Assembly: GCF_025399795.1 (NCBI RefSeq)
Contig: NZ_JAODTZ010000005.1
Span: 62,001 to 126,000 of the forward strand
DNA from: Streptomyces rhizosphaerihabitans
GTDB lineage: Bacteria; Actinomycetota; Actinomycetes; Streptomycetales; Streptomycetaceae
Direction: 5' to 3'
Length of the DNA: 64,000 bases
This document shows positions 1 to 64,000 of this stretch, one piece after another; position 1 is the stretch's first letter, and every line of letters begins with the position of its first letter. The translations under genes and the position numbers were made by a program. The notes under the pieces were generated by a model. That model was given only the letters and a program-made list of their open reading frames with translations. It was not told where the DNA came from and did no database searches.

Positions 1-60
1 ACGACGGCCAGGACTGTCCACCGACCGCAGGCAGCTTCGCAAAAGACCCATTCGGCCGGC

Positions 61-639
61 TTGCCATCGCATCCTCCAGGGCACCCGGCGTGCGACTGGG
101 CGGCCTCGGCCACACCCTGGGGACATGATGGATCACAGCCCCCGACGGGCCCGCCGCAGGGACCTCAGCTGGGGCAAACCGCCCCGCGTCCTGCGAGTGG
201 ACGCCGCCGCCCCGTGCTAACTCACTCCTTCGCAGCCTTCGGTGGTTTCGTGGTGGGGGTGCTCATCGGCATCGTGGGTGCCGGCGGCAACGCCGACGGT
301 TCCCCGTCAGCCGCCTCTCGGACGGCATCCACCGCGGAGGTTCCGTCCCAGACCCACACGCCGTCGAAGGCGACCGGGACGGCGCAAACGACCTTGTCAC
401 AGATTCCCGGTGACGGCACCTTCCTGGTCGGCCGGGAAGCCCGGCCGGGAACCTACCGAAGCGCTGGACCAGCCGAAGCCCTGACAGACTGCTACTGGGC
501 CCGCCTCAAAGGCACCACAGGCGACCTCACCGAGATCATCGCCAACAGATCCGGCAAAGGCCCGGCCACCATCACCATTCTCGCCACCGACAAGGCGTTC
601 CAGACATCCGGCTGCCAGACCTGGAAACGACTCGACTGA
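61..639 (+). CDS. Hypothetical single-pass membrane protein
   Basis: Unrecognised protein of up to 192 residues. The N-terminal third is rich in Pro and Gly, followed by a basic RRR and one hydrophobic segment (about residues 58-75, GGFVVGVLIGIVGAGG), then a Ser/Thr-rich linker and a folded-looking tail with GTYRSAGP and CYWARL motifs, the style of actinobacterial surface or lipoprotein tails. Likely topology: cytoplasmic N-terminus and external C-terminal domain. The first possible start is a TTG without a clear Shine-Dalgarno sequence, and an in-frame GTG lies at 214, so the true start is uncertain. Confidence 0.55.
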   Translation: MPSHPPGHPACDWAASATPWGHDGSQPPTGPPQGPQLGQTAPRPASGRRRPVLTHSFAAFGGFVVGVLIGIVGAGGNADGSPSAASRTASTAEVPSQTHTPSKATGTAQTTLSQIPGDGTFLVGREARPGTYRSAGPAEALTDCYWARLKGTTGDLTEIIANRSGKGPATITILATDKAFQTSGCQTWKRLD

Positions 640-735
640 GCACACAACGAGGGCCAAGCCCTCGTGTTCCGAGGAGCCCGGCAGCACCCTTCCCGCCGGA
701 GCGAGTGAACTCATCGTCCAAGGCCAGGACTGGGC

Positions 736-1065
736 ATGTGGATCACCGGGCAGCGGGCCGGGTGGGACAAGCTCATGCCCGCACAGCAGTGGCTCCTGGA
801 GAGCATCGGCATCGAGCACCAGGCCGAGGGCGGACCGGTGCCGGGCGCGGCCCGGTCGCAGGACGCCCGGTGGACCGCCAACCTCGCCGCCGCCCGCCAG
901 TTCCACGCCCGCGAAGGACACCTGACCGTGCCCCGCAAAGCGGTGGAGACCGTCGACGGCATCGAGCACAAACTCGGAGCCTGGCTCGACAACACCCGCC
1001 GCCGGGCCGCCAAACTCAGCCCGCAATGCCGCGCCGAACTCGACCAGCTCGGCATGCGCTGGTAG
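736..1065 (+). pseudogene. C-terminal remnant of helicase-associated-domain protein
   Basis: About 109 residues matching the last helicase-associated (HA) repeat of large Streptomyces helicases: a WTANLAAARQFHAREGHL block, then VPRKAVE, a KLGAWLDNTRRR block and the terminal LGMRW. Intact proteins of this kind exceed 700 residues with several HA repeats behind a DEAD/DEAH motor. No helicase core lies upstream, so this is the 3' end left after a deletion. It could be translated from an internal start but would lack enzymatic activity. Confidence 0.6.
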
Positions 1066-1116
1066 GCCTAGAGAAGGGCAGCGTGCGGGCTCGCTCTGGT
1101 TGGTGGATCTGCTCAG

Positions 1117-2508
1117 TCAGCTGGATGCCACGTTGCTGGTGGGTCGGTCTCCGAGCGCGAACTGCTCTTGCGGGCCGCACCATCGGCAGTCGGGTTTGGT
1201 GCTGGAGTTCATGAGGTCCCGCGTGCGGGTGCGGGGGCGGTGCAGGATGTTGGCGTGGTCGAGGTCGTCGTCGTGGAGGCAGCTCACTGCATGCATGAAG
1301 TGGCTGACGGCTTCGGCGGCGGTCAGGGCGTTGAGGGGGAGAACGCTGGCGGCTGGCATGCCGGGGACGTATTGTGCGGCGGCTCGGTCAGCGGGGGTGT
1401 GCATGTCGATGGCGAGGTCGGTGGGGTTGATCAGTCCGTCACACCACAGGCAGCCGGTCCCGGGCAGAAGGAGACGGGTGACGGCGTGGATTTGTCCGAC
1501 GGTTCCGTCTCGTACGGGGATCTTCACGCCCGCTTGAGTGGCGGGAACGAGGTGCTGGTGCACGGCGGCGTTGGTGAAATGACGGGCAGCCGCGCCGTCG
1601 GCTGCGAGGAAAAGCCAGTCGCACTGGCGCAGTTCGGTTTGGACGTGGGGCTGCTCGACGCGTTCGGTGAGAACAGTGAGGGCGATGTTTGGCTGTGCTT
1701 GCCGGGCCAGTCGGCTGGCCAGAGCGGTCTTGGGATGGCCGACGTCATCTGCGGTCGCACCGGAGAGGCGGGGCAGATTGGTCTCGTCGACGAGATCATC
1801 ATCGATGAGGACCAGGTGGCCAACGCCGAGGCGTGCGAGGTACTCGGTGATCAGGTTGCCCACCCCGCCCAGACCGATGACGGCGACCTTCATCGCTTGG
1901 AAGGTCCGCTGCCCAAGGTCGCCGAAAATGCGCACCTGGCGGTCGTAGGAGGCGTGGCTTGTATCTGGGGTGCACGCTGTGGCCGGCTGGGGGCGTAGGC
2001 GCAGGAGGTTGTTGGCGGGGATGACGACTTCGGCGAGGTCGGTGCGGGTGCCATCAGGGTTCCAGAGATCGCCGGCTGCGGCCTGGGGGGTGAGGACGAG
2101 TCCGCAGACAGGGGTGTTGCTGATCTGAGTCAAGGCCGGGTAGCCGCGTTCGTGACTGGCCAGGTCGGTGGGCGAGAACTCCACGCGAGTGGAGCCGCCG
2201 TGGTTGTGAACCGCGATGTAGGCGAGGTGTTCGTCGCGGGCGCGCAGGATGTTGTCGCGGACAAAGGCTGCAGAGAGAGCGTGGTGTCCGAAGGTGCCGC
2301 GCCCGTAGTCGATGTGGTCGCGGGCAAGGATGAGTTCGCGGGCCAGGAGACGCAGACCGCGGGGGCCGTCGGTCCATCCGGCGAGGAGGACGGCGCTGTG
2401 GGCCGCCCGGTCGCCGGGGAACAGGTGAGCGGTCAGCTGTCGCCAGAGGCGGGCGGGGATGGTCAGGCTTGCTCCGGCGGCGGGTGGATTCACTGCGTGG
2501 TCAGCCAT
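1117..2508 (-). CDS. JAB/JAMM protease - ThiF/E1-like fusion, ubiquitin-like system
   Basis: A 463-residue fusion. The N-terminal JAB metalloprotease-like domain (about 20-165) has Glu58 and the zinc signature HNH (101-103) followed by S112 and D115. The C-terminal ThiF/MoeB/E1 adenylation domain (about 188-450) has YDRQVRIFG, the nucleotide motif GLGGVG (212-217), DDDLVDETNLPRL, and two CxxC pairs (353/356 and 441/444) that should bind structural zinc. Expected role: adenylate the ubiquitin-like protein encoded two genes upstream and process or remove it with the JAB domain. ATG at 2508 was chosen because a GAGG motif precedes it. It overlaps the end of the E2-position gene by 19 bp. JAB-E1 fusions are typical of bacterial ubiquitin-like operons. 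The catalytic cysteine of the E1 is not assignable by eye. Confidence 0.88.
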   Translation of the reverse strand: MADHAVNPPAAGASLTIPARLWRQLTAHLFPGDRAAHSAVLLAGWTDGPRGLRLLARELILARDHIDYGRGTFGHHALSAAFVRDNILRARDEHLAYIAVHNHGGSTRVEFSPTDLASHERGYPALTQISNTPVCGLVLTPQAAAGDLWNPDGTRTDLAEVVIPANNLLRLRPQPATACTPDTSHASYDRQVRIFGDLGQRTFQAMKVAVIGLGGVGNLITEYLARLGVGHLVLIDDDLVDETNLPRLSGATADDVGHPKTALASRLARQAQPNIALTVLTERVEQPHVQTELRQCDWLFLAADGAAARHFTNAAVHQHLVPATQAGVKIPVRDGTVGQIHAVTRLLLPGTGCLWCDGLINPTDLAIDMHTPADRAAAQYVPGMPAASVLPLNALTAAEAVSHFMHAVSCLHDDDLDHANILHRPRTRTRDLMNSSTKPDCRWCGPQEQFALGDRPTSNVASS

Positions 2509-2894
2509 GCCAGGATCCTCACTGCCTTGTTGACAGGGGTGTCGACCGCGGGGTCGCGGTGGTTGGAGCGTCGGGAGATCTGCAGTGCCGACTCGGTGGG
2601 GCGTCCTTGCCAGGTGACGTGCTGGATGGCCGGGCCGTGGGGCTGGCCGTCGGTGCGGGTGAGCGTGCCGGTGTAGTGGGGGTAGACGTCGGCATCGGGG
2701 TGGGCTGCGGAGATCTGGAAGCCGAGCCAGGTCCGGGCCGGGGTGTAGGCGGGGCCGACGGGCTGGTCGCTGATGACGACGTAGACGCCGCCGGATCCGT
2801 CCGGGGTGATGGTGAGGGCGTCCGCCCCGAAGTGTCCACGGAGCTCTGTGAGAGCCGTGTCGATCGGGGCGGTCACCGCCGAGTACGTCGTCAC
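2490..2894 (-). CDS. E2-position protein of ubiquitin-like operon, no cysteine
   Basis: 134 residues from a GTG that overlaps the preceding stop as GTGA, indicating coupled translation. It sits between the ubiquitin-like gene and the JAB-E1 gene, where a UBC/E2-fold protein is expected. Visible conserved-looking blocks are AHPDADVYPHYTG, TWQGRP, ALQISRRSN and DPAVDT, with a closing KAVRILAWL helix. There is no cysteine anywhere in the protein, so it cannot form a classical E2 thioester. It may be a degenerate or non-cysteine E2-like subunit. The E2 assignment rests on position, size and recalled family pattern, not on a catalytic motif. Confidence 0.7.
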   Translation of the reverse strand: MTTYSAVTAPIDTALTELRGHFGADALTITPDGSGGVYVVISDQPVGPAYTPARTWLGFQISAAHPDADVYPHYTGTLTRTDGQPHGPAIQHVTWQGRPTESALQISRRSNHRDPAVDTPVNKAVRILAWLTTQ

Positions 2895-3172
2895 GAGTTG
2901 TCGTCCGGAGCAACGGCGAGGAAGTCGAGATTGCGGTGGATGTGGACCGTGTCGGTGTCCCCGACGATGTCGTAGCGGTTTCCGCGCTTGACGGAGAGCT
3001 GGAAGCCGGGGTCGATCGGCAGGCCCTGCGCGGCAGCAGCCTGCTTGATCTCCAGACCGGTCATCTCCCGCTCCGGCAACTGCACGGTCTTGTTGTTGAT
3101 GGTCACCGGGATCGTGCTCGGAGGACGGCGATCCTGATCGACGAGGCTGGCCTGGTCGGGCGTTGCACTCAT
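2891..3172 (-). CDS. Multiubiquitin-type beta-grasp (ubiquitin-like) protein
   Basis: 93 residues. After about 18 disordered residues comes one beta-grasp domain with the pattern of bacterial multiubiquitin proteins: IPVTINNKTVQLP, the turn-helix MTGLEIKQAAAAQGL, FQLSVKRG, a D-T-V strand and a terminal strand ending FLAVAPDDNS. There is no C-terminal di-glycine, so the tail is either used directly or not conjugated as in eukaryotes. Many relatives carry two or more ubiquitin repeats; this one carries a single copy. ATG at 3172 has a strong AAAGGAG eight bases upstream. Second gene of the operon, coupled to the E2-position gene. Confidence 0.82.
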   Translation of the reverse strand: MSATPDQASLVDQDRRPPSTIPVTINNKTVQLPEREMTGLEIKQAAAAQGLPIDPGFQLSVKRGNRYDIVGDTDTVHIHRNLDFLAVAPDDNS

Positions 3173-3237
3173 GAGGTGCTCCTTTCTGCCCCGCCGTGCG
3201 GCAGGGCAATGCTGCAGTGAACGGCTGAGGACACGGC

Positions 3238-3378
3238 CTACTTCTTCTTGGTCTTCTTCGAGGCCGTCTCGTTGACGGTCGTCGCCGGGCTGCGGCGCAC
3301 CGTCGACTGCTTCACGAACCGGCCCGTGATCGCACTGCGACCACGCTTGCCGCTGGATGCGCTGCTCTTGCCTGCCAT
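3238..3378 (-). CDS. Small basic protein heading the ubiquitin-like operon
   Basis: 46 residues, strongly basic: starts MAGKSSASSGKRGRS, has the central block AITGRFVKQSTVRRSP and TTVNET, and ends in a Lys tail KKTKKK. The start has an excellent GGGAGG 5-6 bases upstream, and the gene lies 65 bp ahead of the ubiquitin-like gene on the same strand. The ITGRFV...RSPATTV pattern recurs, as I recall, in small actinobacterial proteins of unknown function. It may bind nucleic acid or be a Lys-rich acceptor for the neighbouring conjugation enzymes; that is inference from composition and position only. Confidence 0.7.
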   Translation of the reverse strand: MAGKSSASSGKRGRSAITGRFVKQSTVRRSPATTVNETASKKTKKK

Positions 3379-3437
3379 GAGCCTCCCTTCGCAAGTCCGT
3401 GCGTGGTTCTGCACAGACCAGACCGCTTCAAAGTTTC

Positions 3438-3456
3438 ATACACCCAATAGGTGCAT
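3438..3456. promoter_or_regulatory. Candidate operator between divergent operons
   Basis: Imperfect 19-bp palindrome ATaCACC-CAATA-GGTGcAT centred in the 109-bp gap between the ubiquitin-like operon (minus strand) and the toxin/HTH-ImmA module (plus strand). The surrounding DNA is AT-richer than its neighbourhood. The natural candidate binder is the HTH protein encoded at 3911-5050. Confidence 0.4.
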
Positions 3457-3487
3457 AGAACTTATTGACCTTGCTCCGGAGGATAGC

Positions 3488-3862
3488 ATGGAAGCGTCAG
3501 GTATACGGAAGAGGATTCTGAGGTTGCTGGTGGAGATCGCCTTTGAGGACGCCGGACTCGCGCATGCCTGCAACAACGGCTCCGCCAGAAGGGCCCGCTT
3601 CGGCGACGGAGGCTCAACCGCCCTCCTCAGGCGCCTCGGTCAGATGTCGGCCGCCTACCACCTGGCTGACCTGCGGCACGTTGCAGCAGCGCGGCTTCGC
3701 CCCGCATCCAACGGAGACTGCTTCACTCTGCTCGTGTCGCTGGGCCCTCACGGCGACCTCGTCCTCCGCCCTCGGGATGACCCGCCCCCCACTCACGACG
3801 ACGGCACCTTGAACGAGCACGCCGTACGCGCAGTAATCGTCACCGCGATCTACCGCCCCTGA
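3488..3862 (+). CDS. HigB/RelE-like toxin candidate
   Basis: 124 residues from an ATG with a perfect GGAGG six bases upstream. It precedes an HTH-ImmA/IrrE gene by 48 bp, the layout of HigB-HigA type modules. Weak pattern agreement with HigB/RelE killers: a helix with ALLRRLGQMSAAYHLADLR corresponds to the conserved L..L..A..L.DLR region, followed by beta-strand-like RLRPAS, CFTLLVSL and a closing AVRAVIVTAIYRP. The usual basic catalytic residues are not clearly visible, so activity is uncertain. Alternative: an unrelated small partner of the ImmA gene. Confidence 0.5.
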   Translation: MEASGIRKRILRLLVEIAFEDAGLAHACNNGSARRARFGDGGSTALLRRLGQMSAAYHLADLRHVAAARLRPASNGDCFTLLVSLGPHGDLVLRPRDDPPPTHDDGTLNEHAVRAVIVTAIYRP

Positions 3863-3910
3863 ACCCGCCACAGGCCCGCCCCGCAGCCTCGCCGACCGAG
3901 AGGCACTCAC

Positions 3911-5050
3911 GTGACCCCGCCCGCCGCCCCTCACCAGTTCTTCAGCCCAGATGACGTCCTGCCCCCGGGTGACACCCTCAAGGAACAACTCGAAGCCCTC
4001 GGCATCCCCCAGGCCGACCTCGCACGCCGCACGGGGCTGTCAACCAAGCACATCAACCAGATCGTCCAGGGCAGCGCCGTACTCACCCCGGAGACCGCCC
4101 TGCTCCTGGAACGCGCCGTCGGCATTCCGGCCTCTCTATGGAACCAAATGGAAGCCGCCTGGCGCACCCATGTCAGCCGCACGGAGAGCCGCGAGGCGCT
4201 CAGCAACCACCTCGACTGGCTCAAGCGCTTCTCACTGGGGGAACTCGTCAGGCGGGGCATCCTGCCGACCAAGGAATGCACCGTAGACAACCTCGAGCAG
4301 CTGCTGGCGTTCTTCGGCGTCGCAGACCCCGAAGTCGCGGAGAAGGTGTGGCGCAGCTACCGGACCGCCTTTAGGCGCTCCACCGTTCTCAAGCCGGACG
4401 ACTATGCCACCGCAGTATGGATGCGCCAGGCCGAGCTCAAGGCACGCACCCTGGACTGCGCTCCGTACGACCGCACAGCGCTGCTCGAACTCCTCCCCCG
4501 CCTTCGCGCCCTAACCATCCAGGAACCAGCGCTCTGGCTCACCGAAGTTCCACGCCTGTGCGCCCAAGTTGGCGTCGCCGTCGTCTTCGTTCCCGCGCCC
4601 CCCAACAGCCGCGTCTCCGGCGTCACCCGCTGGCTCACCCCCGAAAAGGTCGGCGTAGCACTCAGCGACCGCTTCAAAAAGGACGACCACTTCTGGTTCA
4701 CCCTCTTCCACGAACTCGGCCACGTCCTCCTGCACGGCAAACGCCTTACCTTCATCGATGACACTCACCGCGCCGACGACACGACACCCGAGGGGGACCG
4801 CAGTGAAGCCGAAGCAGACGCCTTCGCCGCCGACACCCTCATCCCACCCGAGCACACGGCCGCCTACCGGTGCCTCGCCCAACGCCCCATGCCGTTCAGC
4901 AACATCGAGTCCTTCGCACAGCAGGCAGGAATCGCACCCGGCATCGTCGTCGGACGCCTCCAATACGACCGCGCCCTGGAGTGGACCCACGGAAACAAAC
5001 TCAAACGCACCATCGAGATCACTCTCTCCGGTGACCTAAAAACTACATAG
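3911..5050 (+). CDS. HTH-ImmA/IrrE metallopeptidase antitoxin/regulator
   Basis: 379 residues from a GTG. The N-terminal HTH_XRE domain (about 20-80) contains PQADLARRTGLSTKHINQIVQG, the HigA/VapI arrangement. The C-terminal ImmA/IrrE peptidase domain (about 230-370) has the zinc motif HELGH (near residue 264) and downstream EAEADAFAADTLIP, the third ligand region. Such fusions act as antitoxins or as repressors that can be cleaved or can cleave a partner. Its neighbour at 3488-3862 is the presumed toxin. It could also regulate the divergent ubiquitin-like operon through the 3438-3456 palindrome. Confidence 0.85.
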   Translation: MTPPAAPHQFFSPDDVLPPGDTLKEQLEALGIPQADLARRTGLSTKHINQIVQGSAVLTPETALLLERAVGIPASLWNQMEAAWRTHVSRTESREALSNHLDWLKRFSLGELVRRGILPTKECTVDNLEQLLAFFGVADPEVAEKVWRSYRTAFRRSTVLKPDDYATAVWMRQAELKARTLDCAPYDRTALLELLPRLRALTIQEPALWLTEVPRLCAQVGVAVVFVPAPPNSRVSGVTRWLTPEKVGVALSDRFKKDDHFWFTLFHELGHVLLHGKRLTFIDDTHRADDTTPEGDRSEAEADAFAADTLIPPEHTAAYRCLAQRPMPFSNIESFAQQAGIAPGIVVGRLQYDRALEWTHGNKLKRTIEITLSGDLKTT

Positions 5051-5153
5051 CCACCCGAAACGGATCACGCTCGCCTGCATAGAAAAGAAGGAAGAGGAAT
5101 CCGCTGTGTGTCGTCTGGACCCGGTGCTGTCTCGGCAGCGATCGGCTGCATGG

Positions 5154-5416
5154 TCAGGCGCCGGGCAAAGTGCGCAGAAGCCGGCGGACCGCGCGAGGGA
5201 CAGCCAGGCGGCGGGCGATACCGGGTGCGGCGTAGGCGGTGACGACCAGGACAGCCACGGCGGCGAACATGGAAAGGGGCCGCTCCAGCAGGACAGCATC
5301 AGCACGCTGCCACTCAGGAGCAGAACGGCGAGAGCGAGCGTGAGCGCCTGGTCCTGGTCCTGCGCCTGGTCCCGCCGCGTCTGGCGCGTCTGGCCGGTCA
5401 TGCGCGGCGCAGGCAT
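5154..5416 (-). pseudogene. Frameshifted small membrane protein
   Basis: Two frames each hold half of a small two-helix membrane protein. The first starts with MTGQTRQTRRDQAQDQDQ and the hydrophobic ALTLALAVLLLSGSVLML. The second continues RPLSMFAAVAVLVVTAYAAPG and ends RRLLRTLPGA at 5154. Joining them needs one frameshift near 5290. Unrecognised family. It is either a decayed gene or a sequencing-type frameshift. Confidence 0.35.
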
Positions 5417-5466
5417 CCAGAGGGCACCTGCCCTTCGGGCACGACGCGCCACAGGCTCCCGCCACC

Positions 5467-5751
5467 TCACTCGCGGTACTCCGAGCAAGAGCCGCGGCCG
5501 ACCGCGACGATGCACGATGTCACCCGCTCGCCCCGGTGCAGATAGCGCACGATCGGCGAACGCGTCGTCGCCACCCACCCCTCGTTCCACGCCGGCATAC
5601 GCACCGCCACCTTCTGCACGGCCCGCCACGTCGACGCGCACGATACGGAAGCGACGGCAGCGGCGGGGGGCGGCGAAGCAGCGGACAAGGCGGTCGCAAG
5701 GACGGCGACGGCGGCGGCCGCCGTGGTGGGCAGACGTCGGGTCAGGTCCAT
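5467..5751 (-). CDS. Secreted small protein, possibly SH3-like
   Basis: 94 residues. It begins MDLTRR, followed by an Ala-rich signal peptide with an ATALSA...AAAVA cleavage region. The mature part has CASTWRAVQKVAVRMPAW, IVRYLHRGERVTSC and a terminal CSEYRE. The 'IVRYLHRGERV' stretch resembles bacterial SH3-type domains of Streptomyces secreted proteins. Two Cys pairs would suit an extracellular fold. It may be truncated at the 3' end, since the domain stops soon after its core. Confidence 0.45.
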   Translation of the reverse strand: MDLTRRLPTTAAAAVAVLATALSAASPPPAAAVASVSCASTWRAVQKVAVRMPAWNEGWVATTRSPIVRYLHRGERVTSCIVAVGRGSCSEYRE

Positions 5752-5939
5752 ACACCGGTCAACCCCGCTCCCCACCCGCCCGGTCACGGCTCCTCCCAAG
5801 ATCGCCCATCAGGGGCAGCCGGGCTTCCCGACTCGCGGTGCTGGCTGTCAGCGAACCAGCCTGGACAAGCGTCATCTCTGTCCGTCACAGACCAGCACGC
5901 CAATTCACTACGCACCGCAACCCGGAGTCTTTAGAGGTC

Positions 5940-5967
5940 CTACCGGTAGTTCGTTAAATCCGGCGGT
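5940..5967 (+). repeat. IS701-type terminal inverted repeat, left
   Basis: 28 bp, exact reverse complement of 6897-6924. Outer part CTACCGGTAG, followed by TTCGTTAAATCCGGCGGT. Confidence 0.85.
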
Positions 5968-5972
5968 AGAGG

Positions 5973-6823
5973 TCAATGCCGCGCCCGGTGGTGACGGCGC
6001 CGATCAGGGCCTGGAGTTCGGAGGGCGGGTCCGTGTCCGTCCAGGCCTGCCGCCATCGACTGAGGGTGATGGCGGGGGTGAGCCAGGAACGGATGGCTCG
6101 TAAGGTCCTGGGGCAGCAGGGTGGTTGGGGCTGGTTTGACGGGTTTGGTCCCCCTCTCTGACCCCTGGTTGGGGCAGGGGTCCGGCGCGGTGGCATCCAG
6201 CGGTCCAGGGGGAGCGAACCACTGGTCCCAGCAGAAGGAGAAAGCGCAGTTGACCAGGGTTTGGTGGCGGTGGATGGCGCGGGCGGAGCGGACCTGGAAG
6301 TCGGCCCGGCCGAGTTCGTCCTTGATCTGCTTGTAGCTCTGCTCGATCCACGACCACAGTCCGTAGAGACGAACGATCTCGACGAGGTCGGCCGACGGGT
6401 GCGGGCCTGTGCCGTTGTCCGTCTTGCCCAAGCGGCCCGGCCACTGCCGACCCACGTGTGCGGTCGCCGTGCCGTCCTTGCGGTCCCCGGAATCATCGAT
6501 CACGATCACCCCGCCGTCATGCGGAGCGTCGCCGGCTCCTCGCACAGCAGCTCAAGCCGCCGGTCGTTGACCTGCTCGGCTTCCCACGGCGACTCCGGCA
6601 GGAAGAACTGCAGCCGCTGCACCTCCGGCATCCCCGCACCTGTCGCCGGTTCCGCCCCGGCCAGGCAGGTGATCGTCTTGTTCCGGTCCCACGGTGCCGG
6701 CAGACCGGTCAGGTACTCGCGAAACCCCCGCCGCTGGGCCAGGCTGAAGAACAGGTCGTCGAACCGGGCCGCGTACTCCTCCGATGGCCCCGGCGCAGGC
6801 GGACACGGACGACGTGGAGTCAT
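5973..6823 (-). pseudogene. IS701-family transposase remnant
   Basis: The 5' piece (6823 to about 6510) carries the family N-terminus with FDDLFFSLAQRRGFREYL, GLPAPWDRNKT and QRLQFFLPESPW. The 3' piece, in another frame, carries VIVIDDSGDRKDG and GRQWPGRLGKTDNG, then jumps to EIVRLYGLWSWIEQSYKQIK and HRHQTLVNCAFSFCWDQW. Intact family members are about 400 residues. The central segment is missing and frames are shifted, so no active enzyme is possible. Confidence 0.75.
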
Positions 6824-6896
6824 ACGCGGCCTCCAACAGGGAAGTTGCCTCCTACCACCGGCCTACGGCCCACTTGGCCTGCCGTCAACCCACACC

Positions 6897-6924
6897 ACCG
6901 CCGGATTTAACGAACTACCGGTAG
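6897..6924 (-). repeat. IS701-type terminal inverted repeat, right
   Basis: 28-bp partner of 5940-5967. Its outer ten bases supply the last residues and the TAG stop of the gene ending at 6915. Confidence 0.85.
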
Positions 6925-8297
6925 TAAGCGCCGTAGGGGCTCCAGTCTCGGAGGAACGGCTTCAGATCGTCAGCGCGGGGGGCGGGGATCTCGGGGAGCT
7001 GAAGCTGCTGAAACATCGGATGGACCCGCGCCACGTGATCGGTGGCCCACAGCATCCACTCTTCAGCCGCCGTTCGTTCCGGTCCAGGCGGAAGCGTCGC
7101 CACGTGCGCCTGGGCGGCTTCCAGGTAGGCGCCCAGGCGTGTCGCGCGGCGCCAAGCGGCCTCTTGCGAGTCCAACTGTCGGACGCGGTAGTCCTCGGCG
7201 TACTGGTCACAGGCCTCGGCCATCGCCGCTTCCCAGCGCAAGTGCTTCTGTTGTGCCTGCTCAAGGTCGGCTAGGCGCTTGCGCTCGGCCGCCTCACCGC
7301 GCAGTCCGATCTCGTGGACGATTTCTGAGAGCTGCTCCTCCAGGAGACGCTCCGAGTTGTCCGCCCATTCGGACCCATGATGGGGATGGCCGCCTCGAAG
7401 ATCGAACCGCAGCCGATCGGAGGGTGTGTAGTCGTATCGGGGGATCCTGACCCAGGAGTACCTCTTGGCTTCTTCGAGTTCCCTGTCCATCGGAACGTGC
7501 TCGCTTCGGTCCTTCTCCTGAACCACTCGGAACTCGATCCTGTCCCCTTGGGCTTTGATCGTGAAGTGCGGATCATGCGGAAGGCGGCGGTTATGCCGCG
7601 GTCCCGCGCCCACGGTGCCGGCAGCACAGGTATGACCGTTGCGTTCGACGGCGGTAAGAAGCGCGTGCACGATGCGCAGAGCGCGTTGCTGGACTGGCCG
7701 TGTCAGCCCGAGCGGTTGCTTCGCCTTCTGCATCGCCTGGACGACGGCATGCGGACGGGTCAGCCGTGCTGGCACCACCACCGGTTCCAGAACGGCCAGG
7801 CGCCACGCGGGAATGTCCACGAGCTTGATCTCGACGCCCTCACGGCGCTTCCAGTACTGCAGCTCTTTAGTCTTCGGGATTCGTCCGGATCGGCTCGCCG
7901 AGGCGGCACGGCTCAACCAGGCGTCAGCGTCGGGGCCCGACTTCAGGATCCTGCCGCTGGCTGCTTCCAGCTCCTCCAGGAGCTGGTCGGTGTACGTCTT
8001 ACGCGGCTGCTGCGGAACACCAGGCAACGAACCTGGGGCAGCGGTTTTGGGCAACCGGGGGATGGGAAGCGCTCGCAACGGGGCCTTCGGCACCGGGTAG
8101 GTGCCGTGGGCCAGGTAATGGCGCCCTGCGTCGGTCAGCACCGCATTCCACACGCCACCTCGTCTGGCCACCTTGACCAGCCCACGGTTTTGCAGAGCCT
8201 GGCAGCTGGTCTTGTAGGCGGCGGAAGCTCCCTCGGGGCATCCCTTTCCCACCCACTCCAGCACCGTCAGCTGCCGTTCGTTGAGTGTCTGCTTCAT
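6915..8297 (-). CDS. Unrecognised 460-residue protein, 3' end altered by IS
   Basis: Starts MKQTLNERQLTVLEWVGKGCPEG, a winged-helix-like N-terminus. Then a proline-rich linker, a region with KTYTDQLLEELEAA, a central block containing ELQYWKRREGVEIKLVDIP, and a long charged helical region (roughly 330-410) that may form coiled coil. No catalytic motif seen. A decayed paralogue with the same N-terminus lies at 27169-27690. The reading frame ends YGAYYR-stop, where YYR-stop is encoded by the IS701-type terminal repeat, so the native C-terminus was probably a few residues different. Function unknown. Confidence 0.7.
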   Translation of the reverse strand: MKQTLNERQLTVLEWVGKGCPEGASAAYKTSCQALQNRGLVKVARRGGVWNAVLTDAGRHYLAHGTYPVPKAPLRALPIPRLPKTAAPGSLPGVPQQPRKTYTDQLLEELEAASGRILKSGPDADAWLSRAASASRSGRIPKTKELQYWKRREGVEIKLVDIPAWRLAVLEPVVVPARLTRPHAVVQAMQKAKQPLGLTRPVQQRALRIVHALLTAVERNGHTCAAGTVGAGPRHNRRLPHDPHFTIKAQGDRIEFRVVQEKDRSEHVPMDRELEEAKRYSWVRIPRYDYTPSDRLRFDLRGGHPHHGSEWADNSERLLEEQLSEIVHEIGLRGEAAERKRLADLEQAQQKHLRWEAAMAEACDQYAEDYRVRQLDSQEAAWRRATRLGAYLEAAQAHVATLPPGPERTAAEEWMLWATDHVARVHPMFQQLQLPEIPAPRADDLKPFLRDWSPYGAYYR

Positions 8298-8675
8298 GCC
8301 GCGCGCCCTCTACCGATCGACAAGTTCGGCCTGGATGCTGCCAGGGATGGAACCAGTCAGTGTGCATTACCGGAGCTGATTAGCCCGAAAGGATGTGCTC
8401 GTGGGTGATCGGGCGGGACTCAGCTGACCTCATCAGAACTCACCCTGCAGCGTCCCTCAGGGCCTCGTCGAAGCGTGTCGACGGTCAAACAATCCGGCTC
8501 TGTCGAGGATCTTGTTTGCGCCGTGAGGCGCTGTTGGTTCGAGTGGAGGTGAAAGACCTGCACCAACGCCCTGTCGCAGCAGGGTCGTTGAAGCTGAGGG
8601 CAGTCTGATCCGGGTGGTGCCGGGGAGGGCGAGAGCGGCCCTGACAAAGCCGGGACGTGCCAGTACTGCCAGATG
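8298..8675. other. Non-coding flank upstream of group II intron
   Basis: No convincing gene on either strand. It contains short hairpin-like segments (for example around 8518-8530, GCGCCGTGAGGCGC) and runs into the presumed intron 5' end at 8676. Confidence 0.4.
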
Positions 8676-9112
8676 GTGCGGGTCCGGCGAGCATGATGGA
8701 GAGGAGTACGCAAGGAACCGGCGTGTTACGTCTCTTAAAGCGACACCGGCTCGAATCTGGTGGATCTGGGCCGGATGTGGCGCGTATCCGGGTCATTCCT
8801 TCGGGTGATCTGGAGAACTCCTGGGGCGGTATACAAGAGCTGCTCGGGAGGCCGTGGGGAAGGTCTGCGGCGTACTCGCGGCGATGCCACAGGGACACAG
8901 TCGGGCTCCTACTTCATCGAGCGAACCACAGTGAACACGGGAACCGTCCCGGTCCTTGCCCTTCGCGCCGCGTCCGGCGGCGGTGGCGGGGCTGAGTCCA
9001 CCGACGACTGATCGGTCCGGGAGGGGGCGGAGCCGCCGTAGTACTCCGAGGCCGGGAAAGCCGGTCACACGGGGAAGGGCGGCAGCGGTATCGAGAAGGG
9101 AAGGATGCTGCA

Positions 9113-10588
9113 ATGCCGGAAGATGCGCCGCCGAACGGCGACGCTCCGCCAACGGGCCCCGAAATGGGGCCCCGTCAGCGGGTATCGGAGATGCAGGCCA
9201 AGCTTCACCGTTGGGTGGCGGCCGACCCCGGCCGCGGGTTCGACGACCTGTTCAACTTCGTGCACGATCCGGCCACGCTGCGAATCGCGTGGGACCGGGT
9301 TGCGGGCAATCAGGGGGCGCGGACTCCCGGCGTGGACGGCCGCACGGTCGGCTGGATCGAGTCCGAGATCGGCGTCCCGGCCTTCCTGGCCGAGGTGCGT
9401 GAGCGGCTCAAGGCACGGGCCTGGAGCCCGATGCCGGCACGCGAACGCGCGATTCCCAAGCCCGGTGGCTCGGGGAAGGTCCGCAAGCTCGGGATTCCCC
9501 GGGTGGAGGACCGCTTGGTCCAGGCGGCACTGAAACTGGTGCTGGAGCCCATTTTCGAGGCCGACTTCGAGCCGGTTTCCTACGGGTTCCGGCCCGCGCG
9601 GCGGGCCCAGGACGCGATCGCCGAGATCCATTACTTCGGTACCCGAGGCTATCGGTGGGTGCTGGATGCGGATATCGAGGCAGCTTTCGACAACGTCTCG
9701 CACCGCGCCGCTATGGACGCGGTGCGGGTCAGAGTCAAGGACAAGCGCGTACTGGAGCTGGTCAAGGCGTTCTTGAAGGCTGGTGTCCTCACTGAGGACG
9801 GTCAGTACCAGGACACTCACACCGGCACCCCGCAAGGCGGGATCCTTTCACCGCTGATCTTCAACATCGTCCTGTCGGCGCTCGACGAGCACCTGCACGG
9901 GCCGTGGAAGAACGGCGGGGAGATGAGCACCGGCTCCCGGCGGGACCGACGTCGTTACCTGGGCCTGCCCAGGTGGCGGGTCGTCCGTTACGCGGACGAC
10001 TTCGTCGTCCTCGTGCACGGCACTCGCGACGACGTCGAAACGCTGCATGAAGACATCGCTCATGTGCTGGAGCCTCTGGGTCTTCGTCTGTCACCGACCA
10101 AGACCCGAATCGTGCACATGACCGACGGTTTCGACTTCTTGGGGTTCCGCATCCAGTGGCGCCGCAAGCAGGGAACCAACGACAAGTGGTACGTCTACAC
10201 CTTCATCGCCGACCGGCCCCTCCGGTCGTTGAAGGCGAAGATCCGTGCCCTGACCCACAGGACGTCGCAACACCCTCCCAGGGACGTGCTGATCCGTCTC
10301 AATCAGATCATGCGCGGCTGGGCCAACTACTTCAAGCACGCAGTGGCGAAACACACCTTCAGCATGTTGGAACACTTCGTCTGGTGGCGGGTGGTCCGGT
10401 GGCTGAGGGCTCTGCATCGCTGGAGGTGGAAGGACGTCCGCCGGTGGCTCGCCAACCCCCACGGGGGCTGGCGCCGCCCGCACGCGGATGGGATCGAACT
10501 GTTCGACCTCCAGACGGTAACGGTCACGCGTTACCGCTACCGGGCGTCGAGGATCCCCAATCCCTGGGCCGGTATCAACCACGCCTGA
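9113..10588 (+). CDS. ltrA: Group II intron reverse transcriptase/maturase
   Basis: 491 residues. RT blocks in order: IPRVEDRLVQAALKLVLEPI, SYGFRPARRAQDAI, LDADIEAAFDNVSH (first catalytic Asp), TPQGGILSPL, and the active-site YADDFVVL. These are followed by FDFLGFRIQW and the maturase (X) domain with IMRGWANYFKHAV. There is no HNH endonuclease after the maturase, unlike the second intron in this window. It acts with its own RNA in splicing and retrohoming. Length is normal for endonuclease-less intron proteins. Confidence 0.93.
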   Translation: MPEDAPPNGDAPPTGPEMGPRQRVSEMQAKLHRWVAADPGRGFDDLFNFVHDPATLRIAWDRVAGNQGARTPGVDGRTVGWIESEIGVPAFLAEVRERLKARAWSPMPARERAIPKPGGSGKVRKLGIPRVEDRLVQAALKLVLEPIFEADFEPVSYGFRPARRAQDAIAEIHYFGTRGYRWVLDADIEAAFDNVSHRAAMDAVRVRVKDKRVLELVKAFLKAGVLTEDGQYQDTHTGTPQGGILSPLIFNIVLSALDEHLHGPWKNGGEMSTGSRRDRRRYLGLPRWRVVRYADDFVVLVHGTRDDVETLHEDIAHVLEPLGLRLSPTKTRIVHMTDGFDFLGFRIQWRRKQGTNDKWYVYTFIADRPLRSLKAKIRALTHRTSQHPPRDVLIRLNQIMRGWANYFKHAVAKHTFSMLEHFVWWRVVRWLRALHRWRWKDVRRWLANPHGGWRRPHADGIELFDLQTVTVTRYRYRASRIPNPWAGINHA

Positions 10589-10604
10589 CGGCAGAGACCG
10601 TGGA

Positions 10605-10638
10605 GAGCCCGTTGCGCTGAGAGGCGCACGGCGGGTTC
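10605..10638 (+). ncRNA. Group II intron domain V
   Basis: 34-nt hairpin with the catalytic pattern GAGCCCGTTGCG-CTGAGAGG-CGCACGGCGGGTTC, close to the bacterial consensus. Located 17 bp after the RT stop codon. Confidence 0.8.
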
Positions 10639-10716
10639 GGCGAGAGGTCCGGAGAAACGGACCGGGAGTGATCCCGGCACCGCGCTCCGGGCCTACTCAG
10701 CGACGTCGCCTGCCTG

Positions 10717-10990
10717 GTGTGCGGTTCAGGGGGTTTGGGGCGGTTGCTGCCGCATTTGGCCGGTGTGGTGATCGAGTCGATCGAGCGTGAGGCCGGAACG
10801 GTCACGCTCTGTGCTCACTCCGCGGTACCGACGGCGAGGTGTCCAGGATGTGGGGTGGTGTCGGGGCGTGTGCACGGTCGGTACATGCGCCGGCTCGCTG
10901 ATGCACCTGTCGGCGGAGCTGTTGCGGTGATCGAATTCCGTCTGCTGCAGTGGCCCAGGACAGCAGCCGTGACGGAGCATGATTCATCGG
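10717..10990 (+). pseudogene. ISL3-family transposase N-terminal remnant
   Basis: About 90 residues of an ISL3-type N-terminus: LLPHLAGVVIESI, the zinc-finger start ARCPGCGVVSGRVHGRY and RRLADAPVGG. The remaining 300 or so residues, including the DDE core, are absent. The sequence stops being ISL3-like about 60 bp before the IS1182-type element. Confidence 0.65.
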
Positions 10991-11154
10991 ACCGTTTACG
11001 GCCAACCCGTTGAGCGTCAGCGTCACGGACGGACGATCGAAGCCGGAAGGCCAACGGCCCGCACCGTGTGGATGCTGTTGGTAAATCGGGTGTGGGTGTG
11101 ACGACGGCCTGCATGACTCCGTTGGGGTTGTGTGGGCCGTCGTTGTGTTGAGGG

Positions 11155-12725
11155 GTGGGTTCGGTGTCGTTGCGTGGGGTGGATCTGGGGGAGATCCCGG
11201 AGGGGACCGCTCGGCTGGCACGTGCGGTGTTCCCGAAGGGCTGCCTGGTGATGCGGGTGCGGGATGCACTCGGGCCGGTTTTCTCGGATGCCGATTTCGA
11301 GGAGCTTTTCCCGATCAGGGGGCGGCCGACGGTGTCTCCGGCCCGGCTCGCGCTGGTGTCGGTGTTGCAGTTCGCCGAGGGGCTGACCGACCGGCAGGCC
11401 GCGCACGCGGTCCGCTCGCGTCTGGACTGGAAGTACGCCCTTTCGCTGGAGTTGGCCGACACCGGATTCGACTTCTCTGTGCTCAGCGAGTTCCGTGCCC
11501 GGCTGGTCGATGGCGAGGCCGGCCAGATGGTGTTCGATGCAGTACTCCGGGCGGCCGGCGAGGCAGGGCTGGTCAAGGCGGGCAAGCGGCAGCGCACGGA
11601 TGCGACCCACGTGCTGGCCGCAACGAGAGACCTGAACCGGCTGGAGTTCGTGGCCGAGACACTGCGGGCGGCACTGAACCAGGTAGCGGAGGAGGCCGGG
11701 GACTGGTTGGTGACGGTGTCGCCGCCGGAGTGGTTCGACCGCTACTCGGCCAGGCCGGAGGACAGCCGCTTCGCGTCCCGGTGGGCGGCCCGCGTCGAAC
11801 ACGCCGACCAGTGCGGGACCGACGGCATGATGTTGCTGAAGGCCCTCTGGTCGGCCGTGTCACCGCCCACGTTGCGAAGCCTGCCCGCGGTGGAGTTCCT
11901 GCGGCAGACCTGGGTGCAGCAGTTCCACCACGTTGAGGGCACCGTGCACTGGCGCGGGACGAAGGACCTCCCACCGGGCCTGATCCGCTTACGGACCCCC
12001 TACGAGCCCGAGGCCCGCACTGGTTCGAAACGGGATCTGGGCTGGTCCGGATACAAGGTCCACCTCAGCGAGACCTGCGAGCCCGACGCCCCGCATCTGA
12101 TCACCCACATGCGCACCACGCCGGCGCCCGTCAACGACGTCCTCGTCCTGGAGGACATCCACACCGCCCTGGCCGAACGCGGTCTCCTGCCGGACGAGCA
12201 CCTGGTGGACGCCGGATACATCGACGCCGAACAGATCCACCACGCCCGCCGCGATCACGGCATCGAACTGGTCGGCCCGGTCAAGTCCACCACCGTGAAG
12301 GGACAGGCGACCGGAGACATCTTCGACAACACCCGCTTCACCATCGACTGGGACCAGCGCCGGGCCGTCTGCCCCGGCGGACAGACCAACGTCGTCTGGC
12401 GGGAAGACCAGAGCGAGTGGGGCGCTCCAGTCACCCGGGTCCGGTTCGCCGCCCGGCACTGCGACCCCTGCGAACTGCGGACCTCGTGCACCAACTCCAG
12501 GACCGGCCGCAATCTGACCCTGAGACCGAAGACCGAACACGACATCCTTCAACAGGCCCGTATCGAGCAGAACACAGACCACTGGCGCCGCCGCTACGGA
12601 CACCGAGCCGGCGTCGAGGGCACCATCTCGCAGGGCGTCCACGCCTTCGGCCTACGCAGATCCCGCTACCGCGGCCTCGCCAAAACCCGGTTGCAGCACC
12701 ACTTCACCGGCGCCTGTCGCCGTAC
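11155..12725 (+). pseudogene. IS1182-family transposase, 5' part
   Basis: About 523 residues with DDE-type features: ELFPIRGRPTVSPARLALV, an FSVLSEFRARL block, QRTDATHVLAA (first Asp), RTGSKRDLGWSGYKVHL (second Asp region), LVDAGYI, and the late RRRYGHRAGVEGTISQGV with the catalytic Glu. The frame then runs into the IS21-type end at 12726 and reads through to a stop at 12780, so the native C-terminus is separated (see 15048-15278). Confidence 0.85.
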
Positions 12726-12838
12726 GTGTGAACGCGGCCAGTCACGTACGAGTGAAAAGGGCCGCTTGTTGATGCGGTGAGTCCCGTTGCTCGGCACTCT
12801 GCTGCTGGTTGGTAAGGGGCGGCGGAGGGCGGCTGACG

Positions 12839-14257
12839 ATGGTCTTGGACCCGCAACGCTGGTTGGAACTCCGGCGCTTCCGTGCCCTGTTCGAGTCCGG
12901 TGCGGTGACTCTGACGGAGGTCGCCAAGGAGACGGGCCTGAACAGGAAGACGGTCCGCAAGTATCTGTCCGGCCAGGCCCCGGCCGCGCCGCCGAGGAGG
13001 GTGTCGAACGGCCGGACACGCAAGAAGGCGGTGGACGAGGTCGCGCCGCTGATCGACGCGATGCTCAAGGCGGAGATCCTCATCAAGGGTGCGGTGGTGC
13101 ACGAGCGCCTGGTGAAGGACTACGGCTCCACCATCAACTACCAGCGCGTCAAGCTCTATCTGCAGGAAGCCCGTCCACGAGTCGCCGAGGAACTGGGCAT
13201 CGCGCCGCGGGAGTTGGCGGGCATGCACCGCCGCTTCGAGGTCGTGCCCGGGGCCCAGGCCCAGGTCGACTGGGGCGACGAAGGCAAGGTCCTCGCCCAC
13301 CTGGGCATCCCCAAGGTCTATTCGTTCCACATGACCCTGTCGTACTCCCGCGACCCGTTCTGCTGCTTCACCACCAGCCAGGATCTGCAGACCTTCTTCG
13401 ACTGCCACCGGCGGGCGTTTGCCCACTACGGCGGGGTGCCAATGTCGATCGTCTACGACCGGACCAAAACCGTCGTCCGCCGGCATGTCGCGCCGGGTGA
13501 AGCGGTCCCGCTGCATCCGGAGGCGGTGGGTTTCGCCGGCCATTACGACTTCGACATCGACGTGCTGGCCGCCTACCGGCCCACCGGCAAGGGCCGGGTC
13601 GAGCGCCAGGTCCTGATCGTCCGCGACCACGTGCTCGCAGGACGGGCCTTCTCCTCCACCGAGGAGATGGACGCCGCGTTCATGGCATGGGTGCCGCAGC
13701 GACGCGCCCGCACCCATGCAACCCACCACGAGGTCATCGGACATCGGGCCGCCCGCGACCACGCGGCCCTCAAGCCGTTGCCACCCACCCCTTATCTGGT
13801 GGCCGAACGGCAACTGCGGCATGTCGGCAAGGACTGCCTCGTCGCCTTCGACGGCAACCTCTACTCGGTCCCGGCACGCAAGGTCCGCCCCCGCCAGCTG
13901 GTGGAGATCCGGGCCACCAAGTCGCAGATCAGCCTGCACTCGGCCACTGCGACCGCCGACAGTGACAGTTTGCTGGCCGTCCATGCAAGGGCTGTCGGCC
14001 GTGGTGTCCGCGTCGTCGACGAGAGCCACTGGAGTGGACTGCCCGAGGGGAACAACCGGCGGACCACGACCGAAGTGTCCTTCTCCCCGCCGCAGCGGAA
14101 CGCCACCTCCGGGCAGGGCGCCGGACCGCTCCAGGCACTGCTCAACAGGGCCGCGGCCACCCGGATCGAGGTTGGCCGCCGGCCGCTGTCGGTCTATGAC
14201 GAACTCACCGGCACCCGGCCCTTCAACTCCCGTCCCCAGAGCAAGGAATCGTCTTGA
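12839..14257 (+). CDS. istA: IS21-family transposase IstA
   Basis: 472 residues. N-terminal HTH with LTEVAKETGLNRKTVRKYL, then the DDE integrase core with AQVDWGDEGKV (first Asp), SIVYDRTKT (second Asp region) and the conserved glutamate in the KGRVERQV segment. A Mu-transposase-type C-terminal domain follows (GNLYSVPARKVRPRQLVEI). ATG at 12839 gives the usual MVLDPQRW start. It overlaps istB by four bases (TTGA). Confidence 0.92.
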   Translation: MVLDPQRWLELRRFRALFESGAVTLTEVAKETGLNRKTVRKYLSGQAPAAPPRRVSNGRTRKKAVDEVAPLIDAMLKAEILIKGAVVHERLVKDYGSTINYQRVKLYLQEARPRVAEELGIAPRELAGMHRRFEVVPGAQAQVDWGDEGKVLAHLGIPKVYSFHMTLSYSRDPFCCFTTSQDLQTFFDCHRRAFAHYGGVPMSIVYDRTKTVVRRHVAPGEAVPLHPEAVGFAGHYDFDIDVLAAYRPTGKGRVERQVLIVRDHVLAGRAFSSTEEMDAAFMAWVPQRRARTHATHHEVIGHRAARDHAALKPLPPTPYLVAERQLRHVGKDCLVAFDGNLYSVPARKVRPRQLVEIRATKSQISLHSATATADSDSLLAVHARAVGRGVRVVDESHWSGLPEGNNRRTTTEVSFSPPQRNATSGQGAGPLQALLNRAAATRIEVGRRPLSVYDELTGTRPFNSRPQSKESS

Positions 14258-15024
14258 GCGAGCTGACCGGCAACCGCATCCGCACCACGGCCACCAAGCT
14301 CGGCCTGCCCCATCTCGCCGACGGACTGGACCAATTGGCCCGCCGGGCCGAGGAGGGCAAGCTCGGCTATCTCGACTTCCTCGACCTGGTGCTGTCCGAG
14401 GAACTCGCGGTCCGCGACGACCGCCGCTTCCGCCGGTCTCTGCTGTTCTCGAAGCTGCCGCACCACAAGACGCTGGATGACTACGACTTCTCGTTCCAAC
14501 CCGACCTCGACCCGCGCAAGATCAAGGACATGGCCACTCTCTCGTTCATCGAGGCCAAGGCCAACGCGGCCCTGCTGGGTCCGCCCGGGGTGGGCAAGAC
14601 GCACATCGCGGTCGCCCTGGCGGTCGCTGCCTGCCGAGCCGGGTTCTCGGTCTACTTCACCACCCTCGACGACATGGTCCGCCATCTCAGGGCCGCCGAG
14701 GCAGCAGGCCGACTGACCAGCAAACTCGGCTCCTACCTGCGGCCCGGCGTTCTCGTGGTCGATGAGGTCGGCTACCAGCCCCTCGAACGCGCCGAGGCGA
14801 ACCTGGTCTTCCAGGTCATCTCGAAGCGTTACGAGAAGGGCTCGATCATCCTGACCTCGAACAAGACCTTCAGCGAATGGGGACAGGTGTTCGGTGACGA
14901 GGTCCTCGCCACCGCGATCCTCGACCGGCTCCTGCACCACTGCGACGTCGTCGCGATCAACGGCCCCAGCTACCGACTCAAGAACCGTCTCAAGGCCATC
15001 GAACGGGACACCAACGTGGCCTGA
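14254..15024 (+). CDS. istB: IS21-family helper ATPase IstB
   Basis: 256 residues from a TTG overlapping the istA stop. DnaC/IstB-type AAA+ ATPase: Walker A LLGPPGVGKTH, Walker B VLVVDEVGY, sensor region ILTSNKTFSEWG and arginine-finger region ILDRLLHH. It works with IstA as target-selection ATPase. Length normal. Confidence 0.93.
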   Translation: MSELTGNRIRTTATKLGLPHLADGLDQLARRAEEGKLGYLDFLDLVLSEELAVRDDRRFRRSLLFSKLPHHKTLDDYDFSFQPDLDPRKIKDMATLSFIEAKANAALLGPPGVGKTHIAVALAVAACRAGFSVYFTTLDDMVRHLRAAEAAGRLTSKLGSYLRPGVLVVDEVGYQPLERAEANLVFQVISKRYEKGSIILTSNKTFSEWGQVFGDEVLATAILDRLLHHCDVVAINGPSYRLKNRLKAIERDTNVA

Positions 15025-15047
15025 CCACTGGCCACGTTCAAACGTAC

Positions 15048-15278
15048 CGACCCGGCCACATCGGAGAGTACGTGGACAGCGCCGCCATCAACCTCGCCCG
15101 CATCGATGCCTGGCTCACCGGCAGACCACTCGCCAAGACCCGCGTTCCGCCCTTCGCAGCACTCCGCCGGCGCTGGATGAGATCCAGCGGGGCGGAATTA
15201 ACCAACAGCATCCGGTCGGGGCGGGCCGTTGGCACTGGATCTTCCTGCCCCGTGTTCCGGCTACGGCCGACACTCTGA
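15048..15278 (+). pseudogene. IS1182-family transposase, 3' part
   Basis: Continuation of the split transposase: SAAINLARIDAWLTGRPLAKT followed by PPFAALRRRW, matching the C-terminal tail of IS1182-family enzymes. It lies just beyond the IS21-type right end. The element's own right inverted repeat follows at 15201. Confidence 0.7.
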
Positions 15279-15503
15279 GTCTGCTGCGGAAGCTCTGGAA
15301 CTCGGGGCTCGAACGGAGGGCGTCCTCCTGGTCCCTGTCTACACAGCAAAGGTCATGGCCGGTCTCTAGGTGGCGGTCAAGGACGGCTCCATCGAGCCTG
15401 GTCAGACGACTGATTTCTGGCACACCGGCGGGCTGCCCGGACTCTTCGGTCATGCTGAATCCATCGACCGCTTCGACGGTCTCCTCTCGACGTTCCCTGC
15501 GTA
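15234..15503 (+). pseudogene. PLP-dependent D-cysteine desulfhydrase/ACC deaminase-like remnant
   Basis: Plus-strand frame from 15259 reads GYGRHSESAAEALELGART, then EGVLLVPVYTAKVMAGL, an in-frame TAG, and VKDGSIEPGQTTDFWHTGG followed by LPGLFGHAE. This is the C-terminal third of the D-cysteine desulfhydrase/1-aminocyclopropane-1-carboxylate deaminase family. The N-terminal two thirds, including the PLP lysine, are missing, and the IS1182-type end sits right at the break. Non-functional. Confidence 0.7.
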
Positions 15504-15599
15504 GCCCAGCATTGGCGGGCTCACCAGGTGAGCGCCGATACGTCATCGTGGTGACCACTTCGGACTCACGGGTGTTCATCGGCCCGCACGACGGACAGG

Positions 15600-15884
15600 G
15601 ACACCGACGTGTGATGCAGTGGGCATGAGGGTGATCGCGGCAGAGACCAAGATCTCGGAATGCGGGACGGGGCCTCTCCGTGCTCGCGAGGGTGGCGGCA
15701 GATGCGCCCGACCCAAGCCAGGGACTTCTCGAGCACCCACCGGCGTAGCTGCCTGCGTTCTTGAGGTCGGGCTAGGGGCCAAGAACGCGGTCAGCTGCTG
15801 ATGGTCCTTCACCCGAACGACCGCCTTGCATCGCCGATCGCGCAGCACGACAGCACCATCAAGACGAGAGCGGCCCATCCCCAC
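15600..15884 (-). pseudogene. IS5-type transposase remnant
   Basis: Minus-strand fragments in two frames: RRWVLEKSLAWVGRICRH corresponds to the conserved C-terminal Glu region (RRWVVERT.AWL) of IS5-type transposases, and SEILVSAAITLM to the final helix. No start, no catalytic Asp residues. Degenerate. Confidence 0.45.
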
Positions 15885-15977
15885 GCGCGGGGTCGCTCCC
15901 GTTCCCGTTCAGCGCCCTGCCGTGCTTGCAGCCCGGACACGCTGAACAGGCGCCGCGCATCGGTCGGTGCGCGCACG

Positions 15978-16012
15978 GTGAGGGGCCCGACCTCCGACTT
16001 CGGGCCCCTCAC
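15978..16012. terminator. Strong hairpin, probable bidirectional terminator
   Basis: Perfect 13-bp stem GTGAGGGGCCCGA / TCGGGCCCCTCAC with a 9-nt loop, just beyond the end of the minus-strand kinase fragment. Confidence 0.65.
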
Positions 16013-16025
16013 CAATGTCTCCCAT

Positions 16026-16270
16026 CTACCGAGCGGTTGCCGTCGCCTCGGACATCGCGCGCAGTCCGGCGAGCGGGGTGCGCAGGTCGTGCGAGATCCA
16101 GGCGACGAGTTCGCGGCGCGAGGTCTCCAGCGCCCTTTCGCGGTCGCGGGACTCGGCCAGCTTGCGGCTGGTGTCCGCCAGTTCACGGCTGAGGGCGGAG
16201 AGTTCGGCGGTCGTCGGGCCCTCGGGGGCCGCGAAGTCGCCGCCGTCGCCGAAGGAGCGGGCCGCTCGAT
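16026..16270 (-). pseudogene. Histidine kinase dimerisation-domain fragment
   Basis: About 80 residues: [20 protein letters not shown] coiled coil followed by [20 protein letters not shown], the H-box of a HisKA kinase, then a stop at 16026. No sensor domain, HAMP or ATPase domain remains. The 5' break, near 16270, coincides with the start of the remaining part of a kinase gene on the other strand. Confidence 0.65.
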
Positions 16271-16286
16271 CGCGTCCTGGCTGCTG

Positions 16287-17288
16287 ATGTCGACGGTATG
16301 TGGAGCACTGGTCTTTCGGTGGCGGTGTCCGGTGGCCGTGGGCTGGTTCACGGTGGCGGCCACGGGCGCCTACTACGTAGTAAGTGCCGTCGACGGGCCG
16401 TTGGTACTGGTTCCGATCGTGGTGTTGTACTTCATCGCGGCCCAGGGTGGTCTGCAGTCTGCCGTCGCGATGGCCGCGACAATGGCGATCGGCGTGGGTG
16501 CGGGCACCCTCACGACCAAGAGCGATGTCACCGGCAGGGCGGTGTTCATGCTCACGGGCTGGCTGGTCGCCGTAGTGGCCCTGGGTATCGTGCGGCGCGG
16601 TCGGGTCGCCTATGGGGAGGAGGAAACGCGGCTGCGGGCGGCCGAGGAGCGCCTGCGCATCGACCGGGAGCTGCACGATGTGGTCGGGCACAACATCTCG
16701 ATGATCAACGTGCAGGCGGGTGCCGCGCTGTACCGGTTGAAGAAGGACCCGGCTCAGGCCGAGGAGGCGCTCGGCGCGATCAAGGCCGGCAGCCGGGAGG
16801 CCCTGCGTGAGCTGCGGGCCACCCTCGGTGTGCTCCGTCAGGTCGACGAGGAGGCGCCCAGCGCGCCCGAGCCGGGGCTGGCCCGGGCAGAGGAACTGGT
16901 GGCGTCCGCCAGGCCAGCGGGGCTCACGGTGCGGATCGAGCGGAGCGGGGCTGAGCGTCCGCTGTCCGCCCCGGTCGACTTGGCCGTCTACCGGATCATG
17001 CAGGAGTCGCTGACCAACGCCGCCAAACACAGCGGCGCCGGACGGTTCATGATCCAACTCGCCTACCGGGACGGGGAGCTGACCCTGACCGTCGAGGACG
17101 ACGGCGGGGGCGCTCCAGCCTGCCCGGCCGGGTCCGTTGGCGGCAGCGGGATCGCCGGCATGACAGAGCGGGCGCGGGCACTGGGTGGCGAGCTGACCGC
17201 GGATCCTCGCCCAAAGGACGGATTCACGATGCGGGCCCGGCTGCCGTACGGGATCACAGGAGAGCCGACAGAACGGAGTGACCGATGA
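16287..17288 (+). CDS. NarL-type sensor histidine kinase, 5' end probably lost
   Basis: 333 residues. Hydrophobic segments at roughly 15-40, 45-62, 65-82 and 90-108. Then HisKA_3 with [18 protein letters not shown] (phospho-accepting His), [11 protein letters not shown], and an HATPase domain with [14 protein letters not shown] and [18 protein letters not shown]. Families of this type usually start 50-70 residues earlier with another membrane segment. Here a kinase fragment of opposite strand begins at the expected position, so the 5' end was probably removed by a deletion. It overlaps the regulator gene by four bases. Confidence 0.75.
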
Positions 17289-18130
17289 TCAGGGTCCTGC
17301 TGGCGGGTGACCAGCGGCTCGTCCGGGCCGGGTTCCGGTCGATCCTGGCGGACCAGGACGACATCGAGGTAGTCGGAGAGGCCGCGGACGGGCAGGCCGC
17401 GGTCTCGGCCTGCCGCGAGCTGCGGCCGGACGTGGTCCTAATGGACATCCGGATGCCGGGGATGGACGGTCTGGAAGCCTCCCGGGTGATCGCCGGGGAT
17501 GAGCGGTTGGGGTCGGTGAAGCTGGTCATCCTGACGACCTTCGATTTGGACGACTACGTGTACGGGGAGCTGCGCGGCGGGGCGACGGGCTTTCTGGTGA
17601 AGGACACGGGGCCGGAGGAACTGGTGCAGGCGGTACGGGTCGCCGCGCGGGGTGATGCCCTGATCAGCCCTTCGGTCACCCGGCGGCTGATCGCCGAGTT
17701 GGCAGGCCGGGTGCAGGGTCCGAGGCCGAATCCCCGGCTCGATGGTCTGACCGAACGGGAGCGCGAGGTCATGCGGTTGGTGGCCGCGGGGCACATGAAC
17801 GACGAGATCGCCGCACGGCTGGTGCTGTCACCGTCGACGGCGAAGACGCACGTCAGAAGGCTCCTGACCAGAGCCGGCTGCGGGGAGGACCAGGCGGAAG
17901 GTACAACCGTGGCCGGGGGTCGTGTCGAGTTCGAGGCGGCCGCCGTGACCCTCGGCAATGGTCGCGGCGATGGCGAGACCCAGGCCGCTGCCGCCGTGGA
18001 GGCGGGAGCGGGCCGGGTCGGCGCGGTAGAAGCGCTCGAAGACGAGCTCTGCGTCGACGGGTTCGAGGCCCGGCCCTTGGTCCGCCACCTCGATCACGCT
18101 GATCGGCGTGCGCTCCGGCAGGGCCGGTGA
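17285..18130 (+). pseudogene. NarL-type response regulator, 3' truncated
   Basis: The first about 195 residues are a normal NarL/FixJ regulator: receiver with [17 protein letters not shown], phospho-Asp in VVLMDIRMPG and the Lys of FLVKDT, and an HTH with LTEREREVMRLVAAG and VLSPSTAKTHV. After KTHVRR the family pattern stops near 17860 and the frame reads into antisense of the neighbouring kinase to 18130. The recognition helix is present but the final 20 or so native residues are gone. DNA binding is doubtful. Confidence 0.75.
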
Positions 18131-19390
18131 AGCGGTGAAGCGTCCGGGTCGGTCCGTGCCGCCGGCTCCGGGACCCGCCTCGGTCGTGCCGACGCGGACG
18201 TGGACGCGGGTGCCCGTTGGGGTGTGGATGCGGGCGTTGGAGAGCAGGTTCTCGAGAATCTGCCGCAACCGGTGCGGGTCGCCGACGGTTTCCGCGACGT
18301 CGAGTTGCTCGGCTCCGGTGGGATCAGCCGGGGTGTGCAGCGGGCCGAGGTCGACGGGGTGGGACGCGCTGTGGGCGACGGTCGCGGTGACGGCGTCCGC
18401 CGCCAGGGACAGCAGATCGACCTGTTCCCTCCGGTACGAGGGTTCCTTGTCCAGGGTGGTCAGCAGCTGGAGGTCGTCGACGAGTAGGCTCATGCGTTGC
18501 GCGTTCTGCGCGATGAACCGGTTGGCCTCCCGCAGTTCCCGCGCCGGGCGTCGCTCCGGACGCAGTGCGAGTTGGGCGTAGCCCTGGATGACGGTGAGCG
18601 GGGTGCGCAGTTCGTGCCCCGCGTCGGCGACGAACCGACGCAGCCGGGCCTCGGACGCCTCACGGGCCAGCAGCGCCTTCTGGAGGCGGTCGAGCATGGA
18701 GTTCAGAACCCGGCCGAGGCGTCCGATCTCGGTGCGCGGATCGGTGTCGGGCAACCGCAGGTTGAGCCGGCCCGCGGTGATTTCCTGGGCGATGCCTTCC
18801 ATCCTGGTCAGGGGCAACAGGCCCAGCCGGACCACCCACCGGCCCAGGGCGACCAGGGCGACGATCGTGACGGCGAGCAGGACCGCGTTCAGCCACAGGA
18901 TCTTCGAGGCGGCGCCGTCGACGGTGTCTAGCGGCAGGGTGACCACCGCATTCATGCCCCCGGGGCCGGGGTTGAGCATCACTCGCCAGCGGCCGTCACC
19001 GCTGGTGGCAGGCAGGGTTTCCGGATGCCCGTCCCGCAGACCGAGGTCCTGCGCGTCGTCGGTCAACCGGGGCCCTGGCTTCGTTTCGGAGCCCAGCGAG
19101 CCGTTCAGGAGGCGCCCGGAGGCGTCGTAGAAGTAGACGTGGAAGTCCGAGGGCAGTATGTCCGGTTGTTCCCCCGGCGTCGGCAGGGTCCCGTCGAGAG
19201 CGTCGTGGAAGGCCGGCGCCGGCGGGTGGAACTCGACGAGTTGCTCGTCGACGCGGTCGAGCAGCCAGGAGCGCATCACCACGTAGCCGAGGGCCTGGGA
19301 GGCCAGGACGGCTGCGGTGGCGAGGACGGTGACGCCGAGGACGAGGCGTCGTCTCATTGATCCGGACGGCCGGGGCAGGAAGCGGGTCAC
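17828..19390 (-). CDS. Sensor histidine kinase, HAMP-HisKA (TrcS-like)
   Basis: 520 residues from a GTG overlapping the regulator stop (GTGA). N-terminal membrane helix (about 13-38), an extracytoplasmic domain, a second helix (about 165-185), HAMP (to about 240), HisKA with FVADAGHELRTPLTVIQGYA, N-box ILENLLSNARIHTP, and G-boxes VADQGPGLEP and HGGSGLGLAIA. The last residues overlap the truncated NarL-type regulator, so the native terminus may have been altered by a few residues. Partner of the regulator at 19387-20130. Ligand unknown. Confidence 0.88.
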   Translation of the reverse strand: MTRFLPRPSGSMRRRLVLGVTVLATAAVLASQALGYVVMRSWLLDRVDEQLVEFHPPAPAFHDALDGTLPTPGEQPDILPSDFHVYFYDASGRLLNGSLGSETKPGPRLTDDAQDLGLRDGHPETLPATSGDGRWRVMLNPGPGGMNAVVTLPLDTVDGAASKILWLNAVLLAVTIVALVALGRWVVRLGLLPLTRMEGIAQEITAGRLNLRLPDTDPRTEIGRLGRVLNSMLDRLQKALLAREASEARLRRFVADAGHELRTPLTVIQGYAQLALRPERRPARELREANRFIAQNAQRMSLLVDDLQLLTTLDKEPSYRREQVDLLSLAADAVTATVAHSASHPVDLGPLHTPADPTGAEQLDVAETVGDPHRLRQILENLLSNARIHTPTGTRVHVRVGTTEAGPGAGGTDRPGRFTASPALPERTPISVIEVADQGPGLEPVDAELVFERFYRADPARSRLHGGSGLGLAIAATIAEGHGGRLELDTTPGHGCTFRLVLPAAGSGQEPSDVRLRRRR

Positions 19391-20130
19391 TGCTCCGGCG
19401 TCCCTCCGTGGTCGCGGGAGAGTCGGAGGCTGTAGCCGACCCCCCGCACTGTCTGGATGAGCGGCGGATCGAAACGGTCGATCTTCTTGCGCAGGTAGCG
19501 GACGTACGTCTCGATGATCCGGACGTCGCCTGCGAAGTCGTAGCTCCAGACGTGGTCGAGGATCTGGATCTTGCTCACCACCTGTCCGGCGTTCGCCAGA
19601 AGGTAGGCCAGGAGCTTGAACTCGGTGGGTGACAGCGCGATGTACTCCCCCGAGCGGTGCACCTCGTGGGCGCCCTCGTCGAGTTCCAGGTCGGCGTAGC
19701 TCAGGACGCTCGGCATCACCCGCGCCGTGATGGCCGGAGCCGTTCGGCGCAGGATGGCTTCGATTCGCAGCAGGACCTCCTCGATGTTGAACGGTTTGGA
19801 GACGTAGTCGTCTCCGCCCGCGCGCAGGCCGTTGACGCGGTCGTGGGTGCCGGTGCGGGCGGTGAGGAACAGGATCGGACAGTCGTTCCCCGCCGCCCGC
19901 AGCCTGCGGGTCACCTCAAAGCCGTCCAGGTCGGGCAGCATCACGTCGAGCAGCACCAGGTGCGGTTCCAGGCGTTCGACCTCCAGGAGGGCCGACTGTC
20001 CGGTGTCGGTGCTGCTCACCTCGTATCCGGTCAGCCGAAGCGTCGCCTCCAGCAGGGTACGGATGCTGGGCTCGTCCTCGACCACGAGGAGCCGATGTCC
20101 CGGCCTCGCTGCTGGGGGCCTGTCGGTCAT
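19387..20130 (-). CDS. OmpR/PhoB-type response regulator (TrcR-like)
   Basis: 247 residues. Receiver: LLVVEDEPSIRTLLEATL, phospho-Asp in LVLLDVMLPDLDG, FLTARTG, and Lys in YVSKPFN. Winged-helix domain: LSPTEFKLLAYLLANAG, ILDHVWSYDF, YVRYLRKKID and TVRGVGYSLR. It is followed by its kinase with four-base overlap and sits just downstream of the two glycosyltransferase genes, which it may control. ATG at 20130 gives the normal length. Confidence 0.9.
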   Translation of the reverse strand: MTDRPPAARPGHRLLVVEDEPSIRTLLEATLRLTGYEVSSTDTGQSALLEVERLEPHLVLLDVMLPDLDGFEVTRRLRAAGNDCPILFLTARTGTHDRVNGLRAGGDDYVSKPFNIEEVLLRIEAILRRTAPAITARVMPSVLSYADLELDEGAHEVHRSGEYIALSPTEFKLLAYLLANAGQVVSKIQILDHVWSYDFAGDVRIIETYVRYLRKKIDRFDPPLIQTVRGVGYSLRLSRDHGGTPEQ

Positions 20131-20180
20131 GACGTCTGCTGATCCGTTCTGCCGTCTGGCGGCGCTTGCTCCGGCCCGGG

Positions 20181-22379
20181 TTACTTGGCGGCGCAGTCGT
20201 AGAGCACGCTGGCTCCCCCGAATCCCATCACACCTCCGCTGTCCGACTCGGAGGACGTGCCGCCGTAGGACGACGCCGGCACCTTCGTGCAGTTGTCGGC
20301 GATCCAGTCGGAGCGCTGCTTGGCGTATCCGCCGGACATGCCGCCCGGCCCGCCGCCGTTGGTGCCGGAACCCAGGATGTAGCGCAGTTCGCCGTTCTTG
20401 GCCCACTCCTTCAGCTGGGCCACCGACGGCGCGTTGTCGCTGTTCGTGAAGCCGCCCATGCCGATGACGTTCTCGTCGCTGCCCAGGATGAAGGGGCTGG
20501 CGGACAGGGCGCCACCCTCGACGGCGAGCTTGATGCGTGCGTCGGGTGCGTGCTTGACGGCGTACTGGAGGATCTTGCGCTGGTCAGCGGTGAGTTCCCC
20601 CCTGCCGCCGGGACCGCCCGGGGCACCTCCCGAGCCGGCACCAGGCATGCCGCCCGCTCCCGCCGTGGGCATGCCGGAAGGCATCCCGGACGGCATGCCG
20701 CCGGACGAGGGTGCACCGGATCCGCTCGAGGACCCGCCGGCGCCGGGGAGGCCCGGCATGTTCGACGGCATCCCGGACGGCATGCCCGACGGCATGCCTC
20801 CGCCGTTCCGACCTTGCCGGGGCATGCCGCCGCCTCCGCCGAAGCCCATCGTCGTCGGACCGGCCGTCGGGTTGGAGCCGCCCATGCTGGTGGAACCGGG
20901 CACGCTCACCGCCCAGGCTCCGGGAGCCACCAGGACCGACGCCACCGCCGCGCCCACGGCAACCGTCAGCAACCGGGCGTTCCGTCGTGCCAGCACCAGC
21001 AGGACGACGGCGGCACAGCCCACGAGCAGCACCGGCCACACCAGCCAGCCGTTCCAGTCGGGTACACGACGGACCAGCACCACCGCCCAGACCACGCTCA
21101 CCACGACCCCGGCCGCACCGGCCAGTGGAGCCCAGCGGAAGCCCGCACGGTGCACACGGACCAGGCCGGCCGTCAGCCCGCCGCACAAGGCGGCGATGGC
21201 CGGGGCGAGCTGGGTGGTGTAGTAGGGGTGGAAGATGCCCTTCTGAGTCGAGTACACGGCCGCGCAGACCACCAGCCAGGTTCCCCACAGCAGCCAGCCG
21301 GAGGCCGGCAGCAGGGCCGAGGCCGGCAGCTTCCCGCGGCGGTGCAGCACCGCCACGACGACCGCGACGGCCAGAGCCAGCCCGCAGAGGGGCAGCAGCC
21401 AGCTGATCTGACCGCCCACCTGCGTGTCGAACATCCGGGTCAGGCCGGACTCGCCGCCGAACCCGCCGGCGAACCCGCCGCCGCCTCCGCCACCCATTCC
21501 CTGGGGTGCTCCGTCACTGGAGCCGAAGACCCGCCCGAGTCCGTTGTAGCCGATCACGAGGTCCCAGGCCGAGCCGTCCGTGCTGCCTCCGATGTAGGGG
21601 CGGTCGCCCGGCCACAGGGCGACCATGGCGACCCACCACAGGGAGGACGCCGCCAGGATGGCTCCCGCGCCCAGCAGACGCCCCACTCGCGGAATCCAGG
21701 GGCCGCTTGCTCCCACGAGCCAGGCGAGAGCGAACGCGGGGATGACCATCCAGGCGGCGAGCATTTTGGTGAGGAATCCACACCCGATCAGGAAGCCGCT
21801 CGCGCACAGCCACCAGGTCGCGGACCTGCCCTCGGCCTGCAGCGCGCGGGTGAGCGCGTACGCCGCCGACACCAGCAGCAGGACCAGCAGCGTGTCCGGG
21901 TTGTTGTCCCGGTTGATGGCCACGGTGATGGGCGTGAGCGTGAGCACCAGGGCGGCGACCAGCGCCGCGCCCTCACCCGCCCAGCGGCGCACGGTGCGGT
22001 GCAGCACCAGCACCGCGGCCACTCCTTCGAGCATCTGCGGCAGGATCAGAGCCCACCCGTGCAGCCCGAAGATCTTGCTGCTGATCACCTGGGGCCACAG
22101 CGCGGCCGGCGGCTTGTCGACCGTGACCACGCCGACCGGGTCGAAGGAGCCGAAAAGGAAGTTCGTCCAGCTCTTCCCCATCGACTTCACGGCCGCCGAG
22201 TAGTAACTGTTGCCCCAGCCCAGGGAACCCAGTGCCCATCCGTACAGGATCGCCGCGAGCACCATGACGGCTCCGAGTGCCGCGGGTGCCGCCCAGGTGG
22301 GCAGCGAGCGGACGGACGTACGCCTCCCGGCGTGCTCCGAAGCCGCTGGTACAGACGTGATGTGCGCGTAGTTGCTCAT
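20181..22379 (-). CDS. ArnT/YkcB-like membrane glycosyltransferase
   Basis: 732 residues with about a dozen membrane segments. The PMT_2-type N-terminus has YYSAAVKSMGKSWTNFLFG, then VDKPPAALWPQVIS and INRDNNPDTLL, the acidic loops of lipid-phosphate-sugar-dependent transferases. The extracytoplasmic C-terminal part has a low-complexity insert of Gly-Met-Pro repeats (GGMPSGMPSGMP, several runs between about residues 515 and 600), then a soluble YkcB-type domain with ADQRKILQYAVKHAPDARI and ending VLYDCAAK. Predicted to move a sugar from a polyprenyl-phosphate carrier to a cell-envelope acceptor. It forms an operon with the GT2-GtrA gene 17 bp upstream. Confidence 0.85.
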   Translation of the reverse strand: MSNYAHITSVPAASEHAGRRTSVRSLPTWAAPAALGAVMVLAAILYGWALGSLGWGNSYYSAAVKSMGKSWTNFLFGSFDPVGVVTVDKPPAALWPQVISSKIFGLHGWALILPQMLEGVAAVLVLHRTVRRWAGEGAALVAALVLTLTPITVAINRDNNPDTLLVLLLVSAAYALTRALQAEGRSATWWLCASGFLIGCGFLTKMLAAWMVIPAFALAWLVGASGPWIPRVGRLLGAGAILAASSLWWVAMVALWPGDRPYIGGSTDGSAWDLVIGYNGLGRVFGSSDGAPQGMGGGGGGGFAGGFGGESGLTRMFDTQVGGQISWLLPLCGLALAVAVVVAVLHRRGKLPASALLPASGWLLWGTWLVVCAAVYSTQKGIFHPYYTTQLAPAIAALCGGLTAGLVRVHRAGFRWAPLAGAAGVVVSVVWAVVLVRRVPDWNGWLVWPVLLVGCAAVVLLVLARRNARLLTVAVGAAVASVLVAPGAWAVSVPGSTSMGGSNPTAGPTTMGFGGGGGMPRQGRNGGGMPSGMPSGMPSNMPGLPGAGGSSSGSGAPSSGGMPSGMPSGMPTAGAGGMPGAGSGGAPGGPGGRGELTADQRKILQYAVKHAPDARIKLAVEGGALSASPFILGSDENVIGMGGFTNSDNAPSVAQLKEWAKNGELRYILGSGTNGGGPGGMSGGYAKQRSDWIADNCTKVPASSYGGTSSESDSGGVMGFGGASVLYDCAAK

Positions 22380-22396
22380 GTCTCGTTTCGCTCTCG

Positions 22397-23686
22397 TCAA
22401 CTGGTACGGCTGCGGGGGCCGGCGAAGACGGCCAGCCGCAGGGTGGCGAAGCGCACGCCGGTGACCGCGACGGACGCCGCGGCGAGGACCGCGGTCTCGG
22501 CGGCCGGTGAGGCGCCGGGATCGAGCCACTTGAACCACAGCACCGCCCCGGAGGTGACCAGGTAGCCGAGAACGAACAGCCCTCCAGCACCGAGGTGGGC
22601 GCGGGCGGGCGCGGTGGAGGAGTGCCGGAAGGTGAGGCGCCGGTTCGCCTCGGTGTTGAGGACGGTGAGGACGAACAGCGAGACCAGGTTGGCGACGGCG
22701 GGAGTCCACCAGCCGCGTGCCAGCCAGTACAGCAGCGCCTGCCCGACCGTGGAGACGACGCCGATCGCGATGAAGCAGCCGACCTCCCACGACAGCACGC
22801 CGCGTCCCGTGGCGGGTGCGAGGATGGCGTCGGGGTGCTCGGCGGATGGTGCGGGGCGCGGTCGGATGTCGACGCGGGCGCCGCCGGAAGCCTTGAGGCG
22901 CGCCATGCGCCACAGGCCCCGCAGGTCGTCCGTGGCGGTGCTCACCACGTCCACCCGGGTGTCGACGTCCTCGACCCAGTCGACCGGCACCTCGTGGACG
23001 CGCAGTCCGTTGTGCTCGGCGAGCAGGAGCAGCTCGGTGTCGAAGAACCACGCGTCGTCGCGGGTCACCTTCAGCAGGGGCCGGAGCACCTCCGTACGGG
23101 CCGCCTTGAATCCGCACTGGGCGTCGCTGAAGCGGACTCCGTGGGTGAGCCGGATGATGCCGTTGTAGCAGCGGGAGACGAACTCGCGGCGCGGCCCGCG
23201 CACTGTACGCGCGCCGGGTGCCAGCCGGGAGCCGATCGCGAGGTCGGAGTGGCCGCTGGCCAGCGGGGCGACCAGCGGGAGCAGCCCGTCGAGGCCGGTG
23301 GACAGGTCGACGTCCATGTACGCCACGATGTCCGCGTCACTGGCGCCCCAGACGGTGCGCAGGGCCAGCCCGCGCCCCTTCCGGTCCAGGTGGACGACGC
23401 CTACCCCGGGCAGTTCGTCGGCGAGGCGGCGGGCGGTGGCGAGGGTGTCGTCGGTGCTGGCGTTGTCGGCGACCGTGATCCGCCAGGGGAAGGGGAACCC
23501 CTCGGACAGCCGCGCGTGGAGGGTGCGCAGGCACCCGGGGAGGGCGCGTTCCTCGTTGTAGACCGGTACGACGATGTCCACCGTAGCGGTGCCGGCGTCC
23601 GGGAGAAGGACCCGGTCGACGGGCTGGAATGAGGCCGGCCGCTCCGTACGGGCTGCGATTTCGGCAAGGTGGGGGGTGGGAGTCAT
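22397..23686 (-). CDS. GT2 polyprenyl-phosphate glycosyltransferase fused to GtrA
   Basis: 429 residues from ATG 23686, preceded by GAGGAAGCC. N-terminal GT2 domain: VDIVVPVYNEERALPGCLR, ITVADNASTDDT, VAYMDVDLSTG (DxD), SDLAIGSRL, QCGFKA and DDAWFFDTELLLLAE. C-terminal GtrA-like membrane domain with about four helices (WEVGCFIAIGVVSTVGQALLY onward) and NRRLTFRHSS. Expected to charge polyprenyl phosphate with a sugar and flip it, supplying the ArnT/YkcB-like enzyme downstream. Confidence 0.88.
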   Translation of the reverse strand: MTPTPHLAEIAARTERPASFQPVDRVLLPDAGTATVDIVVPVYNEERALPGCLRTLHARLSEGFPFPWRITVADNASTDDTLATARRLADELPGVGVVHLDRKGRGLALRTVWGASDADIVAYMDVDLSTGLDGLLPLVAPLASGHSDLAIGSRLAPGARTVRGPRREFVSRCYNGIIRLTHGVRFSDAQCGFKAARTEVLRPLLKVTRDDAWFFDTELLLLAEHNGLRVHEVPVDWVEDVDTRVDVVSTATDDLRGLWRMARLKASGGARVDIRPRPAPSAEHPDAILAPATGRGVLSWEVGCFIAIGVVSTVGQALLYWLARGWWTPAVANLVSLFVLTVLNTEANRRLTFRHSSTAPARAHLGAGGLFVLGYLVTSGAVLWFKWLDPGASPAAETAVLAAASVAVTGVRFATLRLAVFAGPRSRTS

Positions 23687-23816
23687 GGCTTCCTCAGGCA
23701 TGAGGGGACGGCAGACTGCGGCTCACAGGCCCTGATCCAGGGCTGCGGCCTCACTGTCGCCGCCCCGCCTGTGGGAGCGGGGGGAGGACGCCGAGAACTG
23801 ACAGAGAGTCAGATCA

Positions 23817-24774
23817 GTGGCCGAAACCCGCGCCGATCTCAAGCCGCTGCTCTTCGGTAGCTCGATCTCCGTCGGCGGTTCACTGACTACGACGACCGAG
23901 GTGGGGAACTTCCCCGGCCTCCCCGAGGGAGTGGACGGCCCCGTCCTCATGGACGACATGCGGGCCCAGGCGTAGAAGTTCGGCGCCGAGATGCTGGACG
24001 ACGATGTCGTCGAGGTCGATCTGACCGGCCCCGTCAAGACCGTCACCGACAGCGCGGGCACGGTGCACCGGGCGAAGACCGTGATCATCGCGACCGGCTC
24101 CGGCTCCCGCAAGCTCGGCCTGCCCAAGGAGGACACCCTCTCCGGGCGCGGCGTGTCCTGGTGCGCGACCTGCGACGGCTTCTTCTCCGCGACCGCGACA
24201 TCGTGGTCGTCGGCGGCGGCGACACCGCCATGGAAGAGGCCACCTGCCTCACCCTCCCCCAAGCTCTCGGCTTCACTCGAGCAGGGGGTGCCCCCTTGCC
24301 CGCTCGGTCACCGTCGTACACCGCCGCTCCACCCTGCGCGCCTCGCAGGTCAAGCAGAACCGGGCCTTCTCCGACGACAAGATCTCCTTCGCGTTCGACA
24401 GTGAGGTCGCCGAACTTCACGAGGAGAACGGCATGTTGAGCGGCATCACCCTGCGCGACACGTTCACCGGCGACCTCCGCACAGTGGAGGCGACCGGGCT
24501 GTTCATCGCGATCGGGCACGCCCCGCGCACCGAACTGTTCGCCAGACAGCTGGAGTTGGATGCGGAGGGCTGCCTGAAGGTGGACTCGCCCTCGACGCGT
24601 ACGAACATTCCCGGCGTCTTCGGCGCGGGCGACATCGTCGACCACACCTACCGCCAGGCCATCACCGCCGCCGGCTCCGGATGCGCCGCAGCGCTGGACG
24701 CCGAGCGCTACCTCGCAACGCTCGCGGACACGGAGAAGCCCACCGATCGCGCCTCGGCCTGCGCGGCCGCCTGA
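23817..24774 (+). pseudogene. trxB: Thioredoxin reductase pseudogene
   Basis: A recognisable TrxB frame from GTG 23817: ADLKPLLFGSSISVGGSLTT, NFPGLPEGVDGP, an in-frame TAG after MDDMRAQA, VDLTGPVKTV, ATGSGSRKLGLP and the redox motif CATCDGFF. It then shifts frame to DIVVVGGGDTAMEEAT and, after a short insertion at 24248-24296, shifts again to SVTVVHRRSTLRASQV, ending FGAGDIVDHTYRQAITAAGSG. The N-terminal FAD motif is missing. At least one stop, two frame changes and a 5' truncation make it dead. Confidence 0.88.
24248..24296. repeat. REP-like palindromic insertion inside trxB pseudogene
   Basis: About 48 bp between the codons for EEATCLT and RSVTVVHRR that has no counterpart in thioredoxin reductases: CTCCCCCAAGCTCTCGGC, then TTCACTCGAGCAGGGGG, folding back on itself. 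I recall very similar short palindromes dispersed in Streptomyces genomes. Its length shifts the reading frame. Confidence 0.6.
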
Positions 24775-24847
24775 CCACACCAGTGACCTGCTACAAGACC
24801 ACCAGCTGCAAGTTCAAGAAGGGCAGGGCCTGAGCTCGGGAGCGCCT

Positions 24848-25385
24848 GTGCCGATCAGCCATACGGAAATGGCGGGCCGCCTGCTGAGCGCCGACCCCCG
24901 CCGTGCCGCCGCCCACTTTAGAACCGTCTTCGCCGACGGCGAAACCGGCTCCCTGCTGTACGTCTCACGCGACCGATGGATCATCGACACCGACCACGGC
25001 GGCCGCACCGTACACACCCCACAGGAGACCCGGCACGAAGACACCGACGGAACCGAACACACGGTCCCGGCCCGAACTCCCCCAGCTTCACCTCCCCCAT
25101 CGCCCTCCTGCTGCCCCGCTACCGCGCCATCCACGGCCGCCCGGGCGACGACTGGACCATCGACGACCGCGAACCCATCCGCACGGACCCGGACGGCGAC
25201 CTGCTGCACGTCGGCTTCCGCGCATGGAGGACCCCGGGGTTCACCGCGACGCCCTGGTGCACCCGACCTCGTACTGCATCACGTCCTTCATCACCCCCGT
25301 CGGCACCGCGGAACTCCTCGGCCTCCGCTTCGAACTCAGCAAGCCGGAGACCGAACTGGCCCCCGCCCTGCTCGGCAGTTCGTGA
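24848..25385 (+). pseudogene. Frameshifted gene of unknown family
   Basis: Three successive frames hold consecutive protein-like pieces: MAGRLLSADPRRAAAHFRTV with LLYVSRDRWIIDTDHGGR; then PIALLLPRYRAIHGRPGDDW and DLLHVGFRAWRTPGF; then HPTSYCITSFITPVGTAELL, ending LAPALLGSS at 25385. Joined, they give about 175 residues. Two frame changes are needed. No family recognised. Confidence 0.4.
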
Positions 25386-25455
25386 CCTGCCCGTCGCAGA
25401 TGCACCCGCGACGAACCCCCACAGGAGCAGCCCACCCGCACTAAGATCCCGGTCC

Positions 25456-26142
25456 ATGGCCGATCGCCCCTCAACTCCTACCGCTCTCTCCCCCGCACGG
25501 ACGCTGGCCGCCCGCGTCCGCGCCCTTCGCGAGGAGCGCGGATGGACGCCCGAGCGCCTGGCGAAGGAGGCCGGCATCCAGTCCGCGACGCTGGCGCGCC
25601 TTGAGGGTGGGGGAGCAATTCAGCCAGGTTTCTTTACCGTTGGAGCTTTGGCCGAGGTGCTCGGGATCTCGCTCGACGAGCTGTTCCGGCAGGCACAGGG
25701 GCCAGAGGCCGGTCTGTGGTCCGCCGGATATGAGGGGCGGGACATCGATTCGTTCGTCACCTCCCTGCTGGAAGCGCAGATCAGCATGGTCGCCGACGTC
25801 CGCCTGACCCCCATCAGCCGCAAGCCCGGCTTCAGCAAGACCCGCCTCGGACACGCCCTCGGCGAGGCCGGCATCGCCTACACCCACCTGCGAGCCCTCG
25901 GGAACCCGAAGGATAACCGGGCCCCCTTCTGGGAAGGGCGCATCAGCGAGGGCCGAGCCCGCTTCCGCAGCCTGCTGCGATCCGACGCAGCCAGGGCTGA
26001 CCTCGACGTACTCGCGGCACACGCAGGCCAGGCCCGAGTCGCGGTGCTGTGCTTCGAGAAGGACGAAGAGCGCTGCCACCGCCACGTCGTCCTGGAGACC
26101 CTGCGCAAGCGCACGTCACTACCCGTCAGTCCCTTGGCCTGA
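25456..26142 (+). CDS. XRE HTH - DUF488 fusion protein
   Basis: 228 residues. The N-terminal XRE helix-turn-helix (about 12-70) has LREERGWTPERLAKEAGIQS, ATLARLEGG and EVLGISLDELF. The C-terminal DUF488 domain (about 78-220) has LWSAGYEGRDIDSFVTSLL, VADVRLTPISRKPGFSK, YTHLRALGNPK and the Cys-containing VLCFEKDEERCHRHVV. DUF488 proteins are often partnered with a conserved companion, here the gene 88 bp downstream. TAAGAT lies eight bases before the ATG without a Shine-Dalgarno sequence, suggesting a leaderless mRNA. Function unestablished. Confidence 0.82.
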   Translation: MADRPSTPTALSPARTLAARVRALREERGWTPERLAKEAGIQSATLARLEGGGAIQPGFFTVGALAEVLGISLDELFRQAQGPEAGLWSAGYEGRDIDSFVTSLLEAQISMVADVRLTPISRKPGFSKTRLGHALGEAGIAYTHLRALGNPKDNRAPFWEGRISEGRARFRSLLRSDAARADLDVLAAHAGQARVAVLCFEKDEERCHRHVVLETLRKRTSLPVSPLA

Positions 26143-26230
26143 GTTCAACTCCCCTACGTGACGGCACCCTTGCACGTTCCCACCGTCTCACTTCCAATCT
26201 GGTCCAGACGAAACGGACCTGGGGTGGGGG

Positions 26231-27049
26231 ATGACAGGAGCGTGGGAGCGCGCGCGAATACTGATCACAGTCAAGACGTATCCGGCACTGTCCACGAAGT
26301 ACCGCGAGACCAGCTGCGTCGCCGGCATACGCCTCGACCGCGGCGCCCCCGAGCACGTCCGCCTCTTCCCAGTCCCGTTCCGGCTCCTGAAGCAGGAGAG
26401 CCAGTTCGCCAAGTACGCGATCATCGAAGTCGACGTACGCCGCCACCGCCAGGACCGCCAGCCCGAGAGCCTGCGCCCGAACCCGGACACCCTCAAGGTC
26501 TTCGACAGGATCGGCACGAGTGACGGCTGGCGCGAGCGCTACTCGATCCTCCGCCCGCTGATCGCCCCGTCCCTGTGCGCCATCAAACGGGACCAGGAAG
26601 AGCACGGCACGTCCCTCGGCCTCTTCCGCCCAGCGGCGGACACCGTCGGCTTCCGCCTCGAACCAGCTGAACCCTGGCCCGTCTCCAAGGCCGCTCTGGC
26701 CGACCAGATGGATCTCCTCGACCAGGACCTGAGCCAACTGGAGTGGGTGCCACTGGAGTTCCGCTACCGCTTCCGCTGCGACGACTCCGACTGCACCGGT
26801 CACGACATGGCGCTCCGGGACTGGGAGGCCGGCGAGTCCTACCGCAAGTACCTGCGCCAGTACGGGCAGCAGGGCGTGGAGGAGAAACTGCGCGAACGCT
26901 GGTTCACCCGAATGTTCGCGCCGGACCACGTCGTCCACTGCTTTGTCGGGAACCTGGCCAAGCGCCCCAGAACGTTCATGCTGCTCGGCCTGTTCTATCC
27001 GCGCCGGGACATCGTCGAGAACTACCAGGAAGAACTGTTCTCGCTGTAA
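26231..27049 (+). CDS. Conserved partner of DUF488 gene, unknown function
   Basis: 272 residues. It starts with MTGAWERARILITVKTYPAL, followed by RLFPVPFRLLKQESQFAKY, IIEVDVRRHRQDRQPESLRP, a mid-region SLGLFRPAADTVGF, a small Cys/His cluster CDDSDCTGHDM that could bind zinc, then LRDWEAGESYRKYLRQYG and a late HCFVGNLAKRPRTFMLLGLF. I recall the same architecture next to DUF488 genes in other bacteria. No enzymatic motif identified. The pair may act in nucleic-acid processing or defence; that is speculation. Confidence 0.65.
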   Translation: MTGAWERARILITVKTYPALSTKYRETSCVAGIRLDRGAPEHVRLFPVPFRLLKQESQFAKYAIIEVDVRRHRQDRQPESLRPNPDTLKVFDRIGTSDGWRERYSILRPLIAPSLCAIKRDQEEHGTSLGLFRPAADTVGFRLEPAEPWPVSKAALADQMDLLDQDLSQLEWVPLEFRYRFRCDDSDCTGHDMALRDWEAGESYRKYLRQYGQQGVEEKLRERWFTRMFAPDHVVHCFVGNLAKRPRTFMLLGLFYPRRDIVENYQEELFSL

Positions 27050-27168
27050 ACACGCCACGCACCACGTCGCATCCGAACGAAGGTCCTCTCAGCCCGCCCG
27101 GAATTCCGGGGGAAGCAGCGGGCATTGTCCCCGCGGCAGCACACCTTGGGGAACCGCGGGAGGACCAC

Positions 27169-27690
27169 ATGCACCAGGCCCTCAACGACCGGCAGCAGGC
27201 CGTGCTCGACTGGGTGGGCCAGGGATGCCCCGACGGAGTCTGGCCGGACAGCACGTACAAGGTCAGCGGACAAGCACTGCAAAGCCGCGGGCTTATCAAA
27301 ATCACCAAGCGCCGCGGGCATTGGAGCGTCCAGCGCACCGGCAAAGGGCGGCAGTATCTCTCCGAACGCGGCATCCGCCCCGTGGAACAGAACCCTGAGC
27401 CACCTGAGCGGTCCGGCCGAAAGCCGACACCGCCACGGCCCAAGACAGTGCCGAAGGCCCGTACGAGCTACGCGGACCAACTCCTCGAAGAACTGGCCGC
27501 GACGATGGCTGCCTCATCAAGCCCCTCGAACCCGGCCCGCGCGCAGTCAATTGGGCATCACGGGTCAGCGCCGCCCGCAAGTCCGGCAAGATCCCCCACG
27601 CACAGGAGCTCTACGGATACCGCACGCACCGCGGCTACGAAATCAAGCTCGTCGACATCCCCGCCTGGAAGTTGGTCGCGCCGCTCGCGG
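27169..27690 (+). pseudogene. Frameshifted, truncated paralogue of the 6915-8297 gene
   Basis: Starts MHQALNDRQQAVLDWVGQGC, matching the N-terminus of the protein at 6915-8297, and continues GQALQSRGLIKITKRRG and TSYADQLLEELAAT. It then changes frame near 27510 to SGKIPHAQELYGYRTHRGYE and IKLVDIPAWKLVAPLADL, where the homology ends at about 27690 in the 3' end of a MarR-type gene. Frameshift plus 3' loss. Confidence 0.7.
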
Positions 27691-28034
27691 ACCTGCGCCA
27701 GGTGTTTGCGGCCCGCATGGGTCACGCAGAGTGTGACTTCGCGGCGGCTGTCGGGGCAGGGCCGGCGTTCGACGAAGCCGAGGGCCTGGAGGCGGTCGAC
27801 CAGACGGGAGACCGAGGGCGCAGACGCGCCCAGGAGCCGGGTGAGCGCCCGCATACGGATCCCGTTGTCGCGGTCGACGAGATACATCACGCGCAGCTGG
27901 TACGCCGATATGTACGGAGGCGGGCCGTCGTTGCGGTCCTGTTCCCACATCACGTCGAGGAGCTCGGCGATGCCGCCGGCCTGACGGGCCGTGGCGCGGA
28001 CGGGGTCGAAGCCGGGGCTGGTGCGCTCGGTCAT
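27558..28034 (-). pseudogene. MarR-family regulator, 3' truncated
   Basis: From ATG 28034 the first about 115 residues are MarR-like: AELLDVMWEQDRND, YQLRVMYLVDRDNGI, the HTH MRALTRLLGASAPSVSRLVD and RLQALGFVERRPCPDSRREV, then HAGRKHLAQVRERRDQL. After about 27690 the frame runs antisense to another gene's remnant, so the C-terminal dimerisation helices are lost. Tail-to-tail fusion of two broken genes. Confidence 0.6.
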
Positions 28035-28276
28035 GCGCTCTGTGTCCGCGGGGCCCGGATACTGATCCGGTTCCTGTATGCAAGGCCGGGCAGCACGCGA
28101 GTCCGACCCGGCCGGACGAGCCCCCTGGCCCTGGGTATGGTCACCAAGCATCCCGTTCTCTCACATATGACGACACGACAGCCCTTGGGGCCCGGCCCCG
28201 CCGTCAGCTCCTGATGTGTGCGCCTCCCCCGCGTACCACCGCAAGCCGGGAGACCGAGCGGCCGGTCCAAGCCGTC

Positions 28277-28615
28277 TCAGGCTGCGGCCGTCGGGCCAGC
28301 CGTTCCTGCGGCGCGCCGGTACTCGGCATTGATCCGCTGCGCTTCCTCGAGCTGGTCCTCAAGGATGACGATGCGGCAGGCAGCGTCAATGGGTGTGCCG
28401 TGGTCGACGAGTTCGCGGGCGCGGGCGGCGATGCGCAGCTGGTAGCGGGAGTAGCGGCGGTGTCCGCCCGCGGAGCGGAGCGGGGTGATCAGGCGGGCTT
28501 CGCCGATCGCGCGGAGGAAGCCCTGCGTGGTGCCGAGGAGTTCGGCGGCCCGGCCCATCGTGTAGGCAGGGTAGTCATCGTCGTCGATCCGGTCGAACGA
28601 GTCGTCTGCTGTCAT
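28277..28615 (-). CDS. MerR-like HTH regulator
   Basis: 112 residues. Acidic start MTADDSFDRIDDDDYPAY, then a MerR-type winged helix TMGRAAELLGTTQGFLRAIG, LITPLRSAGGHRRYSRYQLR, and a short C-terminal helix LEDQLEEAQRINAEYRRA. No effector-binding domain. Good SD GAGAGGTGCA before the ATG. A deleted paralogue survives at 32236-32400, near cspA. A long repeat-rich region lies upstream. Confidence 0.82.
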   Translation of the reverse strand: MTADDSFDRIDDDDYPAYTMGRAAELLGTTQGFLRAIGEARLITPLRSAGGHRRYSRYQLRIAARARELVDHGTPIDAACRIVILEDQLEEAQRINAEYRRAAGTAGPTAAA

Positions 28616-29604
28616 TGCACCTCTCTCATGGAACGCGTGGAGGGGCCCTGGCGCTGTGCGCGCCAGGGCCCCGAAGGAACTGCTACACCATCTGCCGGCC
28701 CTGATACTGCGCCGGCCTTCTGTATCCGCACCAGCTCACGGTGAGTGTGAGCGTGTGCGGGGATCGCGGTTGCTCGACCGGAGACCACCTCACTATCGAT
28801 GTCCTGCGGTACCCGGGCTCAGTCATTCCGCCCGGGCGATCCTGATGGCGCCTCGCTCCTCCGTTATTTCCTCTTGACCAACATTTACCGAAGGGGACTG
28901 CGTACTTCTGGCACTGCTCTACTGCGTGTCCTACTGCGACCTGAGGAAGCGTCACTCTTCGGCAGCCAGCCCCGTCACCCGTCCTGCGACTACTGCTGTG
29001 GCTTAGAACCCCACTGCCGAACCTCCCGATGCGCGCGCCCGCAGCCGACGCCTTCACCGAGGTACCACTCACCAACTTCACTGCTGGGTCCTGCGAACTG
29101 CACTTACCGGTACTGCAACTACAACTTCAACTGCGGTCCTGCTCACGGTGGCCCCTGATCACTGCAGGCCACCCGGTCCGGCCGTCAGTCCCGTCGCCGA
29201 CCTGCAACAACCCTGGCTTCGAAACTCCACCACCGCACCGTCCTGCAACTGCCGCTACTACTCCCGGCAGTTCGTGTCTGCCGGGCCCTGCTGTCTTCCT
29301 GGCTACGAGAGAAACCATAGCCAGACGATCAGCCAATGTCTACTCCAGTCACCATAGATTTTCGCGTGGCCGGTGAGGAGGTAATCAGGCTCGAGGAGCG
29401 CGGCCACTCCCCGGGCGCAGCCGAGACGCAGCACAGGGTGCAGTGCAAGTCGCGCGGGTTGGGGTCTGTACGATCACCAGCCGCCGTACCCTCGCGGACG
29501 CGAGCCAGGACGGGCTGCCGCGCGGCTCCTGCGCCGGACCCCAGTCCGGCTCGGCGGGGTCTACAGCGACGTCACCGCCCGATTCCGACAGCGGAGAGAG
29601 TTCC
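28616..29604. other. Long non-coding region with ACTGC clusters
   Basis: Nearly 1 kb upstream of the MerR-like gene with no convincing coding sequence. Base composition is lower in GC than the flanks and it is filled with short CTGC/ACTGC repeats (see 28897-29252). Confidence 0.5.
28897..29252. repeat. Dense ACTGC short-repeat tract
   Basis: At least twelve ACTGC pentamers in about 355 bp, for example at 28897, 28913, 28921, 28933, 28992, 29013, 29080, 29097, 29112, 29130, 29161 and 29248, with CCTGC variants between them. Spacings vary, so it is not a simple tandem repeat. Confidence 0.6.
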
Positions 29605-30372
29605 GTGGCCTGCGAGACCAGTCCCCAGATGTCAGCTGAGCTCTCTAGGCGGGCGGGCCACTATGCCGCCGCTGTCGCCGAGCGCCTCCTGGACGCAGGT
29701 CTGCCGGTAACCGGGGTACAGAGCCGCGGTCCCTGGCACGACGCGGACGGTGGCGAGTACCTCGATGTCGAGGCAGGCATCTCGTTCACGCAGGCATTCC
29801 AGGATCAGCATGGCGGGGGCGACTGCGGGCTCCACTGGGCGGGCACGTCCGGCTGGTGTCTCTACACCGCCGACCAGGAGGACCGGTACCTCTCAGGTGT
29901 CCGCTGGCCAGGAGCCGGCCTGCTTCCCGAACCCCGCATCGTCGCGGCCTTCGTCGACGCCTTCCGTCGCGACCCGGCCGGAGCCGGAAGCAGCGAACAG
30001 CCCCTCTACCGGCAGGAGGGCCAAGACTTCGCCGTGCTGCTGGACAGCCTCGCCCCCTACCTTCCCGCCCAGCCCTGCCTGTTCGAAGAACCCCAGATCC
30101 GTTTCGCCGACCTGCACAGACGCGCCTACGAAGACCGTGTGCGTCGGGCACTGGTCTCCCGCGCCTCGCATCCACTGACCCACCTCTACCTCCGCCAGGG
30201 CGAACTCACAGCCCTCCTGCACCTGCTCGAGTACGCCGAAAGCAGCACCCCCAGCGCCCTCAACAGGCTGCTGGCAGCCGACCTCGGAGCCCGCGCAGGC
30301 CAGCCCCCCGAAGCCGCGGACACCCACAAGAGCGCCTTCCAGGAAGCCCACCACCGCCGACAAGCGTTTTGA
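29605..30372 (+). CDS. Hypothetical protein, DUF6292-like N-terminal domain
   Basis: 255 residues from GTG 29605, chosen because GGAGAGAG lies just upstream. The N-terminal domain has HYAAAVAERLLDAGLPVTGV, a GGGDCGLHWAGTSGWCLY segment and PEPRIVAAFVDAFRRDP, reminiscent of the DUF6292 family. The C-terminal half has FADLHRRAYEDRVRRAL and GELTALLHLLEYAESST helices. Actinobacterial type. Role unknown. Confidence 0.6.
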   Translation: MACETSPQMSAELSRRAGHYAAAVAERLLDAGLPVTGVQSRGPWHDADGGEYLDVEAGISFTQAFQDQHGGGDCGLHWAGTSGWCLYTADQEDRYLSGVRWPGAGLLPEPRIVAAFVDAFRRDPAGAGSSEQPLYRQEGQDFAVLLDSLAPYLPAQPCLFEEPQIRFADLHRRAYEDRVRRALVSRASHPLTHLYLRQGELTALLHLLEYAESSTPSALNRLLAADLGARAGQPPEAADTHKSAFQEAHHRRQAF

Positions 30373-30599
30373 CGGAGACGGAGCGCGAAGGTACACCAGG
30401 CACGCTGTCCCCGAGCACAGACGAATCGTTTTGACGAACGTCACGGATGATCATTGGATGAACTCCAGCCACGGCGCACAGGCCGGCAGCGGCAAGCGCA
30501 GAGCCGAGGCCCGCGTTCCAGCACAAACACGCCGAACGCCTTCCAACCCCCGCGCACGCCCGTGGCCAGACCTCAGCGGAAACCCCGGACCCGAACACA

Positions 30600-30815
30600 C
30601 CTCTCTACACACAGCTCGCCAGGGAATGGGCCGCCCGCGACGCCACCATCCCCTGCCACCCCGACCCGCTGTGGCAGCGCCTGGCCTCCCCCGAATACCT
30701 CAGGCACGACACAGAAAATACCCTGCGCCAGCTCCACCTCGCAGGAGGTAAACACTCCGCTGACCGCACAGCCCAGTCAGCTCAACCGGAGGCACCCCGG
30801 CGTGCGGGTCGATGA
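30600..30815 (+). pseudogene. Gene fragment without start codon
   Basis: Frame from about 30600 reads LYTQLAREWAARDATIPCHP, DPLWQRLASPEYLRHDTENT and LRQLHLAGG, then ends at TGA 30813. It is clearly protein-like, but no ATG, GTG or TTG exists in frame back to a stop at 30459. Either a frameshift separates it from its start or it is a remnant. Family not recognised. Confidence 0.35.
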
Positions 30816-30924
30816 ACTCCTGCCGGATTGTTCATCGGCATAAGCCCTTCGCACGCAGCCGCTGCTGTCGAGGCGGGGCACGCTCCCCTGCGCTAACCTC
30901 ATCCGCGCGGTACGTCGGTCTCGA

Positions 30925-30967
30925 CACGGATCAGGGCCGCGCAGCAACTGCGCGGCCCTGATCCGTG
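30925..30967. terminator. Strong perfect hairpin terminator
   Basis: Perfect 20-bp stem CACGGATCAGGGCCGCGCAG with a 3-nt loop (CAA) and its exact complement. It lies 120 bp beyond the cspA stop and probably ends cspA transcription and anything converging on it. Confidence 0.8.
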
Positions 30968-31089
30968 CATCTCAGATTCCGCCCCCGCCCCCGTCAAGCC
31001 CAGGCGCCCATTGTTTCGGGTCGGGCGGTGCGGCTGTATGAGGCAGCCGTGCCTGCCGACCGCGGCGCCCGCGGGCAGGAGGGGAGAGG

Positions 31090-31293
31090 TCAGGCCGGGT
31101 TGATGTTCTCGGCCTGCGGGCCCTTCTGGCCCTGGGTGACATCGAACGTCACGATCTGGCCCTCCTGCAGCTCACGAAAGCCCGCGGAGTTGATCGCGGA
31201 GTAGTGCGCGAAGACGTCCGGACCGCCCCCGTCCTGGGCAATGAAGCCGAAGCCCTTCTCCGCGTTGAACCACTTCACAGTTCCCGTAGCCAT
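31090..31293 (-). CDS. cspA: Cold-shock protein CspA family
   Basis: 67 residues with RNP motifs: [18 protein letters not shown] (RNP1 KGFGFI), DVFAHYSAI (RNP2) and [16 protein letters not shown] single-stranded nucleic-acid-binding OB fold and RNA chaperone. GGAAGG lies eight bases before the ATG. The leader carries a terminator-like hairpin about 85 nt upstream of the start. Standard length. Confidence 0.96.
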
Positions 31294-31378
31294 GTCTCAT
31301 GCCTTCCAGTCGATGGACGCCTCCCACTTCATGCGGAAGGCGGAGGTGATCGCCCTGGTCCCTGCGGCACAGCACAGC

Positions 31379-31405
31379 AAAAAAGCCCACACCAAAGGCG
31401 TGGGC
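31379..31405 (-). terminator. Intrinsic terminator or attenuator in cspA leader
   Basis: On the minus strand GCCCACGCC-TTT-GGTGTGGGC forms a 9-bp stem (one G-T pair), followed immediately by six T residues. It lies between 86 and 112 nt upstream of the cspA ATG. Confidence 0.6.
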
Positions 31406-31729
31406 AAAGGGGAACTTCCGAACCACGACAGCTGACGCAGACGCTACACGCCCACGCACTCTGTCACCAGTAGAAACGATCACGCCCACACGCCGGGACT
31501 GGGTGCACGACGGCCGCCGACGCCAGCGAGCACGCTCATCTCAGACCGCGGCCATCGGGTTCGCGGCGTCGCCTCGATGAGAGGTCCCTTCGTCGACGGT
31601 TCGCGGGCGGGCGATGCACCGCAGGATCAGGGAATACGCTCGTCAGAGTAAGGTTCGCCGCTATGCGACGAAGGCGTAGAGCTCGCCGCACGCCTCCCCC
31701 AGGAAGCAGCCAGCTACCTCACCTCGCCG
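31406..31729. other. Non-coding region upstream of cspA
   Basis: No gene supported. Should contain the cspA promoter (minus strand), but no clear -35/-10 pair was found by eye. Confidence 0.35.
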
Positions 31730-31945
31730 ATGCCCACCGGCAGGCCACTGACCGGCTGGGGCTTCGTGAAGGACCTCGCCCAACGGCCCGGTGGCACTCT
31801 GGCGACACCCCGCAGGGACACCGGATCGGTCCCTAGCATCGTCGCCCGCCTCGCCGGAGACGACCTGACCGCCCGGATCATCGGACAACTCCCCGACGGC
31901 TACGCCCTGCTGTTCGGACGAGCCCAGCTCGCCCGGGCAGCCTGA
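31730..31945 (+). CDS. Small hypothetical protein or fragment
   Basis: 71 residues: MPTGRPLTGWGFVKDLAQRP at the start and a plausible C-terminal helix region VARLAGDDLTARIIGQLPDG ending GRAQLARAA. Upstream in-frame sequence is also open, so it may be the tail of a longer broken gene. No Shine-Dalgarno, no family recognised. Confidence 0.25.
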   Translation: MPTGRPLTGWGFVKDLAQRPGGTLATPRRDTGSVPSIVARLAGDDLTARIIGQLPDGYALLFGRAQLARAA

Positions 31946-32150
31946 CAACAGGCCCGGAATCCAGCACCGTCAACGGACACGAACGGGCACACACGTCCCA
32001 GTGGCCGTCATGCCCGCCCGACCAGTGTGACGGCACCACGAAAGCCGCCCAAGGCGCCGCCACTCGGTACTCCAGCTGTACAGCGGCGACTTCCAGCACC
32101 AGTGCCTCTCCGTATTTGGATCGCTCTCAGCCCCTGGTTTCTAAGACACG

Positions 32151-32184
32151 AGACTGCCCGGAACGCCCGCGTTCCGGGCAGTCT
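32151..32184. terminator. Hairpin terminator
   Basis: Perfect 15-bp stem AGACTGCCCGGAACG / CGTTCCGGGCAGTCT with loop CCCG, just beyond the MerR remnant. Confidence 0.7.
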
Positions 32185-32235
32185 GCATGGGAGTCAGCCG
32201 CCAAGTGCGTGGGGTGGCTGCAGGGTTCAACCGTC

Positions 32236-32400
32236 TCAGGCCGCGTCCGTTGGGTTCGGCGATCCGGTGACCCGCCGGTGTTCAGCGTTGATGCGCTGCG
32301 CTTCGTCGAGGAGCCCTGGGTGATGCCGCGTATCAGTCCGGCCCGTGGCGAGGCAGGGGGTAGTCATCGTCGAGACGGCCGTACGAGTCGGCCGCGGCCC
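32236..32400 (-). pseudogene. Internally deleted MerR-like paralogue
   Basis: Minus strand reads DSYGRLDDDYPL near 32390-32350, the counterpart of DSFDRIDDDDYPAY in the intact gene at 28277-28615. In another frame it resumes LLDEAQRINAEHRRVTGSPN, the counterpart of the C-terminal helix. The HTH between is deleted. Clear remnant of a duplicate. Confidence 0.65.
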
Positions 32401-32424
32401 TACCGCCTCCCTCACGGCGCGACG

Positions 32425-32457
32425 AGGGGTCCTGGCACCGTTGGTGTCAGGACCCCT
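32425..32457. terminator. Hairpin terminator after HlyIII gene
   Basis: Stem AGGGGTCCTGGCACC / GGTGTCAGGACCCCT with one mismatch and a short loop, 55 bp beyond the stop of the HlyIII gene. Confidence 0.6.
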
Positions 32458-32511
32458 CCGCACTGTCGTGCACCACCAGGCGTTGCGACGCGGGCCCGAA
32501 CGTTGTCGCGG

Positions 32512-33336
32512 TCAGTAGGTGACCAGGGAGATGGCGATGTAGTGCGCCGTGAAGGCTGCCACGGTCAGGGCGTGGAACACCTCGTGAAAGCCGAACAACC
32601 GGGGTGAGGGGTCAGGGCGCTTGAGGGCGTAGACAACCGCGCCCGCGCTGTAGAGCAGGCCACCGACCACAATCAGGCTGAGTGCGGCCGCTCCCCCGGT
32701 ATTCAGGAAGTCGGGCAGATAGCGGACCGGTGCCCAGCCCAGGGCCAGGTAGCACGGGGTGTACAGCCAGCGCGGAGCTCCGACCCACAGGACCCGGAAC
32801 GCAATGCCGGCCAGTGCGCCCGCCCACACGATCCACAGCAGTATGGACCGCTGGCCCGGCGGGAGCAGGAGCACGGCCAGGGGGGTGCAGGTGCCGGCGA
32901 TGATGAGGAAGATGTTGGCGTGGTCGAGACGCCGCAGCAGAGCTTCGCCGAGCGGCCCCCAGGTGCCACGGTGGTAGACGGCGCTCGTTGCGAACAGCAT
33001 CCAGGCGGTGACCGAATACACGGCGCAGGCCACGGCTGCCTGCGGAGTGCGGGCCAGGCAGATGAGCACGATGCCGGCGATCAGCGAGGCGGGGACCATT
33101 CCCGCATGTAGCCAACCGCGCAACTGCGGCTTGATCGGTTCGACCAGGTCGGTTGCCCGCTCCACCAGCGCGGCCACCGGATGAGCGTTCCCTGTCGCTT
33201 GGTCGTCGCGTGATCCGGCGGGCGGCCCGTCTTCACGAGCCTCCCGCCGCCGTGAGGCGACGTAGATGCATTCGGCTTCAGCAGCGTCCTGGGACACGGC
33301 TTCTCGTCCTCCCTCGTGGGCATCACCGGTGATCAT
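32512..33336 (-). CDS. HlyIII/PAQR-family membrane protein
   Basis: 274 residues. A hydrophilic N-terminal about 70 residues is followed by seven membrane helices. Family motifs: SAVYHRGTW, RRLDHANIFLIIAGTCTPLA (conserved Asp-His) and GFHEVFHALTVAAFTAHY near the end (HxxxH), the presumed zinc-binding set of the hemolysin III/PAQR fold. The ATG at 33336 lacks a good SD; an in-frame GTG about 14 residues later (VSQDAAEAE) has GGGAGGAC upstream and may be the true start. Function in bacteria is not well defined. Confidence 0.88.
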   Translation of the reverse strand: MITGDAHEGGREAVSQDAAEAECIYVASRRREAREDGPPAGSRDDQATGNAHPVAALVERATDLVEPIKPQLRGWLHAGMVPASLIAGIVLICLARTPQAAVACAVYSVTAWMLFATSAVYHRGTWGPLGEALLRRLDHANIFLIIAGTCTPLAVLLLPPGQRSILLWIVWAGALAGIAFRVLWVGAPRWLYTPCYLALGWAPVRYLPDFLNTGGAAALSLIVVGGLLYSAGAVVYALKRPDPSPRLFGFHEVFHALTVAAFTAHYIAISLVTY

Positions 33337-33582
33337 GGAGGCATGCTAGAAGACGACACTCGGACAGCATTCCGAGAGGTCGCTCGCGAACTCCGTGCTC
33401 ACCGTCGCGGCCTGCTTTTCCGCAACGGTTGCGGTTGGTACTGCGACCTCGTTGATCCTGGCGTCGATTGGGTGTGCCGGAGCCGAATAAACCGGCTCGT
33501 CATGGGAACGATCAGGACTTCCGACCGGGCATTGGGCCCGCCTACGCGCAAGGACCGTCGATGCTTCCTGAGGTCCGTCCCC

Positions 33583-34122
33583 ATGTATCCACCCCCCCTC
33601 ACGAGCCAGTTGGAACACCAGTTGGGTCTGGCTCCGCATCTCGAGGCGGGCCGTCTTGATGTGGAGCGCGTCGCCGGCATCGCAGTCGTCGCAGCGGCTC
33701 ACTCCGACGGATATGCCGCCACCGGCCATCTCCTCGGGCTGCTGGCCGCGCTGCCTGCCCCCACCAAGGCGGGAGAGCGCTTCTGGTCCGAGCTGTGGAG
33801 GTCATCGGGCACCGCCTATCTGCTGCCCGCCAACATCAAGACTCTGGTGTTGCGCTCGTTGACCGGAGAGGGAACCGCCCTGGCCCGGCAGATCCTATCC
33901 GCCGTCGACCAGATGACCCCGCCCCAGCGCGTCGCAGCAAGCGAGGTGATCGGACAGGCCCTCGTCGAGTCCGACGACTTCCCCGACCTCAAGACAGAGG
34001 TCATCGGCGAACTGTGGCTCCGGGATCTCGAACTCACCGCCTGGCGCGTCCTGCACGCAGACCGCAGGTCGGACGATCCCGTGGGGCGTAAAGCCTTCCT
34101 CGACGCCTGGATGAGCGTCTGA
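33583..34122 (+). CDS. Hypothetical protein
   Basis: 179 residues starting MYPPPLTSQLEHQLG, largely helical: VERVAGIAVVAAAHSDGYAA, TGHLLGLLAALPAPTKAGER, IKTLVLRSLTGEGTALARQI and DLKTEVIGELWLRDLELTAW. GAGG lies 12 bases before the chosen ATG. The frame is open back to 33343, but the sequence before MYPPP does not look coding. No family recognised; HEAT-like helical packing is conceivable. Confidence 0.5.
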   Translation: MYPPPLTSQLEHQLGLAPHLEAGRLDVERVAGIAVVAAAHSDGYAATGHLLGLLAALPAPTKAGERFWSELWRSSGTAYLLPANIKTLVLRSLTGEGTALARQILSAVDQMTPPQRVAASEVIGQALVESDDFPDLKTEVIGELWLRDLELTAWRVLHADRRSDDPVGRKAFLDAWMSV

Positions 34123-34440
34123 AGGGTTGTTCTCTGGAATGCGTTCACCACATGACGGAACCGCTCCATAGCCGTGTGCAGTGCTGACAGCGCGAGCTAT
34201 CCCGCAGCACCGTCATCTGGGCCGACCGGGGAGCATCATCGGCAGGCCGCGAGTGCAGACGACGGGGTGGCCCTCGCGGTCGTTGACTTCTTGCGTGACG
34301 CGCGGGGGACCGGCTTCCCTTGACCATGGTTGAGCGCCTCACAAGCGCTACCCCGGTCACCCTCCGAAGCTTCCTCGTCAGACGGTCGGCACCCTCCGTG
34401 GCTGCTGTCACCACACGTCAAGGGCCGGGTGACCAGTCAA

Positions 34441-34446
34441 TATAAT
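34441..34446 (+). promoter_or_regulatory. TATAAT -10 element of a leaderless gene
   Basis: Perfect TATAAT in a GC-rich genome, seven bases before the ATG at 34454, with no Shine-Dalgarno between. Transcription would start at or next to the start codon. The -35 (around 34418) is weak. Confidence 0.65.
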
Positions 34447-34453
34447 CTCCCCC

Positions 34454-34813
34454 ATGTCCAAGCCTGACGAGCTGCTCGTAGACATCGCCACCCTGGTGGA
34501 GTCCGGGCAGAGCAACCAGATGTCCCTGACCGTGGTCACCGGTGGTGCCGTCATCACCGGCCGACTGGCCCCCGAAGCGGTGTGGAGGCAGAGGGTGTCG
34601 GACGTGCTGACGGACTCCGCCCGCCTGGGCGAGTTCTCCGCCGTCTTCAACACTCCCGCGGAGAACGACGGACCTCCCACGCATCTGCACTTCCACGTCG
34701 CCCGCATCCTGCAGGGCACAGTCGGAATCCCCGAGACCGGCGGGATGTACCGCGTAGCGATCGACGACGTCAGCGCCTGGACCATGGGCGACTTCAGCTA
34801 CTCCGACCACTGA
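34454..34813 (+). CDS. Conserved Streptomyces hypothetical protein
   Basis: 119 residues: MSKPDELLVDIATLVESGQS, MSLTVVTGGAVITGRLAPEA, then THLHFHVARILQGTVGIPET and YRVAIDDVSAWTMGDFSYSD. I recall near-identical proteins in many Streptomyces, always without assigned function. Likely a soluble alpha-beta protein. Leaderless promoter directly upstream and a terminator directly downstream make it a monocistronic unit. Confidence 0.8.
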   Translation: MSKPDELLVDIATLVESGQSNQMSLTVVTGGAVITGRLAPEAVWRQRVSDVLTDSARLGEFSAVFNTPAENDGPPTHLHFHVARILQGTVGIPETGGMYRVAIDDVSAWTMGDFSYSDH

Positions 34814-34844
34814 GCAACCCCCGCGGAAAAACCCGTGGCGAGCG

Positions 34845-34882
34845 CTGTGGGCCCGGCTGGCGCGTGCCGGCCGGACCCACAG
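34845..34882. terminator. Hairpin terminator
   Basis: Stem CTGTGGGCCCGGCTGGC / GCCGGCCGGACCCACAG with two imperfect pairs and a 4-nt loop, between the hypothetical gene at 34454 and the convergent gene ending at 34924. Confidence 0.65.
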
Positions 34883-34923
34883 TGCCGTCCAGGTGCCGGC
34901 CTGCCCCTGTTTCCCGCGGTCGG

Positions 34924-35232
34924 TCAGACGGACACGGGAGTGCCGAGCATTGCGGAAGCGTGCTGCAGCGGGCTCAGGGCGCGTACGGGTGCGGCCTTGG
35001 GGAGGGCGCGGCAGGTGAAACCGAGCTGCGCCATGGCACGGAGGACTTCGGCGGCGCTGAAATCGCGGCGGTCCTGGCGGGTGATGACCTGGCCGACTTG
35101 CTTGACGGGGTAGTGGCGGCGGCCGATGATCACGGATTCGCCGGAGCCCGGCTCGGGTTTGATGCCCTTCATCGAGTCCAGCACGCTGGCTTTGGTGAGT
35201 TCGAAGGGGAAGCGGGCGATGACGCAACGCAT
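34924..35232 (-). CDS. SCO5918-family protein
   Basis: 102 residues: MRCVIARFPFELTKASVLDS, MKGIKPEPGSGESVIIGRR, YPVKQVGQVITRQDRRDFSA and AEVLRAMAQLGFTC. This matches the small Streptomyces family named after SCO5918, found beside cold-shock and CBS-domain genes. Function unknown. ATG preceded by TGAGGTCAC. Directly downstream of the CBS-domain gene (52 bp). Confidence 0.8.
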   Translation of the reverse strand: MRCVIARFPFELTKASVLDSMKGIKPEPGSGESVIIGRRHYPVKQVGQVITRQDRRDFSAAEVLRAMAQLGFTCRALPKAAPVRALSPLQHASAMLGTPVSV

Positions 35233-35284
35233 GTGACCTCACAGGGAGAAGCAGGGGAGAACGGTACGGCCAGGGGTGGGCGGT

Positions 35285-35587
35285 TCAGCGGGAGAGGGCG
35301 AGGACGCCCAGAGCGCTGCCTTGCTCGTCGACCACCGGCAGGGCACCCAGCCGACGGGCGCGCATCGCAGCTTCGGCGTCGGCCATCGTGGTCACGGGTG
35401 AGGCGAACGACCCGTGGTCGCCGAGGAGGTCGCGAAGCCGGAAACGGTCCGTGTAGGCGGAACTGTCGCGGATCGTGGTGAGTTCGGCGTGGGTGACCAG
35501 GCCGGTGCACTGGCCGTCCTGGTCGCAGACGACCAGCCGGCCCGTGCCGGCGGCGGCCATGACCGGCAGCGCCACCTCGACGCTCAT
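35285..35587 (-). CDS. CBS-domain protein, possibly 5' truncated
   Basis: 100 residues forming a CBS pair: EVALPVMAAAGTGRLVVCDQ, GLVTHAELTTIRDSSAYTDR, then SPVTTMADAEAAMRARRLGA and LPVVDEQGSALGVLALSR. Binds adenosine nucleotides in known relatives. Upstream of the ATG the frame stays open with family-like residues (AAGPQVCDDM) until a TGA near 35630 but without a start codon, so the N-terminus may be damaged or shortened. Confidence 0.75.
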   Translation of the reverse strand: MSVEVALPVMAAAGTGRLVVCDQDGQCTGLVTHAELTTIRDSSAYTDRFRLRDLLGDHGSFASPVTTMADAEAAMRARRLGALPVVDEQGSALGVLALSR

Positions 35588-35788
35588 GTCGTCACAGACC
35601 TGCGGTCCGGCCGCTGCGTATCCCGCAGAAGGTCAAGGTCTGGTCCGACCAGCCCTAACCTCCCACCCACCGGCTGTCCGCTCCCCGCCGTCACACACCC
35701 TCGGATGGCCGCCCAAGCGGCATTGGCCCGGCGCAGTTGGCCGGATCGGGGCCCTCTGGGTGTCGGTGCCCGTGGCTACCGTCGCCCC

Positions 35789-36288
35789 ATGGCGCTGGAC
35801 GACGCGATCGGCAAGGCGAGACAGGAACGGGACCGCAAGGAAGAACAGGCGCGGCTCAAGGAGAAGTGGGAGGCAGAAGCGCAGCAGCGGGTGCGGAAGC
35901 TGGGTGCCGAAGCAGTCGCCCGGCTCGCGCCGTACGCCGGCCGGGAGTCCCTCCACCTCTTCTCTGGTCCGCAGGCCGCAGAACCTACCAGCGGGCCGGG
36001 TCGTGGTGGTGCTGGCGGATCAAGGACCTGGAGAGCGGTTCGGTCATCCATCCCCAGGTGATGCTGCTCGTCGTGGCCCCGGACAGGACCACGGGGTACC
36101 TCGCCGCGGTGAGCCTAGAGCAGCCGAGAACCGATAGGGGTCAGTACCTGACGACGCTGGCCCCGGAGCGGGTCGGGCCGGTCCCCTACTCCAAGCAGCA
36201 CCCGATGGCGTTCTTCGGATCGGAGTGGGTCGGCTACCTGGAACAGGACGTGGCGGACGCCATCGTCGGCTACGAACGCGAGGGCTGA
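35789..36288 (+). pseudogene. Hypothetical protein with one frameshift
   Basis: From ATG 35789 the first frame reads MALDDAIGKARQERDRKEEQ, a charged coiled coil, to YAGRESLHLF near 35965. The second frame continues RTYQRAGSWWCWRIKDLESG, LLVVAPDRTTGYLAAVSLEQ and AFFGSEWVGYLEQDVADAIV, ending at 36288. About 165 residues when joined. TACCGT six bases before the ATG and no SD suggest a leaderless mRNA. Either a recent mutation or a sequence error. Confidence 0.55.
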
Positions 36289-36520
36289 CGGCCCGACAGA
36301 CGACAGGCACCGGACGGTTCACCGCCCGGTGCCCTGCTCCGTCCGCTCGCACCCTTCGACGCGATCGGTCTCGTGCGGCCGTCCGCGCGGGGCCGGTCGG
36401 ATACCGGGCATAGGCGGCGGACCTGTTCTCCCGAGCGACGGCGAAGTGACAAGTAGCTCAGTGTGACTTTAGGGCCTCCGCTTCAGTGCGGGACTCGTCA
36501 CCGGACCCCGCGCGGAGGGC

Positions 36521-37063
36521 CTAGCGTTTGATCTCGCCGGCGCTGGAGGGGGAGCTGCCCAGCCTCCACCCGGACGACTGCCCGGAGCGGAACGTTCGCC
36601 CCGACTCGACGGCTTCCTTGTTCCGGGCGAACTCCCGCTCTGCGACGGTAGTGTTCCACTGCCGGGGTGCGGACGGCTGCGGCTTTCCGGTGCTGGCCTG
36701 CTGGGCCTGTTTCAGGCAGGAGGCGTGGCAGGTCTTGCCCGACTTCGCCACCGCGGTGGGGCGTTTACCGAGGGGCTTGTGGCAGATGGCGCAGGACCGG
36801 GTGCCAGCACGGGGTTTCTGCCCTGTCGCGGCCTTGGCCTTGCCGGTGGGGCTCTGTTGCGCCGGCACCCGGCTGGGGTTGGCTGCGCGGTAGGCGTCGG
36901 CGCGGGCCCAGTGTCCGCCTTGGAGGGTGCAGGGCGTGCCAGCGGGAGCGTTGCAGGCGGGGCAGTTCACCGATTGCATCTGCTTGGGGGTGGGCGGTTT
37001 CGGCGTCTGCTTCACGGGCGCGCTGCGGCCACTGCCGCCGTGTCGGCTGATGCGTCGGGACAA
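36521..37063 (-). CDS. Zinc-finger-rich hypothetical protein
   Basis: 180 residues from a TTG with GAGG upstream. First zinc motif CPACNAPAGTPCTLQGGHWAR, the C..C..C..H style of actinobacterial mobile-element proteins. Second motif CAICHKPLGKRP...CHASC, four Cys/His in LIM-like spacing. The rest is basic and low complexity. Probably nucleic-acid binding. Partner and role unknown. Confidence 0.65.
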   Translation of the reverse strand: MSRRISRHGGSGRSAPVKQTPKPPTPKQMQSVNCPACNAPAGTPCTLQGGHWARADAYRAANPSRVPAQQSPTGKAKAATGQKPRAGTRSCAICHKPLGKRPTAVAKSGKTCHASCLKQAQQASTGKPQPSAPRQWNTTVAEREFARNKEAVESGRTFRSGQSSGWRLGSSPSSAGEIKR

Positions 37064-37343
37064 GAGGACCTCGGGATGGGAAGGGGGCGTGGGACCCGTT
37101 CATGTACCTGGCGGCACGCTATCGGAAGCGGTTCTGCCCCGAAGACCCTTGCCTGGGGCTTCACGCTCAGCTACTTGTCGGGTGGCGGCAGTACAAGGAC
37201 AGGGCCCCTACGGCATGTGCGGAACGTGCCGGGCGGAGCAGATGTCCGGGCCCCTGGACGACTGACCGCCCAGCCCGGGCCGTGACGACCACTCTCGTGA
37301 CACGTTGGGCCGGAGACAGATTAACGATCGGGAGGGGCAGACC

Positions 37344-37829
37344 GTGGGACGAGTGAAGTCGGGACGGACGAAGCGGCAGCGACAGTCACGCGATGAGCGG
37401 ATGGCCGCGGGGGCCGACCAGGCCACGCAGGCATACTCCGAGGCGGTCGCGTTCGCGTTCACCGACTGCGACGCGACGTGGAAGCATCTGGAAAGGGAGC
37501 CCGAGGAACGTCTCTTCGCGCTGCTGGACCGGATGGCCCCCTGCGCCTGTGGCCGTATCGAGCTGGACGGCCGCGACGTGAGCCGGGCCGGGCTGACGTC
37601 CGTGGCGGCATCCTTGGGTCTGCCGTACGCCCGGGCCCTGCTGCTGGCGAGTGTGGACTACGCCCACCGCACCGGCGGTTGCGCCCAGCAGGGAGCGGTG
37701 TTGCACGAACTGGTGAGCGCGGCGCGTCCCGAGGGGGAGCCTGCGGAGCTGTCGGCACTGCTGGAGCGGCTGCGCCTGGTCCACCAGGCCGGGACCAAGT
37801 GCCAGGCCGTGGTGGATGCGTTCGCGTAG
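37344..37829 (+). CDS. Hypothetical protein
   Basis: 161 residues from GTG 37344, chosen for the GGGAGGGG eight bases upstream. Basic start VGRVKSGRTKRQRQSRDER followed by helical FAFTDCDATWKHLEREPEER, LLDRMAPCACGRIELDGRD, LPYARALLLASVDYAHRTGG and ELSALLERLRLVHQAG. Cysteines C-A-C near the middle could bind metal. No family recognised. Confidence 0.5.
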   Translation: MGRVKSGRTKRQRQSRDERMAAGADQATQAYSEAVAFAFTDCDATWKHLEREPEERLFALLDRMAPCACGRIELDGRDVSRAGLTSVAASLGLPYARALLLASVDYAHRTGGCAQQGAVLHELVSAARPEGEPAELSALLERLRLVHQAGTKCQAVVDAFA

Positions 37830-38087
37830 GTCCCGGCGGCGCTGACTGCCGAACAGCCAGGGTCGCCAGCCGGATCCCTGCGCTTCCTGGACCGTGCTGT
37901 GGCCCGGCTTGTGGCCAGTGCCCCCGCCGTCCTTCACAGCCGGACCGGGGCACCGGGGCCCGCCGGGTTGGGCGGCCGGTAAGAACGCCGTCATAAGCCG
38001 CCAACGGCCTGGGCTGTACTGCTGGCGCGAGTGAAAGCTGGGGAGGACGATCGACGGTCGTGGCCCGTACTCCGACTTGGGGAAGAG

Positions 38088-38393
38088 ATGCGTAAGACGA
38101 CGAGTGCCGCTGTTCTTCGCGAGCAGTTGGCTGCCATCAAGAATCTCCGTAACACCTACGCGGCTGACGATCCCCAACACCCAAGGCTCGCCGCGCTCGA
38201 CCGGCAGATTGCTGACCTTGAAGCGCTGCCGGGTGTCGGCAGGAAGGTCGTGGCGACAGACGGGCCTTACCGCCGCACTCTTGAGCGGGAACATGCATCC
38301 ACTCGGGGTGAATCACCCAGTTCGCGCGCCGCACGGGCCGCCTGGCTTGAGGGGCAGAGGATGCGGGGAGGCGGCACCGGCCTGTCCCAGTAG
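38088..38393 (+). CDS. Small hypothetical protein
   Basis: 101 residues from ATG 38088 with GGGGAAGAG upstream. Helical LREQLAAIKNLRNTYAADDP and RLAALDRQIADLEALPGVGR suggest a short coiled coil. Basic Gly-rich tail. No family recognised. Confidence 0.45.
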   Translation: MRKTTSAAVLREQLAAIKNLRNTYAADDPQHPRLAALDRQIADLEALPGVGRKVVATDGPYRRTLEREHASTRGESPSSRAARAAWLEGQRMRGGGTGLSQ

Positions 38394-38683
38394 TCGGAGG
38401 GGTCTGATCCACGACCTTTCGGCTCCCCGGTTTGTTCCTGCCGGGTCCCCCCTGCCTCATCGAGGTCGTCCTCCCCGGGTGCGGGCGGGTGTGCCCGGTA
38501 GGTGCCGAACGGGCAGGGCCGGCCGGGTGCGACGCCGAGCTGTGGGGCGCCGCCCTTGGTTCGATGCTGTCCGGGGATCACGCGTCACCGGTCCCGTCGT
38601 CGGACCGTCCGGCGTCGCGGTCGCGGACGGGTGCACCGGCCCTCTCCTCGTCGTTGTCCACGGGGGGCTTCCTTCCGGTCGGG

Positions 38684-38960
38684 TCAGGCTGCCAGCCCGA
38701 GGGCGGCGGTCGGGTTCTCGTTCCAGGACAGTTTCTTCTTGCGGTAGGCGTCGAACGCGGTGGAGCGCGGCGAGTGCCGGGAGTGCACGGCGACCACCTC
38801 GGCCGGGGTCCCGGCGTCGAGCATGGCCTGGATGCAGCCGCGGCGCTGGAAGACGATCGCGAGGCAGCTCTTGATCTCGACCTTGTCAGCGGGCTTACCA
38901 GTCCCGAGGCCGTACGCGAGCGGTAGATCCCTGCTGGGCCCGGTGCTCCCGAAGCGGCTG
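38684..38960 (-). pseudogene. Integrase-like C-terminal remnant
   Basis: About 90 residues ending with IQAMLDAGTPAEVVAVHSRH, SPRSTAFDAYRKKKLSWNEN and PTAALGLAA. The H-S-R-H-S-x-x-S-T-A...Y arrangement resembles the catalytic His/Tyr end of tyrosine recombinases from Streptomyces integrative elements. The N-terminal and core domains are missing. Alternative: an unrelated mobile-element protein. Confidence 0.4.
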
Positions 38961-39035
38961 CGCTCTCCGCTCCGTCGAAGATCGCTGGATCGAAACCCCA
39001 AGCGCACACTCCCGGTTGGGAACTACGCTGCCGGA

Positions 39036-40334
39036 ATGGCACGAACATGGACCCGGCTGCACGAATTCCTCGGCCACCCGCCGGGACCGGTGACATACGC
39101 AATGGTCACCGAAGCCGTTCAGCGGAAGCTCGGCGAGAGCGACGACCTGGACTGGAAGGAGGACCTGCCAGCCACCTCGCCGGTCAAGGGCGAGTGGAAC
39201 GAGTTCGCCAAAGATGTCGCCGCCATGGCCAACACCCGCGGTGGTCTGCTCGTCTACGGCGTCAGTGACGACATCTCGATGGCGGGTATCGATCTGGACG
39301 GGGTCAACGACAAGCAGTTGGGTCAGTGGCTGCGCGTCCATCTGCAACCCGCAGTGAGCGGAGTGAGCTACCTCAAGCTCCCAGCCACCGACGGCACCGG
39401 CAAGGACATCCTCGTCGTCGATGTCCCGGCCAGTGAGATGGCGCCGCACTTCCTCTACGGCTGGCAGCAGAAGGACAAGGACAAGACCACCTTCAACGCT
39501 CCCTTCCGATACCGCGATGACACCGGCTACATGGCCGAGCACCAGGTCGCTCTTGCGTACCGGGAACGCTTCGCCCGCCAGGCTGTCGCCGAAGCAGCTC
39601 TGGACCAACACGTCCAGCACGTCACCGACCTCGTCCTGGGAGAGTCACAAGGTCCCACGGCGTGGCTGATCGTCGCCGCACGGCCCACGCGCCCCATTCC
39701 CAGGATGGTGCCGGCGCTGTCCCGCTCGGCAGCGCAGTTGGTCATGCACGAGAGCACGAAGCGCGCGGAGGCCCTGCTTGCCGCTGTCGTCCCGATGCCT
39801 CGGCTACGGGTTCCGCAGGTCTTCCACGATCTCCTCGACAACGACCCGCGCAGGGGCCTGCGGCGCTGGGTGGACACCAACATGTTCGTGCCGTCCCGCG
39901 CTACGCGTCGACGCGGGGTGCTGGCGGAACTGCATCACGACGGCACGGTCGTCACTGCCGTCGATCTCTCGCACAGCGCCCTGCACGAGCCGAAGCCGGG
40001 CGTCGAACTGCCCGTGGCCACGCCGGTGCTCATCAGCGCTGTCTTCGAGACCGTCGCCCTCGCCCACGAGCACCGACTGGCGTTGCGCATGGACGCGGCG
40101 ATCGAGCTTCGGGCCGTCCTCGGGACGCAGGCCGATGGCCCCTTCCGCTTCACTCCCGTCGTCCTCGGCTTCAGCCGTCCCGAGATAGCCGAGTGGGCCC
40201 GACAGCCCTCCGCCGTGCAGCCCGCCTACAGCGACCTGGCACCTTTTGCCGACGATCAGGCCCTCATCACCGGTGCCACAGAGCTTGCCGAAGGACTGTT
40301 GCACCAGTTCGGACTCGAAATCATGCCGCCGTGA
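39036..40334 (+). CDS. AlbA_2 (Schlafen-like) DNA-binding domain protein
   Basis: 432 residues. The N-terminal AlbA_2 domain (about 25-190) has ESDDLDWKEDLP, NEFAKDVAAMANTRGGLLVY, GVSDD, and FRYRDDTGYMAEHQVALAYR. The rest (about 200-432) is an unassigned alpha-beta region. AlbA_2/Slf domains occur in regulators and some defence proteins. TACGCT lies six bases before the ATG with no SD, consistent with a leaderless transcript. It stands alone between remnants. Substrate unknown. Confidence 0.8.
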   Translation: MARTWTRLHEFLGHPPGPVTYAMVTEAVQRKLGESDDLDWKEDLPATSPVKGEWNEFAKDVAAMANTRGGLLVYGVSDDISMAGIDLDGVNDKQLGQWLRVHLQPAVSGVSYLKLPATDGTGKDILVVDVPASEMAPHFLYGWQQKDKDKTTFNAPFRYRDDTGYMAEHQVALAYRERFARQAVAEAALDQHVQHVTDLVLGESQGPTAWLIVAARPTRPIPRMVPALSRSAAQLVMHESTKRAEALLAAVVPMPRLRVPQVFHDLLDNDPRRGLRRWVDTNMFVPSRATRRRGVLAELHHDGTVVTAVDLSHSALHEPKPGVELPVATPVLISAVFETVALAHEHRLALRMDAAIELRAVLGTQADGPFRFTPVVLGFSRPEIAEWARQPSAVQPAYSDLAPFADDQALITGATELAEGLLHQFGLEIMPP

Positions 40335-40349
40335 GGCCGTTGGCACTCG

Positions 40350-40605
40350 CGGGTCAGGCCGTCAGGACCATGGCGAGGGTCGGATCGCGAAGCGATCAAC
40401 GCCGGCGGAGCGGCCCTCAAGGCGGTGCTCGAAGGCCGCCGCCATCCCTGGCCCCGCTTCACATGCCCGGAGTGTGGCAGCACCTGGTACGCCGCGGAGA
40501 CTCCGTTCGGGAAGACGAAGCGATCCGACAGCCATTACCGCTCACCGCGCCGCCGGACGCGAGCATGGCGCCGACGGTCGCGTTCAGGAGGCGTCACCCG
40601 GTGAC
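40350..40605 (+). pseudogene. Zinc-ribbon fragment without start codon
   Basis: Frame reads EAINAGGAALKAVLEGRRHP, then WPRFTCPECGSTWYAAETPF and GKTKRSDSHYRS, ending TGA near 40605. It has half of a zinc ribbon (CPEC) and a basic tail. No start codon upstream in frame. Probably a gene remnant. Confidence 0.3.
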
Positions 40606-40652
40606 GCCTCCGGGCGACGCAAACGGCAGCCTCGGGGGCTTGAAGCAGGCTT

Positions 40653-40973
40653 TCAGTCTTCGATCTTCTCCTTCCCCTCTTCCGACATGACAGCGAAGCC
40701 GGGCTGGGTCTCCCCCGCCGGACCCAACGCCGCACCACCAAAATTCGGGGCGCTGGAAAGGAAGTGCAGGATCTTCTCCCTAACCATGTCGACGGGACCA
40801 TTGGTGTCGCGCTGGTCCTGATTGACGTCGTTCAGGATGACCTGCTGGCGCTCTCCGTCGTCTTCGTGGTCGACCACGGCGGGTCCTCCGTCAGCGTAGG
40901 CGGGGGCGGCAGTGGAGAGGGCACCGAGGGCGACGGCGAGGCCGACTGCTACGGCAGCGAGTTGCTTGTTCAT
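40653..40973 (-). CDS. Small secreted protein
   Basis: 106 residues. Clear Sec signal peptide MNKQLAAVAVGLAVALGALS with an Ala-x-Ala cleavage site (TAAPAYA-DGG). The mature part is acidic and hydrophilic, with VILNDVNQDQRDTNGPVDMV, REKILHFLSSAP and an EEGKEKIED tail. No family recognised. Exported, function unknown. Confidence 0.7.
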   Translation of the reverse strand: MNKQLAAVAVGLAVALGALSTAAPAYADGGPAVVDHEDDGERQQVILNDVNQDQRDTNGPVDMVREKILHFLSSAPNFGGAALGPAGETQPGFAVMSEEGKEKIED

Positions 40974-41101
40974 ACCCCGGCTAACGATCTTGCAGGTGCC
41001 TAGTCACCCGACGCAGACAAGCGCAGAGAAATGCACAGGCAAGCTGCGCGTCAGACCTCAGACCGAGGTTCAGGAACAGGCACTCATCTTGTCGTTTGAC
41101 T

Positions 41102-41395
41102 TCAGGCGCTCGGTGGGGTCGTGGCAACGGTGACCTGAGCTGTCCAGGACCCGGGTTCCCGGGGCGGATCCCAGGTCACATCGACGTCAGCTTCGTGGAA
41201 GTCGTGTGCGAGTCCCACCACCATGGCAGCCATGGCGGCCTGTGCCTCGGCTGGGTCGGTGTTGGCCGCCACGTCGGCAAGGCGTCCGCAGAGCATCCCG
41301 CCTTCCTCGGTGAGAACACTGTGGCGCCAGCCTTCCGGCGTCGCCAGCAGGACGATGTTTCTCGGCATGCCGAAGGGAGGCCGTCTCTTCTTCAC
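41102..41395 (-). CDS. Small hypothetical protein
   Basis: About 97 residues. Core reads MPRNIVLLATPEGWRHSVLT, EEGGMLCGRLADVAANTDPA, EAQAAMAAMVVGLAHDFHEA and VDVTWDPPREPGSW. Streptomyces-type single-copy protein of unknown role. Start uncertain: GTG 41395 (VKKRRPPFG) is used here; ATG 41413 and ATG 41368 are alternatives. Confidence 0.6.
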   Translation of the reverse strand: MKKRRPPFGMPRNIVLLATPEGWRHSVLTEEGGMLCGRLADVAANTDPAEAQAAMAAMVVGLAHDFHEADVDVTWDPPREPGSWTAQVTVATTPPSA

Positions 41396-41589
41396 GCGCT
41401 CTCGTCGCACCATGGAGCTATCCAACCTCGTGGGCTTCCTGGAGGTTCGCGCGGGCGGAAGTCCAGGCGCCGCGGGCGGGGTTTGGTGCCGACCTTGTGG
41501 TGTGAACAACCCGTGAGTTCGTAGTCCGCTCAATGCCTCAATACGGGGTCTGATCAGGTAGTCCGCAGGTATCGGCCCGCACATCTGCA

Positions 41590-41640
41590 TGTGGATCATG
41601 ATGGATCTTCGGGCTTTCCGAGGATCCATCATGATCCACA
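41590..41640. repeat. Perfect 18-bp inverted repeat
   Basis: TGTGGATCATGATGGATC and its exact complement GATCCATCATGATCCACA, separated by 15 nt. AT-richer than the surroundings and not followed by a T-run, so it is not a typical terminator. Confidence 0.7.
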
Positions 41641-41845
41641 CGGGCTCGCCGGTCCTGCATGCCCGGTCGACCTGCTGCAACGGAGGAAAGAAGCCGACCG
41701 AACCCGCGGGATATTGCACATCCCAGTAGCGGCCGGGCCCGGCCCCCGATGTGTCCACGACCGATATCGTTCGCCGAGCACGAGAACAGGGCATCGACTT
41801 GGCCTCCGACACCGTCGGGCACCGGGATCGTGCAGCCGACCTTAG

Positions 41846-41875
41846 CGGCCGCTGGGCGAAGCCCCCCAGCGGCCG
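41846..41875. terminator. Hairpin terminator after cofilin-like gene
   Basis: Perfect 11-bp stem CGGCCGCTGGG / CCCAGCGGCCG with an 8-nt loop, 35 bp beyond the cofilin-like stop codon. Confidence 0.65.
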
Positions 41876-41909
41876 GCCACCACTGCGGACACCCGACGGT
41901 GTTACCAGG

Positions 41910-42323
41910 TCAGTTCCCGCTGTTCGCCTTGTCGAGGACCGCCTCGTAGGCGACCTCGCTGTACTCGGCCCCCTGGATCTCGAATGCGACACCCGCGAGC
42001 GAGCGCACGAGCCCGTTATTGGAGGCGCCGAAGAACATCTTCTGGCTGGCCTGGGCCGCGTGCGGTGCCCACCAGACGAAGGCGAGCTTCCGCTTCCCGG
42101 CGCCCTCCTTCTCGAACTCGAAGTCGTAGACGGCCCAGCGGCACTCCGTCTCTGGAAGGTCCGCGATGAAGTCTTCGTAGTCCGTGGAGCTGGAAACCTT
42201 CTCGACGACGATCTCCGTGTTGTCCTTGCCGAGATTGAAGAGGACGTACTTGTGCTTCTTGCCGTCCCTCAGGTCGTGGTATGCCCGCAGGCACGCTGAG
42301 CTGACTCTGGCACCCGTCGTCAT
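41910..42323 (-). CDS. ADF/cofilin-family protein
   Basis: 137 residues, the normal cofilin length, with the family pattern throughout: GARVSSACLRAYHDLRDGKK and KYVLFNLGKDNTEIVVEK; then YEDFIADLPETECRWAVYDF and EFEKEGAGKRKLAFVWWAP; then KMFFGASNNGLVRSLAGV (the long actin-binding helix region, about 94-112) and EIQGAEYSEVAYEAVLDKA. The similarity to fungal and plant cofilins is evident line by line. The usual KM.YASSKDALRRAL helix reads KMFFGASNNGLVRSL here, so two acidic/basic contacts differ. ATG 42323 has GGAG six bases upstream. Cofilins sever and depolymerise actin filaments in eukaryotes. No actin-like gene is visible nearby. Origin by horizontal transfer is inferred. Confidence 0.9.
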   Translation of the reverse strand: MTTGARVSSACLRAYHDLRDGKKHKYVLFNLGKDNTEIVVEKVSSSTDYEDFIADLPETECRWAVYDFEFEKEGAGKRKLAFVWWAPHAAQASQKMFFGASNNGLVRSLAGVAFEIQGAEYSEVAYEAVLDKANSGN

Positions 42324-42711
42324 GGCGTTCTCCATTTACGTAGTCGCATTGAGTAAGCAAATGGTAACTGTCCGTCAGGCGATGGTGCCCGTGGATCGAA
42401 GCCCATAGGTCCAACTTCGATGCCGGGCAGTTTTCACTTCGGTGTCGGCAGAAGGGTAGGAGAGGCCCGCAGCCTGCCCGCTCCGCGATCTTGCTCATCT
42501 ATCGACCGATTGCTGAGCAAGATCGGTAAGTGGCGGCGCGCGACCGGATCGACGCCGGATCATGCCCATAAAACGGTGTCAGAAAGTCGATGTGCCCAAG
42601 AAGTTGAGGAGCACCCTTTTCTGTACGATCTGGCAGGTGCAGCCACCCCAGGACGACGACGCCGCTGATCTCCTCGCCCCCGTTCCGGCCGTAGTGCGAG
42701 TAAGAACCCTG
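42324..42711. other. Non-coding region upstream of cofilin-like gene
   Basis: No convincing gene. The first about 60 bp are AT-rich (TTTGCTTACTCAATGCGACT on the minus strand) and should hold the cofilin promoter; no strong -35/-10 pair found. Confidence 0.4.
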
Positions 42712-42715
42712 TCAC

Positions 42716-42881
42716 CGATCCTGCTGGCTTATTCCGTGCCCGGCGGGGCCGGCGGCTCGTTGGCCGGGGCAGCAGCGGCCGTCTTGGCATTTCCGGTCGA
42801 GGGTGGGGTGGGGAATGTCGATGTGGTCGAAACCGTGACTGACGGCACCTCGCCGCATGACTGAATAAGCCAGCAGGATCG
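42716..42881. mobile_element. 166-bp MITE
   Basis: Perfect 19-bp terminal inverted repeats (42716-42734, CGATCCTGCTGGCTTATTC, and 42863-42881) flanked by a 4-bp direct repeat TCAC (42712-42715 and 42882-42885). No coding capacity. This is the anatomy of a miniature inverted-repeat element mobilised in trans by a transposase not seen in this window. Confidence 0.8.
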
Positions 42882-42885
42882 TCAC

Positions 42886-43145
42886 CAGCCGCAAATGGCG
42901 GTGATCAGCTCCTTCGGGGAGCGCTGGCATCCGGAGACGGTGTGCCGGATGCTGGCCAACTCGTCCCATTAGCGCCGACACTCGTCAACACGGCCCGGTA
43001 CTCCCGAAGCCTCCGCCGACGACACGAGATGTCAGTGGCCAGCGACATGGGCTGTGTACCGTCCAGACGGACGATTCGACAGGTCAATGTTGCTCATGGC
43101 AGCTGGGCGGAGGTGTCCTTTTCTGCGGAAGAGCGTTGTCAGCTC
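42886..43145. other. Non-coding region with a short coding scrap
   Basis: A plus-strand stretch reads QMAVISSFGERWHPETVCRM then LANSSH-stop (about 42894-42972), apparently the end of an interrupted gene. Nothing else supported. Confidence 0.3.
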
Positions 43146-43448
43146 ATGATCACGATGAAGCGTCATCTTGCCGCCCTGGCCTTTGCCGGGGTTCTTGCTC
43201 TGGGTGTTGCCGCCGGACCGTCGGCAGCCGATGAACCCCCGGCAGCCGGTGGGCAACCCGTCCTGACCGAGCTGTCTAACACACTCCGCCATCTGAATTG
43301 CGAGGTCGGGGCGACCAGTACGCTCGGCGAACGCCTTCTTGAGTGCGAAGGCGGCAAATGGGCTGTGAAGGACTGCGGGAAGAGGAAGATCGCCACCCTC
43401 ATCGGTGGAGTGGGCAAGTGCACGGCAAGGTACGCCAGCGCGTTCTAA
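43146..43448 (+). CDS. Small secreted cysteine-containing protein
   Basis: 100 residues. Sec signal peptide MITMKRHLAALAFAGVLALG with cleavage after GPSAA or SAADE. The mature domain has four Cys in HLNCEVGAT, LLECEGG, VKDCGKR and GKCTAR, likely two disulfides. An ATG three codons later (43155) is an alternative start. Family unknown. Confidence 0.65.
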   Translation: MITMKRHLAALAFAGVLALGVAAGPSAADEPPAAGGQPVLTELSNTLRHLNCEVGATSTLGERLLECEGGKWAVKDCGKRKIATLIGGVGKCTARYASAF

Positions 43449-43596
43449 CCGCGGCTAGGTCGCTCAGGCCGTAGGCGCCGACGACGTACAGCGGCAAAGC
43501 GATCACGGAGCGTACAGGCGCACGATCTGGCCGACGAGGGGTCGGGCAGCGGCCACCCACCTGCCTTTGAAGACTCAGGCGACGGGCCGCTCCCGC

Positions 43597-43815
43597 TCAA
43601 TCCACAATGCCGCAATCGACGATGCTGATCGTCGCCTTGGTCTTCCCCGATGGGCTTCCCAACCTCTCAATCTTCGTCACGAGGTCCATGCCCTCGACCA
43701 CCTCGCCGAACACGACGTGTGCGCCGTCCAGCCAGGAGGTCACCACGGTCGTGATGAAGAACTGCGAGCCGTTGCTGTTCTTGCCCTTGTTGGCCATGTT
43801 GAGCCCCGTGTAGTT
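43597..43815 (-). pseudogene. Eukaryotic-type cyclophilin, C-terminal fragment
   Basis: About 66 residues after an internal Met: [40 protein letters not shown] and [20 protein letters not shown] ending DCGIVD. This is the second half of a CypA-like peptidyl-prolyl isomerase. The [18 protein letters not shown] and WLDGxHVVFG motifs belong to the eukaryotic-type branch. The first about 100 residues, including the catalytic Arg-Phe strand, are missing. The break is near 43815, next to another truncated gene. Confidence 0.85.
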
Positions 43816-43844
43816 ACTCAGCGTTACTCACCACTTGGCGGCAG

Positions 43845-44504
43845 CTATACGAGAACTGGGCCGGTACGGGTGGTGTGCTGGTAGTCGGTGGCGTTGGACG
43901 CGCACGTCCAGTAGATCTCGTCGCGGCCGCCGCCCTGGTCACCGGCCGCCTCATAGCAGTGGAACCCTCCCCACTCCAGACGGGCCCGGAACGGTGCGAC
44001 CGCCTGATCGCTGGCCTCGTCGTCCCCCGCGCCGGTGAAGCCGGTGACGCCGTACCCGTACTCGGCCAGCGCCGCGGTGAACTCCGGCGTGTCGATGCCC
44101 TCGCCCGCGGCGAGCCTGTCCCGGTCCACCACCGCCATGTTCGGCATGGCCATGATCTGCGGCAGCAGCTCGGTCAGCGCGGCCCTGTACTCCTCAAGGC
44201 CGTACCCCTGCTGCAGGCTGCGGGAGGTCACCGCCTGCGGCACCAAGGCCACCGCCAGGCCCTCCTCGCCGCGCTGCTCACGGTAGAGGCGCCCGACCGC
44301 GGACACTTCGCCCTCACCCAGGACCCTTTGCAGCGGCTCCAGGATCGAGCGCTCCAGCCCGGTCAGCTCCAGCCCCTGCTCCGCCCGCGCCGCCGCGTGC
44401 AGCCACACCCCGGTCAGCAGGTTCACCGGCCCACTCCGGCGCAGCGCCGCCCCCCGGGCCCCCTTGCTGTCCTGCCCGGACAGCAGGCTCTTCCACCGGT
44501 CCAT
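43845..44504 (-). CDS. Hypothetical protein, probably 3' truncated
   Basis: 219 residues from ATG 44504 with AGGAACGG upstream. Helical first half (ERSILEPLQRVLGEGEVSAV, GYGLEEYRAALTELLPQIMA). The second half ends with ARLEWGGFHCYEAAGDQGGG and RDEIYWTCAS, a block found in Streptomyces proteins that continue into a beta-rich domain. Here it stops shortly after, beside the cyclophilin fragment, so the C-terminal domain appears lost. Function unknown. Confidence 0.5.
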   Translation of the reverse strand: MDRWKSLLSGQDSKGARGAALRRSGPVNLLTGVWLHAAARAEQGLELTGLERSILEPLQRVLGEGEVSAVGRLYREQRGEEGLAVALVPQAVTSRSLQQGYGLEEYRAALTELLPQIMAMPNMAVVDRDRLAAGEGIDTPEFTAALAEYGYGVTGFTGAGDDEASDQAVAPFRARLEWGGFHCYEAAGDQGGGRDEIYWTCASNATDYQHTTRTGPVLV

Positions 44505-44883
44505 CCGTTCCTGGCTGGTGCTCGCATCCACGCCCAAGACGACCTCCGCCTGTCGTGCCGCCGTACGGCTGACGCCTACGGCCCGGCGCACGCAACCCTA
44601 GGGACGCCGGAGCACTCTCCCGCCTGCGGCACCGGTAATTCACCCGTGACAGTGAGTAGTGGACGGCGGAAGCTGACACGCGCGCCGGCCCGGACTCCTC
44701 AGCGTGCACCGTGGAGGACTGCCGACCGGCACCGGCCGCGCCGCCGCACACACCCTCCGGGCAGTGCTTCATCGCAGAGGCCGAGGCCGGGGCACACCAC
44801 CGGCATGAGCCGAATACCAAGATCGTCCCTTGGCGCCAATGGCCGCCCGGCCCTTACAGGCCCGAGGCGAAGTGACAAGCACT
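44505..44883. other. Non-coding gap
   Basis: No supported gene between the truncated hypothetical gene and the IS5-type element. Confidence 0.4.
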
Positions 44884-45745
44884 ATAAGAGGTCATCTCAT
44901 TTGGCTTGTTCGATAGTCTGTGGGTGTGGGGATCGTTGAGCGGCTGGTGCCGGATGAGTTGTGGGAGTTGTTCCAGCGGGTGGTGCCGGAGGCACCGAGC
45001 CGGCCTCAGGGCGGTGGTCGGCGGCGGCACGGTGACCGGGAGGTGCTGGCTGCGATCGTGTTCGTGGCCACGTCGGGCTGCACGTGGCAGCAGCTTCCGT
45101 CCGCCTCGTTCGGGCCTTCGGGAGCCACTGCTCACCGGCGTTTCACGGAGTGGTCCAAGGCCCGGGTGTGGGCGAAGCTCAATCGCCTGGTCCTTGACGA
45201 GCTCGGCTCCCACGGGGAACTGGACTGGTCCCACCGCGTGATCGACTCGGTGAACATGCGAGCCCTGAAAAAGGGGATCTGACAGGTCCGAATCCTGTGG
45301 ATCGCGGTAAGTACGGGTCGAAGATCCATTCGATCACCGAGCGGACCGGACTTCCTCTGGCAGTCGGCATCTCGGGTGCGAACATGCATGACAGCCAGGG
45401 TCTGGAGCCGCTCGTGCGGGGCATCCCGCCGATCCGCTCACTGCCGCGGTCCGCGCCGCCGCAGGCCCGGCAAGCTGCACGGCGATAAGGGCTACGACTA
45501 CCGCCACCTGCGGCAATGGCTCCGCAGTCGGGGCATCACGCATCGCCTGGCCCGGCGCGGCATCGAGTCCTCCACCCATCTGGGCCGTCACCGCTGGGTC
45601 GTGGAGCGGTCCGTCGCCTGGCTCGCCGGCTGCCGCAGACTCCACCGCCGCTACGAACGCAAGGCCGAACACTTCCTCGCCTTCGCCGCCATCGCCTGCA
45701 CCCTCATCTGCTACCGCCGACTCACCAAATGAGATGACTTCTTAT
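44884..45745 (+). mobile_element. IS5-type insertion sequence
   Basis: 21-bp terminal inverted repeats at 44884-44904 and 45725-45745 with one mismatch (left ATAAGAGGTCATCTCATTTGG). It encloses a transposase gene in three frame blocks. The right end lies inside the 3' end of a toxin-like gene. Size 862 bp is typical of small IS5-group elements. Confidence 0.8.
44920..45732 (+). pseudogene. IS5-family transposase with frame breaks
   Basis: First block: IVERLVPDELWELFQRVVPE, EVLAAIVFVATSGCTWQQLP and LDWSHRVIDSVNMRALKKGI, then TGA. The next continues DRGKYGSKIHSITERTGLPL and ANMHDSQGLEPLV. After a shift near 45450 it resumes KLHGDKGYDYRHLRQWLRSR, RRGIESSTHLGRHRWVVERS and FAAIACTLICYRRL. A natural -1 shift between two ORFs is known in this group, but here one junction has a stop and the other a second shift, so it is probably inactive. 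Confidence 0.75.
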
Positions 45746-45986
45746 CGGCCGTCTCAGCGTCGTGGACTCGGTATAGGATGCTGATGCGGTCGCCTGTGTC
45801 GGCAGTGGGCTCGGTGGTGATCTGCCGTAGATCGGCGCCGGTGATCGGTTCGCGGCTGGTGACGGCGTTGCGCGGGTCCTCGGCGAGGAGCGCCAGGACC
45901 TCATGCACGGCCTTACGTCCGGGACCGCTGAGCTGGGCGAATTCCTCGTAGAGCCGCGGTGGCACAAGGACGGTCCATCGGGTCAC
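45711..45986 (-). pseudogene. RelE/ParE-like toxin cut by IS5-type element
   Basis: From GTG 45986, overlapping the antitoxin stop by four bases: TRWTVLVPPRLYEEFAQLSG, RKAVHEVLALLAEDPRNAV and ISILYRVHDAE, a RelE-like layout (helix, helix, strand pair). From about 45745 the sequence belongs to the IS terminal repeat, so the last strand and any catalytic residues there were replaced. Toxin activity is doubtful. Confidence 0.6.
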
Positions 45987-46315
45987 GCGGCCGTGCCTCG
46001 CCCATCGAGGTAGGCGAACAGTTCGTCGACCGGCCGGGCATCGGCGGTGCCGTCCAGTGAGGAGCGGACGGCGGCCGCTACCTCGGGGCGGGTCGCGAAC
46101 GCCACCGTTCGACGGTAGCGGCTGATGACCTCGTCCTGAGCTGCGCCGAACCGCGCGGCGTCCAACTCGGCGTTGAACGCTGCAAGAGTCGTCGGGCTGA
46201 TCACGGCGAGCGCGGCGCGGAGTTCCGCCAGGGTCTGGGGCCCTTCGTGGGCCTCCAGCCTGTGCGGGTCTGCGTAGGCGGCTCGCGGGCTCGGCTCGTG
46301 CGGCAGTGCGCTCAT
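45983..46315 (-). CDS. DUF6247-like antitoxin
   Basis: 110 residues from ATG 46315 with GGAGGTCA upstream. Contains TLAELRAALAVISPTTLAAF, NAELDAARFGAAQDEVISRY and RRTVAFATRPEVAAAV, the pattern of actinobacterial DUF6247 proteins encoded next to RelE-like toxins. Antitoxin and toxin overlap by four bases. The partner gene is damaged by an IS5-type insertion, leaving this as an orphan antitoxin. Confidence 0.65.
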   Translation of the reverse strand: MSALPHEPSPRAAYADPHRLEAHEGPQTLAELRAALAVISPTTLAAFNAELDAARFGAAQDEVISRYRRTVAFATRPEVAAAVRSSLDGTADARPVDELFAYLDGRGTAA

Positions 46316-46626
46316 GGATTGACCTCCGTCGTGATGCGTCTCCCCCGGTACGCGGTCGGCCCGACCGTCGTGCAGGGTCCGGGAGAGATAGAGGAGAACC
46401 GCCCTTCGACACGGATAATGACGGTTCGGCGCGTCCAGCCGAGGGGCCCCAGTCGTCTTTTCTGGCCCGCCACCGCACACCGCACACCGCACTCAAGGAC
46501 GGGCGTTCCACAACGCCCCTTGGCTCCGACGTGCGGTGTCCTTGCGCGGGGGGCACTCTGGAAGGGACCTTACCTGAGGCAGACGCCCGGCCTGCAGAGC
46601 TGATCTGTCCGCGCCGGAGGCGACGC

Positions 46627-48960
46627 ATGGAGGATCTGGCCGTGGCATCGGACGACGCGCTGCTCGTCATCGACGCAGCGGGTGTCATCGTCGGGTGGCG
46701 CCAGGAGGCCAGGTCCCTGTTCGAGCTCGGTGCAGACTTCGCTGTCGGCCGTTCCGTCGTGGAGCTGCTGACCGCGGTATGGGACCCGGCCGGCGCCGGG
46801 GCGGAGCGCCGTTCGGACAGGGCAGCGGCGGTTCCCGGGCTCGCGGTGAAACCCGTGACGTTGCGCGATGGCCGGTCGGGCTGGGGCGTCTGGCTGCTGC
46901 GTCCGGATGAGGGGCGGGGTGCCGACGCACGGGGGCAGGCGGTGTTGACGGCACTGTTCACCCAGTCGCCCATCGGGATGCAGGTACTGGATCCCGATCT
47001 GCGCGTCCTGCAGGTGAACACAGCGGCAGCGGGGATGAGTGCAGTCGAGCCCGCAGACGTGCTCGGCCGCCGGCTCGGCGACGTGGTGCATCTGTCCGAC
47101 CCTGAAGAGACCGTGGCGATGCTGCACGACGTGCTCGCCACCGGCGAACCTGCGCTGGACAGGCTCGTACGCGGCCGCCCGCCCCACGACCCCGCGCACG
47201 AGCACGTGTACTCCGTCTCCGTGTTCCGGCTCCAGGACGCGGACGGCCGGGTGCTGGGCCTGTCCACGGCGATGGTGGACGTCACCATCCGCGAGCGGGC
47301 CCTCGCTCACGCCCGAATCCTCAACGACGTGCGAGAGCGCCTGGGGCACACGCTCGAGCTGGACACCACCTGCGGGGAACTCGTCGAGATCCTGGTGCCC
47401 ACGTTCGCCGACGCCGCAGAAGTCGACCTGCTGGACCCCGTCGTGCGGGGCGATGACCCCCCGCCCGGGCCCGTGGGACCCGCCATACCCCTGCGTCGGA
47501 TGTCCCTCGCCACGGCGGCCCCTCAACGGGACTCACTTGGCACCGGTACGGGTCCCTTTAGATTTCCAGGGGCCTGGCTTCAGGCCCTGACCGACCTGCG
47601 CCCCCAGCTTGTCACGTACCAGCCGGACGAAACCCCCGACCACCATGCGCAGGCGTCTCACGCGCAGGGCTCGCACTCTGCCATGGTCATCCCGATGACG
47701 CTGAGGAACGGCGTACTGGGAATACTGAGTCTCTACCGTTCTCCCGGCCGCGACCCGTTCGTGGACCAGGATCTCGGCCTCGCGCTGGAGGTCGCTGGAC
47801 GGGCCTCGCTGCACGTTGACAACGCGCGCCGCTACGCCCGAGAGCACACCATCGCCCTGACGCTGCAGCGCCGTCTCCTGGCCCAGCGCCCAGCGCCGCA
47901 GGCAGTCGTGGAGAGCGCCCACTTCCATCACTCGGTCGATGCCGGCGGCTGGTTCGACGTCTTTTCGCTGTCCGGTGCGCGGATCGCCTTCACCGTCGGT
48001 CGCGTCTCGGGTACAGGCATCCACGCCGCCATGGCGATGGGTCAGCTGCGCACCGCCATCCACACCCTGGCATCACTGGACCTGGAACCTGACGAACTAC
48101 TCGCCCGCCTCAACGGGACCGTGTCCCGACTTGCCGCCGAACGCGCCCGCCTGCCGACCAGCGACCCTCTGCAAAACCAGACACTGACCGCCGACTGCCT
48201 CTACGGGATCTACGATCCCCTGGCCCTGAGCTGCACCCTCGCCCTCGCCGGTGGCCCGCAACCGGTACTCGCCCACCCCCATAGGGCCGTCGAGACCATC
48301 GATGTTCCCGTCGCTCCCCCGCTGGGCGGCGGCGAAGACACCTTCGCCAGCACCCGTCTGGACCTCCCCGAGGGAAGCATCATCGCTCTCTACACCGACG
48401 CGTTCCTTCCCTCGAGCGAGGCAGAAAGGAAGACCAGCCAGGACCGCCTGCGGCAGATCCTCGCCCAAAGCACCCGACCCCTGGGCGACCTGCGCGACGA
48501 GGTTATGCGCACCGTCCCCGCCCTTGCCCCCGGCACCGACGCGGTGCTGCTCCTCGTGCAAACCCAGGCACTCGAACCCGGCCTCGTCGCCACCTGGGAC
48601 CTACCCGCCGAACCCGCGGCCATCGCCACTGCCCGCGCCCGCACACGGCGTCAACTGACCCAATGGAACCTCGACGAGCTCTCCCTCACCACGGAGCTCA
48701 TCGTCAGCGAACTGGCCACCAACGCCATCCGCTACGGCACCCCTCCCATCACCCTCCGCCTGATCAACAGCGGCCGTACGCTCACCTTCGAGATCAGCGA
48801 CTCCAGCCCCGTCTCACCACACCTTCGCCACGCCCAGACCACCGACGAGGGCGGACGCGGCCTTTTCATCTGCGCCGAACTCGCACAGAACTGGGGCGTC
48901 CGCTTCAGTGACAACAGCAAGACCATCTGGACGGAACAGGAAAGTCCCCACCTGGCATAG
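46627..48960 (+). CDS. PAS-GAF-SpoIIE-HATPase signalling protein
   Basis: 777 residues from ATG 46627, preceded by GGAGG. Order: PAS-like (1-100), PAS (about 105-225, with QSPIGMQVLDPDLRVLQVN), GAF (about 235-400), SpoIIE/PP2C-like (about 404-650) and RsbW-type HATPase (about 655-777, ELIVSELATNAIRYG and GGRGLFICAELAQNWG). The layout is that of Streptomyces partner-switching regulators acting on anti-sigma antagonists. Odd: the phosphatase metal motifs are altered. The usual GGDWYDV reads AGGWFDV, the usual GDVxGHG reads GRVSGTG, and YTDG reads YTDA. It may be a pseudophosphatase that signals through its kinase-like domain. Confidence 0.85.
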   Translation: MEDLAVASDDALLVIDAAGVIVGWRQEARSLFELGADFAVGRSVVELLTAVWDPAGAGAERRSDRAAAVPGLAVKPVTLRDGRSGWGVWLLRPDEGRGADARGQAVLTALFTQSPIGMQVLDPDLRVLQVNTAAAGMSAVEPADVLGRRLGDVVHLSDPEETVAMLHDVLATGEPALDRLVRGRPPHDPAHEHVYSVSVFRLQDADGRVLGLSTAMVDVTIRERALAHARILNDVRERLGHTLELDTTCGELVEILVPTFADAAEVDLLDPVVRGDDPPPGPVGPAIPLRRMSLATAAPQRDSLGTGTGPFRFPGAWLQALTDLRPQLVTYQPDETPDHHAQASHAQGSHSAMVIPMTLRNGVLGILSLYRSPGRDPFVDQDLGLALEVAGRASLHVDNARRYAREHTIALTLQRRLLAQRPAPQAVVESAHFHHSVDAGGWFDVFSLSGARIAFTVGRVSGTGIHAAMAMGQLRTAIHTLASLDLEPDELLARLNGTVSRLAAERARLPTSDPLQNQTLTADCLYGIYDPLALSCTLALAGGPQPVLAHPHRAVETIDVPVAPPLGGGEDTFASTRLDLPEGSIIALYTDAFLPSSEAERKTSQDRLRQILAQSTRPLGDLRDEVMRTVPALAPGTDAVLLLVQTQALEPGLVATWDLPAEPAAIATARARTRRQLTQWNLDELSLTTELIVSELATNAIRYGTPPITLRLINSGRTLTFEISDSSPVSPHLRHAQTTDEGGRGLFICAELAQNWGVRFSDNSKTIWTEQESPHLA

Positions 48961-49180
48961 ATCCCCCTCGTTCGCTGCCGCCCTCTCTGGCCGCGGTCTC
49001 CCCGTCTTCACAGTGCCCTCCGGGAGTTGGTCGGGATGGGAAGGAGTCCGACGGTTGAGGTTGCGCACTGATCAAGAAGCAGAAACAGCTCAGTCCTGCA
49101 GGCTGACGCCGGTCAGACACCCGACTCCGAGCACTCCGCTTACGCTCGCACCGGCAAGGCACATGGCCTCCTTCGCCGCG

Positions 49181-49438
49181 TCACCCGGAGGGAACCGGCC
49201 CTTCGCCCACAAACAGGACCAGCAAACGGCCCCGACGATCGAGGCCACTCCGGCCTGCAGGACGAATCCGCCGTTCCTCGCCATCGGGAAAGCGAAGCCG
49301 CGCCTCCCCACTCGACCGCAGTGCCACCGCCAAGCGCACCGGCACACCCCGCAGAACGCCACCCCACTCCGCAGGAACAGCAGGGGAAAGCTCCCCCAGC
49401 TCCACATCGACCGCTACACGCTCTTCCAACATAGTCAC
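49181..49438 (-). CDS. Small hypothetical protein
   Basis: 85 residues: MTMLEERVAVDVELGELSPA, VPAEWGGVLRGVPVRLAVAL and DGEERRIRPAGRSGLDRRGR. Weak SD. No family recognised and it may not be expressed. Confidence 0.35.
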   Translation of the reverse strand: MTMLEERVAVDVELGELSPAVPAEWGGVLRGVPVRLAVALRSSGEARLRFPDGEERRIRPAGRSGLDRRGRLLVLFVGEGPVPSG

Positions 49439-49695
49439 CGTTCCACCGTGCCCACTGCCAAGCTCCCCCGCGACCGCGCATCAGGTGGACATCACCTCCG
49501 CCACGGCCGCCGCCATGTCATGACCGGATCAGGAACCGGCACTGATCACCGAATCTTCGTCTCACAGCACAGGCACAAGGTGGCTTGCCGCGTCGATGTA
49601 CATCTTGGCTGTTGTCGGGGCTGAGCGCCTGGGCCTGGAGGTGGTCATGCAGCACGCTTGGTAGATAGAGAACAAGCTTAGAAGGTAGGACAAGC

Positions 49696-49900
49696 TCAGC
49701 CGGTGTCGTCCGGTACGTCGACCGTGAGGCCGCCGTGCTGGCCGACCTTCCAGACCAGGCCCCAGGACTCGATCAGCTTCCCTGATCGTCTCGGGCCCGC
49801 CGTTCTCCAACGCGTGCAGGAGCGCGAGTTGCCTGCCTTTGAGCCGCTCGGGGGGTAGCTGGGAAGGGTCTCCGACGACTTCTTGGTACCAGGCTGCCAT
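49696..49900 (-). pseudogene. Short hypothetical gene with frameshift
   Basis: First frame: MAAWYQEVVGDPSQLPPERL, KGRQLALLHALENGGPETIR. Second frame from about 49785: LIESWGLVWKVGQHGGLTVD and VPDDTG-stop. Joined, it gives a coherent small alpha-beta protein of about 67 residues. AGGTGAG precedes the ATG. A single-base frameshift by mutation or sequencing. Confidence 0.5.
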
Positions 49901-50169
49901 GGTGATTCTCACCTGTGAGCGGGCTTTTGACGTGCCATGCGTGCCTCCGGGGCGTGACGGTCAAGGCAACTTTGCCGGGTTAACGGCGAGGCGGGACAGA
50001 TGGCATCGGGCTCGTGCCTCAACTTCTTCGCGGTCCTCGTCCTGGTCTGCTTCCTCTCGGCGCTGCTTAAGGCTCCCGGCTTCCTGACAACTGTCCGCAC
50101 GCCCCGTCGCCCGCCGCGTATTCGGTCCTCCGGCCCTTGCCCCCGAGAAACGAGCGGGCAGCCGGGCCA

Positions 50170-50430
50170 GCGCGGCTAGCCTGGCCAATGATCTGGAGCT
50201 GACGCGAGCCGAGTTGGCGACCGCTCGCGAGAGCGGGGCCGCCTCAAAGAGGCCGTTCAGCGGCACCTGGGACAGCAACTGCACCAGATCGGAGCGAAGG
50301 ACCTCGCAGCCCGCAACAACGAGCTCCGGGCGGCCGACAAGGACCTGGAGAAACGACTCGCCGCCACCGAGGCCTACAGAATGCCTTGCAGGAGGCTCAA
50401 GACGACCTGCCATGATGCGAGATCAAAATC
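50170..50430 (+). pseudogene. Coiled-coil remnant (DUF6262-like)
   Basis: Frames read SLANDLELTRAELATARES, then RGRLKEAVQRHLGQQLHQIG, AKDLAARNNELRAADKDLEK and RLAATEAYR. The charged heptad pattern with an L-x-R-x-L-G turn resembles DUF6262 proteins that accompany integrases in actinobacterial elements. Frameshifts and no start. Remnant. Confidence 0.35.
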
Positions 50431-50494
50431 GCCCAGGCTGATGTTCGGATGCCGACTTCGGATACCAGAACCATGCCGCAGTGAGCAGCAGGCT

Positions 50495-51450
50495 TTAGCG
50501 GCGTTTGGAGAGCTGCACTTGGAGGCGCTCGCAGTTTACCAGCATATCCATCAAATGAAGGAAAGGAAGGTAGCAGAGGTCTCCGGGAATCACCCCCTCG
50601 TGGACAAAGAGAAGACTGCGGTCGAGAGGATCCTCCTCGATCTTGCCGAATGAATGAGCGCTGTTCCGGTCCAGACGAATGTACATCTGAACGGCCTTAT
50701 CCCAGGAGATGTTTTGCGGACCGCCCTTCCCCGGCATTTCAATCAGCCCGTCGGTGGAGTAGTGACGGCTTCTGGTGATGAATCCGTCCCGCACCTCTTC
50801 CAGGGCTCGCGCTGCACGCTCGCACAGGGGAAGCGTCGCTTCGGCGACTGGTGAAGACAGTGTCTCGCGTAGCCTCTCCAAGACTTTACGGACTTTGCTG
50901 GGATTGGTCGCGTTGTCGAACGCGTTCCATCCCATTCCCTCCAGGCAATCGAGTGCATCGTATGCCGCGCGCAGGGCACACTGTGACCGTTCGACCGCAT
51001 GGCCTCGCCTGTGTCACGGTAGAGGCGCCCCAGGCTCGCGATGAAGGCGAGGTTGCGGGTCGGCGCATAGAAGCCCTGTTCATCTTTGAAGCCAGCAGGG
51101 TCAGTGGCAATGCGGAGGAGTTCGGCGGAGCGTTGCACCCACCAGCTGAGATACGGACCCGTACTGTCCACGCTGGGGGTGATCGCGCGCCCCTTTGAAT
51201 TATCGAAGCATGCCGTTGGGAGGAGCGCATCAGTGAGGCGATTGCTTGGCCAATCCGCATCATTCAGCGCCTGACCAAACAGCCAGACACCACATGCGAG
51301 CAAGCGGGCAGCCGCTACACCAAGCACTTTCGGAGACGCCGCGGAGAGCGCTGGAAGTACGAACGTGAGTGCACCGATAGAAACATCCTGCGTGAGTCCT
51401 TGAGCGGCAGGGAAAAGCTTGCCGACTTCTCCGCCTATTGTCGACTTCCT
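50495..51450 (-). pseudogene. Large gene remnant, frameshifted and 5' truncated
   Basis: The upstream part reads STIGGEVGKLFPAAQGLTQD, VSIGALTFVLPALSAASPKV, LTDALLPTACFDNSKGRAIT, YLSWWVQRSAELLRIATDP and RNLAFIASLGRLYRDTGEAM. Near 50970 the frame shifts to MGWNAFDNATNPSKVRKVLE, REVRDGFITRSRHYS-like sequence and LDRSLLFVHEGVIPGDLCYL, ending at 50495. About 300 residues joined, no start codon, unknown family. It is AT-richer in places than its neighbours. Confidence 0.5.
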
Positions 51451-51596
51451 CCGCACCGCCCGAACTGGAGCCCGCCGAACGCGCCGTGCTCGACCAGGGC
51501 GTGGCCGTCCGGGTGGTCGTACGCCCTCACCGCCCGCGTCACCCGTGCGGCGGGACCGCCCAGGGGGGTGGGTCACCCCGCGTGCGACCCCTGCGT

Positions 51597-51780
51597 CTTG
51601 GGAATTGCCGAGGCCGGACGGACGGCGGTGATCCGGCGCAGCATGTCCGGCCGCCGTATCAGGAGCGCACGGCGGCCCGTGACCACCATCTCCTTGTCGC
51701 GCAGCTCCCGCAGCAGGCGCTACACCATCTCGCGGCAGACGCCCGTCGCGGACTGGCGCGAGGGCGGCTGGAGCGTTCCT
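51597..51780 (-). pseudogene. Crp/Fnr-type HTH remnant
   Basis: Minus strand reads RQSATGVCREMV, a stop, then RLLRELRDKEMVVTGRRALL and IRRPDMLRRI, the winged-helix end of a Crp/Fnr regulator. The cAMP-binding domain is absent and an internal TAG is present. Confidence 0.5.
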
Positions 51781-51987
51781 TCATGCCGCCTCGCCGTGCC
51801 GCCGGTACCGATTCACCCAGCGGGCGGCGGTGGCGTGGCCGACCTGGAAACGTTCTGCGGCCCGCCGTAACGGCCGGCCGCCCTCGACGACACAGCGTGC
51901 CAGACGCAACCTGCCGGTCGGCGCCAGCGGGGCATTACGGTGGGAGACGAGGGCCTCCTGCGGTCGGGTGTAGATGTCGCAATCCAC
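51781..51987 (-). pseudogene. IS481-family transposase N-terminal remnant
   Basis: 68 residues: after MDCDIYTRPQEAL comes VSHRNAPLAPTGRLRLARCV, RPLRRAAERFQVGHATAARW and VNRYRRHGEAA, the first HTH of IS481 transposases. The rest is missing; the frame is cut where the Crp remnant begins. The element's outer end probably lies near 52010. Confidence 0.6.
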
Positions 51988-52698
51988 ACCGACCCCAGAA
52001 GGCCCTCACCTGTTCAAGCACCCAGCACGCGTGCCACCAACGTCCCGGGGGTGCGACACGAAGTCGCAGTAGAGAAGTAAGGACAGCCAATGAAGGAGAG
52101 ATAGATGGCTGGACTTCGAGCCAGTATCCAGGCTCGTCCCCGCGCTCACATGCGTCGCTGGCAACGGCGGGGTGTGGAGCTGAGCGTTCAAGCCCAAGGG
52201 TGCCTCGGCCATCGAGGAACCACAGGCGAGGGGAAGGCTGGACGGGCGAACGCAAGTGAACCCTTGACGATGCCCCGTGAGGTTGAGGCTGTGCGATGGC
52301 ATGCAGACGGCAGTCGCAGGACCTGACGCTGGGAAGCGTAAAGCGACTCCTGGGGATCTCGTTCCAGGAGGCGGATACCGCTGGTCCCGGGGTAGAGAGG
52401 GCGCCCACCCCAGCCGCATCTTCCTGGTGCGGAACGTGGAAACCCCGTCGGGGACCAGGCTTCGGCCTGGTGAGCCGACCGTAAGGAGAGCCGATCTCCC
52501 CGGCGGGACAGGATGATCCAAGAAGCGAAGGCCGGTCGGCCGAAAGGCCAGGGAAAACCGGGAGGCGGGCACTTCACCCGCACCCGCATAACCCGCCGGA
52601 TACGGGTCCCAGTGACCCGGCCCGAAAGGGCGCCCACGTGGATCAGGTGAGCCTATGAAGCTCCGAAGCAAAGACGCCTGAACCGAAGGACAAGTTGG

Positions 52699-54480
52699 AT
52701 GCCGAAGCCGCAGATGCAGGAGACGGCCCTGGCCGCGCCCCGCGCGGCCTCGGTGAACGGACCGGAGGACGACGCACTCGACTGGCACGACATCGACTGG
52801 GGCCAGACCGAGGAAAACGTACGGCGCTTGAGGCAGAGGATCTTCAAGGCGACGCAGGAAGAGGACTGGAAGAAGGTCCGCAACCTGCAGAAGCTCATGC
52901 TGCGAAGCCGAAGCAACACGCTGGTCAGCGTGCGGCGGGTGACGCAGCAGAGCCGTGGTCGCAAGACTGCCGGCATCGACGGGGAGCGAGCCCTCACCCC
53001 AGCGGAGAGAGGCAAGCTGGCGACCGAGATCCACCGGTCGTCCACGCCCTGGAAGGCCAGGCCGGTCAAGCGAGTGTTCATCCCCAAGAGCAATGGGAAA
53101 CAACGACCGCTCGGTATCCCGGTCATCCGCGACCGGGTCCTTCAGGCCCGGGTGAAGAATGCCCTGGAACCCGAGTGGGAAGCGCGGTTCGAGCCGAAGT
53201 CCTACGGCTTCAGGCCCGGCCGCGGCTGCCACGACGCGATAGCCGCCATCTTCGCTACGGCGAAAGGAAAGGCTGCGAGACGCCTATGGGCGCTCGACGC
53301 AGATCTGGCAGCGGCGTTCGACCGCATCGACCACGAGCACCTGATGTCGTCCATCGGGCAGTTCCCTGCCAGGGAACAGGTCCACGGGTGGCTGAAGGCC
53401 GGAGTGATGGATCGCGGCCGATTCGCGCCAACCGAGGAGGGAACTCCTCAAGGCGGCGTGATCAGCCCTCTGCTGCTGAACATTGCCCTGCACGGATTGG
53501 AACAGGCTGCCGGATGCCGGTACTCGACCGAGAAAGGACGCGAGTCCTGGTCGATGCCGGACTCTCCGGTCCTGATCCGCTACGCCGACGACTTCGTCGT
53601 GCTCTGTCACGACGAAGACCAAGCGGACCTGGTCAGGACGCGGCTGGACGAATGGCTCAGGCCCCGGGGCCTTCGCTTCAATGAGGCGAAGACCCGAGTC
53701 GTGCACCTCCAGGAGGGGTTCGACTTCCTGGGCTTCACCGTGCGTCGCTTCGGGGAGAAGCTGCTCATCAAACCCAGCAAGGCAGCCGTCCTGAGGTTCC
53801 GGGAGCGGTTACGGACGGAGATGGGGTCCCTGCAAGGGGATAACGCCGAGGCCGTACTGCGCAGGGTCGTCCCCCTCGTGCGAGGGTGGGCGGCCTACTA
53901 CCGGACAGTGGTGTCCACGGAGACCTTCGCGTCTCTCGACCACTACATGTGGCACCTCACCTTCAAGTGGGGAAGGCGACGCCACCCGAGGAAGTCGCGG
54001 TCATGGGTTAAGACCCGTTACTTCGACAAGTTCAACCCCTCCAGGAACGACAGTTGGGTGTTCGGCGACCGGAACACCGGCGCCTTTCTCCCCAAGCTGG
54101 CCTGGACGGGCATCGTCCGACACCGGATGGTCAAAGGGACGGCATCCCCGGATGATCCGTCCCTGATCGACTACTGGCGCACCCGCCGCCGAACGAAGGC
54201 GCCGCCGCCGATGGACAAGATCAGTCTCCATCTGGCGGCACGGCAGAGAGGACTTTGCCCCCTCTGCAAGCAGGCGCTGATCGCCGGGGCCGAATACGAG
54301 CCGGACAATCTGCGTGAGTGGATGGACTGGTTCGCGGCCACCAGGAAGATGCTCCACAAGCATCACTTCACCTACCGGCGAGACGGCGGCTCGGACGAGC
54401 GAACGAATCTTCGCCTCGTGCACTCCGAATGCCATCGTCAACACTACGCGAACGACGGCAAACGGACCACACCCTGCTGA
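52699..54480 (+). CDS. ltrA: Group II intron reverse transcriptase/maturase with HNH
   Basis: 593 residues. RT: NGKQRPLGIPVIRDRVLQAR, SYGFRPGRGCHDAIAAIF, LDADLAAAFDRIDHEHL, TPQGGVISPLLLNIALHGLE, RYADDFVVLCHDEDQA (YADD). Maturase: FDFLGFTVRRFGEK, LVRGWAAYYRTVVSTETF. C-terminal HNH endonuclease: LCPLCKQALI, LHKHHFTYRRDGGSDERTNL, RLVHSECHRQHY, providing second-strand cleavage for retrohoming. Complete and probably active. A different lineage from the RT at 9113. Confidence 0.95.
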   Translation: MPKPQMQETALAAPRAASVNGPEDDALDWHDIDWGQTEENVRRLRQRIFKATQEEDWKKVRNLQKLMLRSRSNTLVSVRRVTQQSRGRKTAGIDGERALTPAERGKLATEIHRSSTPWKARPVKRVFIPKSNGKQRPLGIPVIRDRVLQARVKNALEPEWEARFEPKSYGFRPGRGCHDAIAAIFATAKGKAARRLWALDADLAAAFDRIDHEHLMSSIGQFPAREQVHGWLKAGVMDRGRFAPTEEGTPQGGVISPLLLNIALHGLEQAAGCRYSTEKGRESWSMPDSPVLIRYADDFVVLCHDEDQADLVRTRLDEWLRPRGLRFNEAKTRVVHLQEGFDFLGFTVRRFGEKLLIKPSKAAVLRFRERLRTEMGSLQGDNAEAVLRRVVPLVRGWAAYYRTVVSTETFASLDHYMWHLTFKWGRRRHPRKSRSWVKTRYFDKFNPSRNDSWVFGDRNTGAFLPKLAWTGIVRHRMVKGTASPDDPSLIDYWRTRRRTKAPPPMDKISLHLAARQRGLCPLCKQALIAGAEYEPDNLREWMDWFAATRKMLHKHHFTYRRDGGSDERTNLRLVHSECHRQHYANDGKRTTPC

Positions 54481-54505
54481 CCTGCGAAGCCCATGGGGCT
54501 TGCTT

Positions 54506-54541
54506 GAGCCGAGCTGCGGGGAAAGCCCGCACGGCCGGTTC
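54506..54541 (+). ncRNA. Group II intron domain V
   Basis: Hairpin with GAGCCGAGCTGCGGG-GAAA-GCCCGCACGGCCGGTTC-type pairing, close to consensus, 25 bp after the RT stop. Confidence 0.85.
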
Positions 54542-54650
54542 TGAGGGGGCCGGGGCCCAGCAATGGGCTCCGGCTACCCGACCAGCACAGCCAGCGCCGG
54601 GGCTCGCTCCGTGCCTCCATGGGAGACGAATGGGAGAACGATCTTGCCCA

Positions 54651-54690
54651 CCAAGGCTAAGTAAAGCTAACTGAAGCCAACTCAGGCTAG
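54651..54690. repeat. Four-copy degenerate 10-11-bp direct repeat
   Basis: AAGGCTAAGT, AAAGCTAACT, GAAGCCAACTC, AGGCTAGG in series. Near-helical-turn spacing; AT-rich. Could be a protein-binding array or decay of an element end. Confidence 0.4.
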
Positions 54691-54852
54691 GTTCCTGGAG
54701 GGCGTTCCAGCAGGAAAGCAGCTGACCAGCGACTTTCCAGGTTGAACCGTTGATCCAGACGATCACGATTCCCCCTCTTCTGTTGGCCCCCTGAGGCTTG
54801 CCCGCTCCACCCTGCCATGGAAACCAGCCGCTGATGAGGGCGCCCGCAACGC

Positions 54853-54887
54853 GGCGCCGGTGCCCCCGTGGCGGGGGCACCGGCGCC
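54853..54887. terminator. Strong GC hairpin terminator
   Basis: Perfect 16-bp stem GGCGCCGGTGCCCCCG with a 3-nt loop, 13 bp beyond the stop of the small secreted gene at 54901. Confidence 0.75.
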
Positions 54888-54900
54888 GCGCGGCGATCCT

Positions 54901-55098
54901 TCAGCTCTTCCGGCCGTGCGGGGCAGCCTCGTCGACCGCGAGGTTGTCGCTGCCGATCGTGTGATCGACCGTGCTGAGCGTGTCGTTGACGTTCAGATCG
55001 CTCAGGGCGTCCCCGCTCAGGGCATGGGACGGGGTGATCGCCGCGACGACGAACCCGGTGGCGAGGGAGGCGATGGCGAGCATGCTGCGCTTCTTCAT
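54901..55098 (-). CDS. Small secreted protein
   Basis: 65 residues. Signal peptide MKKRSMLAIASLATGFVVAA with a cleavage site near THAL/SHALS, then a short mature part GDALSDLNVNDTLSTVDHT and DNLAVDEAAPHGRKS. Streptomyces type, surface or secreted, unknown role. Followed by a strong terminator. Confidence 0.7.
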   Translation of the reverse strand: MKKRSMLAIASLATGFVVAAITPSHALSGDALSDLNVNDTLSTVDHTIGSDNLAVDEAAPHGRKS

Positions 55099-55541
55099 GC
55101 CCGGTTCAACTACGGAGGCAGGACGGAGTCACGGGTGGGTCAGGCACCTTCGTCCGGCCCGGCGCCGGGCGCGCCCGGCGCTCGGGGCCCCGAACGTTAC
55201 CGGTGCACCCGGCACCGGGTGCGGGTGAGTCCGAGTCGGACGCGTCCGACTCGGACCACGCGGAACGATCGAACCCGAAAAACGGGCGAACCGGGCGATC
55301 CGGGAACCGTCCGGCCACGCAGCTTCACTGCTGAGGCGCACGCCCCGCGGCACTGCGGGCCGGGACCGCCTCGGCCAAAGGCCGGCCACTCCGCCGGCCG
55401 GGACCACCGAGTCACCGTGGACCGGAGGCCGGGGCGACCGGCCCGAGCGGGCCGAAGGCAGGGACCACCACGACCGCACACGGACCACGAGCCGGACCAC
55501 CGGTCCGACGCGGGCCGCGAGCCGGCACCACCAAGTCGAAG
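55099..55541. other. GC-rich non-coding region
   Basis: No supported gene. Contains two palindromes: GCACCCGGCACCGGGTGC (55205-55222) and the 28-bp palindrome at 55229-55256, then low-complexity GGACCAC/GGCCG sequence up to the ROK gene end. Confidence 0.5.
55229..55256. repeat. Perfect 28-bp palindrome
   Basis: Half-site GTCCGAGTCGGACG joined directly to its exact complement. Possible cruciform, terminator core or dimer-binding site. Confidence 0.65.
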
Positions 55542-56495
55542 TCAGACGCGAGCCGCAGGCGTGTGGGCCTTCCGGGTGAGTGCCGCCGCGGCCGCGCCGA
55601 CCAGGCCGGCGTCCGTGCCCATCAGCGCGGGCGTCACTGTCAGCCGCCGGACGAAGGACAGTGTCGCGTAGTCGGCCAGTGCGCGGCGCAGCGGTGCGAA
55701 GAGCACGTCGCCCGCCTTGCCCACTCCCCCGCCGATCACGGCGATGTCGATCTCGACCAGGGTCGCGGTCGCCGCGATGCCCGCGGCGAGGGCCTGCGCG
55801 GCCCGCTCGAAGGAGGCCACGGCGACCGGATCACCGGCGCGGGCCGCCTCGGCGACCGCCGCGGCCGAGGTGTCGCCGTCGGGACCGGGCTGCCAGCCGC
55901 CCTCCAGTGCACGGCGGGCGATGTTCGGGCCGCTGGCGATGCGCTCGACACAGCCCCGGGAGCCGCAGGGGCAGGGATCGCCGTCGAGGTCGACGCTGAT
56001 GTGTCCGATGTGGCCCGCGTTTCCGGTGGGACCCGCGTGCAACTGTCCGTTCAGGACCAGCCCGCCGCCCACTCCGGTGGACACCACCATGCAGAGCGCG
56101 TTGTCGTGGCCCCGGGCCGCGCCCTGCCAGTGCTCGGCCGCCGTGATGGCGACGCCGTCGCCGATCAGCTCGACGGGCAGTCCGCCCGTGGCCTTGGCGG
56201 CCCGCTCGACCAGCGGGTAGCCGCGCCAGCCGGGCACGTTCACCGGGCTCACCGTACCGGCGGAGGCGTCCACCGGGCCCGCGCTGCCGATACCCAGCGC
56301 TCCGGCCCTGCTCCACAGGGGGGAGACCGTCAGCTCGCCGATGACGTCCTCGACGGCGCGCATCACGGTGTCGCCGTCCTCCTGTGCGGGCGTCGCGCGC
56401 TGCGCGCGCAGGAGAATCCGGCCGTGGCCGTCCACCAGCGCTCCGGCGATCTTGGTGCCGCCGATGTCGAGCGCGGCCACGAGGTCGGTGTGCAT
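55542..56495 (-). CDS. ROK-family sugar kinase (glucokinase-like)
   Basis: 317 residues. Phosphate-binding LVAALDIGGTKIAGALVDGH, GIGSAGPVDASAG, catalytic Asp in ELIGDGVAITAAEHWQGAARG, second nucleotide motif VVSTGVGGGLVLNGQ, the ROK zinc/His site GHIGHISVDLDGDPCPCGSRG with CVE, and VIGGGVGKAGDVL. Phosphorylates a hexose with ATP; substrate not predictable. No DNA-binding domain, so it is an enzyme rather than a ROK repressor. Divergent from a LacI regulator with a palindrome between them. ATG 56495 (MHTDLV) gives the usual start; GGGAG lies ten bases upstream. Confidence 0.9.
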   Translation of the reverse strand: MHTDLVAALDIGGTKIAGALVDGHGRILLRAQRATPAQEDGDTVMRAVEDVIGELTVSPLWSRAGALGIGSAGPVDASAGTVSPVNVPGWRGYPLVERAAKATGGLPVELIGDGVAITAAEHWQGAARGHDNALCMVVSTGVGGGLVLNGQLHAGPTGNAGHIGHISVDLDGDPCPCGSRGCVERIASGPNIARRALEGGWQPGPDGDTSAAAVAEAARAGDPVAVASFERAAQALAAGIAATATLVEIDIAVIGGGVGKAGDVLFAPLRRALADYATLSFVRRLTVTPALMGTDAGLVGAAAAALTRKAHTPAARV

Positions 56496-56684
56496 CAGAG
56501 TCAGGTCTCCCATGGGGTGTCGTGACGGGCCCGCCGCGCCGCGGGCCCGGGTTCCCCGGCCGGAAACCGGGCAGGATCGGGCCCTGTCGGTTCGTCGCGC
56601 CGAGGGCGCCGACGGACCACGGGGACCGTGCGCCCTGGGGAAGGCGCAGGCCGGAGATTGCGGTGGACAGTGTCTCCCGCATCT

Positions 56685-56696
56685 GACAACGTTGTC
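56685..56696. promoter_or_regulatory. LacI-type operator palindrome
   Basis: GACAACGTTGTC, a perfect 12-bp palindrome with the central CG typical of LacI-family operators, in the gap between the ROK kinase and the LacI regulator. Likely autoregulatory and controlling both. Confidence 0.65.
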
Positions 56697-56704
56697 CAGG
56701 CTCT

Positions 56705-57817
56705 ATGCTCGTCGCCACATCCTCATACAACCCCATGGACCTACGCATCCCCGTGGACGACAGGACAGGACAGCACATCGTGGCCGAGACCGCCCGCCGA
56801 TCCGAGAACCGCTACGGAAACCGTCCGACCATGAAGGACGTGGCGGCGCGTGCGGGAGTCGGCCTGAAGACGGTCTCCCGCGTGGTCAACGCCGAGCCCG
56901 GAGTCACCCCGGACACCGAGCGGCGCGTCCAGGAGGCCATCGACGCGCTGGGCTTCCGCCGCAACGACAGTGCCCGGGTGCTGCGCAAGGGCCGCACCGC
57001 GAGCATCGGGCTGGTCCTGGAGGACCTCGCGGACCCCTTCTACGGACCACTGAGCCGCGCGGTCGAGGAGGTGGCCCGCGCGCACGGAGCCCTGCTGATC
57101 AACGGTTCCAGCGCGGAGGACCCGGACCGCGAGCAGGAACTGGTTCTCGCGCTCTGTGCGCGCCGTGTGGACGGGCTGGTCGTGATCCCGGCCGGCGACG
57201 ACCACCGCTATCTGGAGCCGGAGATAGAGGCGGGCATCGCCACGGTGTTCGTCGACCGCCCGGCCGGGAGGATCGACGCCGACGTGGTCCTGTCGGACAG
57301 CTTCGGCGGCGCCCGGGACGGTGTCGCCCACCTCATCGCCCACGGCCACCGCCGGATCGGCTTCATCGGCGACATGCCGCGCATCCACACCGCCGCCGAG
57401 CGGCTGCGTGGCTACCGGGCCGCCATGGAGGACGCCGGGATACCGGTCGAGGACGGCTGGATGTCGCTGGGGGTCACCGATCCGCAGCGGGTGCGCAAGG
57501 CGGCCGAGGACATGCTCTCCGGCCCCTCACCCGTCACCGCGGTCTTCGCGGGCAACAACCGGGTCACCGTGACCGTGGTCCGTGTCATCGCCGAGCGCGG
57601 CCGCCCGGTCGCCCTCGTCGGTTTCGACGACATCGAGCTCGCCGACCTCCTGGAGCCCGGCGTCACGGTCGTCGCCCAGGACGCCGCCGCGCTCGGCCGC
57701 ACCGCCGCAGAACGCCTCTTCCGCCAGCTCGACGGCAACCTCATCGCTCCGGAGCGCATCGAACTCCCGACCCGGCTGATCACCCGCGGCTCCGGAGAGC
57801 TGCCGCCGGCGCACTGA
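56705..57817 (+). CDS. LacI-family transcriptional regulator
   Basis: 370 residues at most. HTH: PTMKDVAARAGVGLKTVSRV, VNAEPGVTPDTERRV, hinge GFRRNDSARVLRKGRT. Periplasmic-binding-like effector domain: IGLVLEDLADPFYGPLSRAV, VDGLVVIPAG, ATVFVDRPAGRIDADVV, HRRIGFIGDMPRIHTAAERL, VTAVFAGNNRV, VALVGFDDIELADLL. Start uncertain: GTG 56780 (VAETARR) has AGGACAG upstream and may be correct. Probably senses a sugar and represses the divergent ROK kinase. Confidence 0.88.
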   Translation: MLVATSSYNPMDLRIPVDDRTGQHIVAETARRSENRYGNRPTMKDVAARAGVGLKTVSRVVNAEPGVTPDTERRVQEAIDALGFRRNDSARVLRKGRTASIGLVLEDLADPFYGPLSRAVEEVARAHGALLINGSSAEDPDREQELVLALCARRVDGLVVIPAGDDHRYLEPEIEAGIATVFVDRPAGRIDADVVLSDSFGGARDGVAHLIAHGHRRIGFIGDMPRIHTAAERLRGYRAAMEDAGIPVEDGWMSLGVTDPQRVRKAAEDMLSGPSPVTAVFAGNNRVTVTVVRVIAERGRPVALVGFDDIELADLLEPGVTVVAQDAAALGRTAAERLFRQLDGNLIAPERIELPTRLITRGSGELPPAH

Positions 57818-57980
57818 GCAGTCGCCGCACCGGCGTACGCCCGCTCAGGGCGCCTGGCCTCGCCGAGGCTCCGCGCGCCCGTCCGCGGAGCCGTCCCGGC
57901 GCGCGACCCGACCCGTGCGTGGACCGCTCGGCGGCGGCCGGCCTCCGTCCCGCTCGCGCACCCGACGCGGGCGGGCGCCG

Positions 57981-59285
57981 CTACTGACCCGAAACCGTCA
58001 GATCCCCCCGCCGCGGCGCCGCGTAGGCCTCCAGTTCGGGCCGGGTCAGGCCCGTCGCGCGGGCCACTTCCGGGATGTCCAGGGCGCCGCAGTCCAGGCC
58101 GCGCAGGAGATAGCCGCTGAGGGCCTTCGCGGTGGCGGGCTCGTCCATCACGTCGCCCGACGCATGGCCGGCGTAGCGGGAGAGGCGGGCGGCGGCCTGT
58201 TCGAAGCCCTCGCGGTAGAAGGCGAAGACGGCCGCATAGCGGGTCGGGAGGTGGCCGGGGTGCATGTCCCAGCCCTGGTAGTAGGCGCGGGCCAGGGCAC
58301 GGCGGGTGAGGCCGTAGTGCAGGCGCCAGGCGTCGTGGACGTTCTCGGTGGGGCCGACGGGCAGGACGTTGGTGGAGCCGTCCGAGAGGCGTACGCCGGT
58401 GCCCGCGGCGGCGACCTGCATGATCGCCTTGGCGTGGTCGGCAGCCGGGTGGTCGCTCGACTGGTAGGCCGCGGAGACGCCGAGGCAGGCGCTGTAGTCG
58501 AAGGTTCCGTAGTGCAGTCCGGTCGCGCGGCCCTCGGCGGCCTGGATCATGCGGGCGACGGTGGCGGTGCCGTCCGTGGCGAGGATCGACTGGCTGGTCT
58601 CGATCTGGATCTCGAAGCCGATCCGGCCCGGTTCCAGGCCGCGGGCCTTCTCGAACTCCTCCAGGAGCCGGACCATCGCGGTGACCTGTTCCGCGTACGT
58701 CACCTTGGGCAGGGTGAGGACGAGTCCGTCGGGCAGACCGCCCTCCTCCATCAGGCCCGTCAGGAAGATGTCGAGGGTGCGGATGCCCCGGTCGCGCACC
58801 GGTGCCTCCATGCACTTCATACGGATGCCCATGTACGGGGCCGCGGTGCCGTTCCGGTACGCCTCGGCGATCAGCCGGGCCGCGCGGGCCGCCGTCGCGT
58901 CCTCCTCGGCGTCCGGGCGCGGGCCGTAGCCGTCCTCGAAGTCGACGCGCAGGTCCTCGACGGGTTCGCGCTCCAGCTTGGCCCGCACGCGGCCGTACAC
59001 GGGTTCGGCGAGTTCGTCGGTGAGGCCGAGGACCGCGGCGAAGGAGGCTGCGTCCGGGGCGTGTTCGTCGAGGGCGGCGAGGGCGCGGTCGCCCCAGGTG
59101 CGGATGGTGTCGGCGGCGAAGGCGTCTCCGGGGACGTACACGGTGTGGACGGGCTGCCGGGTGCCGGGGTCACCGGGGTAGCGGCGCTCCAGCTCGGCGT
59201 CGACGGGGGCGAGCGAGGCGCTGATCGCTTCGGTGACGGCGCCCGCGAGGCTCGTCGCCACCTTCTCCTGCTGACCCTGACCCAT
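57981..59285 (-). CDS. DUF6986 / HpcH-HpaI aldolase-like protein
   Basis: 434 residues with AGGAGG before the ATG. HpcH/HpaI (citrate lyase beta/malate synthase-like) barrel features: DLRVDFEDGYGPRPDAEEDA (metal-binding Glu/Asp), YMGIRMKCMEAPVRDRGIRT, VLTLPKVTYAEQVTAMVRLL, IGFEIQIETSQSIL (catalytic Glu-x-x-x), GLHYGTFDYSACLGV and GWDMHPGHLPTRYAAVFAFY. Probably C-C bond lyase or CoA-linked aldolase. I recall relatives near ureide and malate-synthase genes. An IclR-type palindrome overlaps its promoter. Confidence 0.82.
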   Translation of the reverse strand: MGQGQQEKVATSLAGAVTEAISASLAPVDAELERRYPGDPGTRQPVHTVYVPGDAFAADTIRTWGDRALAALDEHAPDAASFAAVLGLTDELAEPVYGRVRAKLEREPVEDLRVDFEDGYGPRPDAEEDATAARAARLIAEAYRNGTAAPYMGIRMKCMEAPVRDRGIRTLDIFLTGLMEEGGLPDGLVLTLPKVTYAEQVTAMVRLLEEFEKARGLEPGRIGFEIQIETSQSILATDGTATVARMIQAAEGRATGLHYGTFDYSACLGVSAAYQSSDHPAADHAKAIMQVAAAGTGVRLSDGSTNVLPVGPTENVHDAWRLHYGLTRRALARAYYQGWDMHPGHLPTRYAAVFAFYREGFEQAAARLSRYAGHASGDVMDEPATAKALSGYLLRGLDCGALDIPEVARATGLTRPELEAYAAPRRGDLTVSGQ

Positions 59286-59301
59286 CCCACACCCTCCTGT
59301 T

Positions 59302-59316
59302 TTCCGCAGTACGGAA
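59302..59316. promoter_or_regulatory. IclR/AllR-type palindrome upstream of DUF6986 gene
   Basis: TTCCGCAGTACGGAA, a near-perfect 15-bp dyad 17 bp before the start codon, followed upstream by a second half-like CAATCCG. The pattern resembles IclR-family sites such as that of AllR. Confidence 0.55.
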
Positions 59317-59483
59317 TCAACAATCCGTAGAACGAAGTTATCCGGCGAGCTTCCTACGGGTCAACACCCTCTTGGGCCGCGGGACACTCCGTGGCCCCAC
59401 CTTCTCGCCGTACGCCTCGCTGTACGGCGAGTTCCCGAGCGACCGCCCTGCCGTGCGGGCCTCACCGACCCCGGGACGAGCGA

Positions 59484-59518
59484 AGGCCCCCGTGACCGGT
59501 GTCCGGTCGCGGGGGCCT
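59484..59518. terminator. Terminator of etfBA
   Basis: Stem AGGCCCCCGTGACCG / CGGTCGCGGGGGCCT with one mismatch and a short loop, 18 bp beyond the etfA stop. Confidence 0.7.
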
Positions 59519-59535
59519 CGTGCGGTGCTGCGGGA

Positions 59536-60498
59536 TCAGCCCTTGCGGGCCTTGATCTCCTCGGTGAGCTGCGGGACGACGTCGAAGAGGTCGCCGACGA
59601 CGCCGTAGTCGACCAGGTCGAAGATCGGCGCTTCGGCGTCCTTGTTGATCGCCACGATCGTCTTCGAGGTCTGCATGCCGGCGCGGTGCTGGATGGCACC
59701 GGAGATGCCGGAGGCGATGTAGAGCTGCGGCGAGACGGACTTGCCGGTCTGGCCGACCTGGTTGGTGTGCGGGTACCAGCCGGCGTCGACCGCGGCACGC
59801 GAGGCGCCCACCGCCGCGCCGAGCGAGTCGGCGAGGTTCTCGATGATGGAGAAGTTCTCGGCGCCGTTGACGCCACGGCCACCGGAGACGACGATCGCGG
59901 CCTCGGTCAGCTCGGGGCGGCCGGTCGAGGCGCGCGGGGTGCGGGCGGTGACCTTGGTGCCGGTGGCCTTCTCCGAGAAGGTGACCGCGAGGGCCTCGAC
60001 GGCGCCGGCGGCCGGGGCGGCCTCCACGGCGGCCGAGTTCGGCTTGACCGTGATGACCGGGACGCCCTTGGAGATGCGGGACTTGGTGGTGAAGGAGGCG
60101 GCGAACGCGGACTGCGTGGCCACCGGACCCTGGTCGCCGGCCTCCAGGTCGGTGGCGTCGGTGATGATGCCCGAGCCGATACGGACCGCGAGGCGGGCCG
60201 CGATCTCCTTGCCCTCGGCGGAGGACGGCACCAGCACGGCAGCCGGGGAGACGGCGTCGTACGCGGCCTGCAGCGCGTCCACCTTCGGCACGACGAGGTA
60301 GTCGGCGTACTCGGCGGCGTCGTGCGTGAGGACCTTCACCGCGCCGTGCTCGGCGAGCACGGCGGCGGTGTTCTCGGCACCGGAACCCAGCGCGACGGCG
60401 ACGGGCTCGCCGATGCGGCGGGCCAGCGTCAAAAGTTCCAGGGTGGGCTTGCGGACGGCACCGTCCACGTGGTCGACGTAGACGAGAACTTCAGCCAT
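59536..60498 (-). CDS. etfA: Electron transfer flavoprotein alpha subunit
   Basis: 320 residues. N-terminal AANH-like domain [21 protein letters not shown]-terminal FAD domain with [80 protein letters not shown] and [17 protein letters not shown], the ETF-alpha signature. Pairs with EtfB to carry electrons from acyl-CoA and related dehydrogenases to the membrane quinone pool. GCAGGAG precedes the ATG. 99 bp after etfB. Confidence 0.96.
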
Positions 60499-60597
60499 GG
60501 GAATGCACTCCTGCGGATTGCGAAGTCTGAGGGGAGGTGAGCGGGTTGGGCCGTGGCCGCTGCAACGGTCCGGGAGCGAGTCACGGACCCTCGGCGG

Positions 60598-61383
60598 TTA
60601 GATGAACTTCTGGCCCGCGAGGAACTCGGCGAGCTGCTTGCCGCCCTCGCCCTCGTCCTTGACGATCGTTCCGGCGGTGCGCGCCGGACGCTCGGTGGCC
60701 GTCTCGACCTTGGTCCAGGCACCCTCGAGACCGACCTCGTCCGTCTCGATCTCCAGGTCTTCCAGGTCCCAGGACTGAACCGGCTTCTTCTTGGCGGCCA
60801 TGATGCCCTTGAAGGAGGGGTAACGCGCCTCGCCCGACTGGTCGGTCACCGACACGACCGCGGGGAGGGAGGCCTCCAGCTGCTCGGAGGCACTGTCGCC
60901 GTCGCGACGGCCCCTGACCACACCGTCCTCGACCGAGACCTCGGAGAGCAGCGTGACCTGCGGGACACCCAGGCGCTCGGCCAGCAGCGCCGGAACGATG
61001 CCGGCGGTGCCGTCGGTGGACGCCATACCGGAGATGACCAGGTCGTAGCCGGCCTTCTCGATCGCCTTGGCGAGCACCAGCGAGGTGCCGATGGCGTCGG
61101 TGCCGTGCAGACCGTCGTCCTCGACGTGGATGGCCTTGTCGGCACCCATGGACAGCGCCTTGCGCAGCGCGTCCTTGGCGTCCTCGGGGCCGACGGTCAG
61201 CACGGTGATCTCCGCGTCGTCCGCGGCATCGGCGATCTGCAGCGCCTGCTCGACGGCGTACTCGTCGAGCTCGGACAGCAGACCGTCCACGTCGTCACGG
61301 TCGACGGTCAGGTCATCGGCGAAGTGCCGGTCGCCAGTGGCGTCGGGCACGTACTTCACAGTGACAACGATCCTCAAGCTCAC
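60598..61383 (-). CDS. etfB: Electron transfer flavoprotein beta subunit
   Basis: 261 residues from a GTG with AGGAGA upstream. MSLRIVVTVKYVPDATGDRH, ELDEYAVEQALQIAD, EITVLTVGPEDAKDALRKAL, SMGADKAIHVED, DLVISGMASTDGTAGIVPAL (AMP-binding region), and EARYPSFKGIMAAKKKP, the ETF-beta signature. Binds AMP and forms the heterodimer with EtfA. First gene of the pair. Confidence 0.96.
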   Translation of the reverse strand: MSLRIVVTVKYVPDATGDRHFADDLTVDRDDVDGLLSELDEYAVEQALQIADAADDAEITVLTVGPEDAKDALRKALSMGADKAIHVEDDGLHGTDAIGTSLVLAKAIEKAGYDLVISGMASTDGTAGIVPALLAERLGVPQVTLLSEVSVEDGVVRGRRDGDSASEQLEASLPAVVSVTDQSGEARYPSFKGIMAAKKKPVQSWDLEDLEIETDEVGLEGAWTKVETATERPARTAGTIVKDEGEGGKQLAEFLAGQKFI

Positions 61384-61613
61384 GCCGGCTCTCCTACTGC
61401 ATCGTCATTTCTGGGCTGCCTTCTTTCAGGCAGCATAGGCGCCTGAAGTGGCCGATCCCGGTCGGGGCGACCCGCGCCCCGACCGAAATATTACTCACCA
61501 GTACACCCATCGGACCCCCACTAAGCAAGCGCTTTGGACTGTGACCTTCGCAACTCTGTGTAACCGCCGGGTAGAACCGGTGAGTAACCCGGTGGACGGC
61601 CCGGCCCGCGGGC

Positions 61614-62123
61614 TCAGTCGCGCAGTCCGTTGAACCGGCCCTGGTGGTACAGGAGGGGGCCGCCCTCGCCCGAGTGATCGCCCAGCACGACCTCCGCCAG
61701 GACGATGCGGTGGTCCCCCGCCGGTACCCGCGCCACGACGCGGCACACGAGCCAGGCGAGGACGTCGTCGAGCACGGGAACTTCCTCGGGCCCCTTACGC
61801 CAACGGGTGGGCGAGCCGAACCGGTCGGCGCCGCTGCGGGCGAAGGTGGCGGCCAGCTCCCGCTGGTGTTCGCCGAGCACATGGACGCCCACATGGCCGG
61901 CCTCGGATATCGCGGGCCAGCTGGAGGCGCCGGTGCCGATGCCGAACGAGACGACCGGGGGCTCGGCCGAGACCGAGGTGAGCGAGGTGGCGGTGAAACC
62001 GACGGGACCTCGGGCGCCCGAGGCGGTGATCACGGCGACACCGGCCGCGTGCCGCCGGAAGACGGAGCGCAGCAGATCCGGGGAGGCGGGCCGCGGAGTG
62101 CCCAGGCCGGGGGTGGCCGTCAT
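61614..62123 (-). CDS. Flavin reductase family protein
   Basis: 169 residues from ATG 62123 with AAGGACAG upstream. LLRSVFRRHAAGVAVITASG, GPVGFTATSLTSVSAEPPVV, SFGIGTGASSWPAI, HVGVHVLGEHQRELAATFAR and AGDHRIVLAEVVLGDHSGEG-LLYHQGRFNGL, the FMN-binding split-barrel pattern of NAD(P)H:flavin oxidoreductases such as two-component monooxygenase reductases. No partner oxygenase adjacent. Confidence 0.88.
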   Translation of the reverse strand: MTATPGLGTPRPASPDLLRSVFRRHAAGVAVITASGARGPVGFTATSLTSVSAEPPVVSFGIGTGASSWPAISEAGHVGVHVLGEHQRELAATFARSGADRFGSPTRWRKGPEEVPVLDDVLAWLVCRVVARVPAGDHRIVLAEVVLGDHSGEGGPLLYHQGRFNGLRD

Positions 62124-62365
62124 GGAGCTGTCCTTCTGCGAGAGCCGACGTGGGGTTCCCGCCGCTCGGCGGGAACCGAGAGCGGGGAGCGGTCCTTGGC
62201 TGCTCAACAGCCCGGACCGCGCGCACCCGCGGTGCGGGCCGGGTCCACGTCGACGAGCTCGGGGAGAAGGATTTCCGGTGACATACGGTCAGGCTGACGA
62301 GAGGCGACGGGCGCAGTCAAGGGCGTACCGGCATGTGGGAGATGCCTCACCATGATCGCCACCGC

Positions 62366-62779
62366 TCAGACGGCCTCTCCGAGCGCGGCGATGACGTCCG
62401 CCTTGCGCGGCTGTCCCGTCGCCCGCCGCACGATCCGCCCGTCGGCGTCGAGCACGAGCACGGTGGGCGTCTTGAGGATGCCGAGATCGCGTACGAGGTC
62501 GAGGTGGTCCTCGGCGTCGATCTCCACGTGGGACACCCCGGGGACCAGTCCGGCCACCTCGCCGAGCACCCGCCGGGTCGCCCGGCAGGGGGCGCAGAAG
62601 GCACTGGAGAACTGCACGAGCGTGGCCCGTTCCCCGAGCCCCTCCCCCAGCTCCGCCGCTCCGAGCCGTTTTCCGCCGTCGCGCCCGCGCACACGCACCC
62701 TCCCGCTCCGCCGCCGGTGCAGCACCCCGAAGGCGCTCGCCGCCGCGAGCACCACCACGCACACCACAAGTCCGTTCAT
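62366..62779 (-). CDS. Membrane-anchored thioredoxin-like protein
   Basis: 137 residues. N-terminal signal anchor MNGLVVCVVVLAAASAFGVL, a basic linker, then a thioredoxin fold with LVQFSSAFCAPCRATRRVLG (CAPC active site), HVEIDAEDHLDLVRDLGILK and TPTVLVLDADGRIVRRATGQ (cis-Pro). Expected thiol-disulfide exchange on the outer face of the membrane. Divergent from the DUF4395 gene; the two families are commonly paired. An upstream ATG (62794) is an alternative start. Confidence 0.85.
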   Translation of the reverse strand: MNGLVVCVVVLAAASAFGVLHRRRSGRVRVRGRDGGKRLGAAELGEGLGERATLVQFSSAFCAPCRATRRVLGEVAGLVPGVSHVEIDAEDHLDLVRDLGILKTPTVLVLDADGRIVRRATGQPRKADVIAALGEAV

Positions 62780-62854
62780 CACATGCACAAGCATTCATGA
62801 GACCGCAAAGATTCCCGAGGCCGTCCGGCATCCTCCATACGGAATGCTGGATTC

Positions 62855-63271
62855 ATGGACATCGATGCGAGAGGGCCGCGGTTCGGTGCGGCCGTGACGA
62901 CCGTCGTGCTGGCGGTGACGCTGATCACCGGGAGCGTCTGGCTGCTGGCGTGGCAGACGCTGGCGTTCGCGCTGGGCGCGGCGGGTGGCGTGGCGCGCTC
63001 GCCGTACGGCTGGGTCTTCAGGAAGGCGGTACGGCCGCGACTCGGGCCGCCGACGGAGTTCGAGGCGCCGGAGCCCCCGCGGTTCGCGCAGGCGGTCGGG
63101 CTCGCCTTCGCGGTGGTGGGCCTGATCGGCTGGACCGCGGGCCCCCAGTGGCTGGGGTCGGCGGCAACCGGGTGCGCGCTCGCGGCGGCGTTTCTCAATG
63201 CCGCGTTCGGGTACTGCCTCGGGTGTGAGATGTACCTGATTGTGCGTCGGGTGACGGTACGCGCCAAGTAA
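62855..63271 (+). CDS. DUF4395 membrane protein
   Basis: 138 residues. MDIDARGPRFGAAVTTVVLA, helices TLITGSVWLLAWQTLAFALG, PYGWVFRKAVRPRLGPPTEF, EAPEPPRFAQAVGLAFAVVG and a C-terminal AFLNAAFGYCLGCEMYLIVR with the conserved GYCLGCE cysteine pair. Four membrane helices. Likely works with the divergent thioredoxin-like protein in redox transfer. No Shine-Dalgarno visible, possibly leaderless. Confidence 0.88.
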   Translation: MDIDARGPRFGAAVTTVVLAVTLITGSVWLLAWQTLAFALGAAGGVARSPYGWVFRKAVRPRLGPPTEFEAPEPPRFAQAVGLAFAVVGLIGWTAGPQWLGSAATGCALAAAFLNAAFGYCLGCEMYLIVRRVTVRAK

Positions 63272-63458
63272 AGACGGGTTAAAACTCCGAGGTGGATCAA
63301 GTGGACGACGTGACAAGGATCTCGCCGTTCCACGGCACCGGGGCTGGCCTCCCGTCCGTTCTTCGGGCACGATCTGCGCAATGCCGTAAACCTACGGCTG
63401 CGTAACTTTCCCGCCGGGAGAACCCCTTCCCAGGCAGAGAGAAGGGTCCACCCCGTCC

Positions 63459-64000
63459 ATGGCAGAGCTTGTCTACCGTCCCGTCGTCGGCCTCGCCCAA
63501 ACGCTCTTCAAGGCGTGGGACCTCAAGATCGACTGCAAGGGATCGGAGAACATTCCGCGCTCGGGCGGCGCCGTGCTGGTCAGCAACCACATCAGTTACC
63601 TGGACTTCATCTTCGACGGCCTGGCCGCTCTGCCGCAGAAGCGCCTGGTGCGTTTCATGGCGAAGGAGTCGGTCTTCCGGCACAAGATCTCCGGTCCGCT
63701 GATGCGGGGCATGAAGCACATCCCCGTGGACCGCCAGCAGGGCGAGACGGCGTACCAGCACGCGCTGGACTCGTTGCGTTCCGGTGAGATCGTCGGCGTC
63801 TTCCCCGAAGCGACCATCTCGCAGTCCTTCACGCTGAAGAGCTTCAAGTCCGGTGCCGCGCGCATGGCCCAGGAGGCCGGCGTCCCGCTCATCCCCATGG
63901 CCCTGTGGGGCACGCAGCGGCTGTGGACCAAGGGCCACCCGCGCAACTTCAAGCGCAGCCACACCCCGATCACCATCCGGGTCGGCGAGCCGGTGGAGGC
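63459..64000 (+). CDS. plsC: 1-acyl-glycerol-3-phosphate acyltransferase, partial
   Basis: The first 180 residues of a PlsC-type acyltransferase; the gene continues past the window. MAELVYRPVVGLAQTLFKAW, GAVLVSNHISYLDFIFDGLA (NHxxxxD motif), RFMAKESVFRHKISGPLMRG, KHIPVDRQQGETAYQHALDS and GVFPEATISQSFTLKSFKSG (EGT-like motif), then VPLIPMALWGTQRLWTKGHP. Transfers acyl groups to lysophosphatidic acid in membrane lipid synthesis. The usual FPEGT reads FPEAT. Confidence 0.9.
   Translation, partial: MAELVYRPVVGLAQTLFKAWDLKIDCKGSENIPRSGGAVLVSNHISYLDFIFDGLAALPQKRLVRFMAKESVFRHKISGPLMRGMKHIPVDRQQGETAYQHALDSLRSGEIVGVFPEATISQSFTLKSFKSGAARMAQEAGVPLIPMALWGTQRLWTKGHPRNFKRSHTPITIRVGEPVE

Follow-up and report, generated by a model that had tools for sequence, protein, structure and literature searches.

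The 64,000-nucleotide stretch of Streptomyces rhizosphaerihabitans DNA analysed here (the window; contig NZ_JAODTZ010000005.1, positions 62,001 to 126,000) carries a real, intact, full-length and single-domain bacterial gene for ADF/cofilin, a protein which is used by fungi, plants and animals to take apart actin filaments and which is regarded as a hallmark of the eukaryotic actin system. We put the chance at about even (roughly 0.5) that this cofilin was captured from an agaric fungus, that its streptomycete family acts on the actin of eukaryotes outside the cell, and that the copy in the window binds this actin weakly, as is predicted. Proteins of this kind were noted in 2009 and crystallised in 2017, and the statement of an earlier note on this DNA that ADF/cofilin is rarely if ever reported in Streptomyces is thus not supported. 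The earliest mention in print that we found is the cofilin/ADF entry in a table of a paper on phagocytosis, 'a homolog only in Streptomyces, probable HGT' (PMC2651865), which likewise ascribes a bacterial ADF/cofilin to transfer from eukaryotes; the relevant passages of that paper give it one line for one protein, without an analysis of donor, family, actin site or structure. The PDB entry 5IVU, 'Crystal Structure of Streptomyces griseoflavus Cofilin' (protein P0248), was released on 2017-03-29, and many streptomycete proteins are named 'actin-binding ADF family' by NCBI. A search of the open-access literature found neither a functional study of a Streptomyces cofilin nor a paper containing '5IVU' or both 'Streptomyces griseoflavus' and 'cofilin'. 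New here are the view of the whole clade, the altered copy in the window and a diverged sister family, which is found near stress-type genes.

The cofilin gene lies on the minus strand, which the earlier note had not given, and its frame of 137 residues has the ends GARVSSACLRAY and EYSEVAYEAVLDK described there; an in-frame alternative ATG at position 42335 would extend the protein to 141 residues (Table 1). The gene also possesses the Shine-Dalgarno sequence and the bacterial codon use that had been ascribed to it, with a GC content by codon position of 0.58/0.41/0.91. The claim of an own terminator stands only in part: a strong hairpin is located 36 to 63 bases beyond the stop codon (-30.1 kcal/mol for positions 41840-41880, z -3.4) and makes such a terminator likely; however, it lacks a T run, and a consensus scan at the gene returned neither a standard terminator nor a sigma-70 promoter. 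That the protein is a full-length ADF/cofilin homolog, as proposed before any profile search, was borne out by Pfam: the ADF-H profile PF00241 matches with 106.3 bits (cut-off 22.4, E-value 1.1e-30) over positions 1-125 of its 125 and residues 15-136 of the 141-residue form. A single ADF-H domain spans the whole protein, and the modelled fold is that of ADF-H. In sequence, the window protein matches cofilins and actophorin most strongly (1e-47 to 1e-30), followed by GMF (about 1e-6) and twinfilin (1.6e-6 and 5.5e-4), and a few apicomplexan cofilins match more weakly than GMF does; in trees built without GMF or twinfilin rows, the window protein is nested among cofilins. NCBIfam provided no name for three of the proteins and PADLOC none for the cofilin.

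Table 1. Features of the window, in window coordinates.
Feature	Position	Strand	Basis or remark
ADF/cofilin coding sequence, 137 aa + stop	41910..42323	minus	ATG at 42323, stop 41912-41910
Shine-Dalgarno sequence GGAGAA	42328..42333	minus	4 bases before ATG at 42323; sequence
Long helix of the actin-binding G/F-site, residues 92-108, ASQKMFFGASNNGLVRS	42000..42050	minus	helix from model, residue mapping
Upstream element CCTGACGGACAGTTACCAT...CAATGCGACTA, predicted promoter or operator	42341..42379	minus	common to upstream regions of 3 cofilin genes
Hairpin 3' of the cofilin stop, predicted terminator without T run	41847..41874	minus	
C-terminal fragment of a cyclophilin-type peptidyl-prolyl isomerase	43597-43797	minus	profile 93-158 only
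IS4/5-family transposase, split over two frames	44920-45732	plus	
Group II intron reverse transcriptase/maturase with HNH domain	52699-54480	plus	
MerR-like and cold-shock-like genes (by eye)	28277-28615, 31090-31278	minus	87.5% and 95% identical to the G298 pair

A search with the window protein yielded 227 homologs. Among the 120 listed, 20 come from organisms named as Streptomyces, Embleya or Kitasatospora (one of these names is truncated to 'unclassifie') and share 57-70% identity with it, and most of the other named ones are basidiomycete cofilins of 53-63% identity. In partly overlapping draws of genomes, PF00241 was detected in 17 of 392 genomes of the genus, in 13 of 297 of the family, in three of 70 of one sister genus and, among 396 genomes from 236 genera of the phylum, in this genome only, which contains two cofilin copies: the one in the window and a diverged one on contig C63, which is 22% identical to it. 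Some copies seem to be decaying, as the matches in L049 (G611) and L010 (G077) are truncated to 59 and 83 profile positions, respectively.

The main streptomycete family, to which the window protein belongs (clade I), groups with basidiomycete cofilins. In a tree of 69 rows with plants as the root, the window's row forms one group (92/91) with 21 clade I rows and five unnamed rows, which lies inside the basidiomycetes and apart from ascomycetes, amoeba and plants. In a tree with 40 basidiomycetes and 17 of the 22 clade I rows (P0017, P0024, P0030, P0043 and P0086 are omitted), 15 of the 17 streptomycete rows, including the window's, form one clade (99/99), which lies inside an agaric group (95/83, 95/84); the other two, 5IVU and one MAG, fall in the wider agaric group, and a tree in which all 17 are forced together beats the free tree by 4.2 log units. 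When the diverged family is added (51 rows), only eight of the 12 clade I rows stay in one group with that of the window (83/89), the remaining four being scattered among or beside basidiomycetes; a single clade is not rejected there (p 0.299). The 137 residues carry little phylogenetic signal, and none of the rival placements is rejected by AU tests, which give p 0.193 and 0.231 for a position of the streptomycetes outside the sampled basidiomycetes and p 0.349 for one outside the sampled fungi. The nearest named eukaryotic kin of the window protein in the trees are cofilins of Agaricales (Termitomyces, Lyophyllum, Hypholoma and Pholiota), which have the same length and 61-63% identity, compared with 39-49% for the ascomycete rows, 43% for actophorin and 29-32% for the plant rows; the branch of the window protein itself is long (0.32-0.5 in three trees). 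It is therefore likely that the main clade goes back to one old transfer from an agaric (mushroom-type) fungus into a streptomycete ancestor; the donor was likely an agaricomycete, whose mushroom family is not nameable from these data. Both the fungal affinity and the domestication since transfer that the earlier note had proposed agree with this tree, in which the protein appears as long established among streptomycete proteins. A recent transfer into this strain was rejected, since the window protein sits inside the streptomycete clade (99/99), and nesting among bacterial sequences is what the note itself had named as speaking against it. Four further streptomycete ADF-H proteins, L040 (G602), L041 (G403), L042 (G518) and L046 (G540), are found on long branches outside both main groups and are possibly separate transfers.

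The actin-binding surface was compared at 11 positions in yeast numbering, five of which (K105, D106, R109, R110 and E134) we take to be part of the actin site. The other six, R80, K82, R96, K98, R135 and R138, are described as essential for actin binding of yeast cofilin in the relevant part of PMC3541276. Compared with yeast cofilin (1COF/1CFY), the window protein is changed at five of the 11 positions, among them the essential R96 and R138, which are both replaced by S, as well as K105 (N), D106 (N) and R109 (V), whereas R80, K82, K98 and R110 are retained and position 135 is a K, so that four of the six essential positions are basic (R, K, K and K). Actin binding by the window copy is therefore doubtful. 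The helix KMFFGASNNGLVRSL indeed departs from the usual KMxYASSKDALRR, as had been pointed out; however, this departure concerns this copy and a few relatives rather than the bacterial clade, since 18 of the 21 counted clade I proteins retain almost all of the standard residues and thus have a nearly intact actin surface. In 5IVU, none of the 11 positions differs from the basidiomycete consensus, compared to five in the window copy. The counts comprise 20 named clade I proteins and L003, and leave out P0009/L039 (nearly P0006), the metagenome proteins, L004 and the long-branch proteins L040, L041, L042 and L046. Among the 18 site-keeping relatives, all six essential positions are basic in 16, and cells that differ chemically from the basidiomycete consensus amount to 6 of 198 at the site compared to 398 of 2286 elsewhere, a figure that is conditional, as the three altered proteins were set aside because they are altered. 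Basidiomycete cofilins, including those of Agaricales, keep the site likewise (25 proteins; 1 of 275 cells at the site compared to 429 of 3175 elsewhere). Counted by columns, the contrast is borderline for the 18 proteins (3 of 11 site columns vary compared to 77 of 127, p 0.052) and gone when all 21 are included (8 of 11 compared to 83 of 127). In addition to the window copy, L003/P0043, P0053 and the outlying L004 (four of 11 positions chemically different) are altered at the actin site; in L003/P0043 and P0053, largely other residues are affected, or the same ones are changed to other letters, which suggests that the site probably changed more than once.

A 39-base element upstream of the window gene is shared with the cofilin genes L003, in a second genome of the genus, and L039, in Embleya. 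The observed local-alignment scores of the three pairs were reached in 2, 0 and 0 of 3000 shuffles; the element is visible by local alignment, whereas an anchored ungapped comparison gives 0.33 and 0.31 against a null mean of 0.32, because the window's upstream region is shifted by two bases. The occurrence of the element in two genera shows that the gene and its control region were passed on as a unit among streptomycetes, be it by descent or by transfer. No second exact copy of the element was found in the own genome. A regulon sharing it was considered and rejected, as the one further site in this genome (one mismatch) equals the number obtained with the reversed control.

Fungi have actin, and MreB shares the actin fold. 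In the genome of S. rhizosphaerihabitans, two PF00022 pieces in one frame belong to MreB (517.6 bits for MreB_Mbl compared to 48.8 for Actin), which is the sole actin-family frame found there; a co-transferred actin was thus rejected. Actin-family pieces were found in all 18 cofilin-bearing genomes searched; in the other 17, no single piece exceeds 45.5 bits and no joined pieces exceed 51.3 bits, and the strongest single piece is an MreB/Mbl protein. Frames were typed in two genomes, one in each, and both are MreB/Mbl. Profilin was found in none of 12 genomes, a result of little weight, as the control genomes were equally silent. Since this genome has MreB and no eukaryote-type actin was found in it, the cofilin probably targets either actin from other organisms or a novel partner. 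In this respect, the system differs from ActM and PfnM of Microcystis, which are likewise proteins of the eukaryotic actin system that moved into a bacterium: according to the relevant passages of PMC3254629, actin and its binding protein came together there, whereas only the actin-binding protein was found here. A bacterial clade with a nearly intact actin surface, for which only MreB-type relatives of actin were identified, raises the question of whose actin is the target. If it is eukaryotic, Streptomyces holds a class of actin-directed effectors taken from its fungal rivals; if it is not, the ADF-H fold has acquired a partner within bacteria.

In the mechanism that we propose, a fungal cofilin gene would have been captured by the ancestor of these streptomycetes, and the clade would have been kept for binding eukaryotic actin in the usual cofilin mode. 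The N terminus and the long helix would enter the cleft between actin subdomains 1 and 3, while the loop and the C-terminal helix would contact the filament; binding across this cleft would presumably lead to severing of filaments or capture of monomers, so that the filaments of surrounding organisms would be disassembled or disturbed. Selection for binding of eukaryotic actin is inferred for the relatives, although their retained surface could equally serve MreB; for the window copy, weak binding or a shifted target is predicted. No signal peptide was recognised by eye on the window protein, and its exit by lysis or through a contractile injection machine of the genome is a guess. Contractile sheath genes are present in the own genome, on contigs other than that of the cofilin (C29 and C2), and in eight of nine cofilin genomes tested. 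As far as the relevant parts of PMC8505568 go, contractile particles affect competition or contact with fungi in S. lividans, and sheath genes are widely conserved in Streptomyces. Given this conservation and their location on other contigs, the sheath genes discriminate little, and no link between them and the cofilin gene was found.

The diverged 'cofilin family proteins' of streptomycetes (clade II) share PF00241 with the window copy, but form a separate branch in which the actin-site residues are largely changed. The own-genome member (G000:C63:16304-16663) scores 55.6 bits and thus exceeds the cut-off, and identity between clade II and the window copy amounts to 18-28%. When 11 diverged streptomycete cofilins were used for a profile search, 305 proteins were recovered at E <= 1e-3, other cofilins perhaps among them; all organisms named for the 120 matches listed are Streptomyces, and plasmids of S. 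avidinii and S. goshikiensis are annotated with clade II proteins as well. In 22 clade II rows, K105, R110 and R138 are never kept; R96 is basic in seven, K98 in ten (K in two) and K82 in seven, R80 is retained in 16, and position 109 holds R or K in 21. When every diverged row is included, the tree carries long-branch warnings and clade II is not placeable in it; one origin of both clades is not rejected (p 0.194). The surroundings of clade II were studied at 15 loci of 17-20 kb each from 14 genomes and compared with 20 control stretches, which were hand-picked from ten of these genomes and are unmatched for distance to the chromosome end. STAS genes are near or fused to the cofilin at seven loci (six and one fusion) compared to one of the controls (Fisher p 0.011). 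For SpoIIE (7/15 compared to 4/20) and HATPase (6/15 compared to 4/20), there is no clear enrichment, and PRC, CBS, sigma-B-like genes and two housekeeping controls differ little or not at all between the loci and the control stretches. Asp23, GlsB, LigD, BrkB and CBM48-like genes, labelled by eye, occur at three to five of the 15 loci and in none of the controls, a biased contrast, as these seeds were picked because they recur at the case loci. A 264-aa frame on the minus strand (L018, G161), which is also found in L038, fuses a STAS domain of the anti-sigma-antagonist type (52.5 bits) to a diverged ADF-H domain (32.4 bits). Loss of much of the actin site, together with the frequent proximity to stress-type and STAS genes and the one fusion to STAS, suggests a bacterial re-use of the ADF-H fold.

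This leads to a different reading, in which the ADF-H fold is being repurposed, or already is so, to serve a bacterial partner other than actin. The window copy with its changed helix would be under way to such a role, which clade II would have fully reached, likely in stress signalling. This reading fits the five changed site positions and the long branch of the window copy, the size and conservation of clade II with its loss of K105, R110 and R138, and the association with STAS, including the fused frame. However, clade II keeps some of the basic residues (R80 and R/K109), is only distantly related to the window copy and not placeable in the tree, and its STAS association was measured against hand-picked controls, compared to which SpoIIE, HATPase, PRC and sigma-B-like genes were not clearly enriched. 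Moreover, no stress-type island like those of the clade II loci surrounds the window gene, even though a SpoIIE/HATPase protein is encoded 4.3 kb away. Overall, we regard this reading as unlikely. It is tempting to combine both readings into two re-uses, namely a captured fungal cofilin which disables the actin of eukaryotic competitors or grazers and, through loss of the actin surface, a new bacterial signalling class of ADF-H proteins tied to STAS and stress-sigma switching, with the window copy in between, a tentative and still less probable scheme. The series from an intact site (5IVU) via an altered one (window) to one largely free of actin-site residues (clade II) would in any case allow a cytoskeletal protein to be followed while it changes its job.

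That the window protein regulates an actin homolog of its own cell, either MreB/Mbl or a plasmid-borne ParM-like filament, appears rather improbable. MreB is present and has the actin fold, and the relatives keep a basic surface of the actin type; however, actin-family pieces occur in every cofilin genome searched, yet cofilin in only 17 of 392 sampled genomes of the genus, so that cofilin is no standard partner of MreB, and MreB and cofilin are located on different contigs here (C56 and C5). The gene could also be passing cargo of a decaying mobile region without present function, since its neighbours include the two-frame transposase, the cyclophilin fragment and the group II intron protein, its branch is fast and its active surface changed. 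Gene order is not conserved either: a comparison of the whole window with stretches of G298 (68.5 kb), G420 (Embleya; 60.4 kb) and G250 (20 kb) revealed, besides cofilin, the MerR-like/cold-shock pair and two matches of mobile-element or membrane type in common with G298, and a transposase pair (by eye), 27 kb away in the window, in common with G250; no further gene was shared with G420. Such cargo is nevertheless highly improbable in view of the intact frame, the GC content of 0.91 at third codon positions, the Shine-Dalgarno sequence and the upstream element kept across two genera. The dN/dS ratios calculated with YN00 (0.25 for window-L003 and 0.16 for L003-L039) point in the same direction, although values of 0.96, 0.54 and 0.58 are obtained for three pairs with NG86, a method that takes no account of codon bias, so that selection is not firmly shown for the window copy. 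Phage and plasmid cargo were rejected: tblastn returned no phage record and one plasmid record (28.5% identity), and none of 70 pattern-matched viral stretches encodes a relative. The chance that the gene is contaminating or chimeric eukaryotic DNA is negligible, as it lies firmly within a bacterial replicon, on a contig of 285,776 bases in an assembly with a completeness of 99.99 and a contamination of 0.09, and has bacterial codon use, an uninterrupted frame and its best relatives in named streptomycete records.

Some further observations concern the gene neighbourhoods. In G298, the MerR-like/cold-shock pair lies 8 kb from the cofilin gene, in a relative orientation that differs from that in the window. 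A small gene resembling CBM48/AMPK glycogen-binding domains by eye is found near the diverged cofilin at five of the 15 clade II loci (L032-L036) and in none of the 20 controls; in L033 and L036, it is located directly upstream of the cofilin on the same strand, and Pfam gave no match for two of these genes. In the own genome, the clade II cofilin of L021 (C63:6501-26000) lies at about 9.8-10.3 kb of this locus, about 7 kb from a STAS gene and about 4-5 kb from the gas vesicle genes GvpA and GvpG.
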